Source: Tridacna crocea
Lineage: Eukaryota; Mollusca; Bivalvia; Cardiida; Cardiidae
Direction: 5' to 3'
Assembly (NCBI GenBank): GCA_943736015.1
Contig: OX031063.1
Span: 4,321,001-4,385,000 of the forward strand
DNA length: 64,000 nucleotides
The notes beneath the pieces were generated by a model, which did not search any database, had not been told where the DNA came from, and saw only the letters and a list, made by a program, of their open reading frames with translations. The translations under genes and the position numbers were made by a program. Numbering within the stretch: the first letter of the stretch is position 1; each line of letters opens with the position of its first letter. Below are positions 1-64,000 of this stretch, in pieces.

Positions 1-202
1 CTGAAAGCATTTGCAGATGACAAATTATGATAGATGTATATCAAATGACAGGATTGTCTTTGAAGTGTAGTAAACGTTATGGAAAAGGAGAAACTGTTGG
101 TTACCAGCACTGTCTTCTTTTCCCGCAATGATTTTGCGATTTTCACGCTTCTTTCTCTTGGTTATCAGAGCTAAAAAACTCAGACTTGTTTGGTAAAGAG
201 TT
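1..202 (-). mobile_element. TTAA MITE, cut by window edge
   Basis: Starts inside the GAAAGCATTTGCAGAYGAC block and ends TTTGGTAAAGAGTTA. Core hairpin decayed on one arm. Confidence 0.75.
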
Positions 203-339
203 ATATTGGGACATATTAATACGACATGAAAACATTACAAAAACATTAATAATGGCAACCCTTATACAAATTTAAAATTTCGCAAAATTAAAGGTGTAAA
301 AATTGATTCAAATTTGAATCAGAACGACTAGAAAACACT

Positions 340-2345
340 GTTGCCTATGTGCCTAATCTCTTCAGAGTCGGCATTATGGTTATCTATGTACCTAATCTCT
401 TTAGAATAATTTCTGTTTTGTATGTACATGTACCTAAACTCTTTAGAGTCTTCTTCACAAACTAAAGAGTTAAGGTACATACAAAACAGAAATGAAGACT
501 CTAAAGAGTTAAGGTACAAACACAACAGCTGTGAGGTCTCTAAAGAGTTAAGGTACATACAAAACAGAAATGAAGACTCTAAAGAGTTAAGGTACAAACA
601 CAACAGCTTGGAGGACTCTAAAGAGTTAAGGTACATACAAAACAGAAATGAAGACTCTAAAGAGTTAAGGTACATACACATCAGACTTGATGACTTAAAA
701 GAAATTCGGTGCGTACACAACAATGATAAAGACTGTAATGAGATTAGGTTCCTATCAACAATGATGACAACTCTAAAAGGAATAGGTACATCAAAACAGA
801 AATGAAGACTCTAAAGCGATTCGGTACATATAAAACCGAAGTGAAGACTCTAAAGAGTTTAGGTACATACACAACAGATATGACGATCCTAAAGAGTAAA
901 GGTACATACAAAACAGAAATGAAGACTCTAAAGAGTTAAGGGACATATGCAACAGATATGACGATCCTAAAGAGTTAAGGTACATACAAAACAGAAATGA
1001 AGACTCTAAAGAGTTAAGGTACATACACAACTCCACAACTCTTTAGAGTCTTCTTTCCTGTTATGTATGTACCTTTACTCTTTAGGATCGTCATATCCGT
1101 TGCGTATGTACCTTTACTCTTTAGAGTCTTCTTTCCTGTTATGTATGTACCTTTACTCTTTAGGATCGTCATATCCGTTGCGTATGTACCTTAACTCCTT
1201 AGAGTCTTCTTTCCTGTTATGTATGTACCTTTACTCTTTAGGATCGTCATATCCGCTGCGTATGTACCTTTACTCTTTAGAGTCTTCATTTCTGTTCTGT
1301 AGGTACCTTTACTCTTAAGGATCGTCATATCCGCTGCGTATGTACCTTAACTCTTTAGAGTCCTCACAGCTGTTGTGTTTGTACCTTAACTCTTTAGAGT
1401 CTTCATTTCTGTTCTGTATGTACCTTTACTCTTTAGGATCGGCATATCCGCTGCGTATGTACCTTAACTCTTTAGAGTCTTCATTTCTGTTCTGTATGTA
1501 CCGTTACTCTTTAGGATCGTCATATCCGCTGCGTATGTACCTTAACTCTTTAGAGTCTTCATTTCTGTTCTGTATGTACCGTTACTCTTTAGGATCGTCA
1601 TATCCGCTGCGTATGTACCTTAACTCTTTAGAGTCTTCATTTCTGTTCTGTATGTACCTTTACTCTTTAAGATCGTCATATCCGCTGCGTATGTACCTTT
1701 ACTCTTTAGAGTCCTCACAGCTGTTGTGTTTGTACCTTAACTCTTTAGAGTCTTCATTTTTGTTCTGTATGTACCTTTACTCTTTAGGATCGTCATGTCC
1801 GTTGCGTATGTACCTTAACTCTTTAGAGTCTTCTTTTCTGTTCTGTATGTACCTTTACTCTTTAGGATCGTCATGTCCGTTGCGTATGTACCTTAACTCT
1901 TTAGAGTCTTCATTTCTGTTCTGTATGTACCTTTACTCTTTAGGATCGTCATATCCGTTGCGTATGTACCTTAACTCTTTAGAGTCTTCATTTCTGTTCT
2001 GTATGTACCTTTACTCTTTAGGATCGTCATATCCGCTGCGTATGTACCTTTACTCTTTAGAGTCTTCATTTCTGTTCTGTATGTACCTTTACTCTTTAGG
2101 ATCGTCATATCCGTTGTGTATGTACCTTTACTCTTTAGAGTCCTCTCAGGTGTTGTGTATGTACCTTAACTCTTTAGAGTCTTCACTTCTGTTTTGTATG
2201 TACCTTTACTCTTTAGGATCGTCATATCTGTTGTGTATGTACCTAAACTCTTTAGAGTCTTCATTTCTGTTTTGTATATACCTTTACTCTTCAGGATCGT
2301 CATATCTGTTGTGTATGTACCTTAACTCTTTAGAGTCTTCATGTG
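340..2345. repeat. 39-bp minisatellite in inverted arms, 78-bp higher-order unit
   Basis: Units of 39 bp such as TATGTACCTTAACTCTTTAG plus AGTCTTCATTTCTGTTCTG alternate with a diverged sister unit containing TTTAGGATCGTCATATCCG, giving a 78-bp period. About 340-455 and 1035-2345 run in one orientation and 460-1034 in the other, with switch points near 457 and 1034. The unit shares TTAACTCTTTA with the end of the local TTAA MITE, and the array abuts a half MITE at 2343. Confidence 0.95.
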
Positions 2346-2455
2346 GGAACGAGAAAAATTGCTAGTTACCAGCATTTTCTCCTTTTCCCACAATGTTTTC
2401 TAAAGGCTTCTTTATCAGGGTCGTCAGAAGTAGGTAGTGTGTGGTAATGGGTTAA
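2343..2455 (-). mobile_element. TTAA MITE, right half only, abutting the minisatellite
   Basis: Begins at the hairpin and ends GTGTGGTAATGGGTTAA; the left half is replaced by the 39-bp array. Confidence 0.8.
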
Positions 2456-2464
2456 AGCGCATGT

Positions 2465-2930
2465 TAAACATATTTCGGTCATAAAACAACTAAACATATA
2501 TATTTATCAGCGATTGAAAAACAAGTTTGTACAAATTATCCAAATTTCTCTTGATTCTGCTTCCTGGGAACTACACCAGTACTTAACCCATTACCACACA
2601 ATCCCTACTTTTGACGCCCCTGAGAAAGAAGCCTTTTGAAAACACTATGGGAAAAGGAGAAAATGCTGGTAAGCAGCATTTTCTCCTTTTCCCACAGTGT
2701 TTTCTACCCTTCCCAGAACAAATTTCAATTTTTCAGTCACATTTATTTTGTTGTCTGCAAATGCTTTCAATTTGGACCAGTCCAAAATTTCCTCGTGTGG
2801 TAAAGAGTTAAGCCGGATATGTTGATCAATGAAAGATCCCAAACTTAAAAAACCCCGCTCCTGTGTCTTAAACTCGAGTCCCTTTGGTTATGTGGCAGAC
2901 GCTCTATCTCTCAACCATGGTCACTACCAA
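2465..2930 (-). mobile_element. tRNA-derived SINE (family S1) split by a TTAA MITE
   Basis: Left part to 2582 carries TCTTGATTCTGCTTCCTGGG; right part from 2812 carries the head with the reverse-complement B-box region (AACTCGAGTCCC). The MITE at 2583-2811 sits between them. Confidence 0.7.
2583..2811 (+). mobile_element. TTAA MITE, complete (CCCATTACCACAC type), inside SINE S1
   Basis: Both TTAA ends intact; flanks rejoin to SINE sequence. Defines + orientation here: left end ACAATCCCTACTTTTGACG, right end TTTGGACCAGTCCAAAAT. Confidence 0.95.
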
Positions 2931-2999
2931 TTAAGCTTTAGCCGATTCATTTTGTCGCTGTCAAAAGGGAAACATGCATATTTTTTAACTTTAAACGTG

Positions 3000-3510
3000 C
3001 TTATATTGTTTATGTACCTAAACGCTTTACAGTTTATACTGCTTTCTAGATACCTTAACACGTTGGAGTAGACTACATCATCACTACGTTCTCTGTCCTA
3101 ACCACATACAAACAGACAAAGCAATCTTTATATGCTCTTTTATCGCAAAAAAAAGCCAGACGGGCTGAAAAACGTAATTTCAAGTGTATTAACAGCCCTT
3201 TTCAGAAGAAGACGGCTGTCAATGAAATTGATAAATTAATCTACTTCTGAAAGGTCCCGGGCTTTAGCACAATGATATTAAACTTGGCATAAAGTAGTTC
3301 AATTTTAATAACATGAATATTGGCATTTTCTTCTTAATTTGCAGATATCTAGGACGATATTTAAATTTTAATTTTGATCTGCAGATCTTCTATATGATAC
3401 ATATTTCTACATATGCCAGCGTTTTCATTTTGTCATACCGTACCCTAGCTCTTTAGAGTCTATACCGAGTCTATATCAAAACAGCGTACCCTCACTCTAT
3501 AGAATTTTAG
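3000..3510. repeat. Decayed scattered units of the 39-bp minisatellite
   Basis: Isolated unit-like pieces occur at about 3009-3065 (TATGTACCTAAACGCTTTAC) and 3444-3510 (CTAGCTCTTTAGAGTC). The sequence between is unremarkable AT-rich DNA. Confidence 0.5.
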
Positions 3511-3511
3511 T

Positions 3512-4416
3512 TCAACCATTTTCTCCCCCGTTTTTCTGATACGAGACAGTTTCGATCTAGGTCCATTCGCATAGTGAACATAAAATGCCATTCAATATTT
3601 TTCCTATCGTACTACAGGGCGAAAGTACTATTAATGGGGTTGTGCAATATTGAAGTCAATTATGAAACAGTAAATGTGAAATCGTTTGTTTATTACCTCC
3701 GAATTTTGGAAATTTTCACTTTCATACTTTTGCGACATTCTCCTTTGAAGAGAGTACCACTGTTTGCCGGCTTCAATGGTGCGAAATTCAAAACGGAGCC
3801 CAGTATTAAGAAAAGTTCACTCTGCGGGGTCCTTTTTCCAATAACAATAATTATCTTCCGATATTTGACATTTTTCAAAAACATACTTATCTGAGTTAGA
3901 CATCCTCATTTACAAAGAAATGGACTTCTTTTCAAAACGACAACAGCTGCTTGGAATTTCTTGGTAAAACAAACATTTACTCAACATCAAGTTATCTAGG
4001 TATGGTTCGATCAGCTCTAGCATGTAACCTATGCACCAGTAATTTATAAACACAGACCCGATAGGGATGAAAAATAGCCTCGGTATAAGCCTAGATAATA
4101 TTACTTGTTGATAAGTCTTTAGAAAACCCTGCTTAAATCCCGGTTCCTCTACAATCTACATGTATAGATAGAAACTATATTCAAAGATTTGCAGTACTTG
4201 AGGTGATGGTATTTGTTTAAAGGTGTTTTTCCAATTTGAAATAATTAATTCAAAGTGGTATGCTGCAGTCTTGTTTAAGTGACCTTTTTGCATGTGCAGT
4301 CTGACCTTAGTTCTACGCTTTCCGATCAGAAGATACTCCCCCCATAGCTTGGAAGGGGCGCATTACTTGAGTTTGTACTATCTGCTTGAAAGTTCCATTT
4401 AACCCTTAGGCTGCTA
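3512..4416. other. No feature recognised
   Basis: AT-rich sequence. The open stretch at 3574-3894 has no domain or coding signature I trust. Confidence 0.5.
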
Positions 4417-4512
4417 AGGACGACTCACTGACCTTTTACGGACAGTGTAGATCAAGATCATACTGCACAGAACGTGCAGTCTGATCTTGGATCTACACCG
4501 TCCGTTAAGGAG
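4417..4512. repeat. GATCAAGATCAGACTGCAC hairpin family
   Basis: TAGATCAAGATCATACTGCA pairs with TGCAGTCTGATCTTGGATC, flanked by TTACGGACAGTG and ACCGTCCG. Confidence 0.7.
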
Positions 4513-4669
4513 ATATCTTTCTGTGAAAATTACCTTTGAAATAGGGATATTTGGGTTTCTAATATTGACTTGAAAGTTTTATGTTAGTTATTTACCAGGA
4601 TGAATGTTTCTTATTTAGCAGGTTATGGTAAAGACTCTTCCGTTATTGCAAACATTTGCTGATGAATGT

Positions 4670-5365
4670 AGGAAAAAAAAGTCATAGGAAAAAAAGTCAC
4701 AGAAAAAAAAGTCACAGGAAAAAAAGTCACAGGAAAAAAAAAAAAAAAATCACAGAAAAAAAGTCACAGTTTTTGGTAGGAAAAAATACACATGGAAAAA
4801 AAAGTGACATAAAATGAATAAACTAAAAAAGAGATTTATATCTTTTTTTTTTTTAAGATATGCGAGTTAGATTAAAAAGAAAAAAAAAAAAAACAAAGTT
4901 GAAGGTATTATTCAGATCGCAGTATAAATTAACGGACGACAAAAGAAAAAAGAATTTGAAGATGCGTTTGTGGAGAACAAATGCTTATTAGATGTTCAAT
5001 AACCCCTAAAATGACTCCAAACCTCATTTGACGATCTTGCAAAGGCCATGCCCACAGTATTTGTATATTGTCACAGGAAAAAAGGTCACAGAAAAAAAGT
5101 CAAAGTTTTTAGTAGGAAGAAAATCTGCATAGAATCTGCATCAGACGGGGCAGAAAATATTGCGATAAAAGGAAAATATGTAAGTCGCCAGCATTTTCTT
5201 CTTTTTCAATAGACCGACAGACAGACTGAAGGCAAAATAGACAGACCTACTTGAGAGGCATGAAACTACTTTTACTGTTTTTTTTCCCGTAACTTTTTCT
5301 TTTGTGACCTTTTTTCCGTGACTTTTTTTCGGTTACTTTTTTCTTGTGACTTTTATTCTGATCTC
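4670..5365. repeat. Foldback element with GTCACAGG-A(n) arms
   Basis: Left arm 4670-4815 is a tandem of AAAAAAAGTCACAGG units. Right arm 5275-5365 holds the reverse complement (TTTTTTTCNGTGAC). A further short direct patch is at 5069-5105. No gene between. Confidence 0.8.
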
Positions 5366-5386
5366 CTCGCTGACAAACACATAAAT

Positions 5387-5615
5387 TTAACCAATTACCA
5401 CACTATCCTCACTTTTGACGACGCTGAGAAGAAAGCCTTTAGAAAACATTTTGGGAAAAGGAGAAAATGCTGGTAACCAGCATTTTCTCCGTTTCCCACA
5501 ATGTTTTCTACCCTGCTAGAAACAAATTTCAATTTTTGAGTAACATGTATTTGGTCGTCTGCAAGTGCTTTCAATTTGGACCTGTCTAAAATTTTGTCGT
5601 TTGGTAAAGGGTTAA
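5387..5615 (+). mobile_element. TTAA MITE, complete
   Basis: CCAATTACCACACTATCC left end, GTTTGGTAAAGGGTTAA right end. Confidence 0.92.
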
Positions 5616-6032
5616 GCCATGCTCTGGTAGAGGGATGAATATAGTATGAGTTTCGTCCTATATCTGCACTATCCCCCGTAACAAAACTAGCAACCTTTAG
5701 GGCATGCCGCCCATAATGGCAATCGGTGGCGATGATAAATAAACACAAATTTCATAAATCAAACCACATTTGGCTCAGATTATGATAGGGAAGAAAACAT
5801 TTCGGGAAAAGGATCAAATGCTGGTTAGAAAAGTCTTCTTCATCAGGATCATTGAGGCTCGGCGGTATATAGTAAAAGCTTCAACACAGTACAATAAACC
5901 AACCAAAGCATCGAATGCAGTCAAACGCGGTCATCTTGGTTTATACATTGGTACAAGGGAGACAACTCGTATAGTCGCAAGCAACTTATGTAAAGCAGTT
6001 ATCGTTCTTGTATGAATCTCTTTTAATGTTCT

Positions 6033-6137
6033 AGACGCGAGACATAGACCTTTTGTGGAATGCGTAGATTAAGATAAGACTGCGCAGAACTTGCAGTATG
6101 ATCTTAGATCTATTCCGTCTGAGAAGGCGATATTTTT
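6033..6137. repeat. GATCAAGATCAGACTGCAC hairpin family copy
   Basis: AGACTGCGCAGAACTTGCAG with TGATCTTAGATC, decayed. Confidence 0.5.
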
Positions 6138-6168
6138 CCCTAACGATATTTGACTTCTAAATGTCAGC

Positions 6169-6362
6169 TTAACTCGATCATTATCAAACGACAAAATTTT
6201 AGACTGGTTTCAAATTGAAAGCATTTGCAGACGACACAATAAAAGTGACTGAAAATTTGAAATTTGTTTTGTGAAGGGTAGAAAACAATGTGGGAAGAGA
6301 AGAAAATGCTGGTTACCAGCATTTTCTCTCCTTTTCCCACAATGTTTTATAAAGGCTAACCT
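6169..6362 (-). mobile_element. TTAA MITE, right end lost
   Basis: Left TTAA and full hairpin kept; breaks off after TTTTATAAAGGC. Confidence 0.85.
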
Positions 6363-6909
6363 TCGTTTTATCCTTTACAGATTAAGATTAGACGAAAAGC
6401 TTGTACATAAAATTGCTTCTGATTATCATATTCTACGATGCTTTCTATATCATAATTATCATTATTTTTTTCAGTAAATAAGTAGACAAATGCGAAAACC
6501 ATTGAGAAATGGGAAGGCTCATGATAAACAGAAATCATAAAAACATCATTTGGGGAAAAAAGGAATCATATAATCATGTAAGTGTTAAAACGTCGGGGGA
6601 CTAACCAATTAAAGAAAGTTTATTCTTCTGTATTTTATTATTGCAATTTGGGAATAAACTATAAACTGCAAGAAAACTAGGCTTGATTTTCAAGTAGGTC
6701 TGTTTGAATATTTGAGAAAGAGTCACGTAGAGTAATTCTGTCACAACAACACGACATTATTAGAAATTTTCTAAAAATAATGACCAATCGAATGATTACT
6801 GATCATCTACATGGTAAATAGTTCAGGTGAATTCCTACTGGAAGCCGCCTTCTAGCGGATTCCATTGAGGGTAAAAAATAATTTCGATATTGAAGAGGAC
6901 AGTGGTGGC

Positions 6910-7102
6910 CAACATTGTGGGAAAAGGAGAAAATGCTGGTAACCAGCATTTTCTCCACTTCCCACAATGTTTTCTACCGTTCACAAAACAAGTTTCAAAT
7001 TTTCAGTCACTTTTATTTTGTCGTCTGCAAATGCTTTCAATTTGGACTAGATCTAATTGGACTAGATCTAGTCCAAAATTTTGACGTTTGGTGAAGAGTT
7101 AA
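6910..7102 (+). mobile_element. TTAA MITE, left end lost
   Basis: Starts at the hairpin. A CTAGATCTAATTGGA piece is duplicated near the right end. Confidence 0.85.
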
Positions 7103-7264
7103 TACAAACTCAGATAATGACGCTTCATAGTTTTTCTGTCCCCGCCTCTCTTTCTTTGTGGGAGGGGGTGGGTGCTATCCCCTTATCAGGAGAGTGTAGA
7201 TCTAAGATCAGACTGCACATGCTTTCAATAAAAAGTTCACTAAAACAATATTGCATCGTACCTT

Positions 7265-7368
7265 TTTGAAAATATCTCTTTGTCAGCATGTTCTCCCTCT
7301 CCTGCGATGTTTTTAAAAGCTTTTTTCTCAGGGTCATTAAAAGACGGGGTTTTATGGTAAAGAGTTAA
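7265..7368 (-). mobile_element. TTAA MITE fragment
   Basis: Decayed hairpin (CAGCATGTTCTCCCTCTCC) and right end ATGGTAAAGAGTTAA. Confidence 0.6.
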
Positions 7369-7809
7369 TGAATTTAACACTTAAACAATTAAAATCTGAC
7401 CGTTCCTTCCCCGCCCCCTTTGATTATTTAACCCTTTACCAAACTAGTAGTTTAGATTTGACTACACATTTGTGATAACTGATTGTTGTCTGCCCTCTCC
7501 ACAAAATGTATACTTCTTCGGGCAGATGAAATCTTACATTTAAAAAAAAAAACTGTGAGGTCATAGGTCCTGTTACAGATTCTGTTCCGATTACAGAGAA
7601 CGAACAATATGGGCTAGAAGCTATTTAGGTGCGAAGCATTCGTAGTACGAAACAGACTAACCTATGACCTTTGACGTCTGTGACAACAAAACGAGTTTTT
7701 TTCCAGATAGGTAAAACGTGGTGCAAAAGAATTGGCCTTCTAAGCCATCTCGTACAAAATATTGAGGTGGCAAACGGTAAAAGATGAAATTGGTGTTTTT
7801 TACCAAACC

Positions 7810-9294
7810 ATGGCAAAAGCACAGAAAATGATCCATGATGAATGCGCTGAAATTTTAGTTCAATTTTCGACTGGAACCGAAAGTGCTGCTTTAGGTCGAC
7901 GAGCACCGGAAATTAAAGGGACTATGAAGGATGAACATTCTTATGCATACTCACTTAGAAAACAAGCCTTCGAAGGAAAGGAAAAGGATCACTCTTATTC
8001 GTTTAAAGATACAGAAACATTGAATGCTCGATCTTTACGATCTGAGAACGACGCGTGTATGCCGAAGGACCACAGCTATTCACTGTACAGGAGGTGGTAT
8101 ACCGAACCCAGGTATAGCATGTCGGATGAGAACATTTCTCAGAACCGTGACGATCACTGTGGTTACATACTACCTCATTATCAGTCAAGTGACAGTGCCT
8201 TGGATGTAACAGGCTTTGATAGCATATCAGAAAAATGTCTTTCATCTGAAAACCTCAATGTTAAAACTGTAGACGTGTTCACAGACCGATGCATTTTACC
8301 TGGAAAATCTGACCCAGATATTTCCAAAATGACCTTACAACCCTGTACAGACTTTATGAAACCTTCGTCCTTACCAAGTAGTTTTGAAAATGAAGTCGAT
8401 GGAAAAGGAATGATCATGGACCATAGTTACTCATCCTTCGCGAAACTACTCAGAGACAAGGGAAGTTCTACTTCAACAAGCAACTGGTCGCCATTACAGG
8501 ACCATTCATATAATTTGAGTGTAAGAGGACAACTTTTGGTATCTGGTGGTTTGAAAAGAGGACGTAGTATTGAGACTGTTGACCATATTAAGCACAACGT
8601 GCCGGAAAACATGAGCGTGTCAAAATCACCTTTCCTGGATCATACATATCAGTCCGTGGAGCTTAAAAAGTCAAGTTTGAAGAAGAAGAACAAATCACTT
8701 TTGATGATGAAGTATGATAACAGTAGTAAAACAGTAGAAGCTGACAGGGGTACAGAATCTGCAAGTAGATGTTCTGCTGTTCAGAAACAAGATAAATTTA
8801 AGTCCAGACCTCCTCTATATGATCATACATATGACAAAACAGAGACAGTGACAGGGATATTGTCGTCATCACGGTTTAGGTCAAATTCTTTATCTGATGT
8901 TGGTGAACACTCAGGAAAAAGTGTGCAAGATGGCAACAGAAAATCCTCAACAAGTACAACTGGTTTTTACGATGCTGTTAAAGCAGAAAAAGAACAAGTC
9001 AGAGCTCCTTTCTTTGACCATACATATGATAGAACTGATGAACCGATGGCAGGTTTTATGTCATCTGTAAAACTTCGATCAAATTCTTTATGTGAAGTCG
9101 AAAGCGATTTTCAGCAACGCTCTTGCAATGCTTTCGAACATGTGCGAATGGAAGATGACAGTGATAATTCTACAGATTCTGGGACGGAATCTTTAAATGA
9201 CGAAAACTGTGTTGACATGCCAATGATTGAAGATGTGAAAAGAGAAAGCTTACGAAAAGATCATTCGTATGTTTATAAGTCCAACACAATGTGA
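7810..9294 (+). CDS. Disordered protein with nine (D/E)HxY HCF-1-binding-type motifs
   Basis: Single-exon open frame of 494 residues. I start it at the ATG at 7810 because its context ACCATGG is a near-ideal Kozak site and the frame is closed by TAA at 7741; the stretch from 7762 has no ATG. The tetrapeptide EHSY, DHSY or DHTY occurs nine times, at residues 42, 60, 87, 204, 231, 277, 338, 403 and 484. This is the (D/E)HxY consensus by which E2F proteins, CREB3, CREBZF and PGC-1 bind the HCF-1 kelch domain (established knowledge). Residues 338-364 and 403-430 are an internal duplication, each DHTYD followed about 20 residues later by RSNSL. The rest is Ser, Thr and Lys rich with an acidic tail near 449-466. 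I see no folded domain, signal peptide or membrane segment. A T-rich acceptor-like site ends at 7705, so an untranslated upstream exon is possible. I do not recognise the gene; a nuclear HCF-1 partner or scaffold is inference. Confidence 0.8.
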   Translation: MAKAQKMIHDECAEILVQFSTGTESAALGRRAPEIKGTMKDEHSYAYSLRKQAFEGKEKDHSYSFKDTETLNARSLRSENDACMPKDHSYSLYRRWYTEPRYSMSDENISQNRDDHCGYILPHYQSSDSALDVTGFDSISEKCLSSENLNVKTVDVFTDRCILPGKSDPDISKMTLQPCTDFMKPSSLPSSFENEVDGKGMIMDHSYSSFAKLLRDKGSSTSTSNWSPLQDHSYNLSVRGQLLVSGGLKRGRSIETVDHIKHNVPENMSVSKSPFLDHTYQSVELKKSSLKKKNKSLLMMKYDNSSKTVEADRGTESASRCSAVQKQDKFKSRPPLYDHTYDKTETVTGILSSSRFRSNSLSDVGEHSGKSVQDGNRKSSTSTTGFYDAVKAEKEQVRAPFFDHTYDRTDEPMAGFMSSVKLRSNSLCEVESDFQQRSCNAFEHVRMEDDSDNSTDSGTESLNDENCVDMPMIEDVKRESLRKDHSYVYKSNTM

Positions 9295-9348
9295 TAAACT
9301 TGTAGATGAACAAAGAGTTTTGTAAACTTTAAGATTGCTAAGCTTAAG

Positions 9349-9574
9349 TTAACCCTTTGCTACACTATCCCTGATTTTCATGGCCCGGAAAAAGAGGCTT
9401 TTTGAAAATATTGTTGGAAAAGGAGAAAATGCTGGTGACCAGCATTTTCTCCTTTTCCCACAAAGTTTTCAACCCTATCAAAGCAAAATTGCACTATTTC
9501 AGCCACTTCGAAATTGTCGTCTGCAAGTGCTTTCAATTTGTATAGTTCTAAAATTTGCTTGTAGTAAAGGGATA
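9349..9574 (+). mobile_element. TTAA MITE just 3' of the HCF-motif gene
   Basis: Left TTAA intact, right end mutated to GGATATT. Begins 55 nt after the stop codon, so it may lie in the 3' UTR. Confidence 0.88.
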
Positions 9575-9915
9575 TTTTGCCAGACAACATACTTTAACCT
9601 GTTACTACATGGTAACTCTTAAGAAAAAGGCTTTAATAAAAATTGTCTGTTAAAGGTTTCCTAGAAAATGCTGCCTAAACTTTTCACCCTATGATTGAAA
9701 AAAAAAATTGTGGGGGTGGGGTGTGTTTTCAGTACATGGTCCATGTTAGAAATATTTTGAAACAAAAAAAGAAATCCCCACCTACCCTACCTACAGGATC
9801 TCTGACTGAAACCCAAAACACAGACATTTTTTGTTAGGGCCAACAGGACTTATCAAAGAGTAAACCCTTCACAGATCTATCCTTGGTTTATTTCTGGAGG
9901 CATTTGAACATTAGC

Positions 9916-10144
9916 TTAACTCATTACCACACAATCCCTACTTTTGATGCCCCTGAGAAAGAAGCCTTTAGAAAACATTGTGGAAAAAGGAGAAAATGCT
10001 GGTTACCAGCATTTTCTCCTTTTCCCACAACGTTTTCTACCGTTCACAAAACAAATTTCAAATTTTCAGTCACTCTTATTTTGTCGTCTGCATATGCTTT
10101 CAATTTGGACCAGTCTAAGATATTGTCGTTTGGTAATGAGTTAA
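9916..10144 (+). mobile_element. TTAA MITE, complete
   Basis: TTAACTCATTACCACAC and GTTTGGTAATGAGTTAA ends. Confidence 0.95.
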
Positions 10145-10251
10145 AGGGTGGTCCTGGATCAGGGTGTGGAGGCTGATCCATGAAGCTACTTTCCGATTGT
10201 GTGTGATAATCTGTTTCACTTGTCTATGACAAAGTCTTATATTGATGTATA

Positions 10252-10345
10252 GTGCTGTCTTGGATTATCCTGGCTGTGCTTACTGCACAGGCTAATCAGA
10301 GAAGAGACCTTACAACTGTCTGAAAGCCCCTTTTTCGGGTGTTGC
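10252..10345. repeat. AGCCTGTGC-type foldback fragment
   Basis: GATTATCCTGGCTGTGC pairs imperfectly with GCACAGGCTAATCAG. Confidence 0.45.
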
Positions 10346-10439
10346 AGACTGTATTGAAACCCAATGCTTTTTGATGCCTGAAAAAAGAATCCAATGAGGT
10401 TCAGAAGGTTGTATGTCTCATAGGCTTGACTAAACAAGC

Positions 10440-10500
10440 GGACTCAATGATCCAGGATCAGACTGCACTTTCTGTGAGTCTGATCTTGTTCTGTGCTGAG
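10440..10500. repeat. GATCAAGATCAGACTGCAC hairpin family copy
   Basis: GGATCAGACTGCACTTTCTG pairs with GAGTCTGATCTTG. Confidence 0.55.
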
Positions 10501-10528
10501 TTGTTGAGTTTATCCCGGAATCCTTGGT

Positions 10529-10754
10529 TTAACTTGTTGCCAAACAACAATATTTTAGGCTTGTCCAAATCAAAAGCATTTGCATATGACAAAATAAAAG
10601 TGACAGTAAATTTGAATTTGATTTCTGAACGGTAGAACATTGTGGGAAAAGGAGAAAATGCTAGTTACCAGCATTTTCTCCTATACCCACAATATTTTCT
10701 GACGGCTTCTTTCTCAGGGTCGTCAAAAGTAGGGATTGTGTGGTAATGGGTTAA
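10529..10754 (-). mobile_element. TTAA MITE, complete
   Basis: TTAACTTGTTGCCAAAC and GTGTGGTAATGGGTTAA ends. Confidence 0.93.
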
Positions 10755-11254
10755 TGACCGCAAGAAAGGACCATTTTGAAAAAAGTGTGAAAATGTAGGT
10801 AACCAGCATTTGCTACTTTTTCACAATACATTTACTTTTATTTCTTTATTTTTGTTAGCAGTTCATCCTCAATCAGTCTTATGATATAATCAGAACATTT
10901 AAAAGAATACTGACTGTCAATGAAAAGTCACCAGGTAAGAGACCAAAAGAAAGTGAACTTTGGATAGTTTGCCTTTAGAAAATTGATAAGAAGTAATTTT
11001 TTCATGTTCAAATAAAATTTGACTACTCAGATGTGCAAGCATGTTAAATTTGTCCGATAGGGGTTGGGAATATAATTAGGTACACAATTGAAAATTTCTC
11101 CTATTGAGGCAAGATGAAATTATTCAACATAAGTAAGTACCTGGTAACTTTTCATTGATGCCGAGTAAATATCTGTTAAATTTGTGATTTGAGTAGGTTG
11201 TAGCATAACACTGGTTGCATGACCTCTTTTGTTTGTTAAAAATCTTGATAACCC
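10755..11254. other. No gene; one decayed MITE core
   Basis: Only a GTAACCAGCATTTGCTACTT remnant near 10798-10835 is recognisable. Confidence 0.5.
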
Positions 11255-11417
11255 TTAATCCTTCACCAAACAGTCTTTGCTTTTTACAACTCCGAGAAAC
11301 ATTGTGAGAAAAGGAGACAGTGCTGGTTACCAGCATTTTCTCCTTTTTCCCACAATGTTTTCAAAAAGCTTCTTTCCCAGGGGCATTGAAAGTCCTCGTT
11401 GTGTGGTAAGGGGTTGA
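11255..11417. mobile_element. Left-left foldback TTAA MITE, 163 bp
   Basis: Both ends are the ACAATCCCGACTTTTAACGA-type end, facing each other across the hairpin. The GACAAAATTTTAGAC arm is absent. Confidence 0.75.
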
Positions 11418-11453
11418 TATCATTACCAACATGCTATGTAATCACTGTACATT

Positions 11454-11682
11454 TTAACCCTTTACTCCATAGATACTTATTTCTACGCATTGCTTGTAGG
11501 AGCCTTTGGAAAACATTGTGGCAAAAGGTGAAATTGCTCGTAACGAGCAATTTCACCTTTTGCCACACTGTTTTCTATGCTATCAAGAGTTGTCATATAC
11601 ACATAAGAAACAGCGTCATCCTTGCTGTTACTTAGGGTCAATTAGAAATACCATAGAAATGCCTTATGAGGTAAAGGGTTAA
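11454..11682 (+). mobile_element. TTAA MITE subfamily B (ACTCCATAGATAC), complete
   Basis: Core is ATTGCTCGTAACGAGCAAT instead of AATGCTGG. Arms read GTGGCAAAAGGTGAA. Confidence 0.95.
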
Positions 11683-11729
11683 TATTTGAAGCACACTGTT
11701 TTATTACAGCCCTGCAAACTAATGTTTTC

Positions 11730-12020
11730 CGGGGTAAACTGGAATCAGCCAGTCTGTCTGTCCATCTGTGTGCCCGTCTGTGTACAAAATACTCGTAATT
11801 TTGTGTCCCTAACTCCTCCTACAGTTTTACTGCTATTGTATTGAAAGTTTGTTGATACAGTCATTGATCATGTACTGAAGTTGTGTAATACGCAGTTTTC
11901 ATTGATCTACTCCCTATGATTCTGGGGTTATTTCCCCTTTAAGGCTTGAACTTGGAATGGGTTTTTTGATAAAAGTTTGTTTCTGTCAAAGCGCTGGCGG
12001 GGGTAGTAAGTCACAATCAG
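11730..12020 (+). repeat. Dispersed 300-bp repeat, GGAATCAGCCWGTCTGTC type
   Basis: Inverted relative of 25030-25325: both contain GGAATCAGCC, TTTTGTGTC and an AACTCCTC/TACAGTTK block in mirrored order. Confidence 0.65.
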
Positions 12021-12149
12021 TGACAGTTCTAGATTTTTTCTGTAATAATCATACAAACTTGTAGACCCCAAAACCCACTTCTATCTCATACATGGGCAAA
12101 ACAGTTGGATACAGCCTAACATATCGTGTTTGTCTTTTTTCCAAATGCA

Positions 12150-12310
12150 TATTTGAGCTGTTCTCTGTGAAAAGGGGGGTTAATGCACCTGCAGTGTATT
12201 CACCCAGATCAGCCTGTGCAAACTGCATGGGCTGATCTGGATCGAAATCTTTTGCTTTTGTTCTGCATATCAAAGGGCCATTCTACCTCATAATTCAGTC
12301 GATTGTAAGT
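12150..12310. repeat. GTGAAAAGGGG / AGCCTGTGC dispersed repeat
   Basis: GATCAGCCTGTGCAAACTGC and GGGCTGATCTGGATC form a short inverted pair. Related pieces at 17395-17560 and 29938-30024. Confidence 0.5.
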
Positions 12311-12352
12311 CGAAATGGATTTGAAGGATGCTTATTTTTCATGAATACTTGC

Positions 12353-12584
12353 TTAACCCATTACCACACAGCAAAATTTTAGACCTATCCAAATTGAAAG
12401 CAATTGCAGACGAAAACAATTTCAAAGCAGCTTCAATGGTACAATTTTGCTTTGATAGGGTAGAAAACTTTGTGGGGGAAGGAGAAAATACTGGTTACCA
12501 GCATTTTCTCCTTTTCCCACAATATTTTCAAAAGGCCTCTTCCTCAGGGGTGTTAAAAGTCATCATTGTGTGGTACAGGGTTAA
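12353..12584 (-). mobile_element. TTAA MITE, complete
   Basis: Left TTAACCCATTACCACACAGC, right GTGTGGTACAGGGTTAA. Confidence 0.93.
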
Positions 12585-12591
12585 ATGCTTA

Positions 12592-12789
12592 GTCCTTTCC
12601 CAGACAGTCCCTGGTTTTTACGACCCTAAGATAAAAGCCTTTTGAAAACATTGTGGGAAAAGGAGAAAATATTGGTTTTCTACTCTGCTGGAAACAAATT
12701 TCAATTTTTGAGTTAGATTTATTTTGTCGTCTGCAAATGCTCTCAATTTGGACCAGTCTACTTTTTTTTCTTCGTTTGGTAAAAGTTAA
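12592..12789 (+). mobile_element. TTAA MITE, half hairpin deleted; first of a stacked trio
   Basis: One hairpin arm (GGGAAAAGGAGAAAATA) remains. Ends in the TTAA used by the next copy. Confidence 0.82.
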
Positions 12790-13018
12790 CCCTTAATTTT
12801 ATGGCAAAATTTTAACCTTATCAAAATTTATAACCTTTGCGGACGACAAGATAAATGTTGACTCGAAAATTGAAGCTTGACTTTGGAAGAGTAGAAAACG
12901 TGGTGGGAAAAGGAGAAAATGCTGTTTTTTTTTAGCATTTTCTCCTCTTCCCACAGTGTTTTCAGAAGGCTTCTTCCTTATGCTTGTTAAAACCAGGGAT
13001 TGTTTGGTAAAGGGTTAA
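12786..13018 (-). mobile_element. TTAA MITE, second of a stacked trio
   Basis: Shares 12786-12789 with the left neighbour and 13015-13018 with the right one. Hairpin loop replaced by T run. Confidence 0.85.
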
Positions 13019-13243
13019 CCCTTTACTCCATAGATACTCATTTCTACGCATTGCTTGTCAGAGCTTTTGGAAAACATTGTGGCAAAAGGTGAAATTGCTC
13101 GTCACGAGCAATTTCACCTTTTACCACAATGTTTTCTGTGCTATCAAAAGGTGTCATATACACATAAAAAACGGCTTCATTCTTGCAGTTATTTAGGGTC
13201 AATTAGAGACAGCATAGAAATGCCCTATGGGGTAAAGGGTTAA
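13015..13243 (+). mobile_element. TTAA MITE subfamily B, third of a stacked trio
   Basis: ATTGCTCGTCACGAGCAAT core. Starts in the shared TTAA. Confidence 0.95.
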
Positions 13244-13268
13244 TGGGAGGTACATTGGAAATCTTTCA

Positions 13269-13544
13269 ACCCTTTTCCACACAATCCTGACTTTAACCCA
13301 TTATCACACAATCCCTACTTTTGACGACTCTGAGAAAGAAGCCTTTAGAAAACATTGTGGGAAAAGGAGAAAATGATGGTAACCAGCATTTTCTCCTTTT
13401 CCCACAATGTTTTCTACTATTAAAGAAAAGGTTCTATCATTTGAGATCAAGAACAAGTACTCCCATCTGAGATCAGTTGATACATTGTCTGTAAATTCCT
13501 TCAAATAGATCAGTCTAAAATTTTTCCATGTGGTAAGGCGTTGA
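13269..13544 (+). mobile_element. TTAA MITE preceded by a 24-bp left-end stub of another
   Basis: Stub CCTTTTCCACACAATCCTGA runs into TTAACCCATTATCACAC at 13293. Right end decayed to GCGTTGA. Confidence 0.85.
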
Positions 13545-13639
13545 CAAATCAGGAACAACTACTCTCAAACAGCTGCACATTCAGCAGTACATAGAACAAA
13601 TGTGAACTGCTTAGCTTCTACATGTAAATGGAAAGATTG

Positions 13640-13895
13640 TAGTTGGTTGTATTGGATTTTAACGCCATTTCAACAGCCAATGTCATATCATGGCGGTTGG
13701 TGACGCACATGATTGTGTTTCCTAGCTTTCTCATACCAGTTCCAACACAACTTTCTTTCCAAAACCACCGACTACTTTTCTCACATGCTTCAGCAGAGGT
13801 GAGAGGCGAAAATAAGATAGTTCACCTCAACCAGGTATCGAACTCACAACCACCAGGTCATGAGTCTGACACGCTCACCACTGAGCCTCCGGGCG
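13640..13895 (-). mobile_element. tRNA-derived SINE, family S2
   Basis: Minus strand head GGCTCAGTGGTGAGCGTG (A box) and GAGTTCGATACC (B box), spaced as in a tRNA. Related copies at 29145-29355 and 36825-37092. Confidence 0.75.
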
Positions 13896-14143
13896 GGTGT
13901 AAATGGAAAGAAAAAGACATGTCCGGCATGGTTTGTGTGAAGTAGAATATATGCTTTGCTCAATCGTGTATTCATACAAAGTATATTGTGTATTGTGATT
14001 GTCCAGTCTTTACAAATAAATTGCATTTGCTAGTCATTGCTCTTTGTATTACTTTTGCTCTGGTTTATTCTCCCTCTTCCCCCACTCCTGACCAAGAAAT
14101 GCAATACCATATTACTACAGATATTGACGGAATTGGATTTATT

Positions 14144-14372
14144 TTAACCCTTTCCCAAACTACACACTTTTGGACTAGACCAAATTGAAAGCATTTGCAG
14201 ACAACAATTCAACTCTCACTGAAAATATGATTTCTGTCCATGATAGGGTAGAAAACATTGTGGGAAAAGAAGAAAATGCTGGTTACCAGCATTTTCTCCT
14301 TTTCCCACAATGTTTTCAAAAGGCTACTATTCCAGACCCGTAAAAACCAGGGATTGTTTGGGAAAGGGTTAA
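14144..14372 (-). mobile_element. TTAA MITE subfamily C (CCCTTTCCCAAAC), complete
   Basis: Right end CCAGGGATTGTTTGGGAAAG. Characteristic TATTCCAGACCCGTAAAAA block. Confidence 0.94.
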
Positions 14373-14444
14373 TCATGAAACGCCGTTTTTCCAAAAAGAA
14401 AAAGCAGTGATTGATTGAATGAAGATAAGTGCCATATCCAGTAT

Positions 14445-14530
14445 CATTTCAGATATATCATGGCTGCCAGTGCACCTATCCTTGTTTTCCTCACCAAATT
14501 TGAACCCCGGGCTACAATTTGATAAAACTT
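14445..14530 (-). mobile_element. SINE S2 tail fragment
   Basis: TTTCAGATATATCATGGCTG and CCAGTGCACCTATCC match the 36.8-kb copy. Confidence 0.5.
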
Positions 14531-14599
14531 GGTACAGGCCTGCTAGATTCAGCTACATGCCCTATGCCTTATTTTCAGATAACACATTTGGCTGAAATT

Positions 14600-14715
14600 T
14601 TTGGGTTCGCTTTTTGAAGAGTGAATAGTATTGTAGAAAAAGTCGGAAATGGTTGGCATTTCTTACTTTTCCAACAATGATGGTAAAACCTTTCTTCTGG
14701 GTCATTCAATCACTG
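14600..14715 (-). mobile_element. Decayed TTAA MITE core
   Basis: GTAGAAAAAGTCGGAAATGG and TTTCTTACTTTTCCAACAATG remain. Confidence 0.4.
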
Positions 14716-14938
14716 AATTGTATTCAAACAGATGAAAGATGGTTTGTAACGGGGATGTACAGTTTGTATATATACAAGTTGCTCTGAAAAATCAGATTCT
14801 CGGCATTGTTTGAAAGATAAAAACATACAAAGAGGAATTGGGTCATAGACTAATTTATTGATCTGAAATAGACAAATAGCTACAATAGACACTGATCAAT
14901 GAATGTAGACCATTAAATTTTGATCTAAGTATTGGCCC

Positions 14939-15162
14939 GTAACCCTTTACCACACAATCCCGACTTTCAATGACCCTGATAAAGAAGCCTTACGAAAACA
15001 CTTTGGGAAAAGGAGAAAATGCTGGTAGCCAGCATTTTCTCCTTTTCCCACAATGTTTTCTATCCTTCCCAAAACAAATTTCTGAGACACACTTATTTTG
15101 TCGTCTGCAAATTCTATCAATTTGGACTAAGTATTCTATTTTGTCGTTTGGTAAAGAGTTAA
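14939..15162 (+). mobile_element. TTAA MITE, left TTAA mutated to GTAA
   Basis: ACAATCCCGACTTTCAATGAC left, GTTTGGTAAAGAGTTAA right. Confidence 0.92.
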
Positions 15163-15577
15163 AGTGCTTTTCACAATGATTGTTATCCTTGCAGCCATTA
15201 TATAACAAGATCAGACAATTCAAAGTGTCAAGTCTAATCCTTGATATCTATCATCTGTTTTGCTGAGACACATTCTGGATAGAGCAACTATAATTTCATT
15301 GTAATCATTTCAGTATTAGTTTGAAAGTCTCCTGGTTTTACTTTGTGCACTAAGAATGACTAGAACAGATACAATGTCAGTTCAAGGCTTACTGGCTTTC
15401 TTTGGCTCAAGACATCAGAGAAAATACATGTCAAATAATGAAAGTCTTAGATCGGCCAGCATATTGTGAGCAGTCTGACCTTGATTAACCTTATCTGCAA
15501 ACACAACCAAAAATTTAATTGACACTAAAAATGCTCAAATTGATTCTAAAATATATTCGAGAAGCACCATTTAACTA

Positions 15578-15810
15578 TAAAGTCCTTTGCAAACAACAAA
15601 ATTAAAGACAGAGCCAAACTGAAAGCCTTTGCAGAGGAAAAATATTACTTATATGGTGAAATTTGTCTTTGAATGATGGAAAACATCAAGGGAAAAAGGA
15701 GAAAATGCTGGTTACCAGCATTTTCTCCTTTTTCCACAATGTTTTCCAAGACTTTTTCCCCCCCCGAGTCGTTAATAGTCAGGATTTTGTGGCAAAGGTT
15801 AAAAGGTTAA
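15578..15810 (-). mobile_element. TTAA MITE, diverged
   Basis: Core hairpin intact. Right end GTGGCAAAGGTTAAAAGG with a short C run inside. Confidence 0.8.
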
Positions 15811-16098
15811 TGCATCAAATGTCAAATCAGTGTCAAGTATAACTCAACATTTATGACAACTGAAGAAATTCATTAAAATCTGGTTAATGGTAGACAGGAA
15901 TGCTAAACAATCTATACACTAGGAAAAAATACAGCAAGAACTGAAACAATTTTGTCCACCACTTCAAGTTAAACAAGAGCACCATGTGTGGGTGCCAGCG
16001 CTCGGCAGAGGCTATAAGTGCTTGATTTTCAGTATAATTTCTAAATCCAAAAGGGACATAACTGTGTAAATAATACTTTGATGGTAATCTGCCCTTAT

Positions 16099-16327
16099 TT
16101 AACCCATTACCACACAATCCCTACTTTAGTCACCCCAGAGAAGGAAGCCTTGAGAAAACATTGTGCGAAAAGGAGAAAATGCTGGTAACCAGCATTTTCT
16201 CCTTTTCCCACAATGTTTTCTACCTTTCACAAAACAAAATTCAAATTTTCAGTCACTTTTATATTGTCGTCTGCAAATGCTTTGAATTTGGACAAGCCTG
16301 AAATATTGTTGTTTGGTAAAGAGTTAA
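16099..16327 (+). mobile_element. TTAA MITE, complete
   Basis: CCCATTACCACACAATCC and TTGTTTGGTAAAGAGTTAA ends. Confidence 0.95.
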
Positions 16328-16692
16328 TGAGTTCCTCTTTTCATAGTAAACAACTTCTCAAAGTCTGAAGTATATATCTTTAGTGAAACATAAATGTTAC
16401 AAAAGTCATAGATTTATGATGACAGCACAGACATCGCCAGGGCTACGACAACAACTTGTAATTTTCTTCAAAGACAGCCTAGCTAAAAAATTCATCACTA
16501 CAATTTCAAAACAGTATGTATATCAACATTGTAAAATTAAGAAATGAGGCCTTCGCTTACAACCTGATCTATTTCTACTTTTTTACCACTAGTTTAATGA
16601 ACATGAAAGTTTGCAACAAATGAATAGCTGGTATGCAAACAGCATCGTGAGGAATCAAACTAATACGGACACATATCCTCCTTTTTCGAGGT

Positions 16693-16921
16693 TTAACTCT
16701 TTACCACACAACAAACATTTAGACTGGTCCAAATGGAAAGCACTTGCAGACGATAAAATAGATGTAACTCAAAAATTGAAAGTTGTTTCAAACAGGGTAG
16801 AAAACATTGTGGGAAAAGGAGAAAATGCTGGTTACCAGCATTTTCTCCTTTTCCCACAAAGTTTTCAAGAGGCTTCTATCTCAGGGTTGTAAAAACCTGG
16901 GATTGTTTGGTAGAGGGTTAA
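16693..16921 (-). mobile_element. TTAA MITE, complete
   Basis: TTAACTCTTTACCACACAAC and TTGTTTGGTAGAGGGTTAA ends; perfect hairpin. Confidence 0.95.
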
Positions 16922-17085
16922 AAGACCAATACCATAACCACTGAGCTAAAGAGATATCTCTCTAATGCAGTTGTCAAGTATTGTATTTAAATTGGGATAA
17001 AGCCATACATGAAGGAGTGATCTTTTGTAATACTAGGAACAAACCTCATTGAAAAATACACTTTGTTCCCAAGCTATTCCTGCTT

Positions 17086-17300
17086 TTAAACCTTTACCAC
17101 ACAATGCCGACTTTTGGCACCCCTAGGAATGAAGCCTTTTAAAAACCTTGTGGGAAAAGGAGAAAATGCTGGTAACCAGCATTTTCACCTTTTCCCACAA
17201 TGTTTTCTACCCTATCGAAGACTGAATACACTGAAATTGTTGTCTGCAAATGCTTTCAATTCAGACAAGGCCAAAATTTTGTTGTCTGGTAAAGGGGTAA
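17086..17300 (+). mobile_element. TTAA MITE, right TTAA mutated
   Basis: Shortened middle (CGAAGACTGAATACACTG), right end GTCTGGTAAAGGGGTAA. Confidence 0.88.
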
Positions 17301-17394
17301 CCAAATCTGTCATTGTAAAGGCACAGCATGACCACAGAGAATTTACTAGGAATTTAATCATTTTGAGTGAAGTTGATACATGTACAACAAATGA

Positions 17395-17560
17395 CTCTAT
17401 TGTGCTCTGTGAAAAGGGGGCTTATTGTATCTGCAACATGTATCAACCCACATCATTCTGCACAGTCTGTCCCGGTTGACAAGGTATCAAACCTTTCAGC
17501 TATTTGCAAATTCATGCATTTCCAAGAACCATTCTACCATTATTCAAGATTCAATAATTG
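17395..17560. repeat. GTGAAAAGGGG dispersed repeat, decayed
   Basis: Shares CTCTGTGAAAAGGGGG, TCTGCACAG and CCATTCTACC with 12150-12310. Confidence 0.45.
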
Positions 17561-17683
17561 TCCGACTATATTGAATATATCTATCCCTAATTATGCTATT
17601 ACTTAGCCTTGTTAAATGTATGACAGAAATGCATTAAACTCTCTTTTACCAGAGTGCTTCACACAATAAAAGCAGAAAGGGGC

Positions 17684-17912
17684 ATTACTCTTTACCAAAC
17701 TAAAAAATTTTCGACTGGTCCAAATTGAAAGCATATACACACGACAAAACAACAGTGACTGAAAGTTTGAAATTTCTTTAGGTATGGGAAGAAAACATTG
17801 AGGGAAAAGGAGAAAATGCTGGTTACCAGCATTTTTTCCTTTTCCGACAATGTTTTCAGAAGGCTTCTTTCTTAGGTCCATTAAAAGTCGAAACTGTGTG
17901 GTAAAGGGTTCA
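17684..17912 (-). mobile_element. TTAA MITE, both end tetranucleotides mutated
   Basis: Ends ATTA and TTCA; hairpin complete. Confidence 0.9.
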
Positions 17913-18425
17913 TCTATTTACACATGCAAACTAAGATTAGGAAATTTTCACAATGATAGAAAAATCTGCTTGACACATCGACAAGCTAATGCGAGTGAGA
18001 CAGTGCATCATGAATGAATGAATAAATGAATAGTGTTTTATGGCCCGTCGACAACTTAGGTCATATTGGGCGCACTTACTTAGTAAACAATAATGCAAGG
18101 TGAAAATAACATACATGTGCAACAACATAAGACAAATATGATAAATGAGGAATGGATGAAACACAAAATGATGCCCCTTTTGTCGCCTTTTACGACATGC
18201 ATGCTGTCACTTTTGTTCCGCCAGATGAAATGGCAGATGTGACGATCGTGGGACTGCAGTGGTTTAGACAGTGCATCAAGTGATCAGCTGTTGTGTATTC
18301 TGTTGATATATTTATTATATTAATTTACATGATATCATAATAACATTGATGTACACGTAATTATATAGTAGTTCGCACATGTCCTACATCTGGAAGATAA
18401 TGATAATATACAAAGGAGATACAAA

Positions 18426-18700
18426 TTTACTATAATGGCTTACAACAAGCAGAAAATGGCATTTGAACAGTTGCGTAAAGTGTCCTCTCGGATCAGCCTG
18501 TGCAGTCCACGAAGGCTAATACGAAACACCACTTTCTGTTTTTATGAAATTTCTTGCTACGCACAAGTCTACTGTAGCATAAAATATAATGTCGTCGTAA
18601 AGTGCTGTTTCAGATTAGCTTGCGCGAAACGTGCAGGCTGATCTATGAGGACACTTTACCCAAATGTCATAATGTCCCTTTTCATGTTGTGCAGGCCGTA
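18426..18700. mobile_element. CTCGGATYAGCCTG foldback MITE, copy 1
   Basis: Inverted arms contain GTCCTCTCGGATCAGCCTG and its complement in the right half. Family common in bivalve genomes (from memory). Confidence 0.7.
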
Positions 18701-18962
18701 TGGCTTGCAACACATGAAAAGGGGCATTCGGACATTTGTGTAAAGTGTCGTCTCGGATCAGCCTGCGCAGGTTAATCCGAACTGCACGGTACTAAAATTA
18801 CATTTTGTGCAACAGCAGACTTGCGCAAAACAGAAAATTAAATAAGAATAGAAAGTGCCGTCTCGGATTAGCCTGCGCGGACTGCGCAGGCTAATCCGAG
18901 ACAACACTTTACGCAAATGCCTGAATGCCCTTTTTCGTGTATTAAAGGCCATATAATACAAG
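18690..18962. mobile_element. CTCGGATYAGCCTG foldback MITE, copy 2
   Basis: Ends TGAAAAGGGGCATT and AATGCCCTTTTTC. Includes GCCTGCGCGGACTGCGCAGG. Overlaps the end of copy 1. Confidence 0.75.
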
Positions 18963-19324
18963 AGCACTAGATATGAACACTAGAAAATCAGTAAGTAACT
19001 CTTTCCAAAACAACAAAATTTGCACATTCACAAAATGAAAGCCTTTTCAGGCATTTAGAAAAACAAATATGAACCCCTAATATACAAATTTAAAATATGG
19101 AGGTGAGGAAAGTTTCAAACAAGTTTAAAACACAGTTACAATTTAATAGAGAAAAAAACTGAATCCAAATACAGAACAATCTTTCTCCATCCTCGTACAA
19201 ACACAGCTGTTCTTCTGTCACAGTTATTCTTGTGTTGAAAATGATGTTGTGTTTTCTGTCCAACAGTATAAAAATAAAATGTTAAAATTAAGATCATTCT
19301 AATTAATAGAAATAAATTTTTGTT

Positions 19325-19516
19325 CCTTTATGTAACAATCCCATGCTTTAATTAAGTTGCGAAAGACAGCATTTGAAAATATTGAGAATAATTTTCATAC
19401 AAAATTTTCTATGCTTTCAAAAACAAATTTCATTACCTAAACCAAGGTACATTTGTTGTCTGCAAAAACTTTCAACTTTGACAATCCTAATATTTGGCCT
19501 TTTTCGAAAAAAGTTA
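19325..19516 (+). mobile_element. Decayed TTAA MITE
   Basis: GTAACAATCCCATGC left, TTGTTGTCTGCAAAAAC right block; hairpin lost. Confidence 0.5.
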
Positions 19517-19542
19517 AGTCTTAAATAGTTAAATTAAAACTT

Positions 19543-19771
19543 TTAACTCATTACCAAACGACAATATTTTAGACTTGTCCAAATTGAAAGCATTTGCAGA
19601 CGACAAAGTAAAAGTGACTGAAAATTTGAAATTTGTTTTGTGAAGGGTAGAAAACATTGTGAGAAAAGGAGAAAATGCTGGTTACCAGCATTTTCTCCTT
19701 TTCACACAATGTTTTCTAAAGGCTTCCTCCTCAGGGGAGTCAAAAGTAGGGATTGTGTGGTAATGGGATAA
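19543..19771 (-). mobile_element. TTAA MITE, right end mutated
   Basis: TTAACTCATTACCAAACGAC left, GTAATGGGATAA right. Confidence 0.93.
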
Positions 19772-19774
19772 AAA

Positions 19775-19938
19775 ATTTTGGGACTGGACCAACTTCAAAG
19801 CATCTGCAGACAACAAATTAAATCTTGTTAGTGTGGTGATTTCTGATTTTGATAGGGTATTTCACTATTTCCCACAATGTTTGAGTGGGCTATTTTCTCA
19901 GGGTCGTTAAAAGTAGGGATGGTGTGGTAAAGAGTTAA
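19775..19938 (-). mobile_element. TTAA MITE fragment
   Basis: GACTGGACCAACTTCAAAGC and right end GGTAAAGAGTTAA; first hairpin arm deleted. Confidence 0.7.
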
Positions 19939-20141
19939 TTAAATCACTTTTTTAAATCCTTAGTTTACAAAAATACTTCGGGAAAGGGAGAAAATGCTAG
20001 GAACCCGATGCAAAAAGGAACCAGCACTTTCTTCGTTTTACATGATTTTTCCTATCTTGGATGGTAAAATTCCACCCATGGGACAAAATATTGTGTACTA
20101 TCCAAAAATGTTTCATTTGAACTAGTCAAAAAAAGAATTTC

Positions 20142-20370
20142 TTAACCCTTTACCACACAATCTCGACTTTTAACGACCCTGAGAAAGAAGCCTTTTGAAA
20201 ACATTGTAGGAAAAGGAGAAAATGCTGGTAACCAGCATTTTCTTCTTTTCCCACAATGTTTTCTACCCTTCCCAAGACAAATTTCAACTTTTGAGCCATA
20301 CTTACATTGTCGTCTGCAAATGCTTTCAATTTGGACTGGCCTAAAATTTTGTCCATTGGTAAAGAGTTAA
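20142..20370 (+). mobile_element. TTAA MITE, complete
   Basis: CCCTTTACCACACAATCTCG and CATTGGTAAAGAGTTAA ends. Confidence 0.95.
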
Positions 20371-20462
20371 ATAGCAGGTATATAAACTGTACAAATACAG
20401 TCAGTGGTACAGCTTGAACTACTAAACCATCCTCATAAGTTAGCAATCATCACAAAGTAGTG

Positions 20463-20928
20463 TTTAATCCTTTACTATACAATCCCATCCTCGGATACCC
20501 CGGGGTTTCCCTATTTGCTACGCTACATTGACAGCTGGGACAATTACATGTAATTGAATTTCCCTCGCTTTACCGCTGGCCGAATGCTGGCTTTTCATTG
20601 GTTCCATCATCATTTTGTGATGGGCGAGTGGACTGTACGCTATGACATTTCGTATCGATTTTCGGCGGCTGATTCAAAGTTTTATTAGTCAATTGTCCCA
20701 GGGGTCGATGTAGCGTAGCAAATAGGGAGACCCCAGGGTATCCGAGGATGATACAATCCCAACTTCTAACGACCCTGAAAAAGAAGCCTTTGGAAAATAT
20801 TGTGGGAAAAGGAGAAAATGCGTGTAACCATCCCTTTCCAAAACAAATTTCAAATTTCCAGTCACTTTCATTTTGTCGTCTGCAAATGCTTTCAATTTGG
20901 ACCTGTCTAAAGTTTTGTCGTTTTACCA
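20463..20928 (+). mobile_element. TTAA MITE split by the 265-bp MULE-like MITE
   Basis: Left 22 bp, then the insert (20486-20750), then the rest from AACTTCTAACGACCC. Second hairpin arm deleted. Confidence 0.85.
20486..20750. mobile_element. 265-bp Mutator-like MITE with 9-bp target duplication
   Basis: Inverted ends CATCCTCGGATACCC and a CTATTTGCTACGCTACAT subterminal match. The target duplication ATACAATCC is at 20477-20485 and 20751-20759. It is inserted in the left end of a TTAA MITE (20463-20928). A 9-bp duplication points to the MULE superfamily. Confidence 0.85.
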
Positions 20929-20993
20929 GGTATCCATATTAAAAGTGTTTTTCAGGAGACAATCCAGAGATTACTATACTAATGAAGGTTGTC

Positions 20994-21222
20994 CTAACCC
21001 ATTACCACACAATCCCTACTTTTGACACCCCTGAGAAAGAAGCCTTTAGAAAACATTGTGGGAAAAGGAGAAAATCCTGGTTACCAGCATTTTCTCTTTT
21101 TCCCACAAGGTTTTTCTACCCTTCACAGAACAAATTTAAATTTTCAGTCACTTTTATTTTGTCATCTGCTAATGCTTTCGATTTGGACAAGCCTAAAATA
21201 TTATCATTTGGTAATGGGTTAA
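20994..21222 (+). mobile_element. TTAA MITE 3' of ST13
   Basis: CTAACCCATTACCACAC and ATTTGGTAATGGGTTAA ends. On the minus strand it supplies AAAATAAAAGTG about 325 nt past the ST13 stop. Confidence 0.93.
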
Positions 21223-21228
21223 AATGGG

Positions 21229-21334
21229 TAGAAGTGTGAGAAAAAGGACAAAATGCTGGTAACCAGCATTTTCTACTTTTTCTTTCCATGTTTTGTAAGG
21301 TCCTCCTCTTTATCTAAGTTGGTAAAGGGTAAAT
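21229..21334 (-). mobile_element. TTAA MITE right half
   Basis: Hairpin AATGCTGGTAACCAGCATT then GGTAAAGGGTAAAT. Confidence 0.65.
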
Positions 21335-21475
21335 ACATGACATAATATATGCAAAAATTTGGAGCAAACTTCGGGACTGTTCATCATGGACATTTCTCCT
21401 TTTGTACAAATGTATTCCAAAGTGGTTAAATGCAAGATTCAAGCTCAGTAACTGAAGAATGAACACTGCTAACCT

Positions 21476-24400
21476 TTAATCCACATCAAATGCACTTGAA
21501 GAGGATGGTGGGGGTGGTGGTGGAGCCCCCGACCCTTGACCCCCTGCCCCAGAACTGGCCCCAGATGGGCTTGGTCCCTCTCCATCAGGAAACATGTTAA
21601 ACTTGTTGGCCATTTTCTCGATGACCTTTTGAATCTTTGGGTTTGACTGATACTTTGAAATGTTGGCAGGATTTCTGCTAATGTCAAGTAAGGCTGCTGA
21701 CACCTCAGGATCCTGTTCAAATGATAGACTGACAGTTAAACAGAACTCCAGATAAGAGAGAGTGATGGCGTTCTAAATCCATTATTTCTCTTTTAAATCC
21801 TATGTTGTGGGTACTCATTAGAATCGTCTCGATGAGACGATTCTAATGAGTGCCCACAACATAGGATTTAGTTAAGAATGTTTTATATTTTCAGTTTTGA
21901 AATAAAAATCACTCTCTCTTTAAATAATCTCATTTTGAAACTCTTTACCACACGATAAAGTTTTAGGCTGGTCCAAGTTGGAAAAACATTTGCAGACCAC
22001 AAATTACATGTGGCTCAAAATGATTGTACTGTTTCTGCAAAGTAAGAAAATATTGTGAGAAAAAGAAAAAATGCTGGTTACCAGCATTTTCTTCCTTTCC
22101 CACAATGTTTTCAAAAGGCTTCTTTCTCAAGGTCGTTAAAAGTCTGGATTGTGTGGTAAAGAATTAAATAAGTGACATAAACATGATTTTGTTGGTTTAA
22201 ATTGGTAATACGTGGCATGTGACATAGATTTAGTATACATTTTCTGTCTATATCTTGATCCATCTTCAGTCTGATCTTGATCCATGTTGTACGAAAAAGC
22301 TTACATATTTTGACAATGGCACTGTAAGGGTCAAACCCAACATTTACTGTTAACAAAATTTCTATACCATCAGATTATACCTGATGATTTAGATATTCAC
22401 TCTTTAACCCTTTACTCCATAAATACTCATTTCTACGCATTGCTTGTAGGAGCCTTTGGAAAACATTGCAACAATGTATTCTACACTTTCAAAAGGTGTC
22501 ATATACACATAAGAAACTGCTTCATCCTTGCTGTTATTTAGGGTCATTTAGAGATATCATAGCAATGCCTTATGGGGTAAAGAGTTAATTATTGTTTGCA
22601 GAGAGGTCAACTTCGGGTCAATTTATTCAATTAATACAATGTATTGCAAGCATACTGTTCTAACCTGGAATGAAGAAAGGATTTCTGGGTCCTGCAACAG
22701 TTCTGTTAAATCAGGCAAGCCTCCTGCACCCGCTGCTCCTGTAAGTACACATAGAAAATACAAATTATTCTAAAACAGAGTTGTTCAAAATCATTTCCTC
22801 ATTGGCTGGGACACAAGCCAAGACATTTTGTCTCACCCAATCAGATGTCTAATCTTGGATTGGACTGCTATATAGCAATATTCCATTGTGAATCTTGCTA
22901 CTCTTCTATCCCAACTTTCCATACAATAAAGAGATATTATGAGCAAAAATCCCATGACTTTAGCACATTTTGGTCCTAGCCATGACTTAACTCTTTACAA
23001 AATGACAAAATTTTGGACTAGTCCAAACTAAAAACACTTGCAGATGACAAAATAAATGTTAACTCAAAAACTGAAATTTGTTTCTTACAGGGTAGAAAAC
23101 ATTACGGGAAAAGGAGAAAATGCTGGTTACCAGCATTTTCTCCTTTTCTCACAATGTTTTCAGAAGGCTTCTTTCTCAGGGTTGTTAAAACTCCGGATTG
23201 TGTGGTAAAGAGTTAAATATATTGAAAGTGTCCATTGTATTTGTCTCACAATAGTGGACCGTTTATTTCTTTAGCAGCCAAAAAATTAAACCTTTTTCAT
23301 ACAATCCCCATTGTTTTCTTCTCTTTCACATGCAATTCCATCACTTGAGCCACATTTCGTTTGTTGTCTGCGAATGCTTTTAACTCTTGCCTAAAAGATA
23401 AAATTTCGGCCTTGACCAATTCAATTAACTCTTTACCAGACAGAATAAAAGTACCCTTGTCCAAATTGAAAGCATTTGCAAACAACTTCATTGTAACTCG
23501 AATGGTGCAATTTTTCTTGATAGGGTCAAAAACATTGTGGAAAAATGAGAAAATGCTGGTTAACAGCATTTCTCCTTTTCCGACAATGTTTTCAAAAGGC
23601 ATCTTACCCAGGGTTCTTAAAAGTGGTCATTGTAAAGCAAAGGATTAAAAGCATTTGCAGATGACAAAGTAAAGTGAACTTAAACATAAAATTTGTCTTT
23701 CAAAGAGTAGAAAACCTTGTGGAAAAAGGAGAAAATGCTGGTTACCAGCATTTTCTCTTTTTCCCACAAGGTTTCCAAAAGGCTTCTTCTTCAGGGTTAT
23801 TTAAACTAGGGATTATGTAGAAAAGGATTAATATGCACAAGTCTTATAATTTTGTTGTCAGATAAAGAATCAATACTAAATACTTTTATCTGGTTGGATA
23901 CAAACATTACAAATGAAGTATCAGTTTGAAAAGTAGATGTATTAACCCATTACCACACAGTCCATACTTTTGATGACTCTGAGAAAAAAGCCTTATGAAT
24001 ACAATGTGGGAAAAGGAGAAAATGCTGGTAACCAGCATTTTCTCCTTTTTCCACAATTTTTTCTACCCTTCCCAATACATTTTTCAAATTTTCAATCACT
24101 TTTATTTTATTATGTCTGCAAAAGCTTTCAATTTGGACCAGTCTAAAATTTTGTTGTTTGGTAAAGGGTTAAAAAAGTTTGTCTATAATAGTTGATCCCT
24201 TTGTGTCAATCTGCCCATCAGGTGTTTGTAAGTTTCAAAATATCTTTTTCAAATGGATATGATGCGTAAGAGGGTGAATTCAATGTTGTTCACTTTTTCT
24301 TTTTAACTGTTATATTTAACCTGCTGATAAAGTCTTGAAATTTGCTTCATTCTCTATCAAACAATCCAAAGTTTTTGTGTAAACCTATTTTACAATGATT

Positions 24401-27400
24401 GAGAAAAAAGTTCTTGCAACTTATAATAATCTCTCTCTATTCTGCTCCCTGGAAATTACACCAGTACTTGTACCAAATGTATGAACTAATTACATGTCCA
24501 TAGGATGATGCCCACTCCTGGGTATTGAACTTTGGACCTTATGGTTAACTGGCCAATGCTCTACCTCACAACCACAGACATCCAAGTTCTATATACCCAT
24601 GGGCAAAAGACTTTTGAAAACAATGTGGAAAAAAGAGAAAATGTTGTTAATCAGCATTTTGTCCATTTTCAACTAAGTTTTATACCTATGGGAGACAGAA
24701 ATCCATTCCGTCATTTGAGCCAAAATCAAACTTATGCCTGTAACTGCTTTTGATGTGAGGGATTCCAAATAGTAATGCAATAGTCCAAATTTCTGTCGAG
24801 TGGAAAAGAGTTAAATGAGGTTTTATGCCACTTTTAACAGTATCTGAGTCATGTAGATTTGCAAGTGTAAGACCAAAGATCTTATCTCCATTGCCAAATG
24901 ATACTCTCCTCTGACCAGCCCTATGAATGGGGACTAAACCAGGACTTCCTGATTAACAATCTGGTGTCAAATGCGCTTCAACACTAAGAATACTAAACCC
25001 CCTTATGATAAACTAGATCTGTCACTGAATGTGACTTAATACCCCCACCAGTGCTTTGATAGAAAAAAGTGTCAAGTTCAAGGGGTGATAACTCCTCACT
25101 TAGGAGGAGCTGACAATTGAAAATTGAATCTTGCAAATCTTCAATAACTGATCAATATTATGTGCAAAGTTTCAATACAACTGATGGACAACTGTAGGAG
25201 TTTGCGACACAAAATAACTAGTATTTTATACACAGACTGACACATGCATGTATACATGGACAGACACACAGACAGGCTGATTCCAGAATACCCCTGAAAA
25301 CATTCCTTTTGCTGGGGTATAAATATTTACTAAATGTACAAATGAATACACCTACAGATCATGCTAATTGTACATACAGAAACTTGAAACTAATATATTA
25401 TATGGATTGAAATCATTAAAAAATTCTACTTTTAAACATTCCTCAACATGCAAAACATTTGTCCTCGCACATACAGATATCATACACTGAACAATACAAA
25501 AACTGACAAACATTCACAGCCACACAAAAAACAGATATTAATTCTTTACCAAACAACAAAATTTTAGACTGGTCCAGTCTGAAAGCATCTGCAGACAACA
25601 TGATAAATGCGACTGAAAATTTGGAATTCGTATTGGGAAGGATAGAAAACTGTGAGAAAAGGAAAAAATGCTGGTTACCAGCATTTTCTCCATCTCCCAC
25701 AATGTTTTCAAAAGGCTTCTGTCTCAGGGTCATTAGAAGTCGGAATTGTGTGGAATAGGTTAAGACAATATTTCAAAAGGTAATAGAAATCAATTCAAAG
25801 TCTTGCAATTCACTTTGTTACCTTGTGGCAGTGTTATTGCATTATTATTTGGAATCCCTCACCAAAAAAATTCATAAACTTAATTCTGTAAACCCTTTAC
25901 AAAACAATCCCTGATTTTTACAACTCCAAAATAGAAGCCTTTTGAAAACATTGTGAAAAAGGAGAAAATGCTGGCAACCAGCATTTTCCCCTCTTCCCAC
26001 AATGTTTTCTACCCTACAAGAAACAAATTTACATTTTTGGACTACATATTATTCTGTCGTTTGCAAGTGCTTTCAATTTGGACCAGTCTAAAATTTTGTC
26101 GTTTGGTAAAAAGTTAATATTTAATCATACTCATTGGAAAATTCGGCCCCATTACAAACCAACATTTTCTCTTTTTCCCATAATGTTTTCGACCCATCCC
26201 AAAACAAATTTAAATTTTTGAGTCATGAATGTAACTTTTTTTGTCTGCAAATGCTTCCAATTTGAACCAGTCTCAAATTTTGTCCATTGGTAAATGCTTG
26301 AAAGGTGAACATCTAGAGCCTAAAGAGCTAGCAGCCTACACAGCCTGAGTACAAGATCGGACTACACACATAGTAGAGCCTGATCATCAATCTACAGTCT
26401 GATTTCTTGAGATATGCATTGGCAATGCTAACATTAAAATTTTTTCAGTGTTCAAAAATGTCTCTTGAGTAAACTAGGTGCTCAAAGAGCACACTGAAAC
26501 AAAAAGCAAAATCAAGCAAAACTAACCTCCTGGTACTCCGCCAGGCATGCCCCCAGGAAATCCCCCTGGCATACCACCTGGGAATCCCCCTGGCATTCCA
26601 CCGGGGAATCCCCCTGGCATACCACCTGGGAAACCTCCGGGGAATCCCCCGAACTGCTCACCTGAATTCTGATTCTCCTAGATGTGGAAAAACATGATAA
26701 AAAGAGCAATGATTATTTTTGTATACAGATCTTATATTGAAAATCTCTTGATTTTCTTTTTTTTCCATTAAAAAAGTGTCTATGTTTAAATGTATTCCTA
26801 AAATCACACAAAATATGCAAACTGAGCTTGCCAAATGACGATAACATATTATCAGAATAAACAAGTTCAGATTTATTTCTTTTCAAGTCACTCAAAAGAT
26901 TAGTCTGGGTTCCAGTCAGTTCATTATTTTCCTTTTCCATCATTTGGGCGTTGCTTTGTCAGAAATGCTAGCTTGGGGACATTTGAAAACTGATCACAGC
27001 AACATCTAGTATACCCCATCTCTCAGTGGTTTACAGCAGATGTCGCTGCAACTGTTTTTCAAATGCAAATGATGAAAATAGATACCAATATTCCAATAGC
27101 TTGGTTTGATCACCTCCTGTTTGAGTGCTATTTTTGAAAATATTGACATTAAAATTTCATAAAGCTTTCTCCCGAAGTCTTCAGAGGCTAGATTAACAAT
27201 GGCTTCTAAAATTTTGACTCTGAAAGCTATAACAACTGTCGTTCAAGGTTGCAATGAATTGGACAAAAAATGCCTTTATCAGTCCTTATTAAAATTGTAA
27301 GATCAAGCGATAAACAAGTCTATCATTACGTTATCACAATTAATAATCATGGAGAGACCACAATATGTCCCAAGGTGGTAATAATAACGAAAGCAAAAAT

Positions 27401-30400
27401 AGATAGCTTGGTGCCAAAGATCAATAGCAGACAGCGATTCTAAGGAAAGAATGATACAGTGTAGTTATGATTAATACCCCTTGGATCCAGGTTATCTAAA
27501 GGCGTGATTCATCTATATCAAAACATTGCACACCATAGAGAGTCTGATCACATGCTAGTCATTTTTCATTTTGGATTCTCTAACTTGGCTTCTTTATGAA
27601 TGTGCAGGCAAATTTAGACCAATCTAAACAATCTAAAGGTCATAGAGGATACACTAAAGTAGTATTACTACAGAGCTTCTGATAGAGGGAGTGATTTTGA
27701 TTTCGAAATCGAAAATATCAATCATTCTCCACTAAACCTTACTGAGACGATTCTAATGAGTATGAACAACAAAGGGTTCGAAAAGAAATAATAGATTTAG
27801 AAAACTATCACTCTCTCTTATCTGGGGCTCTATTACTTAGTGTTTTCAATTAGCTTCCGTTACTTAACTCATTACCAAATGACAAAATTTTAGGCTTGAC
27901 CAAATCGAAAGCATTTGCAGACAACATAATAAAAATGACCCAAAGTTTGAAATTTGTTTCATAAAAGGTAGAAAACATTGTGGGAAAAGGAGAAAATGCT
28001 GGTTACCAGCATTTTCTCCTTTTCCCACAATGTTTTCTAAAGGCTTCTTTCTCAGGGGCGTCAAAAGTAGGGATTGTGTGGTAATGGGTTAAAACCTTAG
28101 TATATTATTTCCATTAGCAAAATGTCATGAATTTCTAATTCAAAAACCTTTCTGAAGAGAATGTAATATTCAACCATTATGCTGCTAAACACAACTCCAC
28201 CATCTTTTGCTGACAACATAGATCAAGATCAGACGAAACAGAACCTTCAGTCTGATCTTAGATCTACACCATCCATTCTGGAGAAAATTTTCCTGCAAAT
28301 TTTAAAAAAAAAAATAGCAACATCTAAGTGGTTTAAATTTTTTTATTTGACTTATTTAAGCGGGTTAAGAGTTAGTACTGAACCAACAGCAAAATATGTT
28401 CACCTTTCTAGCTTTTTCTTGGGCTTCTCTGGCCTTTCTCACTCTCTCCTTCCTCTCTCTGATCTCTTTCTCTTCCCTCTTTCTTTGATACTTTCTGTTG
28501 TGCTCTTGAATTTTCATTGCCTGCAAGGAAAACATAAGTCTTTCTTGATTTCTAAATTGAAAACAAGCATTGGCACAAAAGCAACCCCACCTACTACTTT
28601 AGCTCTTTACCAAACAACAAACTTTTAGACCTGTCCAAATTGAAACCACTTGCAGATGACAAAATAAATGTGACTGAATTAATGAAATTAGTTTTGGAAA
28701 GTATAGAAAATATTGTGGGAAAAGGAAAAAATGCTGGTTACCAGCATTTTCTCCTTTTCCCACAATGTTTTCAATAGGCTTCTCTCTCACAAGTGGTTAA
28801 AAGTCGGGATTGTGTGGTAAAGAGTTTAAAACTCTTTACTAAACGATAAAATTTTAGACTTGTAGAAAATGTAAGTATTTGCCGACCTCAATATGGCTGA
28901 AAGTCTGTGATGGTACAGGAAACCTTTTGGGAAAAGGAGAAAATGCTGGTTACCAGCATTTTCTTCTCTTTTCACTTTGTTTTGAAGTTCCCTCTTTTAG
29001 GGTTGCTCACCCTTGGGGTCATGTAGTACAGGGTTTGCAGAAAGGAATGATGTCCAAAATTTACACCAGAAATATTTGTTTCAGGAGCATGTCAACTTCC
29101 TCCGCTTCTTTGTCAAAACTTGTTTGTATTAATGCGTAATGCCTTTTTTTACCAGCTCAGGTCATATCATTGCTGTCAGTGCCCCTATGCACACGTTTCG
29201 TGGCCTTCTAATACCAGTACTGAAACTAATTTGTTTCCAACCACTGTTCATATTTCTCACAAGCATTAGAGATGGGGGGGGGGGGGGGGAAATAATGCCA
29301 GAAAGAAAATTTGTCACAACAGGATATTGAACACCCAACCACCAGGTCACGAAATGGTTAAATGTACAGATGTCATGATGACTTTCAGTCGATAATTTCC
29401 TAAGTTTCCTAACATTTCCAACTTTCTCTTCTACTTCAATCCCCTCATTTCATAGCATTAAAGACCACAGTTTAGTTTAAGCATATTTATTTTACATCAA
29501 TTGATGAGAAACAAGCTCTTACAACTTTTACTAATCTCTCTTGATTCTGCTTCCTGGGAACTATAATCTCAAGTTGACACCCGCTCCCAGGTATCGAACT
29601 CGGGACCTTTTGATTATTAATTTAGGCTGACGCTCTGTATGACCACCGAGGACACCACAGACCACAGATGACACCACAGACCACAGACAGTACAGCTTCT
29701 ATGTAAACCATGTAAAACATAAAAACCAGTAATCTTCACGACAAAGCACTTACGTTTGGTTTGACCTGCTTCAGCATGTCATTGGTATCATCATCATAAT
29801 CCAACTTACAACCCATTGATAAATCCTTGAATGCCTCTTCCCACTGACCCAGCATTCTGAAGTAAAACAATGTAGAAAATAATACACTTTATTCACTGCA
29901 AGAAATATTATGTGGATAACAAAAACATATTTAATGTTCTGCTCTATGAAAAGAAGGACTAAAACATCTGCAAAAACTAGTGCCCCAGATCAACCTGTGT
30001 AGTTTAATCAGACCAAGATGGGCCTGAACCCTTTACCACACAATCCCGACTATAACGACCTCGAGAAAGAAGCCTTTCGAAAACATTGCAGGAAAAGGAG
30101 AAAATGCTGGTAAGCAGCATTTTTTCCTTTTCCTACAATGTTTTCTACCCTGCTGGAAACACATTTCTTTTTTCTGAGTTTAATTTGTCTGTAAGTGCTT
30201 TAGATTTGGACCAGTCTAAAATTTTGTTGTTGTTTGGTAAAGAGTTAAGTTTTTGCTCTCGTTAAATATTTCAGGCAAAGGATCAAATTCTCTGTCCAAA
30301 TATGGTCACAATGTTATGAAAAGCTGTTTAGGATAGAGGTGCTAAAAAAACAGAATATATGGCCAGCAACACAAAAAAAGGGGCATTTGGACACCTGCAT

Positions 30401-33400
30401 AAAGAGTCGGCTTGGATTAGTTGGAAAGTCCGCACAGACTAATCCAAAATGACACTTTCCATTCTTGCGTAGTTTTCTGTATTGAAAGTGTAGTCGTAAA
30501 GTGCTGTCTGGGATCAGTTTGCGTAGAATGCGAGATGACACCTTTAGCGATACCAATGCCCCTTCTTGTGTGTGCGGGCCTTATCATTTTCTGTAGAAAT
30601 GGTTTAATCAACTATAAATGAAGAAAGAGAAAACAACCTACTTTTTGGCTTTACCCCTGTATTTATAAGCTGGTGCTGAATCTGGGTTCAGTTCAATAGC
30701 TTTATCACAATCATGTATGGCAGCTTTCAGCTTCTTCATTCGGATGTAAGCTCTGAAATATGGGCAAGCAAAACGAATGTCCATGATATTGTTTTTCATT
30801 CAAACTTTAACTTAACTAGACTGGTTTTACTTCTAATTCACGACGCTCACAAAGGCTCATGTCATACAATCTTACTCAACTTGTTTGATAAAAGTGATAA
30901 TACATAAACACTTGTGTAAAATTTTCTATGTAAAATAGAGATATAATAGATCTGAAATATATGTAAAAACAGACTTACTGAGCTCGCTTTGCATAGAACA
31001 TGGCTGAGTTAGGATTTAATTTTATTGCTTCAGTGAACAATTTTATGGCTTCATCCATGTTCCCTGAAAAAAATAGAAGAGAAATTCCTCATTCTTAACA
31101 ATTTCTTTTTCTGACACAATGTTTTTCACATACACGAAAAATCTCAGTAAAAGTCAATCTATTACATAGTTTCATGATGATCAATTTTAAACTCGTATAC
31201 ACTGCTATTTCACAGAGAAAATCTATGCCAACTACAGATTACCATCACTCAAAGCTGCCATGGCCTCCCCTCTCTTATCATTGGCTTGGTCCATTGATTC
31301 CTCCGTGACTTCAATATCCATTGATGGATACTCGGGCATAAAATCATCTGGGTCCTCCACTACTCCAGTATTATCCAATTCTAGATAAAGAAAAGAATTA
31401 CTGTTTTAGACATACAAAAAAAGTACTTACTCTTTCCCACACAAGAAAATTCTAGACCGGTCAAAATTGACAGCATTTGCAGATAACAAAATAAATGAGA
31501 CTAAAATATTGAAATTTGGTCTGGGAAGGGAATAAAACATTGTGGGAAAGGAGAAAATGCTGGTTACCAGCATTTTCTTCTTTTCCCACAATGTTTTCAA
31601 AAGGCTTCTTTCTCAGGATTGTTAAAAGTAGGGACTGTGTGGTAAATAGTTAACAGTTATCAAGACCAACAAAGAAAACAATATGTCTGAACACATGGCA
31701 GTAACAAACAGTGTGAGACTTTCAGTCACCCATTACAAAACAATCCCATGTAAACACAGTCCTAAGGAATGGTTTTAAATGCATTATGTGAAAAGGGCGG
31801 AGAGCAGCATTTACTCCTATTTTCATAATGTTTTTCATCTTTTGTAGGACATATCCCGTAAGTTTATCAAAATTTCAAAGTGAGGTCTGCAAATGCTTGC
31901 AGTATGGCATTATACATCACATAAGCACTGAAGACAAATTCTTCAGTCTCGTGCAAATTAAGACCTTTATTCACATCTAGTAGTAGAATCTTACAAGCTA
32001 TACTGAGAAAATCAAAATTTTGCATTTCAGTCTCAGTCAAGTTGTGCAGCCACTTGCGAAAATATTACCAATGACCTTAATTCTATGACATGAATTTCAA
32101 TCTTTCACAAATATCCTCTACAGATTGCTCAAATTAGTTTCAACATATCTATTATGCACTGACTGAGAGCTAGCACTAACCTCTCTGGATTCTGCTTCCT
32201 GGAAACTCTACCAGTACTTAAGTCACATGTTTGTGCCAATGAATAGGCCTAAAGTTGACACTCACTAACTGGTATCAAATGATACTCAAAGAAGAATGAA
32301 GGTTAGAAAATATTGTGGGAAAAGGAGAAAATGCTGGTCACCAGCATTTTCTCCTTTTCCAACAATATTTTCTAAAAACCTTTTTCTTCCTTAAAACTTA
32401 AACCTTTTTCTTCCTTAAAACTTAAACTATTTGGTAAGGAGTTAAGCTGTGATATCATGAAAATAGATTTGGGAACAAGGAAGTATAAGTTGGTGATGTC
32501 AAACAGAGAAGACTCTCGTAACCCTTTACCAACTACCATCTTATCTTCATAACCCTGAGAAAAAAGGCTTTTGAAAATATTATAGGAAAAGGAGATTATA
32601 CTTTCAATACATGTATTTTCAAAGAAAAGCTCCATCACACCAGCTAAATATAACATGTCATACCAAATGCAATCAAGTCTCAAACTTTGTTGTTTGGTAT
32701 AGATCTAAAGGATAAGAAACAGAGACCTACCAATATCACTTTCTTCACTCTCGGGCTCCGGCTCAGGTTCGGGTTCAGGCTCCTTGGGCTTTGCTGGTTC
32801 TGGCTGGGGCTATTTCAAAAAAAGAAACCAAATGTTACGGGGTTTTTTTGCCATTCTTTTTCCCCCATTGTTTCATGTAGACTTTGATACATCTAATCTG
32901 GTCGTCACAGACTGTTTTCTATCATTTTCAACAGAAAAAGAGGGCCATCATGCATGCCCCTGCATTGCTCCACTGGCAAAGCATACATACAAAACCTTTC
33001 AATTTTAAGCGAAATGGTTTAAATCTTTATCAAATAATCTGGACTTTTCACAAACCTGAAAGAAAAGCCTTTGAAAAACATTGTGGGAAAAGGAAAAAAT
33101 GCTGGCAACCAGCATTTTCTCCTTTTCCCACAATGTTTTATACCCTAACAAAGATAGAAAATTCACTAGTTTAACAATATAAAATTCATCATCTGCAAAT
33201 GCTTTCAATTTGGTCCATTTTAGTAATTTTGCCATTTGGTAAACAGTTAAAGAAGACTTATGAAGTTTTGCCTGCAAAAGCTGATGTGAAACTTGTTACT
33301 CCAGGGTGATGCAATTTTTGACAATTTGGTAGTCCCACGCTCCACCTAAAGAGTTCAGCTGAGCAGAGATATTAACTCACAACCACTGAAATGGTTCCTG

Positions 33401-34290
33401 TGTTTGAACAAATCAGCTCCCTTGACAAAGTGATAGTGAAGCTCTGTATGAATCTTATCAACAGGATGCAAATTTTAATATTTATTTCATACCTCTGGTT
33501 CTGGTTTTGGTGCATTCTGTGGAGGTGGTGGAATATTTGCTCCCATGCTGAAAAAACAAAGCATTGAACTATGTACAATTTATCAACTTAACTCTTTCCC
33601 ACACAATCCCGACTTTTAACGACCCTGAGAAAAAAGCCTTTTGAAAACATTGTGGGAAAGGAGAAAATGCTGGTAACCAGCATTTTCTCCTTTTCCCACA
33701 ATGTTTTCTACCCTTCATAAAACAAATTTTAATTTTTTATTCACATTTTATTTCTAGTCTGCAAATGCTCTAAATTTGGACTAGTCCAAAAAATTGTCGT
33801 TTGGTAAAGAGTTAAATAATGAAGCTGGAATTACACAATGAAGGATTAAGTATTATATGTATATTTCTTGTAATAAGAACTCCCCGGAGCTGTGAAAAAC
33901 ATAGATAGGGAGCCTTTATTTTTGTACCCAATTTGGGAAGCAAACGGTTGGTCCAGTTTTGCATTTCTTTGTGTATTAGTGATTGTTAACTCATTACCAA
34001 GCGACTATATTTTAGGTTTGCCCAAATAGAAAGCAATTAGACGACAAAATAAGAGTGACTGAAAATTTGAAATCAGTTTTGTGAAGGGTAGAAAACAGTT
34101 TGGAAAAAGGAGAAAATCTTCCTATAGTTCATTAGAACTTGGAACTGTCTGGTAAAAGGTTAATTTCCTACCTTTCAAGCCATTCCTTCAGGAATCCCAA
34201 CTCTGGCATGTGAAGAATGCCTGGATTGGACTTGATCATTTGAATAAACATCTTCAACTGGGTGAGTTGTTGCTGTGGTATCCCACTCAT
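21476..34290 (-). CDS. ST13: Hsc70-interacting protein Hip (ST13), 11 coding exons
   Basis: Co-chaperone of Hsc70/Hsp70 in the cytosol. Coding exons: 34290-34172, 33547-33493, 32809-32731, 31380-31243, 31063-30979, 30752-30642, 29856-29754, 28520-28404, 26677-26527, 22738-22665, 21712-21476. All have GT/AG borders and matching phases and give 1269 nt, 422 residues plus stop (human ST13 has 369). Order: N-terminal dimerisation segment ([20 protein letters not shown], ending [14 protein letters not shown]); Pro/Glu linker ([13 protein letters not shown]); three TPR units over exons 4-7 ([48 protein letters not shown]); a charged helix ([18 protein letters not shown]); four FPGGMPGG repeats in exon 9; and the C-terminal DP/STI1 domain ([37 protein letters not shown]). 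An extra tail with six prolines ending FDVD is longer than in mammals. The introns hold over twenty TTAA MITEs; no exon is hit. Confidence 0.97.
21752..21917. mobile_element. Palindromic MITE, AAGAGAGAGTGAT ends
   Basis: Ends AAGAGAGAGTGAT and ATCACTCTCTCTT. Central perfect palindrome built on ATTAGAATCGTCTCGATGAG. Lies in the last intron of ST13. Confidence 0.75.
21937..22167 (-). mobile_element. TTAA MITE in ST13 intron 10
   Basis: Left TTAA mutated to GAAA, right GTGTGGTAAAGAATTAA. Confidence 0.92.
22404..22588 (+). mobile_element. TTAA MITE subfamily B without hairpin, ST13 intron 10
   Basis: Deletion removes the whole palindrome between AAAACATTG and CAACAATG; both ends intact. Confidence 0.9.
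22987..23216 (-). mobile_element. TTAA MITE in ST13 intron 9
   Basis: Both TTAA intact. First hairpin arm carries ATTACGGG. Confidence 0.93.
23287..23415 (+). mobile_element. TTAA MITE fragment, ST13 intron 9
   Basis: Left end AAACCTTTTTCATACAATCC and GTTTGTTGTCTGCGAATGC; core lost. Confidence 0.6.
23425..23648 (-). mobile_element. TTAA MITE in ST13 intron 9
   Basis: Both TTAA ends present; TCTTGATAGGGTCAAAAAC middle block. Confidence 0.9.
23645..23831 (-). mobile_element. TTAA MITE lacking its first 40 bp, shares TTAA with neighbour
   Basis: Starts AAAGCATTTGCAGATGAC. Both hairpin arms carry CCTTG/CAAGG in place of CATTG/CAATG. Confidence 0.85.
23942..24172 (+). mobile_element. TTAA MITE in ST13 intron 9
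   Basis: CCCATTACCACACAGTCC and TGTTTGGTAAAGGGTTAA ends. Confidence 0.94.
24425..24597 (-). mobile_element. tRNA-derived SINE, family S1
   Basis: Minus strand reads GTGAGGTAGAGCATTGG (A-box-like) and AAGTTCAATACC (B-box-like), then the conserved body around CTGCTCCCTGG on the plus strand. Confidence 0.65.
24603..24814 (+). mobile_element. TTAA MITE, diverged, ST13 intron 9
   Basis: Left end absent; hairpin loop TGTTGTTAATCAGCATT; right GTGGAAAAGAGTTAA. Confidence 0.75.
25030..25325 (-). repeat. Dispersed 300-bp repeat, opposite orientation copy
   Basis: CAGACAGGCTGATTCCAG and CAACTGTAGGAGTTTGCGAC mirror the 11.7-kb copy. In an ST13 intron. Confidence 0.65.
25538..25763 (-). mobile_element. 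TTAA MITE in ST13 intron 9
   Basis: TTAATTCTTTACCAAACAAC and GTGTGGAATAGGTTAA ends. Confidence 0.93.
25888..26117 (+). mobile_element. TTAA MITE in ST13 intron 9
   Basis: Left GTAAACCCTTTACAAAAC, right GTTTGGTAAAAAGTTAA. Confidence 0.92.
26145..26301 (+). mobile_element. TTAA MITE fragment, ST13 intron 9
   Basis: Only the right hairpin arm and right end (CCATTGGTAAATGCTTGA) remain. Confidence 0.65.
26325..26405. repeat. GATCAAGATCAGACTGCAC hairpin family copy
   Basis: AAGATCGGACTACACACATA with GAGCCTGATCATCAATC, in an ST13 intron. Confidence 0.45.
26700..27660. other. ST13 intron 8 stretch without recognised repeats
   Basis: AT-rich intronic DNA, no clear repeat or exon. Confidence 0.5.
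27664..27825. mobile_element. Second copy of the AAGAGAGAGTGAT palindromic MITE
   Basis: Shares GAGACGATTCTAATGAGTAT and the ATCACTCTCTCTTATCT end with 21752-21917. Left arm diverged. In an ST13 intron. Confidence 0.65.
27864..28092 (-). mobile_element. TTAA MITE in ST13 intron 8
   Basis: Both TTAA intact, perfect 30-bp hairpin. Confidence 0.95.
28195..28282. repeat. GATCAAGATCAGACTGCAC hairpin family copy
   Basis: TAGATCAAGATCAGACGAAA pairs with TTCAGTCTGATCTTAGATC, closing in ACACCATCC. In an ST13 intron. Confidence 0.65.
28599..28829 (-). mobile_element. TTAA MITE in ST13 intron 7
   Basis: Left TTAG, right GTAAAGAGTTTAA; abuts the next copy. Confidence 0.93.
28826..29034 (-). mobile_element. 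TTAA MITE, diverged, stacked on the preceding copy
   Basis: ACTCTTTACTAAACGATAAA left; right end decayed to GTAGTACAGGG. Confidence 0.8.
29145..29355 (-). mobile_element. SINE S2, diverged, with G homopolymer inside
   Basis: CAGTGCCCCTATGCAC, CTTCTAATACCAGTACTG and head remnant CCAACCACCAGGTCACG. Confidence 0.55.
29274..29289 (+). repeat. G homopolymer
   Basis: About 16 G inside a SINE-like copy. Confidence 0.9.
29470..29665 (-). mobile_element. tRNA-derived SINE, family S1
   Basis: B-box GAGTTCGATACC on the minus strand; body TCTCTTGATTCTGCTTCCTG on plus. In an ST13 intron. Confidence 0.7.
30025..30248 (+). mobile_element. TTAA MITE in ST13 intron 6
   Basis: Left TGAACCCTTTACCACAC, right GTTTGGTAAAGAGTTAA. 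Hairpin arms GCAGG / CCTAC. Confidence 0.92.
30345..30580. mobile_element. CTCGGATYAGCCTG foldback MITE, diverged copy
   Basis: AAAAGGGGCATTTGGACA left end and GCCCCTTCTTGTG right end with AGTGCTGTCTGGGATCAG inside. In an ST13 intron. Confidence 0.65.
31426..31653 (-). mobile_element. TTAA MITE in ST13 intron 3
   Basis: Left TTACTCTTTCCCACAC, right GTGTGGTAAATAGTTAA; 46 nt from exon 4. Confidence 0.93.
31732..31905 (+). mobile_element. Decayed TTAA MITE, ST13 intron 3
   Basis: CATTACAAAACAATCCC and GTGAAAAGGGCGGAGAGCAG recognisable. Confidence 0.5.
32135..32285 (-). mobile_element. SINE S1, head truncated
   Basis: Body CTCTGGATTCTGCTTCCTGG and ACCAGTACTTAAGTCACATG; tRNA-like head mostly lost. 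Confidence 0.6.
32300..32445 (-). mobile_element. TTAA MITE right part, with a tandem TTTTTCTTCCTTAAAACTTA pair
   Basis: Hairpin loop TGCTGGTCACCAGCA, right end TTTGGTAAGGAGTTAA. Confidence 0.75.
32519..32710 (+). mobile_element. TTAA MITE, hairpin eroded, adjoining ST13 exon 3
   Basis: Left GTAACCCTTTACCAAC, right GTTGTTTGGTATAGAT; ends about 20 nt from the exon 3 donor. Confidence 0.75.
33019..33250 (+). mobile_element. TTAA MITE in ST13 intron 2
   Basis: TTAAATCTTTATCAAATAAT and CATTTGGTAAACAGTTAA ends. Confidence 0.9.
33598..33815 (+). mobile_element. TTAA MITE in ST13 intron 1
   Basis: TTAACTCTTTCCCACAC and GTTTGGTAAAGAGTTAA. Same intron position and orientation as 52020-52239 in the duplicate. 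Confidence 0.94.
33986..34163 (-). mobile_element. TTAA MITE, deleted, abutting the ST13 exon 1 donor
   Basis: Hairpin deleted after GGAGAAAAT. Right end CTGGTAAAAGGTTAA is 8 nt from exon 1. Counterpart at 53.6 kb. Confidence 0.88.
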
Positions 34291-34320
34291 CTTGAATTAG
34301 CTATCAGTGTGACCTCTTTC
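34291..34320 (-). other. ST13: ST13 5' UTR segment of exon 1
   Basis: The sequence TACCTTCCAG at 34321-34330 (read on the minus strand) is a splice acceptor 30 nt before the ATG, so ST13 has an upstream untranslated exon. The same acceptor (CTTTCCAG) and leader are kept in the duplicate at 53757-53786. A possible non-coding first exon ends with donor GTAAACAC at about 35058; its start cannot be placed. Confidence 0.6.
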
Positions 34321-34349
34321 CTGGAAGGTACAGCAAACATTATCTACAT

Positions 34350-34432
34350 GTATCAGAGGTGAAAGGCAAAAAGTTACCAAAGAGAACATTCTCTTTGGTA
34401 ACGTTTTGCTTTTCTCCGCTGATATTATTGAT
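34350..34432. repeat. Long hairpin in the ST13 5' intron
   Basis: AAAAGTTACCAAAGAGAA pairs with TTCTCTTTGGTAACGTTTT, with extended partial pairing outward to TATCAG and CTGATA. Confidence 0.7.
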
Positions 34433-34576
34433 ATAAATTGACCTGAAATTGACCTTTATGCAAAGAATAATTAAAACATGAATATTTAAATCATCGGGTA
34501 TAGTCGGACCCTACAGAAATTCTGTTAACAGTAAATGTCGGGTTTGACCCTTACTGTGCTATAGCCAAATGAAGAG

Positions 34577-34640
34577 GCTTTTGCGGATGGCATAGATCAA
34601 GATCAGGCTGCACAGAAAGTGCATATTAGGTCAGAGTCAC
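34577..34640. repeat. GATCAAGATCAGACTGCAC hairpin fragment
   Basis: CATAGATCAAGATCAGGCTG left arm kept, right arm decayed. Confidence 0.45.
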
Positions 34641-34691
34641 TTGCCACCTATTATCAATTTAAACCAACAAAATAATTTTCATTTTAGATAT

Positions 34692-34896
34692 TCTAATCCT
34701 TTCCCATACGACAAATTTTGGACTCTTCCAAACCAAAAGTGTTTGCAAACGACAATTTCATGTTTGGAAAAAATGGCAAAAAATTCTCAAAAGGGGTAGA
34801 AAACACTGTGGGAAAAGAAGAAATTGCTCGTTACGAGCAATTTCTTCTTTTCCCGCAGTGATTTCGAAAGATTTTTACTGCAGACTCGTTCACAGT
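34692..34896 (-). mobile_element. TTAA MITE subfamily D (ATTGCTCG core)
   Basis: ATTGCTCGTTACGAGCAAT core with AAGAAGAA arms; TTTTGGACTCTTCCAAACC left block. Confidence 0.8.
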
Positions 34897-35427
34897 CACA
34901 TGCACGGTGACATGGACAACAAGGCTTCAAAATATTTTTGAATTTATACTTTGGCAATACAGTTTAAGACACAAGAAACGTACTTTGATTTAACTGAGTT
35001 AAAATGATTGCAATGCAACAGAAATTATGATATGACAACGAAGTGAAAGGTGTTTACCTTCAAGATATGTTGTTCTCTACAACACAACGTAGAATTTTCT
35101 ATGGCCTTCACCTTGTTCCAGCATCGCTTACATCTTATATAATACCAAATTAATAAAAAAAAAACAATCGTATTCCGAGTATAACTGTAACAACAATATT
35201 TGAATTGATATATGTTTGCATTCGACTCATTTCATTCACAATAAACTAAATTGGCTGATTACATTCAAATTATTATTTAAAAAGTCATCAAATTGTATAT
35301 AGTTTAAGCGGCCAAGCGTAATTACCGGAATGTAATAAAATGCGGGGCCTAATCATCAGATTGTAACAAAATGTAACGAAATATTGATGTCTAATTACTG
35401 GAATGGGCAATAACGAAATGCAATGTT

Positions 35428-35645
35428 TTAACTTTTTATCAAACAACAACTTCTTAGACTTTTCCAAATGGGGAGCATATTCTGAAGACAAACAAATGGC
35501 GGAATTTTTTCCCATAGCGTAGAAAACATTGTCGGAAAAGGGGAAAATGTTTGGGGCAACCAGAATTTTCTCCTGCTCCCACTATGTTTTAAAAAGCATT
35601 TCCCCTTTTTCCAGGGGTTGTTATAATCTGCGATTGTTTGGTTAA
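35428..35645 (-). mobile_element. TTAA MITE, first of a stacked trio
   Basis: Ends TTGTTTGGTTAA, sharing 35642-35645 with the next copy. Confidence 0.85.
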
Positions 35646-35870
35646 CCCTTTACTCCATAGATACTCATTTCTATGCATTACTTGTAGGAGCCTTTGGAAA
35701 ACATTGTGACAAAAGGTGAAATTGCTCGTCACAAGCAATTTCACCTTTTGTCACAATGTTTTCTATGCTATCAAAAGGTGTCGTATATAAATAAAAAACG
35801 GCTTCATCCTTGCAGTTATTTAGGGTCAATTTAATATACCATAGAAATGCCTTATGGGGTAAAGGGTTAA
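35642..35870 (+). mobile_element. TTAA MITE subfamily B, middle of a stacked trio
   Basis: Both arms carry GTGAC/GTCAC instead of the usual GTGGC/GCCAC, a symmetric change. Confidence 0.95.
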
Positions 35871-36095
35871 CTCATTACCACACGACAAAATTTTAGACAG
35901 GTTCAAATTGAAAGCATTTGCAGACGACAAAATACAAGTGACTGAAAAATTAAAATTTGTTCTCGTAAGGGTAGAAAACACTGTGGGAAAAGGAGAAAAT
36001 GCTGGTTACCAGCATTTTCTCCTTTTCCCACAGTGTTTTCAAAAGACTTCTTTCTCAGGAGTATCCAAAGTACGGATTGTGTGGTAATGGGTTCA
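35867..36095 (-). mobile_element. TTAA MITE, third of a stacked trio
   Basis: Arms carry CACTG/CAGTG symmetrically; right end TTCA. Confidence 0.94.
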
Positions 36096-36100
36096 GGGCT

Positions 36101-36311
36101 TTAGCTCTTTACAAAAGGACAAAATTTTGGTCTCGCCCAAACTGAAAGCATTTGCAGATGACAAAATAAATGTACCTCATGGGATGATCTCTGTCTTTGA
36201 TATGGTAGAAAAATTGTGTGCTGTATACCAGCATTTCCTATTTTTTCATTGTTCTCAAAAATTTTCTTCTTCAGGGTCTTTAAAACTCGGAATGGTGGGG
36301 TAAAGAGTTGA
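36101..36311 (-). mobile_element. TTAA MITE, hairpin eroded
   Basis: TTAGCTCTTTACAAAAGGAC left, GGGGTAAAGAGTTGA right. Confidence 0.8.
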
Positions 36312-36388
36312 AAATGTACTTGAGTATCTCAGTATTTGTCAATACTGAGTTGACAGATAAAAAAAAAAAGAAATCTCTACAAGTGACC

Positions 36389-36591
36389 TTATCCCATTAC
36401 CCTACTTTTGATGCCCCTGAGAAAGAAGCCTGAGAAAGAAGCCTTTTGAAAACACTCTGGGAAAAGCATTTTCTCCTTTTCCCAGTGTTTTCTACCCTTC
36501 CCGGAACAATTTCCATTTTTCAGTCACCTTTGTCGTCTGCAAATGCTTTCAGTTTGGACCAGTTTAAATTTTTCTCGTGTGGTAAAGAGTT
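36389..36591 (+). mobile_element. TTAA MITE with shortened hairpin
   Basis: Hairpin reduced to CTGGGAAAAGCATTTTCTCC; GAGAAAGAAGCC duplicated in tandem. Confidence 0.82.
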
Positions 36592-36700
36592 ACCTAGTGT
36601 GCAATTCCATCCCAAGAAAACCCACAAGCTTCAAGTTGAAAGTTCCTCCCAGTTCCTGCAACAATGGAAAGGCAAAGTATAACTTGATTCTGCCAGGGCG

Positions 36701-36703
36701 GTG

Positions 36704-36737
<34 letters not shown>

Positions 36738-36738
36738 A
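36701..36738 (+). repeat. (GT)n microsatellite
   Basis: Near-perfect GT dinucleotide run with one C interruption. Confidence 0.95.
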
Positions 36739-36824
36739 GGGTGGGTTTGTAGGGGCAGTAAAGATGCTTACAGGGTTATAACTCACAAAAATATTTGATA
36801 GGGACTGTATGGTGTTTAATGTCA

Positions 36825-37092
36825 TTTTCAACATCATTTCAGATATATCACGGCGGCCAGTGCACCTATCCATGCTTTCCTGGAGTTTCTGTTACCAGTA
36901 CTCTGAACAATATTCTTTCCAAGCCACTGGCTGCTTTCCCACATAACCAGTGTCAAACCAATCATTAGCAGTGAGAGTGAAATGAATCTTGTAGCAATGA
37001 CTATCATCAATCTTCAGAAAGAAATTGGCCGAGCTGGGATCAAACTCACGACCCCCTATTCTCAAGTCCTGTACGCTACCGGGGGTCTTCAG
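36825..37092 (-). mobile_element. tRNA-derived SINE, family S2
   Basis: Minus strand GGTAGCGTACAGGACTTGAG and GTGAGTTTGATCCC, body CGGCCAGTGCACCTATCC. Confidence 0.7.
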
Positions 37093-37192
37093 GTTTTGAA
37101 GATCACAAAGTAGAACTAAATAGAATTAAATAGAAAAATTAAATAAGTTGGATAAGTTGGCAAGTTGATTCATCCCAGTCAGTAACAGGTAA

Positions 37193-37280
37193 AAAGGCTA
37201 TCGCCTTTTGTAGACGGCATAGATTATTTGGGCAAAGAATATGGATTCTGATCTTGGGTCTACATCATCCATTTAATTAG
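37193..37280. repeat. GATCAAGATCAGACTGCAC hairpin family copy
   Basis: Right arm ATTCTGATCTTGGGTCTACA and closing CATCCATT kept. Confidence 0.45.
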
Positions 37281-37438
37281 TCAACCTTATGAAATGAAAA
37301 TTCTGATGTTCAGTGCATTTTTTTGTTAGCTGTCCAAAATTGTGAAGTTTTAAATATGGCACTTAAAAGAGTTATGTTATAATTGTTTTGTCATTTGATG
37401 ATGAAACGGACATCTCGGTAAGCAGAGTAAATTTGGGT

Positions 37439-37662
37439 TTAACTCTTTATCACACAATCCCAACTTTTAACGAACCTGAGAAAGAAAGCCTCTGAAAACA
37501 TTCTGGGAAAAGGAGAAAATGATGATAACCAGCATTTTCTCCTTTTCCTACAATGTTTTCTACCCTTTCCAAATCAAATTTCAATTTTTCATTCACATTT
37601 GTCGTCTGCAAATGCTTTCAATTTGGACTGGTCAAAAATTTTGTCATTTGGTAAAGAGTTAA
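37439..37662 (+). mobile_element. TTAA MITE, first of a stacked trio
   Basis: Ends GTAAAGAGTTAA shared with the next. Confidence 0.94.
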
Positions 37663-37886
37663 CTCTTTACCACTTAAACAGAATGATAGATTTGTCCAAC
37701 TTGAAAGAATTGGGTTACAATATTTCAATTGTGGCTCAAGTGATGCCATCTGTCTGTTGGTTGGGTAGAAAACATTGTTGGAAATGGAGAAAATGCTGGT
37801 AACTAGGATTTTTTCCTTTTTCCACAATGGTTTGAAAAGGCTTCTCCATCAGGGTCATTAATACTTGGCATCATGTGAACAATTAA
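37659..37886 (-). mobile_element. TTAA MITE, middle of a stacked trio
   Basis: Diverged: CATTGTTGGAAATGGAG arm. TTAA at both junctions. Confidence 0.85.
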
Positions 37887-38107
37887 CTTTACCACACAAT
37901 GCTGACTTTTGATGACACTGAGAAAGAAGCCTTTAGAAAGCATTGTGGGAAAAGGAGAAAATGCTGGTAATCAGCATTTTCTCCCTTTTCCACAATGTCT
38001 CTGCCCTTCACAAAACAAATTTCAAATTTTCAGTCACTTTTATTTTGTCGTCTGCAAATACTTTAAATTTGGACAAACCTTAAATTTTGTCATTTGGTAA
38101 TGAGTTA
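37883..38107 (+). mobile_element. TTAA MITE, third of a stacked trio
   Basis: TTAACTTTACCACACAATGC left, CATTTGGTAATGAGTTAA right. Confidence 0.93.
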
Positions 38108-38539
38108 AAGAGTAAAGTTTTAGTTTTTCAGTATATCCTATGTAATGTATACTCAATAGAGAAATCTAATCAATACAATTTTTCATACTAAATTTTTCAT
38201 TCTCACAATGCTTGTCAACTAATGGTCTGAAAATCATAGGAATAGGAGCAAACACTTGTAAGAAGGAACAGTCTTCTTTTCCTGCAATAGTTTCAAAAGC
38301 TTTCACTGCACTTCCATATCAAGAGGGCCACTGACTAATAAGTAAAAACGCAAAACAACAATATTTGGCCAATTGGTTTTAAAATAGTTAACATACAAAA
38401 TTTTCTATTCAATAACCCATGAGAAAGTTATGGCCCAAGGGTAAAGCCATCACTGACCACAGAGCTATAATTACTTGCATTTTGGTAGTGGTCAACATGG
38501 TAAACAAATAAAGGTCAAGAAGTATGATTATGATAAGAT

Positions 38540-38632
38540 CTTTTATTTCAGCCACAAATGAATAGTTATTATCTGCAAATGCTTTTAATTTGGCAAAGTC
38601 TATATATAATTTTGTCATTTGGTAAAGTTGTA
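38540..38632 (+). mobile_element. TTAA MITE right-end fragment
   Basis: TTATCTGCAAATGCTTTTAA and TCATTTGGTAAAG. Confidence 0.55.
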
Positions 38633-38865
38633 AGTTATTATGTGAAAACTCAAGTCAATATGGACATCTTTTTTTTTGTTCGAGGGAGGGGGAGGGAGGG
38701 AGATGGATTATTTGATAATAATTACTGAAACAGTCAAGTCAGGAACATTGAAATAATTTTATATTGCAAGTTTCACATCTGTCTCAATCATTTACAAGAA
38801 TATGCCATTACAACAATTATTCCACCAACAAGACTTCTACAAAACAATGTACAAACAACAGTCAT

Positions 38866-39026
38866 TACCTCATTACCAAACAATTCTAATTTTTAATGAT
38901 CCAGAAAGAAGCCTTTTGAAAACATTGTGGGTAATGGAGAAAATGCTGGTTACCAGCATTTTCTTCTTTATCCACAATGTTTTCCATCCCTTCATTGACA
39001 AAATCCATCACTGAAGCCATATTTAA
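38866..39026 (+). mobile_element. TTAA MITE, right part missing, abuts next copy
   Basis: CATTACCTCATTACCAAAC left, hairpin complete. Confidence 0.75.
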
Positions 39027-39252
39027 CCCATTACCACACAATCCCCACTTTTACAACCCTAACAAAAGAGGCCTTTTGAAAACATTGTGGGAAAAGGAGA
39101 AAAATGCTGGTGACTAGCATTTTCTCCTTTTCCTTAAATTTTTTCTACCCTTCCCAAATCAAATTTCAGTTCTTGATTCACACTTATTTTGTCATCTGCA
39201 ATTGCTTTCAATTTGGACTAGTCTATAATTCTGTTGTTTGGTAAACACTTAA
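39023..39252 (+). mobile_element. TTAA MITE, complete
   Basis: TTAACCCATTACCACAC and GTTTGGTAAACACTTAA ends. Confidence 0.94.
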
Positions 39253-39316
39253 ATTGTCATCTGCAGATGCTTTCAATTTGGAAAAGTCTACAGTTTTTCC
39301 AGAGGTTAAGAGTTAA
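39249..39316 (+). mobile_element. TTAA MITE right-end stub between two TTAA
   Basis: 65 bp: GTCATCTGCAGATGCTTTC through AGGTTAAGAGTTAA. Confidence 0.65.
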
Positions 39317-39480
39317 CCTTTTCCCAAACAATCCCTGGTTTTTACAATGCTTGGAATGAAGGCTTCTGAAAACACTGTAGGAAAAGGAGAAAATGCTTGT
39401 ATTCAGCATTTTCTCCTTTTCCTACAAGGTTTTCTATCCTTTCAGAGACAAATCTCATAAATGGAGACTTTTAATTTTTT
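39313..39480 (+). mobile_element. TTAA MITE subfamily C, right end lost
   Basis: TTAACCTTTTCCCAAAC left. Both hairpin arms carry GTAGG/CCTAC symmetrically. Confidence 0.82.
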
Positions 39481-39696
39481 GTCCATACACATTACTAACT
39501 GAGCTACCAGGGCTCGGCAAAATACAGTTGAAAAAGCATTAAATACCATTCAAACAATGAAACAACTAAACTTAGTTGACTGGCATACAGATAAAGGCAA
39601 AGGAAGGGAGACTACTGCCTTACAAACACATCAAACATAATGTGGAAAATAGCAGTTGTTGTTCAAGCATTTACTCTTTCCTTCACATTGTTTTTC

Positions 39697-40195
39697 AGGG
39701 TGACAGATGTTTCAGTAACAGACGAGTTCGGTGACATAGACTTATTGAGTAAATTGATTGGATGTTTCGGTAACGACGCAATTATATTGTGTTTATGTTC
39801 GGTGACATTCTTTACACATAATACATACCTTTACTTTGTCTAAACCTTTTACTTTTGCACTTTTCACCCATTTATCCTTGATAGACAGGTTCAAACCTTT
39901 TATTTTTTCCACTTTCCCTTTTTTGCTTGATAGATAGGCATTCCACATGGTCAATACATACAGCATGGAATGAGGTACATAACCAAAAAAAAAAAAAAAA
40001 AATTATGGAACATGGTGGGAATTACAAAGTAAGTCTTAAAATAATGAAGGTTTGAACAAAATAAAGCCATGCATTGGGTGTAAAGAATGCCACGATACAT
40101 AAGCACTCTATAATTGTGTTGTTACCGAAACATCCAATCTATTTACTCTACATGTCTATGTTACCAAACTCATCTCACCGAAATATCCGTAAATC
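39697..40195. mobile_element. Foldback element with arms of about 120 bp
   Basis: Arms 39697-39835 and 40077-40195 are inverted copies sharing GATTGGATGTTTCGGTAAC and GCATTCTTTACAC-like ends. The loop holds an A homopolymer at about 39985. No target duplication identified. Confidence 0.7.
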
Positions 40196-40313
40196 TTTTT
40201 TCAAAGCTTTAAACTGTAGGAAATTGTGAGCAATTTCCAGCTTTTGCCATAGTCTTTTAAGAAACAGAACAGCTGCACTGTGGGAAATAAAAGTCTACAG
40301 AAAAGGAAGATCT

Positions 40314-40445
40314 AGTCCCTTGCCATACTATCCTGACTTTCAACGATTCTGATAAAGAAGGCGCTAGAAAACACATAGTGTTTTCTACCCTTCAAAAATC
40401 AGATTTCAAAATTTTTGCCAGTTTAAGCTTTGGCTAGCTTTCATC
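40314..40445 (+). mobile_element. TTAA MITE remnant, hairpin reduced
   Basis: CCTTGCCATACTATCCTGAC and GAAAACACATAGTGTTTTC. Confidence 0.6.
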
Positions 40446-40509
40446 TCCATTCTTTTGTAATGACTATAGTGCTGGGCCAAACTCATCATTCCTTCTATTA
40501 TCATTGAAG

Positions 40510-40743
40510 ACTCCACCCTTTTATCACACAATGCTGCCTCTTAAATTAATAACAGCCCTGGGATGAAAGCTTTTGAAAACATTGCTGGAAACGGAGAAAA
40601 TGCTGGTAACCAGTATTTTCTTATTATCAAACGATGTTTCCTCACCATTCCATCACACATTTTAATTTTTTAGTCACATTTGTCTCCTGTAAATGCTTTC
40701 ATACTAGACAAGTCTAAAATTTTGTTGTTTGGTCAAGAGTGAA
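40510..40743 (+). mobile_element. TTAA MITE, diverged
   Basis: CCACCCTTTTATCACACAAT left, TGTTTGGTCAAGAGTGAA right. Confidence 0.8.
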
Positions 40744-40834
40744 ACATACATCTTTACTCCTTTTCATCTAGTTTTTTAAACGTTTTTTCTTTATTCTATG
40801 AAAATTTAATAACTTGTATCTTCATGCCAAATGA

Positions 40835-40844
40835 GTGTAGGATA

Positions 40845-40879
<35 letters not shown>

Positions 40880-41100
40880 ACAAACCCCCCCCAGGACAAA
40901 ACCCCCATGGACAAAACCCCCATAGGATAAAACCCCAGTAAAACGATTTTAAAATGTTCAATTATGTAAAAATAATAATTAGCATATTTTTAAAACCATG
41001 GGGGTTTTGTCCACTTTTGAGTTAAGAGTATGGGGGTTTTGTCCTAGGGAGGTTTTATCCATGGGGCTTTTATCCTAGAGGGTTTTTGTCCGTACCCCAT
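40835..41100. repeat. Foldback with GGACAAAACCCCC tandem arms and C homopolymer
   Basis: About 31 consecutive C (40847-40877), then CAGGACAAAACCCCCATGG units, an AT-rich spacer (40935-41005), and the reverse complement units (GGGGGTTTTGTCC) to 41095. The homopolymer length is unreliable. Confidence 0.8.
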
Positions 41101-41369
41101 GCCAAAAATTAATATTGCCCCTGATGGTTGTAAGGTTGCACAGATTACGGCAGATAGAAAATGCATTTCGATGTATTTTGGCTAGCCATAGATATACATG
41201 TACAAGTAACAACGACAGTTTTTAGATTAAATCTAAGACAAATCCCTACAGTTTCTTAATTTCAAACACCTTATATTGATTTTTAATCTACACTTACACA
41301 GCTGACTAGATCATAACACAGTCAAGTTTAAACAGCATTTGTTTACTCCCTGGCTGTAAAAATGTCGCT

Positions 41370-41601
41370 TTAACTCTTTACCACACAACAAAATTTTGGA
41401 CTTGTCCAAATTGAAACAATTTGCAAACAACAAAATAAATGCGAATCAAAAATTGAAAAAAATTGATTTGGAAAGGGTAGAAAACATTGTGGGAAAAGGA
41501 GAAAATGCTGGTTACCAGCATTTTCTCCTTTCCCCACAATGTTTTCAAAGGCTTTCTTTCTCAGGGTCGTTAAAAGTCGGGATTGTGTGGTAAAGAGTTA
41601 A
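41370..41601 (-). mobile_element. TTAA MITE, complete
   Basis: TTAACTCTTTACCACAC and GTGTGGTAAAGAGTTAA ends. Confidence 0.95.
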
Positions 41602-41817
41602 CTGGTTTTGTAACTGCTGTTGGGGCATTTTCTACTATATTTGACAACAGAATTGCACTTGCACTTATAGTTTTATTGCACTATTTGGCATGGTTGCAGC
41701 ACAAAGTGATAAGTTATTTGCAAATGCAAAAACCTTCCAACCAAGGTCCATATTCCAAAATCTTTCTCAAGAGCATTCTTTGTCTTATTCTCCATATGAT
41801 TCCAAACTTGACAATAA

Positions 41818-41948
41818 CATAACTTCTGATTGGCTAAACCAAATTGTTTAGCCAATCAGAAGTTGTGTTACATTCAACTCTTGTAACATAGAGTATCATA
41901 ACTTCTGACTGGCTAAACCATTTGGTTTAGCCAATCAGAAGATATGTT
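41818..41948. repeat. Two adjacent near-perfect hairpins
   Basis: 41818-41868 and 41897-41946 each pair ACTTCTGATTGGCTAAAC with its complement around a few-base loop. The stems are copies of each other. Confidence 0.85.
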
Positions 41949-42182
41949 ACTTTCAACTTTTGGAAATCTCATGAAGAGAAAGACAACTCTTGGAGGGTAA
42001 GAAAAAGAATATTCTTAAGTTCCTAAGTTTCATTTAATTACACCTAGTAATAAGTTAATTGCAAATGAGACAAGTGTTACCCTGAGCAACAACACATTTC
42101 ATCTTATCACACCTAGTTAATAATTATGTGTCCCTGCACCTTCACACATGTACCAGGAACTGAATACACCGCTAAATGATTC

Positions 42183-42310
42183 ACAACAGATTTTCCTTGG
42201 GATCTTGCTTGTCTTCCCCTGAGGAACCGACATCCAGATATGAACAGACTTGAATTATTTTGTGAACATGACCATCTCTCTGGTAGCACTTATCAAACAG
42301 GTCCTTCAAT
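42183..42310 (-). CDS. Possible terminal exon, product unknown
   Basis: After an acceptor-like TATTTTCTGTATTGAAG, one frame reads DLFDKCYQRDGHVHKII onward to ENLL and a stop. It needs phase 0 and so does not join the 43839-43795 candidate. It could be a 3' exon of an unidentified minus-strand transcript or chance. Confidence 0.2.
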
Positions 42311-42353
42311 ACAGAAAATATACATGATACACAATGTAAAACAGTAAATATCT

Positions 42354-42896
42354 TCAATAACCTATTACCACACAATCCCTACTTTTCACGACCCTGAGAA
42401 AGAAGCCTTTTAGAAAACATTGTGGGAAAAGGAGAAAATACTGGTAACCAGCATTTTCTCCTTTTCTCATAATGTTTTCTACCCTTCACAAAACAAATTT
42501 CAATTTTTCAGTCACTTTTATTTTGTCATCTGCAAATGTTTTTAATTTGGACAAGTCTAATGTCTTGTCCCTTCACAAAACAATTATCAATTTTTCAGTC
42601 ACTTTTATTTTGTCATCTGCAAATGTTTTAACCCATTACCAAACAACAATATTTCAGACTGGTACAAATTGAAACGATTGCAGATGACAAAATAAAAGTG
42701 ACTGAAAATTTGAAATTTGTTTTGTGACTGGTAGAAAACATTGTGGGAAAAAGAGAAAATGCTGGTAACCAGCATATTCTCCTTTACTCACAATGTTTTC
42801 TAAAGGCTTCTTTTTCAGGGGCGTCAAAAGTAGGGATTGTGTGGTAATGGGTTAATTTGGACTGGTCTAATGTTTTGTTGTTTGGTAAAGAGTTAA
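42354..42896 (+). mobile_element. TTAA MITE carrying a nested TTAA MITE
   Basis: Host element has a tandem duplication of its ACAAAACAA-to-TGCAAATGTTTT block and is split at 42628-42855; its right end resumes TTTGGACTGGTCTAATG and closes at TTAA 42893-42896. Confidence 0.92.
42628..42855 (-). mobile_element. Nested TTAA MITE with reconstructible empty site
   Basis: Inserted in CAAATGTTTTAATTTGGAC of the host copy. TTAA duplicated on both sides. Confidence 0.94.
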
Positions 42897-42911
42897 ATAA
42901 CCATTCACACT

Positions 42912-43140
42912 TTAACTCATTACCACACGACAAAATTTTAGACTGGTTCAAATTGAAAGCATTTGCAGACGACAAATTAAAGGCGGCTGAAAAATTGAAG
43001 TTTGTTCTGGGAAGGGTAGAAAACACTGTGGGAAAAGGAGAAAATGCTGGTTACCAGCATTTTCTCCTTTTCCTACAGTGTTTTCTAAAGGCTTCTTTCT
43101 CAGGGGCATCAAAAGTAGGGATTGTGTGGTAATGGGTTAA
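42912..43140 (-). mobile_element. TTAA MITE, complete
   Basis: TTAACTCATTACCACACGAC and GTGTGGTAATGGGTTAA; CACTG/CAGTG arms. Confidence 0.95.
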
Positions 43141-43213
43141 GACATAAATGTAGGTATAATCGCTTGTGAAATCTGATTTCGGAGCTGCAATGTCTACTTC
43201 TTTGCAAGATTTC

Positions 43214-43300
43214 TTTTACAACAAGAGGACCATGATGGCCCTGTATCCCTCCACTGCCTTTGAAATTTGGTGTACCATGCATATAGTTGGCACTAGCAGA
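43214..43300 (+). repeat. Fragment with the AACAAGAGGACCATGATGG head
   Basis: Carries the conserved head motif only, without a tandem core. Confidence 0.5.
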
Positions 43301-43533
43301 GAATTTCATACAGAAAACTTGGTACTGTCAGGTTTCACAAGTTTCACAATTATTCGAATGAAAACGAGGTAATTGTTTACAACCGCATGACGGACAATGA
43401 TAACAGCACACTCACAAAAGCTCATCTTAAGCTCTGGAGAGCTGAAAAAACATTCATACTCACACTTCACAAATCTTCTGCAAATGCCTTTGATTTTGGA
43501 AGTCCATACAGTCCTTGTGGCCTGGAAGTTTGT

Positions 43534-43763
43534 TTAACCCTTTATCACACAGTCGCGACTTTTAAAAACCCTTAAGAAAAAGGCTTTGGAAAACATTGTG
43601 GGAAAAGGAGAAAATGTTGGTAACCAGCACTTTCTCTTTTAAACACAATGTTTTCTTTACTCCAAAAATGGTTTTAAATCTTTTAGTCACATTTAATGTG
43701 CTGTCTGCAAATGCTTTCAATTTAGACAAGTTTCAAATTTTGTTGTTTTCTTTTTAAAGTTTA
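43534..43763 (+). mobile_element. TTAA MITE, right end decayed
   Basis: TTAACCCTTTATCACACAG left; right TTTAAAGTTTAAG. Confidence 0.85.
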
Positions 43764-43794
43764 AGTTTTAACCTAAAATATATCAAATCTTTAC

Positions 43795-43839
43795 TTGCCT
43801 GATGCTGGAAAATTGCCATTGTTTGGACAGCTAGAATAA
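43795..43839 (-). CDS. Candidate small downstream exon of the Crypton-derived gene
   Basis: Strong acceptor (TTTTTTTTTCCAG) and donor GTAAAG bound 45 nt that continue phase 2 from 45332 and read SYSSCPNNGNFPASG. The residues do not match the expected end of the DUF3504 domain, so this rests on splice signals and phase only. Confidence 0.25.
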
Positions 43840-43885
43840 CTGGAAAAAAAAATCATAAGAGCTGTCATAAAGGTATAGTTTCCAC

Positions 43886-44178
43886 TTAACTTATTACCAC
43901 ACAATCCCTACTTTTGACGCCCCTGAGAAATAAGCCTTTAGAAAACATTGTGGGAAAAGGAGAAAATGCTGGTAACCAGCATTTTCTCCTTTTCCCACAA
44001 TGTTTTCTACCCTTCACAAAACAAATTTTAAATTTTCAGTAACCAGCATTTTCTCCTTTTCCCAATGTTTTCTACCCTTCACAGAACATATTTCAAATTT
44101 TTAGTCACTTTCATTTTGTCGTCAGCAAATGCTTTCGATTTGGACAAGCCTAAAATTTTGTTGATTAGTAATGAGTTA
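43886..44178 (+). mobile_element. TTAA MITE with duplicated right hairpin arm
   Basis: ACCAGCATTTTCTCCTTTTC occurs twice (about 43975 and 44041), followed each time by TTTTCTACCCTTCACA. Confidence 0.92.
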
Positions 44179-44494
44179 ACAGACATCTATTCAGATAAAT
44201 ATTTCTTTACTGATAATATTAGTCCTTGAATACCTAATTTCTCCTAATAAAAGTGCCCTCCCTAATAATTGCTCCCTCCCAAGAAAAACCCTTTATTAAA
44301 TCATGGACATTAGTTGATTAAAATGACAATATTAAAAGAATTCAATGAATATATCCTCTAATTTGATCAATATTTCCTCTTAGCAATCACTAAAACACAT
44401 AGAAAATACATAACTGGACACTCTTTTTGTAGTAAGTGATTTACTCAATAATTTCTTCACTGCTTTACCAATAAATTTATGTATGGCTTGCTAC

Positions 44495-44745
44495 AAGCCA
44501 AACAGGGTTTAAGAGAGGGCTTCAGTTTCATTGGCAATCAGCCTGTGCAGTCCACGCATACTAGACTGAAATGACACTCTCTGCGTTTATGTAATCTTTT
44601 TGTTTTGCACATGACAACCATAGCACAAATTCTTAAAGTAGCCTTAAAGTGCTGTCTAGGATAAGCCTATGAAGACAGTGCAGCCTGATCCGAGACTACA
44701 CTTTAAACAAACATCTGAATGCCCCTTTTTGCATATTGCAAGCCA
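44495..44745. mobile_element. CTCGGATYAGCCTG foldback MITE, diverged copy
   Basis: CAGCCTGTGCAGTCCACGCA left and GCAGCCTGATCCGAGACTAC right, ending AATGCCCCTTTTTGC. Confidence 0.65.
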
Positions 44746-44751
44746 TATCAT

Positions 44752-44976
44752 ATTACTCTTTACCACACAATCCCGTCTTTTAACGACCCTGAGAAAGGCA
44801 AACATTGTGGGAAAGGAGAAAATGCTGATAACCAGCATTTTCTCCTTTTTCCTCAATGTTTTCTACCCTTCCCAAATTTATTTTCAATTTTTGTTTCACA
44901 TTTATTTTGTCGTCTGCAATGCTTTTAATTTGGACTAGAATTTGGACTAAAATTTAGTCCTTTGGTAAAGAGTTAA
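44752..44976 (+). mobile_element. TTAA MITE, left TTAA mutated to ATTA
   Basis: Right CCTTTGGTAAAGAGTTAA; TTTGGACTA repeated in tandem. Confidence 0.9.
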
Positions 44977-45039
44977 AGCTATGATTAACAGAGAATTATC
45001 TATATCTTTTTGCAGGAAGGGGCAGGCATGCAGTACAAC

Positions 45040-45230
45040 GCAGTGCAGGCAAGCAGGAAAGAAGGCAGTGCAGGAAGGAAGGCAGTGAAGGAAGGAAGGC
45101 AGGAAGGAAGGAAGGCAGGGAGGGAGGAAGGAAGGAAGGAAGGAAGGGAAGGAAGGCAGGGAAGGAAGGGAAGGAAGGAAGGCAGACAGGAAGGAAGGAA
45201 GGAAGGAAGGAAGGAAGGAAGGAAAGGTTT
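45040..45230 (+). repeat. (GGAA)n-type microsatellite with GCA interruptions
   Basis: Purine-rich run of GAAGGAAG units. Long frames on both strands across it are artefacts of composition. Confidence 0.95.
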
Positions 45231-45331
45231 TCTGACATATCTGCTACTTCTTTAACTTTTAGCTAGACTAAAATGTGACAATGGGTGAAAAAGAGTCCAA
45301 ATTTTGCAGACAAACATATCTATGTACACAC

Positions 45332-48300
45332 CTGTATAGTTTTATCTTTGGGTTATAGATCCCAGCTTCCTCTTTCATTTCGTTCATCATGTTGTATATT
45401 TTGTTCACTCCCAGAGCGGATTTCTTAAACCAAGACTTGTGTTCATTACGACAAGGTGTTAAGAAAAAAGGGCTCTGGTCATCTAACATATCCTCAGGTC
45501 TTTTACTTCTATAAAGCTTGTACAAATAAACAGGATCTCTCTGCTCATTTTCTGAGTTTGCGTAGGCTTTTGGTTTGATCATCCTGTATCAAAATTAACT
45601 TTTTGACAATTTGGATCAGTCTTACATTTTGTTGTTTGGTAAAGAGTTAAACACATAAATGGTTGTGTGCCACCACTGTTATTTTTTGGAAGGCTTTAGG
45701 TTTTGTCAACTACTAGTATTTTATGAATAGATTGAAATCAGAGATATATAAAAAATGGGACCAATTATCTAATTGTATTGGCTTGTACTGAAGTTTAAAG
45801 CCTTTACCACACAACAAAATTTTGGACTTGTCACAATTGAACGCATTTGCAGGCAACAAAATAAAGGTGACTGAAAAATTGAACTTTGTTCTGAGAAGGC
45901 TAGAAAACACTGTAGGAAAAGGAGAAAATGCTGGTTACCTGCATTTTCTCCTTTTCCAACAGTGTTTTCAAAAGGCGACAAAATAAAAGTGACTGAAAAT
46001 CTGAAATATGTTTTAAGAAGAGTAGAAAACAGTGTGGGAAACAAAGATATGACAAAAGATTTTTCAAAACACAATAAAAGGTAACAAATATTTCGTTTCA
46101 GACTATTTGATTATTCTCATAAATATTCCTCTGTATAACTCAGTACATCTCTAACATGTGACCCCAGAAATGGGGCTAAAATTTGAAAAAATTTTATTCA
46201 AGACCACATGATCACCCTTCATGAAAGGGCCTTTCGATAAATTTGTGAATTTTGTTGTGAAAATAAAATTAGTCGACCAATTAAGACCATTTTCACATAC
46301 ATATTAATCTATATCCAATTTAACATACTCCGAATTTCATACAGATTCATGTAGAAGTACTTTTTCAGCAGAATATTGGTCTTATGACTAATGCGTACCG
46401 TGTATCCCTTGGATTTGAACCAGGTTGGGTTTTCATCGGAATTTCCTTGTCATACATAACATACTCTTCTCCTGAAACTTCGTCAAACCCTAGTTTAACA
46501 TCTCCCCAACACAGGTCATGACGTTCCTTTCCTGTCCGCATGCCAAAGTGCGAGGTACAAATGAGCCACATAGAATGAATAAGGGCTTTGGGTGTCTTGT
46601 CCCCTAGAGTGCCAGCTTCCAGCATTGCTTCGATGTCATCTTCGGTCAAACTTCTGGCAGCTTTAGGTCTGTTTCCGAGACCCAAGCTTTTCAGCTGCTG
46701 CAGTTTTCTCTTAAGAACAGCCCTAGTCTTTGCAAATTCGACATCGTTAAATATTGACATTTTACTGGGTGTTCTCTTCAGATGTCTATCGAGCGATGAA
46801 ATAAAGCCCCTGAGAGTCGTCGCCTCATACTCAGAACCGTCTTTTTTGGTAATCCCAACGATAAACTGACAAACATATTTATCCAGTTCATATGGGGGAA
46901 TGTCTTCAGGAATTCTTGTTTCATCTTTTGTCATCAGAAAGGATGAAAAGAGTTTTACATCACTTTCAGTTTTTTTCTTGGTATTGTAGTTAGAAATTTC
47001 CCCAGGGAATTCATCTGGATCGAAGGCCCTAAGAAAATCGTCTGGCTCTGTAAAATAAACAAATTCCTAAGTCTCATAGAAGTATGACATAACTCATCAA
47101 AACATTTATATTCTTCTTCCTGAACAGATTTAACTCTTAAACTAAACTTTAACTCTTTTCCAAATGACAATATTTTAGGTTTATCCAAATTGACAACATT
47201 TGAAGATGACAAAAATTTGAAATTTTCTTCATAAAGGGTAGAAAACATTGTGGGAAAAGGAGAAAATGCTGGTTACCAGCATTTTCTCCTTTTCCCCACA
47301 GTGTTTTCAAAAGGCTTCTTTTTCAGGGGCGTCAAAAGTAGGGATTGAGTGGTAATGGGTTAAACAAGGTAAATAACTCTTTCAGTCTTTTATAGTACAG
47401 ATATTGCCTAATTCATTTAACCTGATCCTGACGTATATGCTGAATATGTAAGTAGGCACAACATAGACAGAAGTTAGACTATGATTCAAAAAGTTATATA
47501 TACACGGAAAGTCCTTATATACACCAGTAATCAATCTAACCCTTACCCTACAAAGCACAACTTAAGGCACTTTCACAGTCCGTGTGGATCAAGATCAGAC
47601 CGCACAAAACATGCAGTCTAATAAAGGAACTATGCTGACGGAAGAGGAGATATTTCTCCCAAAAATTGAAAATGCAATATTTGCTTTTTTCACTATTGAC
47701 CAGAAGGTCTTAATTACTTATCTAGTAAGTTAGGGGTTTACTTGACTGGGGTTAACCCCACAAAACATTTCCAAGACCATTTGAGACACAGGCCCTATGC
47801 TGAGCGATGTAGAGGGTAAAAATAGAATCAGGATCATAAAAACCAGGGACTGTTTGGTGAAGGGTTAAATGAAGTAGATAATATAAATAAGGGAAACTAG
47901 AAAATTAAGCGGAGGCATTATATCATGCCTACCATGTGGGATTTAGTTATGTAACTCATAAGCTGTGAAAAGTAGAGGCCCTTGAGGGCCTCAATCGCTC
48001 TACTGGCATCATTAACTCTGTATGAAAAGACAAAATTTTAGACTTGTCCAACTTGAAAGCACATGCAGGTGACAAATGTGATTGAAAAATTGAAACTTGA
48101 CTTTTGAAGAGTAGAAAACACTGTGGGAAGAGGAGGAAATACTGGTAACCAGCATTTTCTCCTTTTCCCACAATGTTTTCTACTCTTCCCAAATGAAATC
48201 TTAATTTTTGAGTCACATCAATTTTGTCGTCTGCAAATGCTTTCAATTTGGACCAGTCAGAGCTTTGTAGTCTGGTTAAAAGAGTTGAATGAATGATTAA

Positions 48301-49237
48301 TGAGCAAGACAAGAGGGAGTAACTACACCCTTCAATCCTTCAATAATCATATTGACTAAAATTCGTGGAAACACACGTGAAAAACTTACCTGGTGTACCA
48401 AGTTGTTTGACAATAGGTCCATCTGAACTGTTTTCTTCTTGATAATCTTCTTCCGCGTCTGAGGTTCCTGCCTTCTGTAACTGTTGATCCGTCCACTCTG
48501 CAACTACCATGTACTCTTTACATCCATCTGCCTCACTGTTGTCACTATCATCGTCAAGCTCCTTCCTCACGACTGTAGTAACAAGATTTCTTCTATCCAT
48601 GCTAAAACCACCATTCCCAGTCTGCTTGTTGTTTTCGGCAACTTTCCTTAGTAATTTAGATGAGATTCTTTCTACAGATTTTGACCTTTTAGCTTGTGTA
48701 ACAATGTTTTTGTTATCTGTGCTGTCTGTGTCTATGTTTGCTAAATTATCTGTAATGGACTTGTCGGACGAAGTTGATGTGAAGGTCTCCGTATTCCGAA
48801 CCAAATGACTCCTCCGTTTATCTGGGGCTTGTTTGTGAAACTGTTTCTGAACACCTCGCTGACCTCTTGTCTGCTCTTCCTCAATGTCTACATCAGTGAG
48901 AGAATCCTCATTTTCATCCACTTCTTGCTTTACGATTACAGGTAACTCCAAAACGTTTGTATTTTGGACTGTAGATATCAATGGCCTTACTGGAACCCCC
49001 GAAAAATCTTCATACGCCTTGTTGGCCTCTGTGAAATAATCCTCGTCTGAGAGGGGTTCCTGTTTTATAATTATGTCACATGTAATATCAGATACTTCTT
49101 TTGATAAACTGGTGTCTATTTCCATACTAGTTCCCCTGCTCCCTACTAAGTCTACCTTCCACTTCTTCTGGGCACTCTTACTGTTTCCTTTAGACTCTCC
49201 TTGCTTGCGTTTCCAAGTCAGAGGGCACTTAGCTTCA
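45332..49237 (-). CDS. Crypton-derived tyrosine-recombinase-like (DUF3504) protein, 3' end not found
   Basis: Three well-supported exons: 49237-48390, 47047-46399 and 45583-45332, with matching phases (2, 1, 2) and consensus splice sites. The first encodes about 282 disordered residues with two SUMO-consensus sites in acidic context (IIKQEPLSDED and VIVKQEVDENED) and basic patches. The second opens EPDDFLRAFDPDEF and carries the domain shared by KIAA1958, QRICH1, KCTD1 and ZMYM2/3/4, which descends from Crypton transposon tyrosine recombinases. The retained Arg sits in FGMRTGKERHDLCWGDV. The third (DPVYLYKLYRSKRPEDM, then FFLTPCRNEHKSWFKKSALG) is the usual continuation. The HxxR/Tyr catalytic end is not found. 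The frame stays open in phase 2 at 45332, and a 45-nt candidate exon (43839-43795) fits that phase. Either a domesticated host gene (favoured by the long regulatory N-terminal exon and introns) or an old transposon. Confidence 0.8.
45604..45649 (+). mobile_element. TTAA MITE right-end stub beside the Crypton-gene exon
   Basis: TTGTTGTTTGGTAAAGAGTTAA-type end 21 nt upstream of the 45583 acceptor. Confidence 0.65.
45799..46045 (-). mobile_element. Rearranged TTAA MITE
   Basis: Complete left half and hairpin, then a second copy of GACAAAATAAAAGTGACTGA instead of the right end. Confidence 0.8.
47149..47363 (-). mobile_element. TTAA MITE in the Crypton gene, upstream of the 47047 acceptor
   Basis: TTAACTCTTTTCCAAATGAC and GAGTGGTAATGGGTTAA ends. 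Confidence 0.93.
47570..47655. repeat. GATCAAGATCAGACTGCAC hairpin family copy
   Basis: GGATCAAGATCAGACCGCAC then CATGCAGTCT, with the family's GAGGAGATATTT right flank. Confidence 0.55.
48012..48288. mobile_element. Right-right foldback TTAA MITE, 277 bp
   Basis: Both ends are the AAATTTTAGACTKGTCCAA type, giving inverted repeats over the whole element. Complements the left-left form at 11255-11417. Confidence 0.8.
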
Positions 49238-49313
49238 CTGCAGTGGAAAAAAAAGCATCTTGACAGACACAGAAACAAGTTGGATGATTAATGAACCCAA
49301 TATTGGTGAATGA

Positions 49314-49526
49314 ACCCTAATCCCGACTTCTAACCCTTTACCACATGACAACAAGATTTTAGACCTGTCCAAGTTGAAGCATTAAAATTTGCTGATTTTC
49401 TTTGAAAGGGAAGAAAACATCGTGGAAAAAGAAGAAGGTGCTGGTTACCAGCATTTTCTCCTTTTCCCACAATTTTTTCAAAAGCCTTCTCTTTCAGGGG
49501 TGTTAAAAGTCATCATTGTGTGTTGA
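49314..49526 (-). mobile_element. TTAA MITE preceded by a stub of another copy
   Basis: CTAATCCCGACTTC stub runs into TAACCCTTTACCACATGAC. Right end GTGTGTTGAAC. Confidence 0.78.
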
Positions 49527-49530
49527 ACGG

Positions 49531-49730
49531 TGATTGACACAGAGAAGGAAAAGCCTCTAAAAGCATTGTGGGAAAAGAAGAAAATGCTGGTAAATAGCGT
49601 ATCTCCTTTTTCCACAATCTTTTCCACCCAATCAAAGACAGAAATCATAACCTAAGGTACATTACAGTTGTCATCTACAAATGCTTTCGATTCCGTCAAG
49701 TCAAATATTTGTTTGTTAGGTAAGGGATTA
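49531..49730 (+). mobile_element. TTAA MITE, diverged
   Basis: GAAAAGCCTCTAAAAGCATTG and TTTGTTAGGTAAGGGATTAA. Confidence 0.75.
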
Positions 49731-49986
49731 AAACAACTCCATACAACATAGCAAAATCGTCAAACCCAGTAGTGCGGTCAGTATTAGGCAGGACTTGACA
49801 CCAGAGAGTTTCCGGTTCAAACCTCCTGCTCAACAAATTTATCTCTGAGATCTAATCATTGCCAGACTAAAAATTAATAATGAATAATATAAAATTGAAA
49901 AGAATTTTTACTGTAAAGCTGAGTACACTAGCATCTGCCATACTTCTTAGCACTGATGTATTCAGATGTATAAATAGTAATTTAGT

Positions 49987-50208
49987 TTAACTCTTTACCA
50001 CACGAGAAAATTTTAGACGGGTCCAAACTGAAAGCAGATGACAAAATAAAGGCGACTTAAAAATAAAAATTTGGTTTGTGAAGGGTAGAAAACAGTGGGG
50101 GAAAAGGAGAAAATGCTGGTTACCAGCATTTTCTCCTTTTCCCACAGTGTTTTCAAAAGGCTTCTTTCTCAGGGTCCTTAAAAGTCTGGATTGTGTGGTA
50201 AAGAGTAA
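49987..50208 (-). mobile_element. TTAA MITE, right TTAA mutated
   Basis: TTAACTCTTTACCACACGAG left, GTGTGGTAAAGAGTAA right. Confidence 0.93.
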
Positions 50209-50211
50209 AAC

Positions 50212-50432
50212 ATACTTATTTTACATTGATTGGGAAACCAGTTCTAACAGCTTACAGTACCGTAATCTCTCTTGATTCAGCTTCCTGGGAACTACACCAG
50301 TGCTAATGCCGAATGTGTGGGCCAATGAAAAATCCAAAAGTTGACACCCACTCCCAGGTATCAAACTCAGGACCTTGTGGTTACGAGACAGATACTCTAC
50401 GTCACAGCCACAAGACACCAGACTAGTGATTT
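50212..50432 (-). mobile_element. tRNA-derived SINE, family S1, most complete copy
   Basis: Minus strand A-box-like GTGACGTAGAGTATCTG and B-box-like GAGTTTGATACC; body CTCTCTTGATTCAGCTTCCT. Serves as the uninterrupted reference for the MITE insertion at 2583. Confidence 0.7.
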
Positions 50433-50602
50433 GCAGTATAGGTAAAAGATATGGACATGTTAATTTTGGCAGGTCCCTACAAGCCTATTTACAGTCACAG
50501 TTATGGTACTTAAGTATTATACAGGGTTGCTACTGCTAGCTGATAACCCAGGGTTAATTAAAACACGGAAAAAAACTAATAATAGGTTAATAACAAACTT
50601 AC

Positions 50603-50684
50603 AATCTTTGTCTGTTAAACTTCCCATAATTGTGACGCTGACTATCACAGCCTTCTGTTGTGCTACCAAAGTCTGTCTTCATAT
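50603..50684 (-). CDS. Candidate linking or first coding exon of the Crypton-derived gene
   Basis: An 82-nt segment between GGAACTACAG (acceptor) and GTAAGTTTG (donor). Entering in phase 1 it reads DMKTDFGSTTEGC, then DSQRHNYGKFNRQR, with no stop, and leaves in phase 2. These are the phases needed to join ST13-like exon B (ends phase 1) to the exon at 49237 (starts phase 2). The second codon is ATG, so this could instead be the first coding exon of an independent gene. No RNA evidence; predicted from splice signals only. Confidence 0.45.
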
Positions 50685-50704
50685 CTGTAGTTCCGAAGAA
50701 CAAA

Positions 50705-51010
50705 AAAAACAAGAGTGACATGATGGCATGAAGTCGCTCACCTGAGCCTTTTGACCAAACATGACCCATTTTCAATCTCTTCCGAGATACTATGACAATC
50801 TACCAAGCCTTCATAATTATTGGAATGAAAATTTATTTGGCTTCTAGCTTGTATACAAGCCTTTTTTCAAGAATTTTTCTCTGTGACCTACTTTTTTTTG
50901 TTAAACATAGCCCATTTTCAAGTCAAATGATATCATCAAAAAGATTTCTGATCATCTTTCATATTTATTGGACAGAAAACCTGGCCTCCAGAAGGTACAC
51001 AATGTAATAC
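50705..51010 (+). repeat. 5' part of the 145-bp tandem family
   Basis: Starts ACAAGAGTGACATGATGGCA then TCGCTCACCTGAGC and CATGACCCATTTTC, the head and first units of the family at 62 kb, truncated on the right. Confidence 0.65.
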
Positions 51011-51036
51011 AAGATTTGACAAAGTCACGTAGTTTT

Positions 51037-51240
51037 TTAACTCTTTGCCACACATTCCTGACTTTTAACAACATTGAGAAAGAAGCTTTTTGAAGAAAAC
51101 ATTGTTGGAAAAGGAGAAAATGCTAGTAAAATGCTATCCTTGCCTTACTGAATTTCAATTTTTCAGTCACCTTCATTTTGTCGTCTACAAATGCTTTTAA
51201 TTAGGACAGATCTATAAATTTGTTGTTTGGTAAGAGTTAA
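51037..51240 (+). mobile_element. TTAA MITE lacking the second hairpin arm
   Basis: TTAACTCTTTGCCACAC and TTGTTTGGTAAGAGTTAA ends. Confidence 0.88.
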
Positions 51241-51277
51241 CCAATATAACACATTTTCAAATTCATCATATTGATCA

Positions 51278-51512
51278 TTAACCCTTTCCCAAACAATCCC
51301 TGGTTTTTACGGGTCTGGAATAGTAGCCTTTTGAAAAGTGAAAACATTGTGGGAAAAGAAGAAAATGCTGGTTACCAGCATTTTCTCCTTTTCCCACAAT
51401 GTTTTCTACTCTATCATAGACAGAAATCATCTTTTCAGCAAGATTTGAATTGTCATCTGCAAATGCTTTCAATTTGGTCTAGTCCAAAAATTTGTCGTTT
51501 GGGAAAGGGTAA
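51278..51512 (+). mobile_element. TTAA MITE subfamily C, complete
   Basis: TTAACCCTTTCCCAAACAAT left, GTCGTTTGGGAAAGGGTAA right. Confidence 0.94.
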
Positions 51513-51951
51513 ACACAAACATTCTTAATTTAACACTGTAAAATATACTCTTCCTCAGTTGCACAAGACATATTTGAAAAAAAAAGAAGCTGAATCCAAG
51601 TAAAACACGTTAGGAACGGAAAATATTCCCGAATGTTTGTAACAAGGCTGCACATAATAGAGGCCAGGACAGCCCTTTTACCTTTGGCATGATATGTTCA
51701 AATTCTTTGTGGATTGATCTGCAGGTAATCAAATCCCTGCATCTCAGATCTATGAGTATCAAACTGAAAATGCTGCTAGAAAGCAGACAAGGTTTTTCTA
51801 AGAATTGTCCCTGTGACTAACTTTATGACTTGATGTGACCCAAGTTTAAGATAGTCCACAATATCATCAAGCACAAACCTTCTGACCAAGTTTCATTAGT
51901 ACCACTCTAAAAGTGTGGCTGCCAGAGACCTAACAAGACTTTGCTACCTAC

Positions 51952-53786
51952 CTTTTGATCCAAAGGTGGGTGGAGGTGGTGGTATTTTTGCTCCCATACT
52001 GTAAATTAAAGCAAAGCATTTAACCCTTTACCACACAGTCCAGACTTTCAAATACCCTGAGAAAGAAGCCTTTTGAAAACTTCGTGGGAAAAGAAGAAAA
52101 TGCCGGTAACCAGCATTTCCTCCTTTTCCAACAATGTTTTCAAACCTTCTCTAACCAAATTTCAATTTTTCAGTCACATTTATTGTCGTCAGCGAATGCA
52201 TTCAATTTGGACTGTTCTAAAGTTTTACTGTGTGGTTAATAAATACAAAGTTCAGATATAAAAATTTGTATTTATACAATGCAGAATAGAGTGCCATACC
52301 ATGTGTGAAAGGGGGAGGGGGAAAGAAAAAAGAAAGAAGATGGCTGCCAGATTTCTTCTGTTTTCAACAATCTTTTCAAATGCATCAGTGTAATTAACCC
52401 TTTACGTGACAGTGTTGACTTCATTATCAAACGACAATATTTTAGACTCGTCCAAATTGAAAGCATTTGCAGATGAAAAAATAAAAGTGACTGAAAAATT
52501 GAAATTTGTCCTGGGAAGGGTAGAAAACACTGTGGGAAAAGGAGAAAATGCTGGTTACCGGCATTTTCTCCTTTTCCTACAGTGTTTTCAAAAGGCTTCT
52601 TTCTCAGGGGCGTCAAAAGTAGGGATTGTCTGGTAATGGGTTAAAGGCATGGACTGATGGAGAAATAATACTTCTGAAAACAATGTGGGAAAAGGAGAAA
52701 ATGCTGGTAACCAGCATTATCTCCTTTTCCCACAATGTTATAAAAAAGGCTTTCTTCAAAGGCATATTAAAAACTCTGGATCATTGTGTGATTGTTAGGG
52801 GAGATCACTCCTTTCTTACTGTGTAGCCTCCGCCTGTATACTATAAAATGAATACCTACCGACTCTGTTAGTAAGAAATCTCTGTACCTCAGTGTTTATG
52901 ATTTTGGACCTTAAAACCTTAAAAAAAAGGATATCTGTCCACACCAGCTCAACTCCCGCAAGGTGCAATTTGTATTTCAGTAATGCATTCTATGCAAACT
53001 TTCATGTTTGAAAGATGGCTGGCCCGGGAGGCTCGTCCAGGACTGGCCATTGAGACATTTGTTGTCTAAATAATGGAGTTACTGCCTAATACGGCATTCT
53101 ATCATCAAAATTAAAATCAATAACAAACAACTGCATTAGCGAGAACTCTTTTTAGCTCAAAGGTTATGGTGTTTGTCTTTTAAACCTCGAAAAACAAGGA
53201 TATTTGACCCCGAGAGTTCAAATCCCTTCAGATGCAGTTTGATTTCAGCTTTGCATTTATTTTTTCAGACAACACATTAACTGTGACTCAAATGATGAAA
53301 TGAGGAAATACCGGTACTGTATAAGTGGAAATTTTTCTTTTTTGATATGGAAATTTTTGTCCTTTTGAGAATTTGAAACATTCACAAACTTTTTTTACAT
53401 ATTTTACTACAAGTACATTACGCCAACAAATAATAAGTGTCTTGAATTTGCAAGCATTTGGGTTTGCTACATGTCTGTAGTCGGTAATTCCCAAAATTTT
53501 CGACATCTGTATAACTTTTTATCCATGTATACAGTACTACATACTAGCACTACTTTTTTTCTCACAATGTTTTCAAAGGCCTTCTTCCAAAAGGTCATTA
53601 ATCCTCGGGATTGTTTGGTAAAAGGTAAATATCCTACCTCTCAAGCCATTTCTTCAAAAATCCCAACTCTGGCAAGTGAAGCATGCTTGGATCAGACTTA
53701 ATCATTTTAATTAACACCTTCAACTGGGTAAGTTGCTGCTGCGATATTCCACCCATCTTGAATTACCTATCAGTGTGACCGCTTTG
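51952..53786 (-). CDS. Duplicated ST13 5' exons (partial Hip-like N terminus)
   Basis: Exon A is 53756-53638 (ATG at 53756, leader to 53786) and exon B is 51998-51952. Exon A encodes [20 protein letters not shown] and ends LHLPELGFLKKWLER. It is exactly as long as ST13 exon 1 (119 nt), has the same phase-2 donor and the same upstream acceptor. Exon B encodes SMGAKIPPPPPTFGSK, matching ST13 exon 2 and then diverging. No TPR, GGMP or STI1 exons follow. A TTAA-MITE right end lies a few bases past the exon A donor, exactly as in ST13, so the copy is a segmental duplication. The frame is open, so it is not clearly a pseudogene. The downstream neighbour on the same strand is the Crypton-derived gene, and a fusion transcript is possible. 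Confidence 0.85.
52020..52239 (+). mobile_element. TTAA MITE beside duplicated exon B
   Basis: 22 nt upstream of exon B; TTAACCCTTTACCACACAG and GTGTGGTTAA ends. Confidence 0.92.
52394..52644 (-). mobile_element. TTAA MITE preceded by a left-end stub
   Basis: Stub TTAACCCTTTACGTGACAG to GTTGACTT, then CATTATCAAACGACAATAT. Confidence 0.85.
52672..52798. mobile_element. TTAA MITE core, probably left-left foldback remnant
   Basis: CTTCTGAAAACAATGTGGG and complement flank the hairpin; ends eroded. Confidence 0.6.
52870..53000 (+). mobile_element. tRNA-like SINE fragment, family S3
   Basis: GTACCTCAGTGTTTATG head and CAGCTCAACTCCCGCAAG resemble A and B boxes; paired with a second copy at 53095-53245. 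Confidence 0.45.
53095..53245 (+). mobile_element. tRNA-like SINE fragment, family S3
   Basis: TAGCTCAAAGGTTATGGTG (A-box-like) and GAGTTCAAATCCC (B-box-like) with the same AAACCTYRAAAAACAAGG spacer as 52870-53000. Confidence 0.5.
53540..53626 (-). mobile_element. TTAA MITE right end abutting duplicated exon A donor
   Basis: TTTTCTCACAATGTTTTCAA to TTGTTTGGTAAAAGGTAAAT, same spacing to the exon as 33986-34163. Confidence 0.75.
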
Positions 53787-53936
53787 CTGGAAAGTAAAGC
53801 AGAAGTTATCTAATATATGTACATGTATGTGTGACTTGTCATGCAAAAATGGGCCATCTGAGAACTGCAGAAAGTGTGTCAACCCTGCTGAGACTGTGCG
53901 AATTGGGCAGCACTGACCAGGGTCAACAAACAGGTA

Positions 53937-54328
53937 CAAGGCCGTCGGAAGCGAAATTTTCGGCGGAAAATGAAAAAATGGCCAGACCAATTTTCGAATG
54001 CACCAAGACAGCGTCTTATTTTCAAAATTTTTCCGGGGGAGCCCCCCCAGCATGGCTTAAATGTGTGATATAAACCTCAAAAAATGCGCCAGAATGCACC
54101 AGGAAAGCGTCTTATTTTTCAAAAATTTCCTGGGGAGCATGCCCCCCTGACCCCCCTAGCATGGCTTAAATGCGTAATATAAACCTCAAAAAATGCGCCA
54201 GAATGCACCAGAGAGCGTCTTATTTTCAAATTTTTTCCGGGGAGCATACCCCCCCCCCAGCATGGCTTTGCGACTTTGTCACTCGCCATACTGGCCGGAC
54301 CAAATGAAATTTCCTTCCGACGGGCTTG
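53937..54328. mobile_element. Unassigned TIR element with tandem 107-bp core and 5-bp target duplication
   Basis: Ends CAAGSCCGTCGGAAG inverted, target duplication AGGTA at 53932-53936 and 54329-54333. Contains three units of about 107 bp with GCGCCAGAATGCACCA and AGCATGGCTTAAATG. Confidence 0.75.
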
Positions 54329-54369
54329 AGGTAATAAGTATTACAAAATATCAAGTTATCTAGCAATAT

Positions 54370-54599
54370 TTAACCCTTTTCCAAACGACAAACTTTTGGA
54401 CTAGACCAAATTGAAAGCATTTGCAGACGACAATTCAACTCTAGCTGAAAAGATTATGTCTGTCTATGATAGGGGTTGAAAACACTGTGGGAAAAGGAGA
54501 AAATGCTGGTAACCAGCATTTTCTCCTTTTCCCACAATGTTTTCAAAAAGCTACTATTCCAGACCCGTAAAAACCAGGGATTGTTTGGGAGAGGGTTAA
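54370..54599 (-). mobile_element. TTAA MITE subfamily C, complete
   Basis: TTAACCCTTTTCCAAACGAC and TTGTTTGGGAGAGGGTTAA ends. Confidence 0.95.
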
Positions 54600-54702
54600 C
54601 TTACTTTTGAAACTAATTTCTCTGCCAGCGATTAACACTTGGATGAACTGTATTACAGTTTGATACAGGCATAATAACTTCCAAAATTTTAAACGATATG
54701 AT

Positions 54703-55060
54703 TTAACCCTCTACCAGATGAAAACAATTTAGCCTTGTCCAAATTGAAAGCATTTGCAGATGACAATTTCATTGTGGCTCAAAATACAGTGTCCAAAAAC
54801 CCTACTCGCCCGCTCTTCCTTACTAGTAAAAATTTGGTGAGGGCAAGTGTATTATCCTTCTTTGTCAAACTGTAGGACGAGTGCAAAATGGAAGGACAAG
54901 TAAGAATTCTGAAAATTTTTAGACCCTGAAATGGTGCAATTTTTTCTTGATTGGGTGAAAAACATTGTGGAAAAAGGAGAAAATGCTGGTTACCACAATG
55001 TTTTCAAAAGGCTTCTTTCCAAGGGGCATTAAAAGTCGTCATTGTGTGGTAAGGGATTAA
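54703..55060 (-). mobile_element. TTAA MITE with a 130-bp internal insertion
   Basis: Foreign segment from about 54789 to 54928 (starts AGTGTCCAAAAACCCTACTC) splits the left half; second hairpin arm partly deleted. Confidence 0.82.
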
Positions 55061-55111
55061 ACGCATTTTTAACACCAGTCCTGCTTTTTTCTTTGGCAAC
55101 TATTGCAACTT

Positions 55112-55456
55112 TTAACTCTTTCCAAGACAACAAGATCTTAACCCTTTCCCAAACGACAAACTTTTGGACTAGACCAAGTTGAAAGCATTTGCAGAAGACA
55201 ATTCAGCTCTTGCTGAAAAGATGATTTCTGTCCATGATAGAGTAGAAAACATTGTGGGAAAAGGAGAAAATGCTGGTTACTAGCATTTTCTCCTTTTCCC
55301 ACAATGTTTTCAAAAGGCTGCTATTCCAGACCCGTAAAAACCAGGGATTGTTTGGGAGAAAATGCTGTCATCAGAATTTTCTCCTTTTTTCACAATGCTT
55401 TTCAAAAGGTGTCTTTCTCAGGGTTGTCAAAAATCTGGATTGTTTATACAGAGTTA
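55112..55456 (-). mobile_element. TTAA MITE with a nested subfamily C copy
   Basis: Outer left end TTAACTCTTTCCAAGACAAC, inner copy from TTAA 55138 to about 55357, outer resumes GAAAATGCTGTCATCAG and ends TTAA 55453-55456. Confidence 0.82.
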
Positions 55457-55673
55457 ACTCTTTTCCCAACGACAAATTTTAGACTCTTCCAAACTCAAAG
55501 AGTTTGCAGACGACAACTTGATAAAATGGCAGAAAGTTCTCCAAATGGGTCGAAAACACTGTGGGAAAAGGAGAAATTGCACGATACAAGCAATTTCTCC
55601 TTTTTCCACAGTGCTTTCAAAAGACTTGTACTGCAGACACGTAAAAAGAAGGGCTTGTTTGGGAAAGGTTTAA
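55453..55673 (-). mobile_element. TTAA MITE subfamily D, stacked on the preceding copy
   Basis: ATTGCACGATACAAGCAAT core; TTTTAGACTCTTCCAAACTC left block as at 34.7 kb. Confidence 0.88.
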
Positions 55674-57327
55674 AGTCCATAAAATTCGGCAAAATTACAT
55701 AAATCTAATCTAGCAGTAGCAGCAGTTTACACCTGATATTGATCAATGCCCATGCATGAGACTTAAATCTGGACGGCTCAAAGTCTATACTTGGCTGTAT
55801 AGGCTTTAGTTTTTTTTCCCTAACTTATGGGAGAGAATTCCCAACTTCTTTACATCCACAGGATTATTAAACTTACTGAATAATTGTCATGACCTAATTT
55901 TCTGTAAAGTGATGGAGCCCAGATTGATGCATTAGAGCACAGGAATTTTACATTCTATAAACCAAAATAAATGATAAAATATAAAAAAAAATCTCCCTAT
56001 ATAATATAAACACAAGGAATGCAACGTCTCGATTGCTGTCGCTAGCACCCGACAGCCTTTCCCAACCAAAACCACCCACGAAACAAACAATGATCATAAT
56101 CTCCATTCGCCGACATGCAATACTTCAGATTAGAGCAACAAAGTAGGATACTGTATGCTTACAAGAAGATAATTAGATCTATGCAAACAACTAGGCTGCC
56201 TTAGTGTCCGAAAAGTATTTCACTGGATCAGACAATGTGGGTGTAGATAATATTTTAATGCGTTACGAGAACATCTCCGATTTTGCATTGGGTCGAATCT
56301 TCTTGGGTCCGAATCGTCCTCCACCCGTTCGTAAACACACAGCATTGTGTGGTATAGAGTTCGACTAAAATGTCCGCTAATCTCTACAGAGCGAACTTGT
56401 ATGTGATGTACTAGATATCAACCCTATTAATTTCTTGATTTTCGGCAAATAATCGGAAAATAATGGTGGATTATGGTTTGATAATTCATGGCCATTAACG
56501 GTGAAATTAACAAATTTGTAAATTGATAGTTACCGGTACGTCACAATTTAGACTTTCCGCTGTTTTTATAACTTCTCCCCTTCAAATGCATCAAATATTG
56601 TACAGATAGTGATTAAATCTAATGAGCTAGAAGAAAAATTCCCACCTTTTCAAAGTTTCAAACACCTTTTCAATCTAGCTGCTCATTTGTGTCGCTTCGA
56701 ATATGTAAATCTTCAATGGCAGACATTACAATCGGCACACCTCGGGTTATCCGGTAATAAATTATATGTAGGAACGGAATCGGCCGAGATGTGTCGAGTG
56801 TCATGACACGAACGCGGAAGGATAAATTTGGTATTAATTGGAACTATATATTACAAGAATGTTATTTTGATAAGGGTTTTTATCTCTTACTTTTTTTTTA
56901 TGATTAAAAGAACGTGACATTCGTTTACAACACAATCATTTCTGTCACAATTCTGGTCTATATCAACGAACTGTTTTCTTTGTGAACAGGAACATGCGTT
57001 CTTGTGGTAATGCGGAAAAAACAGGGGGGGGGGGGGGATTCCCACGGGGTGGGGTGGGGGGTAGAAGTGAGGGAGGGGGATAAATAGGTTATTTTCTTTT
57101 AGGTGAGAGATCGTTGTTTATATCGTGATAATCAAACGATCTGTTTTGTTTAATTGGTGAAAGATCGAAATTTATTTCACCGAGAGAAATGTGCGTCAAT
57201 CGTATTTAAATATCATCCATTTTGATGATGTTCACTCGGTGAACTATATAGAGGGTATAGTCAATCGTAAAAAGAATAATGTCCATTCGACGATAAAAGA
57301 TCTATCCTTGACAAAAATAACAAGAGG
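55674..57327. other. Longest stretch without gene or dispersed repeat
   Basis: Unique-looking DNA apart from a G-rich tract at 57024-57080. A 65-codon open frame at 56609 has no recognisable similarity. Confidence 0.5.
57024..57080 (+). repeat. G-rich low-complexity tract
   Basis: G runs separated by short spacers (GGGGTGGGGTGGGGGG). Could form a G-quadruplex; composition only. Confidence 0.7.
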
Positions 57328-57763
57328 ACCATGATGGTCCTATATCGCTCAACTGATTACCAAGCTGTTAAATCAAACTTGTGACCCCTGGACAGGGTCA
57401 GTTTTGACCCCAGGGGCATCCTAAGAAAAAACTTGGTAGAGGTCCACTAGGAGATGCTACTTACAAAATATCAAAATTCTACGCCTTCTAGTTTCAGAGA
57501 AGTAGAATTTTAAAGTTTTCCTTCTTTGTTCCAATGTTTCGAAATTGTGACCCCTGGGATAGGGCAAGTTTTGACTCCAGGGGCATAGTATGAAGAAACT
57601 TTGTAGAAGTCCACTAAGAGATGCTATACCAAATATCAAAGCTCTACACCTTCTACTTTCAGAGAATAAAAAATTTAAAGTTTTCCTTCTATGTTCCTAT
57701 GTTTCAAACTTGTGACTCCCGGGGCGGAGCCAGTTGTGACCCAAGGGGCATCATATGAACAAT

Positions 57764-59433
57764 ACATGGATCCGTGGCGAAAAGACAAACCGACTACCTT
57801 AGTTACTGTTGCTAAGGTCTCACAAACAAACGTAGTCAATACATATACACGTACAGTATAGCAGATAGGCTACTTAAATCGTGCTGTCATGACTGTTTCT
57901 CTCAATTTAATTCCTGAAAAAGTAATTTATTCACATATTTCTATCGATGATAAATTATCAGTAAGAAATTTAAAGATGCTTTACTAATTTACATACAGAG
58001 ATGTATTAAAAGGGCGAATTACGGGGGCGACGTACAATGTAACAGATTTACATGTTTAAACAAAAATTTGAACATATAAAAAACATCAACAAATCTCCGT
58101 TTTGCCACAGAATAATAGAATCAACGATACTTATTGCTTTCGTTGGGCTAGTAAAGTCATCTCAGCATCATATCAAATTAAAGAAACCTTTTGAAAAGTT
58201 TATAGAAAGTCTGAATGTACAGAGAGGTTTAAGTTAATGAAAAATTTTAATATCAGGTTAAGGGGAAAAGGGTTGTCTGATGGATTATAAAATGCGTTAA
58301 GTGTGTTGTCAATTAAGAAAATTGTTAATATCATTGACGGTAGTATATGATATACTGATGACAACGGTTGGTCAAGTTGATTTGAGCGCCAAATTGTGTT
58401 GCAATCAAAGACACTTCTTATCAAATTAACAGTTTACCAACACACCCTTTGTGCTAATGTGAAGATGTGCTAATCCATTTAAACTCGTCACCAAATGACA
58501 AAATTTTTAGAACAATCCCAATTCAAATATTTGCAGACAACAAAATAATGATTCAAAAATTGAAATTTGTTTTTGAAAGAGCGCAAAACACAGTGAGAAA
58601 AGGATAAAATGAATTTTACAAGCATTTTCTCCTTTCTCCGCAATGCTTTTAAAAGCTTTCTATGGGTCATTAAAACCTGTTATGTGGTAAACAGTTAAAA
58701 CAGATAAGAGAAAAATTTCCATGTTCCACCAGATCAGAAGTTAGACTTTTTTTAAAATTGAAATATACTCCTATAATGAGGAAGAACTACACGTCAAAGT
58801 GCTTATTGTAATCAGCAGGTACTTTAAATCCAAGAATAAACATCATGTAATTTGCAATCTGATCTATATCTACACATCAGGGATCGTATATACGATCCCA
58901 GTACACATTCAGCATATTCTTGATGCACCATGGGTTAAAATTAATGTCAAACTGAAACATTGGTGACAAGTAACGTGGCCACTTTTTGGATGTGCATAGG
59001 TTATTGAACAAGGTTAATATTCAAGTAAAAGTACTTTCTTTTTATTAATACTTCATATAGGTCTGTTTTTACTTTTGTTTTCCAGTTTTCTCTTTCAGAA
59101 AGGAAAAAATACAGAATACTTTAAATTAATCTATTATCCAGCGCTGATTAGCTCTTTGCACAAGTTCAAATTTTCAGTAATCATCACAATTTAAACTTTT
59201 CTATAGCCTCTGCGTGATCTCACGTGATCGGTACACGTTCGCAAAGCACATTTTGTAAGTTTTTTTTTTAAAATTCAAACGTTAAAAACACAACATAAAT
59301 AAAGAGAATTGCATTCTTCCAACGTCAACAGTCGTTTATTTGTGAGCCGAAATAGCAGAAACCAAGGTAGGACATCGGGTAGAATAAACCCGATGTCCTG
59401 ATTGGTCAAATATCGATTTCCACGGATCCATGT
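57764..59433. mobile_element. 1.67-kb DNA transposon nested in the 166-bp array
   Basis: Inverted ends ACATGGATCCGTGG and CCACGGATCCATGT. Removing it with one AT copy restores the array sequence GAACAATCTKGGTAGAGG seen in the next unit. No convincing coding frame inside. Near its right end a perfect hairpin (AGGACATCGGGT and complement) lies at 59367-59401, and a TTAA MITE is nested at 58479-58698. Confidence 0.75.
58479..58698 (-). mobile_element. TTAA MITE nested in the 1.67-kb transposon
   Basis: TTAAACTCGTCACCAAATGAC and ATGTGGTAAACAGTTAA ends; hairpin diverged. Confidence 0.88.
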
Positions 59434-60086
59434 ATCTGGGTAGAGGTTCACTAGGAGATGCTACATACCAAATATCAAAACTCTACGCCTCCTAGTTTCA
59501 GAGAATAAAAAATCTAAAGTTTCCCTCTATGTTCCTATCTTTCAAACTTGTGACCCCCGGGGCGGGGCCAGTTTTGATCCAAGGGGCATCATATGAACAA
59601 TCTTGGTAGAGGTTCACTAGGAGATGCTTCATACCCAATATCAAAGCTATGCACCACCTAGTTTCAGAGAATAAGAATTTTAAAGATTTCCTTCTTTATT
59701 TCTATGTTTCAAACTTGTGACCCCCGGGACGGGGCCAGTTCTGACCCCACGGACAACATATGAACAATCTTGGCAGAGGTCCACTAGGAGATGCTACATA
59801 CCAAATATCAAAGCTCTACGCTTCCTAGTTTCAGAGAAGAAGATTTTCAAAGATTTTGCTACTTTTTTCCTTTTGGTTGCCATGGCAACCAGACTTATGT
59901 GTGGAATTCAATTTCTTGAACAACTTTGATAGAGCTTCACCCCAAGAACATCCCTGCCAAGTTTCATCAAGATTGGCCCCGCGGTTTAGGAGGAGAAGAT
60001 GTTTAAAGAGCACGTCGCATGACGCACGACGGACGTTGGGCGATCACAAAAGCTCACCATGAGCACTTTGTGCTCAGGTGAGCTAA

Positions 60087-61379
60087 AGCCTGTCTCACAC
60101 AGAACACGGTTGGGCACACGGTTCCAATACGGTATACTCGGTTATACACGGGTTGACTGTTACGAGTATTGAGCTCCAACTGTGCCTGGGGATGAGTTGG
60201 TACGATTTAGACTCGAATGTAGCACGAGTATATACGAACAAGGCACGGATCCATATACTCGGTCAAGCAAGGTTTGTCACGGTTTGAACAAAATTTGCAA
60301 ACGATTTTCATACGATTGTTGTACGGTTCCAAGTACGGTCTAGTACGGTCTGTTACGGCCTAGTACGATTAAACACGACTTTTGCTCGATTAACTGGACA
60401 TTTACAAGGTTTACATACGGTCCCACCGACTTTCGTTCGAGTTATGCTCGAATTATCACACATTCGTTTATGTTTTGATATAAATTGACTCGTTTTGATG
60501 GCTTGGCTTCATAAATTTTCGAACTTTCAACAGAGAAGTTATAAAAACGGCAGATGACAGAATAAGGGAATTAGAAATCATGATAAGACTGATAGACATT
60601 GAGATTATTTTGGCCAGAAAGCGTGAGGGGAGACAAGAACAAGCCAAGAGAAGGAGAAGAAGAAGGAAGCAAGTTTGGACAAGAGAATGGCTCAACAGAA
60701 GGGTCATGTTTGGTCAATATGATACTCTGTTACATGAACTAAACAGAGAGGACCCCTTCTTCTTCTTTGGAGGCATTATGTAGCAAGTACTCTGTTGTTT
60801 CAAGGTGGCAGCAGGTAGTTGTGTTTTCTGTTGTGTTCGAGTGCTGTATGATCATACACGAGCTTTGTACAGACGTAGAGACCGTGTCTGGTCGTACTTG
60901 ACCATGTATAATTCGTACTTGAACCGTATTGGTCGTATGGCGATGGTATGAAACCGTATTGGTCGTATGGTGATCGTATAAAACCGTGTGTACACTCGTG
61001 TGAATCGTACGGTGATCGTGTGACATTCGAGTGTTAATCCGGGTGTTGGATGTAGGACTTGGGAACGGTTTCACACGATTCCATACGATTTATATACGAT
61101 ATTGACACGGCTGAGTTCACTCGTGGAGTGGACTTTATGTGCGGTTGTATATACGGTCTCACACGGTCTCTTACGGTCTTGTACGATCGCTAATACGATC
61201 ATACACGGACATGGCACCCGTGCCAGTTTTTTAAAAGTTTTAAAAATCATACACGGCTTTCACGGATACACTCGAATGGCCCGAGTGTAACTCGGATAAG
61301 GCCACGGTTGGTTCGGTTGTATGTACGGTTTACACGGGTGGCCAACCGTATAAGCCGTGTGTTCTGTGTGAGACAGGCT
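60087..61379 (+). mobile_element. PIF/Harbinger-type DNA transposon, 1293 bp, defective
   Basis: Terminal inverted repeats begin AGCCTGTCTCACACAGAACA and are flanked by a 3-bp TAA target duplication (60084-60086 and 61380-61382), diagnostic of PIF/Harbinger. The interior is packed with short ACGGT/TACGATC-like motifs in both orientations. It encodes only an N-terminal transposase fragment. It sits exactly at the 3' CTAA end of the Helitron-like element to its left. Confidence 0.9.
60580..60783 (+). pseudogene. Harbinger transposase N-terminal fragment
   Basis: 67 residues from the first ATG, though the frame is open from about 60502. It has a basic run (KRRRRRRKQ) followed by VWTREWLNRRVMFGQYDTLL and HELNREDPFFF, the pattern that precedes the DDE domain in HARBI1-like and PIF transposases (typically RRxxW, then WLxRRxxFGxYxxLLxEL, then D). 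A stop follows at GGIM and no DDE catalytic domain is present in the element, so it cannot be autonomous. Confidence 0.75.
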
Positions 61380-61382
61380 TAA

Positions 61383-61491
61383 AAACATTCTGATCAAGTT
61401 TAAAGAATATTTGACTAAAAATGTAATCTCTACATGTCAAAATTTCACTTAGGTCTTCACTGGGTGAAATTTTGACATGTAGAGAGAATCT
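61383..61491 (+). repeat. 145-bp tandem family, left fragment
   Basis: AACATTCTGATCAAGTTTAA and a GTCAAAATTTCAC hairpin match 61775-61890 and 62156-62230. Confidence 0.7.
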
Positions 61492-61771
61492 AGGACAATT
61501 GTTCCCCGGACAATTGCCCCCCGGATAATTTTCCCCCTGAGGACAATTGCTCCCCGGACCATTGCCCCCGAGGACAATTCCCTCCCCCCTCCCCCCCGAC
61601 CATTGCCCCCCCCGACAATATTATGGGGGAAATTGTCCTCGGGGGGCAATAGTCAGGGGGGGGGGATTGTCCTCGGGGGGTGGCAATAGTTGGGGGGGGC
61701 AATTGTCCTCAGGGGAAATAGTCCGGGCGCAATTGTCCGGGGTGGGGGGGTGGGAGGGAATTGTCCTGGTA
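61492..61771. repeat. Foldback with GGACAATTGCCCCC tandem arms
   Basis: Left arm is C-rich (GGACAATTGCCCCCC units), right arm is its G-rich complement, and the ends are CTAGGACAATTG and AATTGTCCTGG. It splits a copy of the 145-bp tandem family whose matching parts flank it on both sides. Confidence 0.8.
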
Positions 61772-63018
61772 CGGTTTAAAGAATATTTGACTTAAAATGT
61801 AATCTCTACATGTCAAAATTTCACTTCTAAAGGTCTTCACTGGGTGAAATTTTGACATGTACAGATTACATTTTTTGTTAAATATTCTTTGAACTTGATC
61901 AGAGTATTTTCTTAGAGATATCTGGTAGTGTAAATTCACCATATATCGACACCTTAAGCATGTACCTCTATTGAAGATACTGAGGAATGTATTTTAGCCT
62001 GTTATCTGGTCACTTTGAAAGACCAGTTTTCATTGGCTTAATTTTCAATACAAGGCTGTTAAAGAAGCACGTATAAACCAATCACTAAGCCTTTTATAGG
62101 AGGGGCAAAGTCGGCGTTTTTACAACATGAGTTTGAAAATGGGTCACGTTCATCAAGAAAAACATTCTGATCAAGTTTAAAGATTATTTCACTAAAAATG
62201 TAATTTCTATATGTCAAAATTTCATCCAGTGACCTAATTTTTGACCTGACATGGCCCATTTTCACACTTATCCGAGCTATCATTATGGCAGACATTCTGA
62301 TTAAGTCTGATGAAGAGGGCTGAACGGAAAATGTGGCCTCAGGGCTGTAAACAAGGTTTTTTTCCAAGATTTGACATAGTGACCTCTTTTTGACCTGACA
62401 TGACCCATTTTTGAACTTGTCCAAGATATTATTAAAGCAAACATTCTGACCAACGTTCAAGGGTATGGACAGAAAATGTGGCATCTGGAGAGAGCACAAG
62501 GTTTTTTCTTTTTAAAGATTTGACCTGGTAACATAGTTTTTTTACTCGACATGGCCCATTTTCAAACTCGATGAACAGATAACGTTAATTTCAAGACAAA
62601 CATTCTGACTAACTTTCAAGAGTATTTGGCAGAAAATGAGGCTCCTTGAACGTACACAAGGTTTTTCTAAGATTTGACCTCGTGACTTAGTATCTGAACC
62701 TACAAGGCCTATTTTAGACCTCTTTCGAGATATCATCAAGGAAAATATTCTGACCAACTTTCAGGTGTATTGGACATAAAATGTGGCCTCTAGAACGTGC
62801 ACAAGGTTTTTCTAAGATTTGATCTTGTGGCCTAGTGTTGAATTGGACATAAAATATTTTCACACTCTTCAGAGATAACCTCAAGGCAAACATTCTGACA
62901 AAGTTTCATTGGTATAGAACCGAAAATGTGGCCTCTAGAGCGTACACAAGGTAAAACCTTTACGACGCTCGACGGACACCGGAGCACTATCACAATAGCT
63001 CACCATAAGCACTTTGTG
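61772..63018 (+). repeat. 145-bp bivalve-type tandem repeat array with Helitron-like 3' end
   Basis: Units carry CATGGCCCATTTTC, AAACATTCTGAC and ACACAAGGTTTTTCTAAGAT. Unit starts at about 62262, 62404, 62551, 62707 and 62845. The array closes with GCACTTTGTGCTCAG, related to the 60061 terminus. Confidence 0.8.
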
Positions 63019-63019
63019 C

Positions 63020-63062
63020 TCAGTTTACCTTTACCTTGTTTACCTTGTCCTTGAGATGTTGT
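63020..63062 (-). repeat. LINE 3' end with short tandem repeats
   Basis: On the minus strand the retrotransposon 3' UTR closes with ACAAGGTAAACAAGGTAAAG, a short 3' terminal repeat of the kind seen in CR1/L2-like LINEs. Confidence 0.5.
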
Positions 63063-63990
63063 TTAGGCTTCTGCCTCTAATGATCCTTTTTGATTATTTT
63101 CGTCTATATTGTCCGCTTCCGGCCCATAGGAAGAAGGAGAAAAGTTGATTGGGTGTTTTTTCCATACTTTATTTATGAAATTTTCAAAACTGTTCACATT
63201 GTGACAATTTTCTATGTCTACAGGCAGTTTATTCCAGTTTTCAACGACTCGATTCGCAAAACTGAATTTTTGATGTTTGTTTTGCACTGTGGCTGATATA
63301 ATTTAAAAGTGTGTCCTCTAGTAACAGTTGTTAATCTTGAAGGTTTCCCATGTTTTGGGTAAAGTTTGGTTTCATCTAATCTATCTATATTCTTGTGAAT
63401 TATAAAGGCTTGGATGACATCCGATCTTAATCGTCGATATTCTAATGATGGTAGACCTAATGATCTTAGCCTCTCTGTACATGATTTGTTCTTCATCTCT
63501 GGTAGATTTTTGTTGCTCTTCTTTTTATATTTTCCAATTTAGTGGATTCCTTCTTATAGGCTGTTGACCAGATGGCGCTACCATATTCCAGGTGTGGTCG
63601 TATGAAACTTTTTATATATGATCAGGAACATGCCTTTGTCCATGTCGTTGAAAGATCTTTTAATAAGGCCCACCATCTGATTTGCTTTCTTTACTTTAGA
63701 GTCGATATGTATTTTGAAATTCAATTGACGGTCAATATAAATTCTTAAATCCTTCTCGTCTGATACTTTTTGAATGTCCTGTCCAAACAGCCTTTACGTT
63801 GAATCTACTTTTTTCCAAGGTGAAAGTGTTTACATTTATCCTTATTAAACTTTAGCAGCAAGCGGTTTGACCAATTTTCCTATTTTTATCGAGATCTTCC
63901 TGTAACAATTTCTGATCTTCCTGGGTGTTAACAGTTGAATATATTTTTTTATTTCATGCTTTCCGGTAGGATATCGAGAAATAGCAGTGA
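63063..63990 (-). pseudogene. Non-LTR retrotransposon reverse transcriptase C-terminal end, broken
   Basis: Read right to left on the minus strand: DLRIYIDRQLNFKIHIDSKV, KKANQMVGLIKRSF, FIRPHLEYGSAIWSTAYKK, LENIKRRATKIYQR, then after a frameshift near 63500 ERLRSLGLPSLEYRRLRSDV, and after another change near 63290 FANRVVENWNKLPVDIENC. This is the conserved tail of jockey/CR1-type endonuclease-reverse transcriptases in marine invertebrates. Palm-domain catalytic motifs lie outside the window or are lost. The element appears to end near 63025 in short AAGGTAAA-like tandem repeats. Confidence 0.85.
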
Positions 63991-64000
63991 AAATATTTTT

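Follow-up and report, generated by a model that had tools for sequence, protein, structure and literature searches.

A probable gene assembled from Hip, MYT1 and Crypton recombinase exons in Tridacna crocea

Exons of the locus

The window analysed here is a stretch of 64,000 nucleotides of Tridacna crocea DNA. Its minus strand carries the full-length ST13 (Hip) gene and, upstream of that gene, six exons whose joined frame remains open for 665 codons between 53756 and 45332, with matching phases (Table 1). Each of the six is preceded by AG and followed by GT. If the donor of exon 6 is left unused, the frame continues up to a stop codon with its last base at 45268. The AATAAA motif listed in Table 1 is one of several in this region, and the six other open reading frames of the window gave no Pfam match. 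In the full-length ST13 gene, exon 4 begins at base 31380 and is entered in phase 1.

An open frame over six exons had been part of the original prediction, and five of these exons (119, 47, 82, 848 and 252 nt) stand as first drawn. Exon 5 had been placed one base off, at 47046-46398, which introduces stops into the joined frame; shifting it to 47047-46399 opens the frame.

Table 1. Features on the minus strand of the window
Feature	Position	Strand	Remarks
Exon 1	53638..53786	-	duplicate of Hip exon 1; ATG at 53756, 119 coding nt down to 53638; phase 2 out
Exon 2	51952..51998	-	duplicate of Hip exon 2; 47 nt; phase-1 donor
Exon 3	50603..50684	-	MYT1-derived; 82 nt; phase 1 in, phase 2 out; encodes the beginning of C2HC finger 1 (degenerate)
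Exon 4	48390..49237	-	MYT1-derived; 848 nt; phase 1 out; encodes the rest of finger 1 and the acidic region
Exon 5	46399..47047	-	DUF3504 (Crypton recombinase-derived); 649 nt; phase 1 in; lacks the start of the C13 relative
Exon 6	45332..45583	-	second DUF3504 exon; 252 nt
Candidate polyadenylation signal (AATAAA)	44292..44297	-	downstream of the last exon
Full-length ST13 exon 1	34172..34320	-	relative of the duplicated exon
Full-length ST13 exon 2	33493..33547	-	phase 0 out (phase 1 in the duplicate)
Full-length ST13 exon 3	32731..32809	-	phase 1 out, as the MYT1 exon requires

Sources of the three parts

The predicted duplication of ST13 exons 1 and 2 proved to be real. The DNA of exon 1 is 84% identical to its ST13 relative (E 2.5e-32), the Pfam family HipN matches exons 1-2 (E=1.6e-17), and the Hip part matches the Hip structure in PDB entry 4j8c (E=2.6e-11). 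Three copies of ST13 exon 1 were found in the genome. It was also correctly foreseen that no further ST13 exons follow the duplicate. Within the 214 kb of contig C8 that were searched, exons from number 4 onward occur only in the full ST13 gene, and the TPR and C-terminal regions were not found with the duplicate. For ST13 exon 3 no remnant could be recognised with certainty in the window copy, where the best match is 14 bases long and was equalled in 6 of 300 shuffles. Upstream of the ATG, similarity among the three copies of exon 1 extends over no more than about 60 bases, of which the outer half resembles the end of an intron (a pyrimidine stretch, then AG); base 53786 is the first to follow an acceptor-like AG. 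On this evidence, capture of the ST13 promoter, as originally proposed, is conjectural, and given the intron-like sequence a separate first exon may lie upstream of Hip exon 1.

Exons 3 and 4 had been read as parts of the recombinase gene, whose first solid exon was placed about 2.7 kb downstream of the duplicated ST13 exons. The distance is correct (51952 to 49237), but the exon that begins at 49237 has no DUF3504 match. We rejected the recombinase reading of both exons, as they match only a C2HC zinc-finger gene of the MYT1 type on contig C4 and a second copy described below. The similarity is to the start of the C4 gene (63% identity over query residues 3-276), which shows a series of seven consecutive C2HC matches (C4:1363226-1407812) and whose finger finds its best PDB matches in KIAA0535 and MYT1 (2cs8, 2mf8). 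The MYT1 domain PF08474 gave no match in this parent gene, nor did it in the controls. In the window gene the finger is short of two conserved Cys/His positions and scores below the Pfam cut-off (13.3 vs 32.3 bits), and searches of the C8 region turned up no second C2HC finger. The acidic region contains two candidate lysine motifs of the sumoylation type. A search of the 214 kb of C8 for the start exons of the C4 gene yielded nothing credible (best E 4.5 for protein and 0.064 for DNA), and survival of these exons in the region was rejected on that ground. Because exons 3 and 4 come from a MYT1-type gene, the Hip exons precede a MYT1 fragment and the DUF3504 exons represent a third source. The chimera originally proposed therefore keeps its Hip start but loses its two-part makeup.

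DUF3504 (PF12012) is confined to exons 5 and 6 (E=1.6e-23; 84 bits against a cut-off of 29.7). The genome holds 57 matches to this domain, some of which are pieces of one copy, and 31 carry internal stops. The nearest relative found is a decayed copy on contig C13, in which the recombinase gene is seen to have had a start of its own. This start has no match in the window, and a weak similarity between the region upstream of exon 5 and the 5' region of the C13 copy is at chance level (43/500 shuffles). Neither tblastn nor a profile search detected in the window the catalytic tail (NHSTRK, GHK and NY in the relatives), whose residues we presume to belong to the tetrad R-H-R-Y; the best profile match there is exon 6 itself, and all 78 matches to the tail in the genome lie elsewhere. 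The tetrad is thus incomplete in the window gene. Comparison of the DUF3504 part with the PDB gave weak matches only, the best being QRICH1 (E 0.4).

A second copy, selection and competing readings

The best support for the Hip-MYT1 join is provided by a second copy, copy B, located 117 kb upstream of the window gene (C8:4491448-4479008). Its five exons have GT-AG boundaries, are in phase and remain open for 356 codons, and their order is ST13 exons 1, 2 and 3 followed by the same MYT1 exons as in the window gene. Downstream of copy B, no DUF3504 exon resembling those of the window was found, so the window copy is our single source of evidence for the third join. A similarity to exon 5 in the vicinity of copy B (C8:4469974-4469780, E 0.001) was rejected since the surrounding open reading frame is otherwise unlike exon 5. 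The Hip exons of copy B differ from ST13 at too few positions for the age of the split between the two MYT1 parts (Fisher p=0.0007) and are younger than the MYT1 part of the same copy. Therefore, copy B and the window copy are not simple copies of one fused unit. Comparison of the loci as a whole is dominated by dispersed repeats.

All three parts of the window gene have dN/dS values below 1. The value is 0.20 for the Hip part (dN at or above dS in 0 of 1000 bootstraps), 0.43 for the MYT1 part (14 of 1000) and, in a pairwise comparison with the C13 relative, 0.23 for the DUF3504 part (bootstrap 0.16-0.34). In copy B, the MYT1 part shows weak constraint (0.56; 40 of 1000) and the Hip part none (2.0; 702 of 1000). 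Under neutral simulation with substitutions only, the MYT1 part was still open in a fraction of 0.0002 of 5000 runs. For the Hip part, which has about 55 codons, the fraction open under neutrality is 0.14-0.22, which is not rare. Taken with copy B, selection makes a chimera with Hip exons at its front well supported.

These data also bear on an alternative raised with the original prediction, namely an independent MYT1/DUF3504 gene whose start is an ATG inside exon 3, with the Hip exons left as a dead duplicate or an untranslated leader. Such an ATG does exist, two bases into the exon, and the short Hip part might have stayed open by chance at the simulated rate. But the ATG is private to the window copy, both copy B and the C4 gene having TTC at that place; the Hip part of the window gene is under purifying selection, and copy B carries in-phase Hip exons at the same position. 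We consider an independent start in exon 3 unlikely.

The duplicated Hip exons might instead serve as alternative first exons of full-length ST13, skipping the chimera exons and splicing to ST13 exon 4, which lies 20.6 kb downstream on the same strand. The phases would permit this, as exon 2 of the window and exon 3 of copy B both end in phase 1, and purifying selection on the window Hip part would fit as well. However, splicing would have to skip four exons that lie closer as well as the first exons of the full gene itself, from copy B it would span more than 135 kb, and the MYT1 exons of copy B, open for more than 250 codons, would be left without any start. Splicing of this kind strikes us as highly improbable.

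A further possibility is that exons 1-4 by themselves make up a Hip-MYT1 gene of the copy B kind, and that exons 5 and 6 belong to a separate neighbour gene or to a decaying Crypton copy. The lack of a similar DUF3504 exon at copy B and the many DUF3504 copies in the genome both suit such an arrangement, but exon 5 itself argues against it. An in-frame stop lies eight codons upstream with no Met in between, the first Met is residue 38, the start of the C13 relative is unmatched, and the acceptor fits the phase of exon 4. Given also the constraint on the DUF3504 part, we judge a separate DUF3504 gene to be very unlikely. Our preferred reading, which we regard as probable, is that the six exons constitute one protein-coding gene built from three older pieces, derived from Hip/ST13, MYT1 and a Crypton recombinase.

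Proposed assembly and comparison with known genes

If this reading is correct, all six exons would be joined in a single mRNA, and the protein would pair through its Hip N terminus. It would then contain the acidic MYT1 region and a finger that lacks two conserved Cys/His positions, and would end in a recombinase fold devoid of the catalytic tail, suited to binding rather than cutting. Such a protein might work as a dimeric nuclear regulator comparable to the ZMYM and QRICH1 proteins. As read from the sequence, ST13 5' exons lie upstream of a duplicated pair of MYT1 N-terminal exons, without the MYT1 start exons being found there. The phase-1 end of ST13 exon 3 and the phase-1 entry of the MYT1 exon make a compatible join, as is visible in copy B. 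In the window copy, where no clear ST13 exon 3 is left, the phase-1 donor of exon 2 keeps the frame. At the third join, the window gene lacks the recombinase's own start and has an acceptor close to the corresponding position, whose phase fits the donor of the MYT1 exon. A fuller history can be offered only tentatively: Hip 5' exons may have been joined to MYT1 N-terminal exons at least twice, or renewed by gene conversion, and a Crypton recombinase added once, yielding dimeric, catalytically dead DNA- or chromatin-binding proteins under selection.

In old transposon-derived genes the traces of joining have mostly disappeared, which gives this locus its value: one genome contains a relative of each of the three pieces (ST13 next door, the MYT1-type gene on C4 and the decayed recombinase on C13), together with an intermediate-like second copy. 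Several steps can be read directly, including the loss of donor starts, the phase matching of introns, the gain of a new donor or acceptor, and the loss of zinc-binding positions. If true, the gene shows how new regulatory proteins arise from old parts.

In PMC3212892, DUF3504 is described as an animal domain derived from a Crypton recombinase, with most catalytic residues missing, inside longer host proteins that are often regulators with other DNA-binding domains; the genes named are WOC, ZMYM2/3/4, QRICH1, KCTD1 and KIAA1958. The window gene agrees with these in having such a domain, likewise without most catalytic residues, in a longer predicted protein. It differs in that the gene list given there includes no Hip or MYT1 part, and in that its nearest relative found, as judged without a tree, is the decayed C13 copy from its own genome. 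Among the titles and abstract openings covered by our literature search, mostly outside subscription journals, none described Hip fused to MYT1 or to DUF3504.

With ST13, the window gene shares an N-terminal domain encoded by exons 1-2 with splice positions largely kept, but it lacks the later exons for the TPR and C-terminal regions, and the phase of its exon 2 donor is new. With the MYT1 family it shares the first finger exon and the acidic region, with splice phases equal to those of the C4 gene, but it retains the N-terminal piece only, with a single, impaired finger. In host-transposase fusion genes, host 5' exons are spliced through an acceptor to a transposon-derived exon. The predicted window gene has the same layout, but the element it contains is a Crypton, which encodes a tyrosine recombinase, and is preceded by two unrelated host pieces.

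A candidate gene of three parts

Six exons with AG/GT splice ends throughout form a single open reading frame of 665 codons, and we consider it likely that they constitute one gene with a Hip N terminus, a MYT1-type middle and a DUF3504 recombinase part. The more limited claim, that Hip and MYT1 exons are joined, is somewhat more secure. The six-exon frame had been part of the original prediction, and it stands once exon 5, which had been placed one base off and so introduced stops into the joined frame, is corrected.

Exons of the candidate chimera (window positions) and of a second, Hip-MYT1 candidate, copy B (contig C8)
Feature	Position	Strand	Assignment
Window exon 1	53756-53638	-	ST13 exon 1 duplicate
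Window exon 2	51998-51952	-	ST13 exon 2 duplicate
Window exon 3	50684-50603	-	MYT1-type
Window exon 4	49237-48390	-	MYT1-type
Window exon 5	47047-46399	-	DUF3504
Window exon 6	45583-45332	-	DUF3504
Copy B	C8:4491448-4491330	-	ST13 exon 1
Copy B	C8:4490351-4490303	-	ST13 exon 2
Copy B	C8:4487811-4487739	-	ST13 exon 3
Copy B	C8:4485898-4485817 + 4479753-4479008	-	MYT1 exon pair, matching window exons 3-4

We confirm the proposal that coding exons 1 and 2 of ST13, the gene for Hip, are duplicated in front of the DUF3504 exons. Exons 1 and 2 match those of the full ST13 copy, which runs downwards from 34320, also on the minus strand, and their 55 residues match Pfam HipN (E=1.6e-17) and the solved Hip N-terminal domain 4j8c (E=2.6e-11), which we take to be the dimerisation domain. 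ST13 exon 3 has no clear counterpart in the window copy; the frame is nevertheless kept because exon 2, having lost the phase-0 donor of ST13, presents a phase-1 donor. With regard to the proposed capture of the ST13 promoter, approximately 60 bases upstream of the ATG are alike in the three Hip copies. In each of them the outer half of this stretch terminates with an acceptor-like AG, which suggests a further, as yet unseen, first exon.

Origin of the middle exons and a probable second chimera

Exons 3 and 4, originally assigned to the recombinase gene, do not resemble a recombinase and match only two other places in the genome: C4:1363211-1364653, in a MYT1-type gene, and copy B. In the C4 gene, the exon pair jointly encodes a clean C2HC zinc finger (E=4.1e-13), beyond which comes an acidic region, and PDB relatives of this first finger are KIAA0535 and MYT1. 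The fingers continue along that strand: seven of the 10 C2HC matches in the genome fall within C4:1363226-1407812, probably as parts of one gene, and an eighth is at 1455774. The MYT1 domain itself gave no match, nor did the same search find it in any control genome. As read from the sequences, the C4 finger has five conserved Cys/His positions; the first Cys is Ser and the second His is Gln in the window copy, and the first His and last Cys are both Tyr in copy B. Pfam finger scores are 49.6 bits for C4 versus 13.3 and 16.5 for the window copy and copy B, respectively. The C4 gene, copy B and the window copy share two VKQE/IKQE-type motifs in the acidic region, putative sumoylation sites; the window copy has an altered third motif.

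Copy B (C8:4491448-4479008) begins 117 kb upstream of window exon 1 on the same strand. Its ST13 exon 3 ends and its MYT1 exon begins in phase 1, its splice sites are GT-AG, and the frame is open over 356 codons. Its last exon has two possible donors, or a stop soon after, and no DUF3504 exons like those of the window were found downstream. Two minus-strand open frames in the interval that separates copy B from the window gene (C8:4462844-4462248 and 4452076-4451570) appear C2H2 zinc-finger-like by eye.

One alternative is that the duplicated Hip exons serve as alternative first exons of ST13 itself. The phase would fit, as entry into exon 4 of ST13 is likewise in phase 1, but the MYT1 exons of copy B would then be startless. 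Separate candidate start exons can be read for the C4 gene: one with an ATG at position 6086 of the extracted locus, L048, and then L048 7375-7432 (phase 1 out). Neither is credibly matched in the 214 kb of C8 searched, where the best E values are 4.5 (protein) and 0.064 (DNA). Translation could alternatively begin at an ATG in window exon 3. However, this position is TTC in both copy B and the C4 gene, so the ATG is private to the window copy and, in its ancestral form, the exon needed an upstream start. A start in exon 3 also leaves copy B, and the constraint on the Hip part, without explanation.

Selection on the parts

By simple counting estimates on few sites, branch dN/dS in the window copy is 0.20 over the 53 codons of Hip origin (dN at least equal to dS in 0/1000 bootstraps) and 0.43 over the 259 MYT1-derived codons (14/1000). 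In copy B, the MYT1 part gives 0.56 (40/1000) and the Hip part 2.0 (702/1000), the latter indicating no constraint. Neutral simulation restricted to substitutions (5000 runs) left the MYT1 part open in a fraction of 0.0002 (window copy) or 0.0008 (copy B) of runs, and the short Hip part in 0.14-0.22. The Hip part of copy B differs from ST13 at about 4 of 34 synonymous sites, whereas that of the window copy differs at 14 of 34 (Fisher p=0.012) and the two MYT1 parts differ from each other at 66 of 158 (p=0.0007; all counts rounded). The low distance of copy B implies either that gene conversion renewed its Hip exons or that these were joined later; together with their lack of constraint, it counts against the simplest story.

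The recombinase part and its surroundings

Exons 5 and 6 match DUF3504 (PF12012; E=1.6e-23). Exon 5 has 57 genomic matches, 31 of which contain internal stops; some matches are fragments of a single copy. The nearest relative found is a decayed copy (C13:13243648-13244263; L008) with stops, frame shifts and an intron at the same place. Pairwise dN/dS against it, stop and gapped codons excluded, is 0.23 (277 codons, bootstrap 0.16-0.34), a value that includes the C13 branch. This relative preserves its start, an ATG about 30 codons ahead of the shared region, which is unmatched in the window; similarity begins at about 47056, and when the upstream part was aligned less strictly, 43 of 500 shuffles did as well. 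Reading upstream from exon 5, a stop is reached after eight codons with no intervening methionine, and the first methionine within the exon is residue 38. Thus, as with the MYT1 part, the recombinase part lacks a start of its own; it opens at an acceptor whose phase fits exon 4. The possibility that the DUF3504 exons form a separate gene would leave that gene without a start.

If the six exons are joined in one mRNA, as the three-part gene would require, the Hip N terminus could cause the product to dimerise. The catalytic tail known from relatives was not found in the window; known DUF3504 genes have typically lost catalytic residues (PMC3212892). The dead recombinase fold might instead bind DNA or proteins, a kind of role suggested for Crypton-derived domains in the same paper (PMC3212892), and the chimera product may be a nuclear regulator.

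A long CCTT-type simple repeat (45000-45250) lies immediately 3' of the last exon. Elsewhere in the window, two plus-strand open frames, 1319-2365 (348 residues) and 7744-9294 (516 residues), have no Pfam match. The palindrome GGAGAAAATGCTGGTNACCAGCATTTTCTCC occurs 60 times between 2656 and 55293 at up to 3 mismatches, about once per kilobase, versus 0 in 100 shuffles. Given this count and the presence of the same core in the copy B and C4 loci, it looks like a highly abundant MITE-type repeat.
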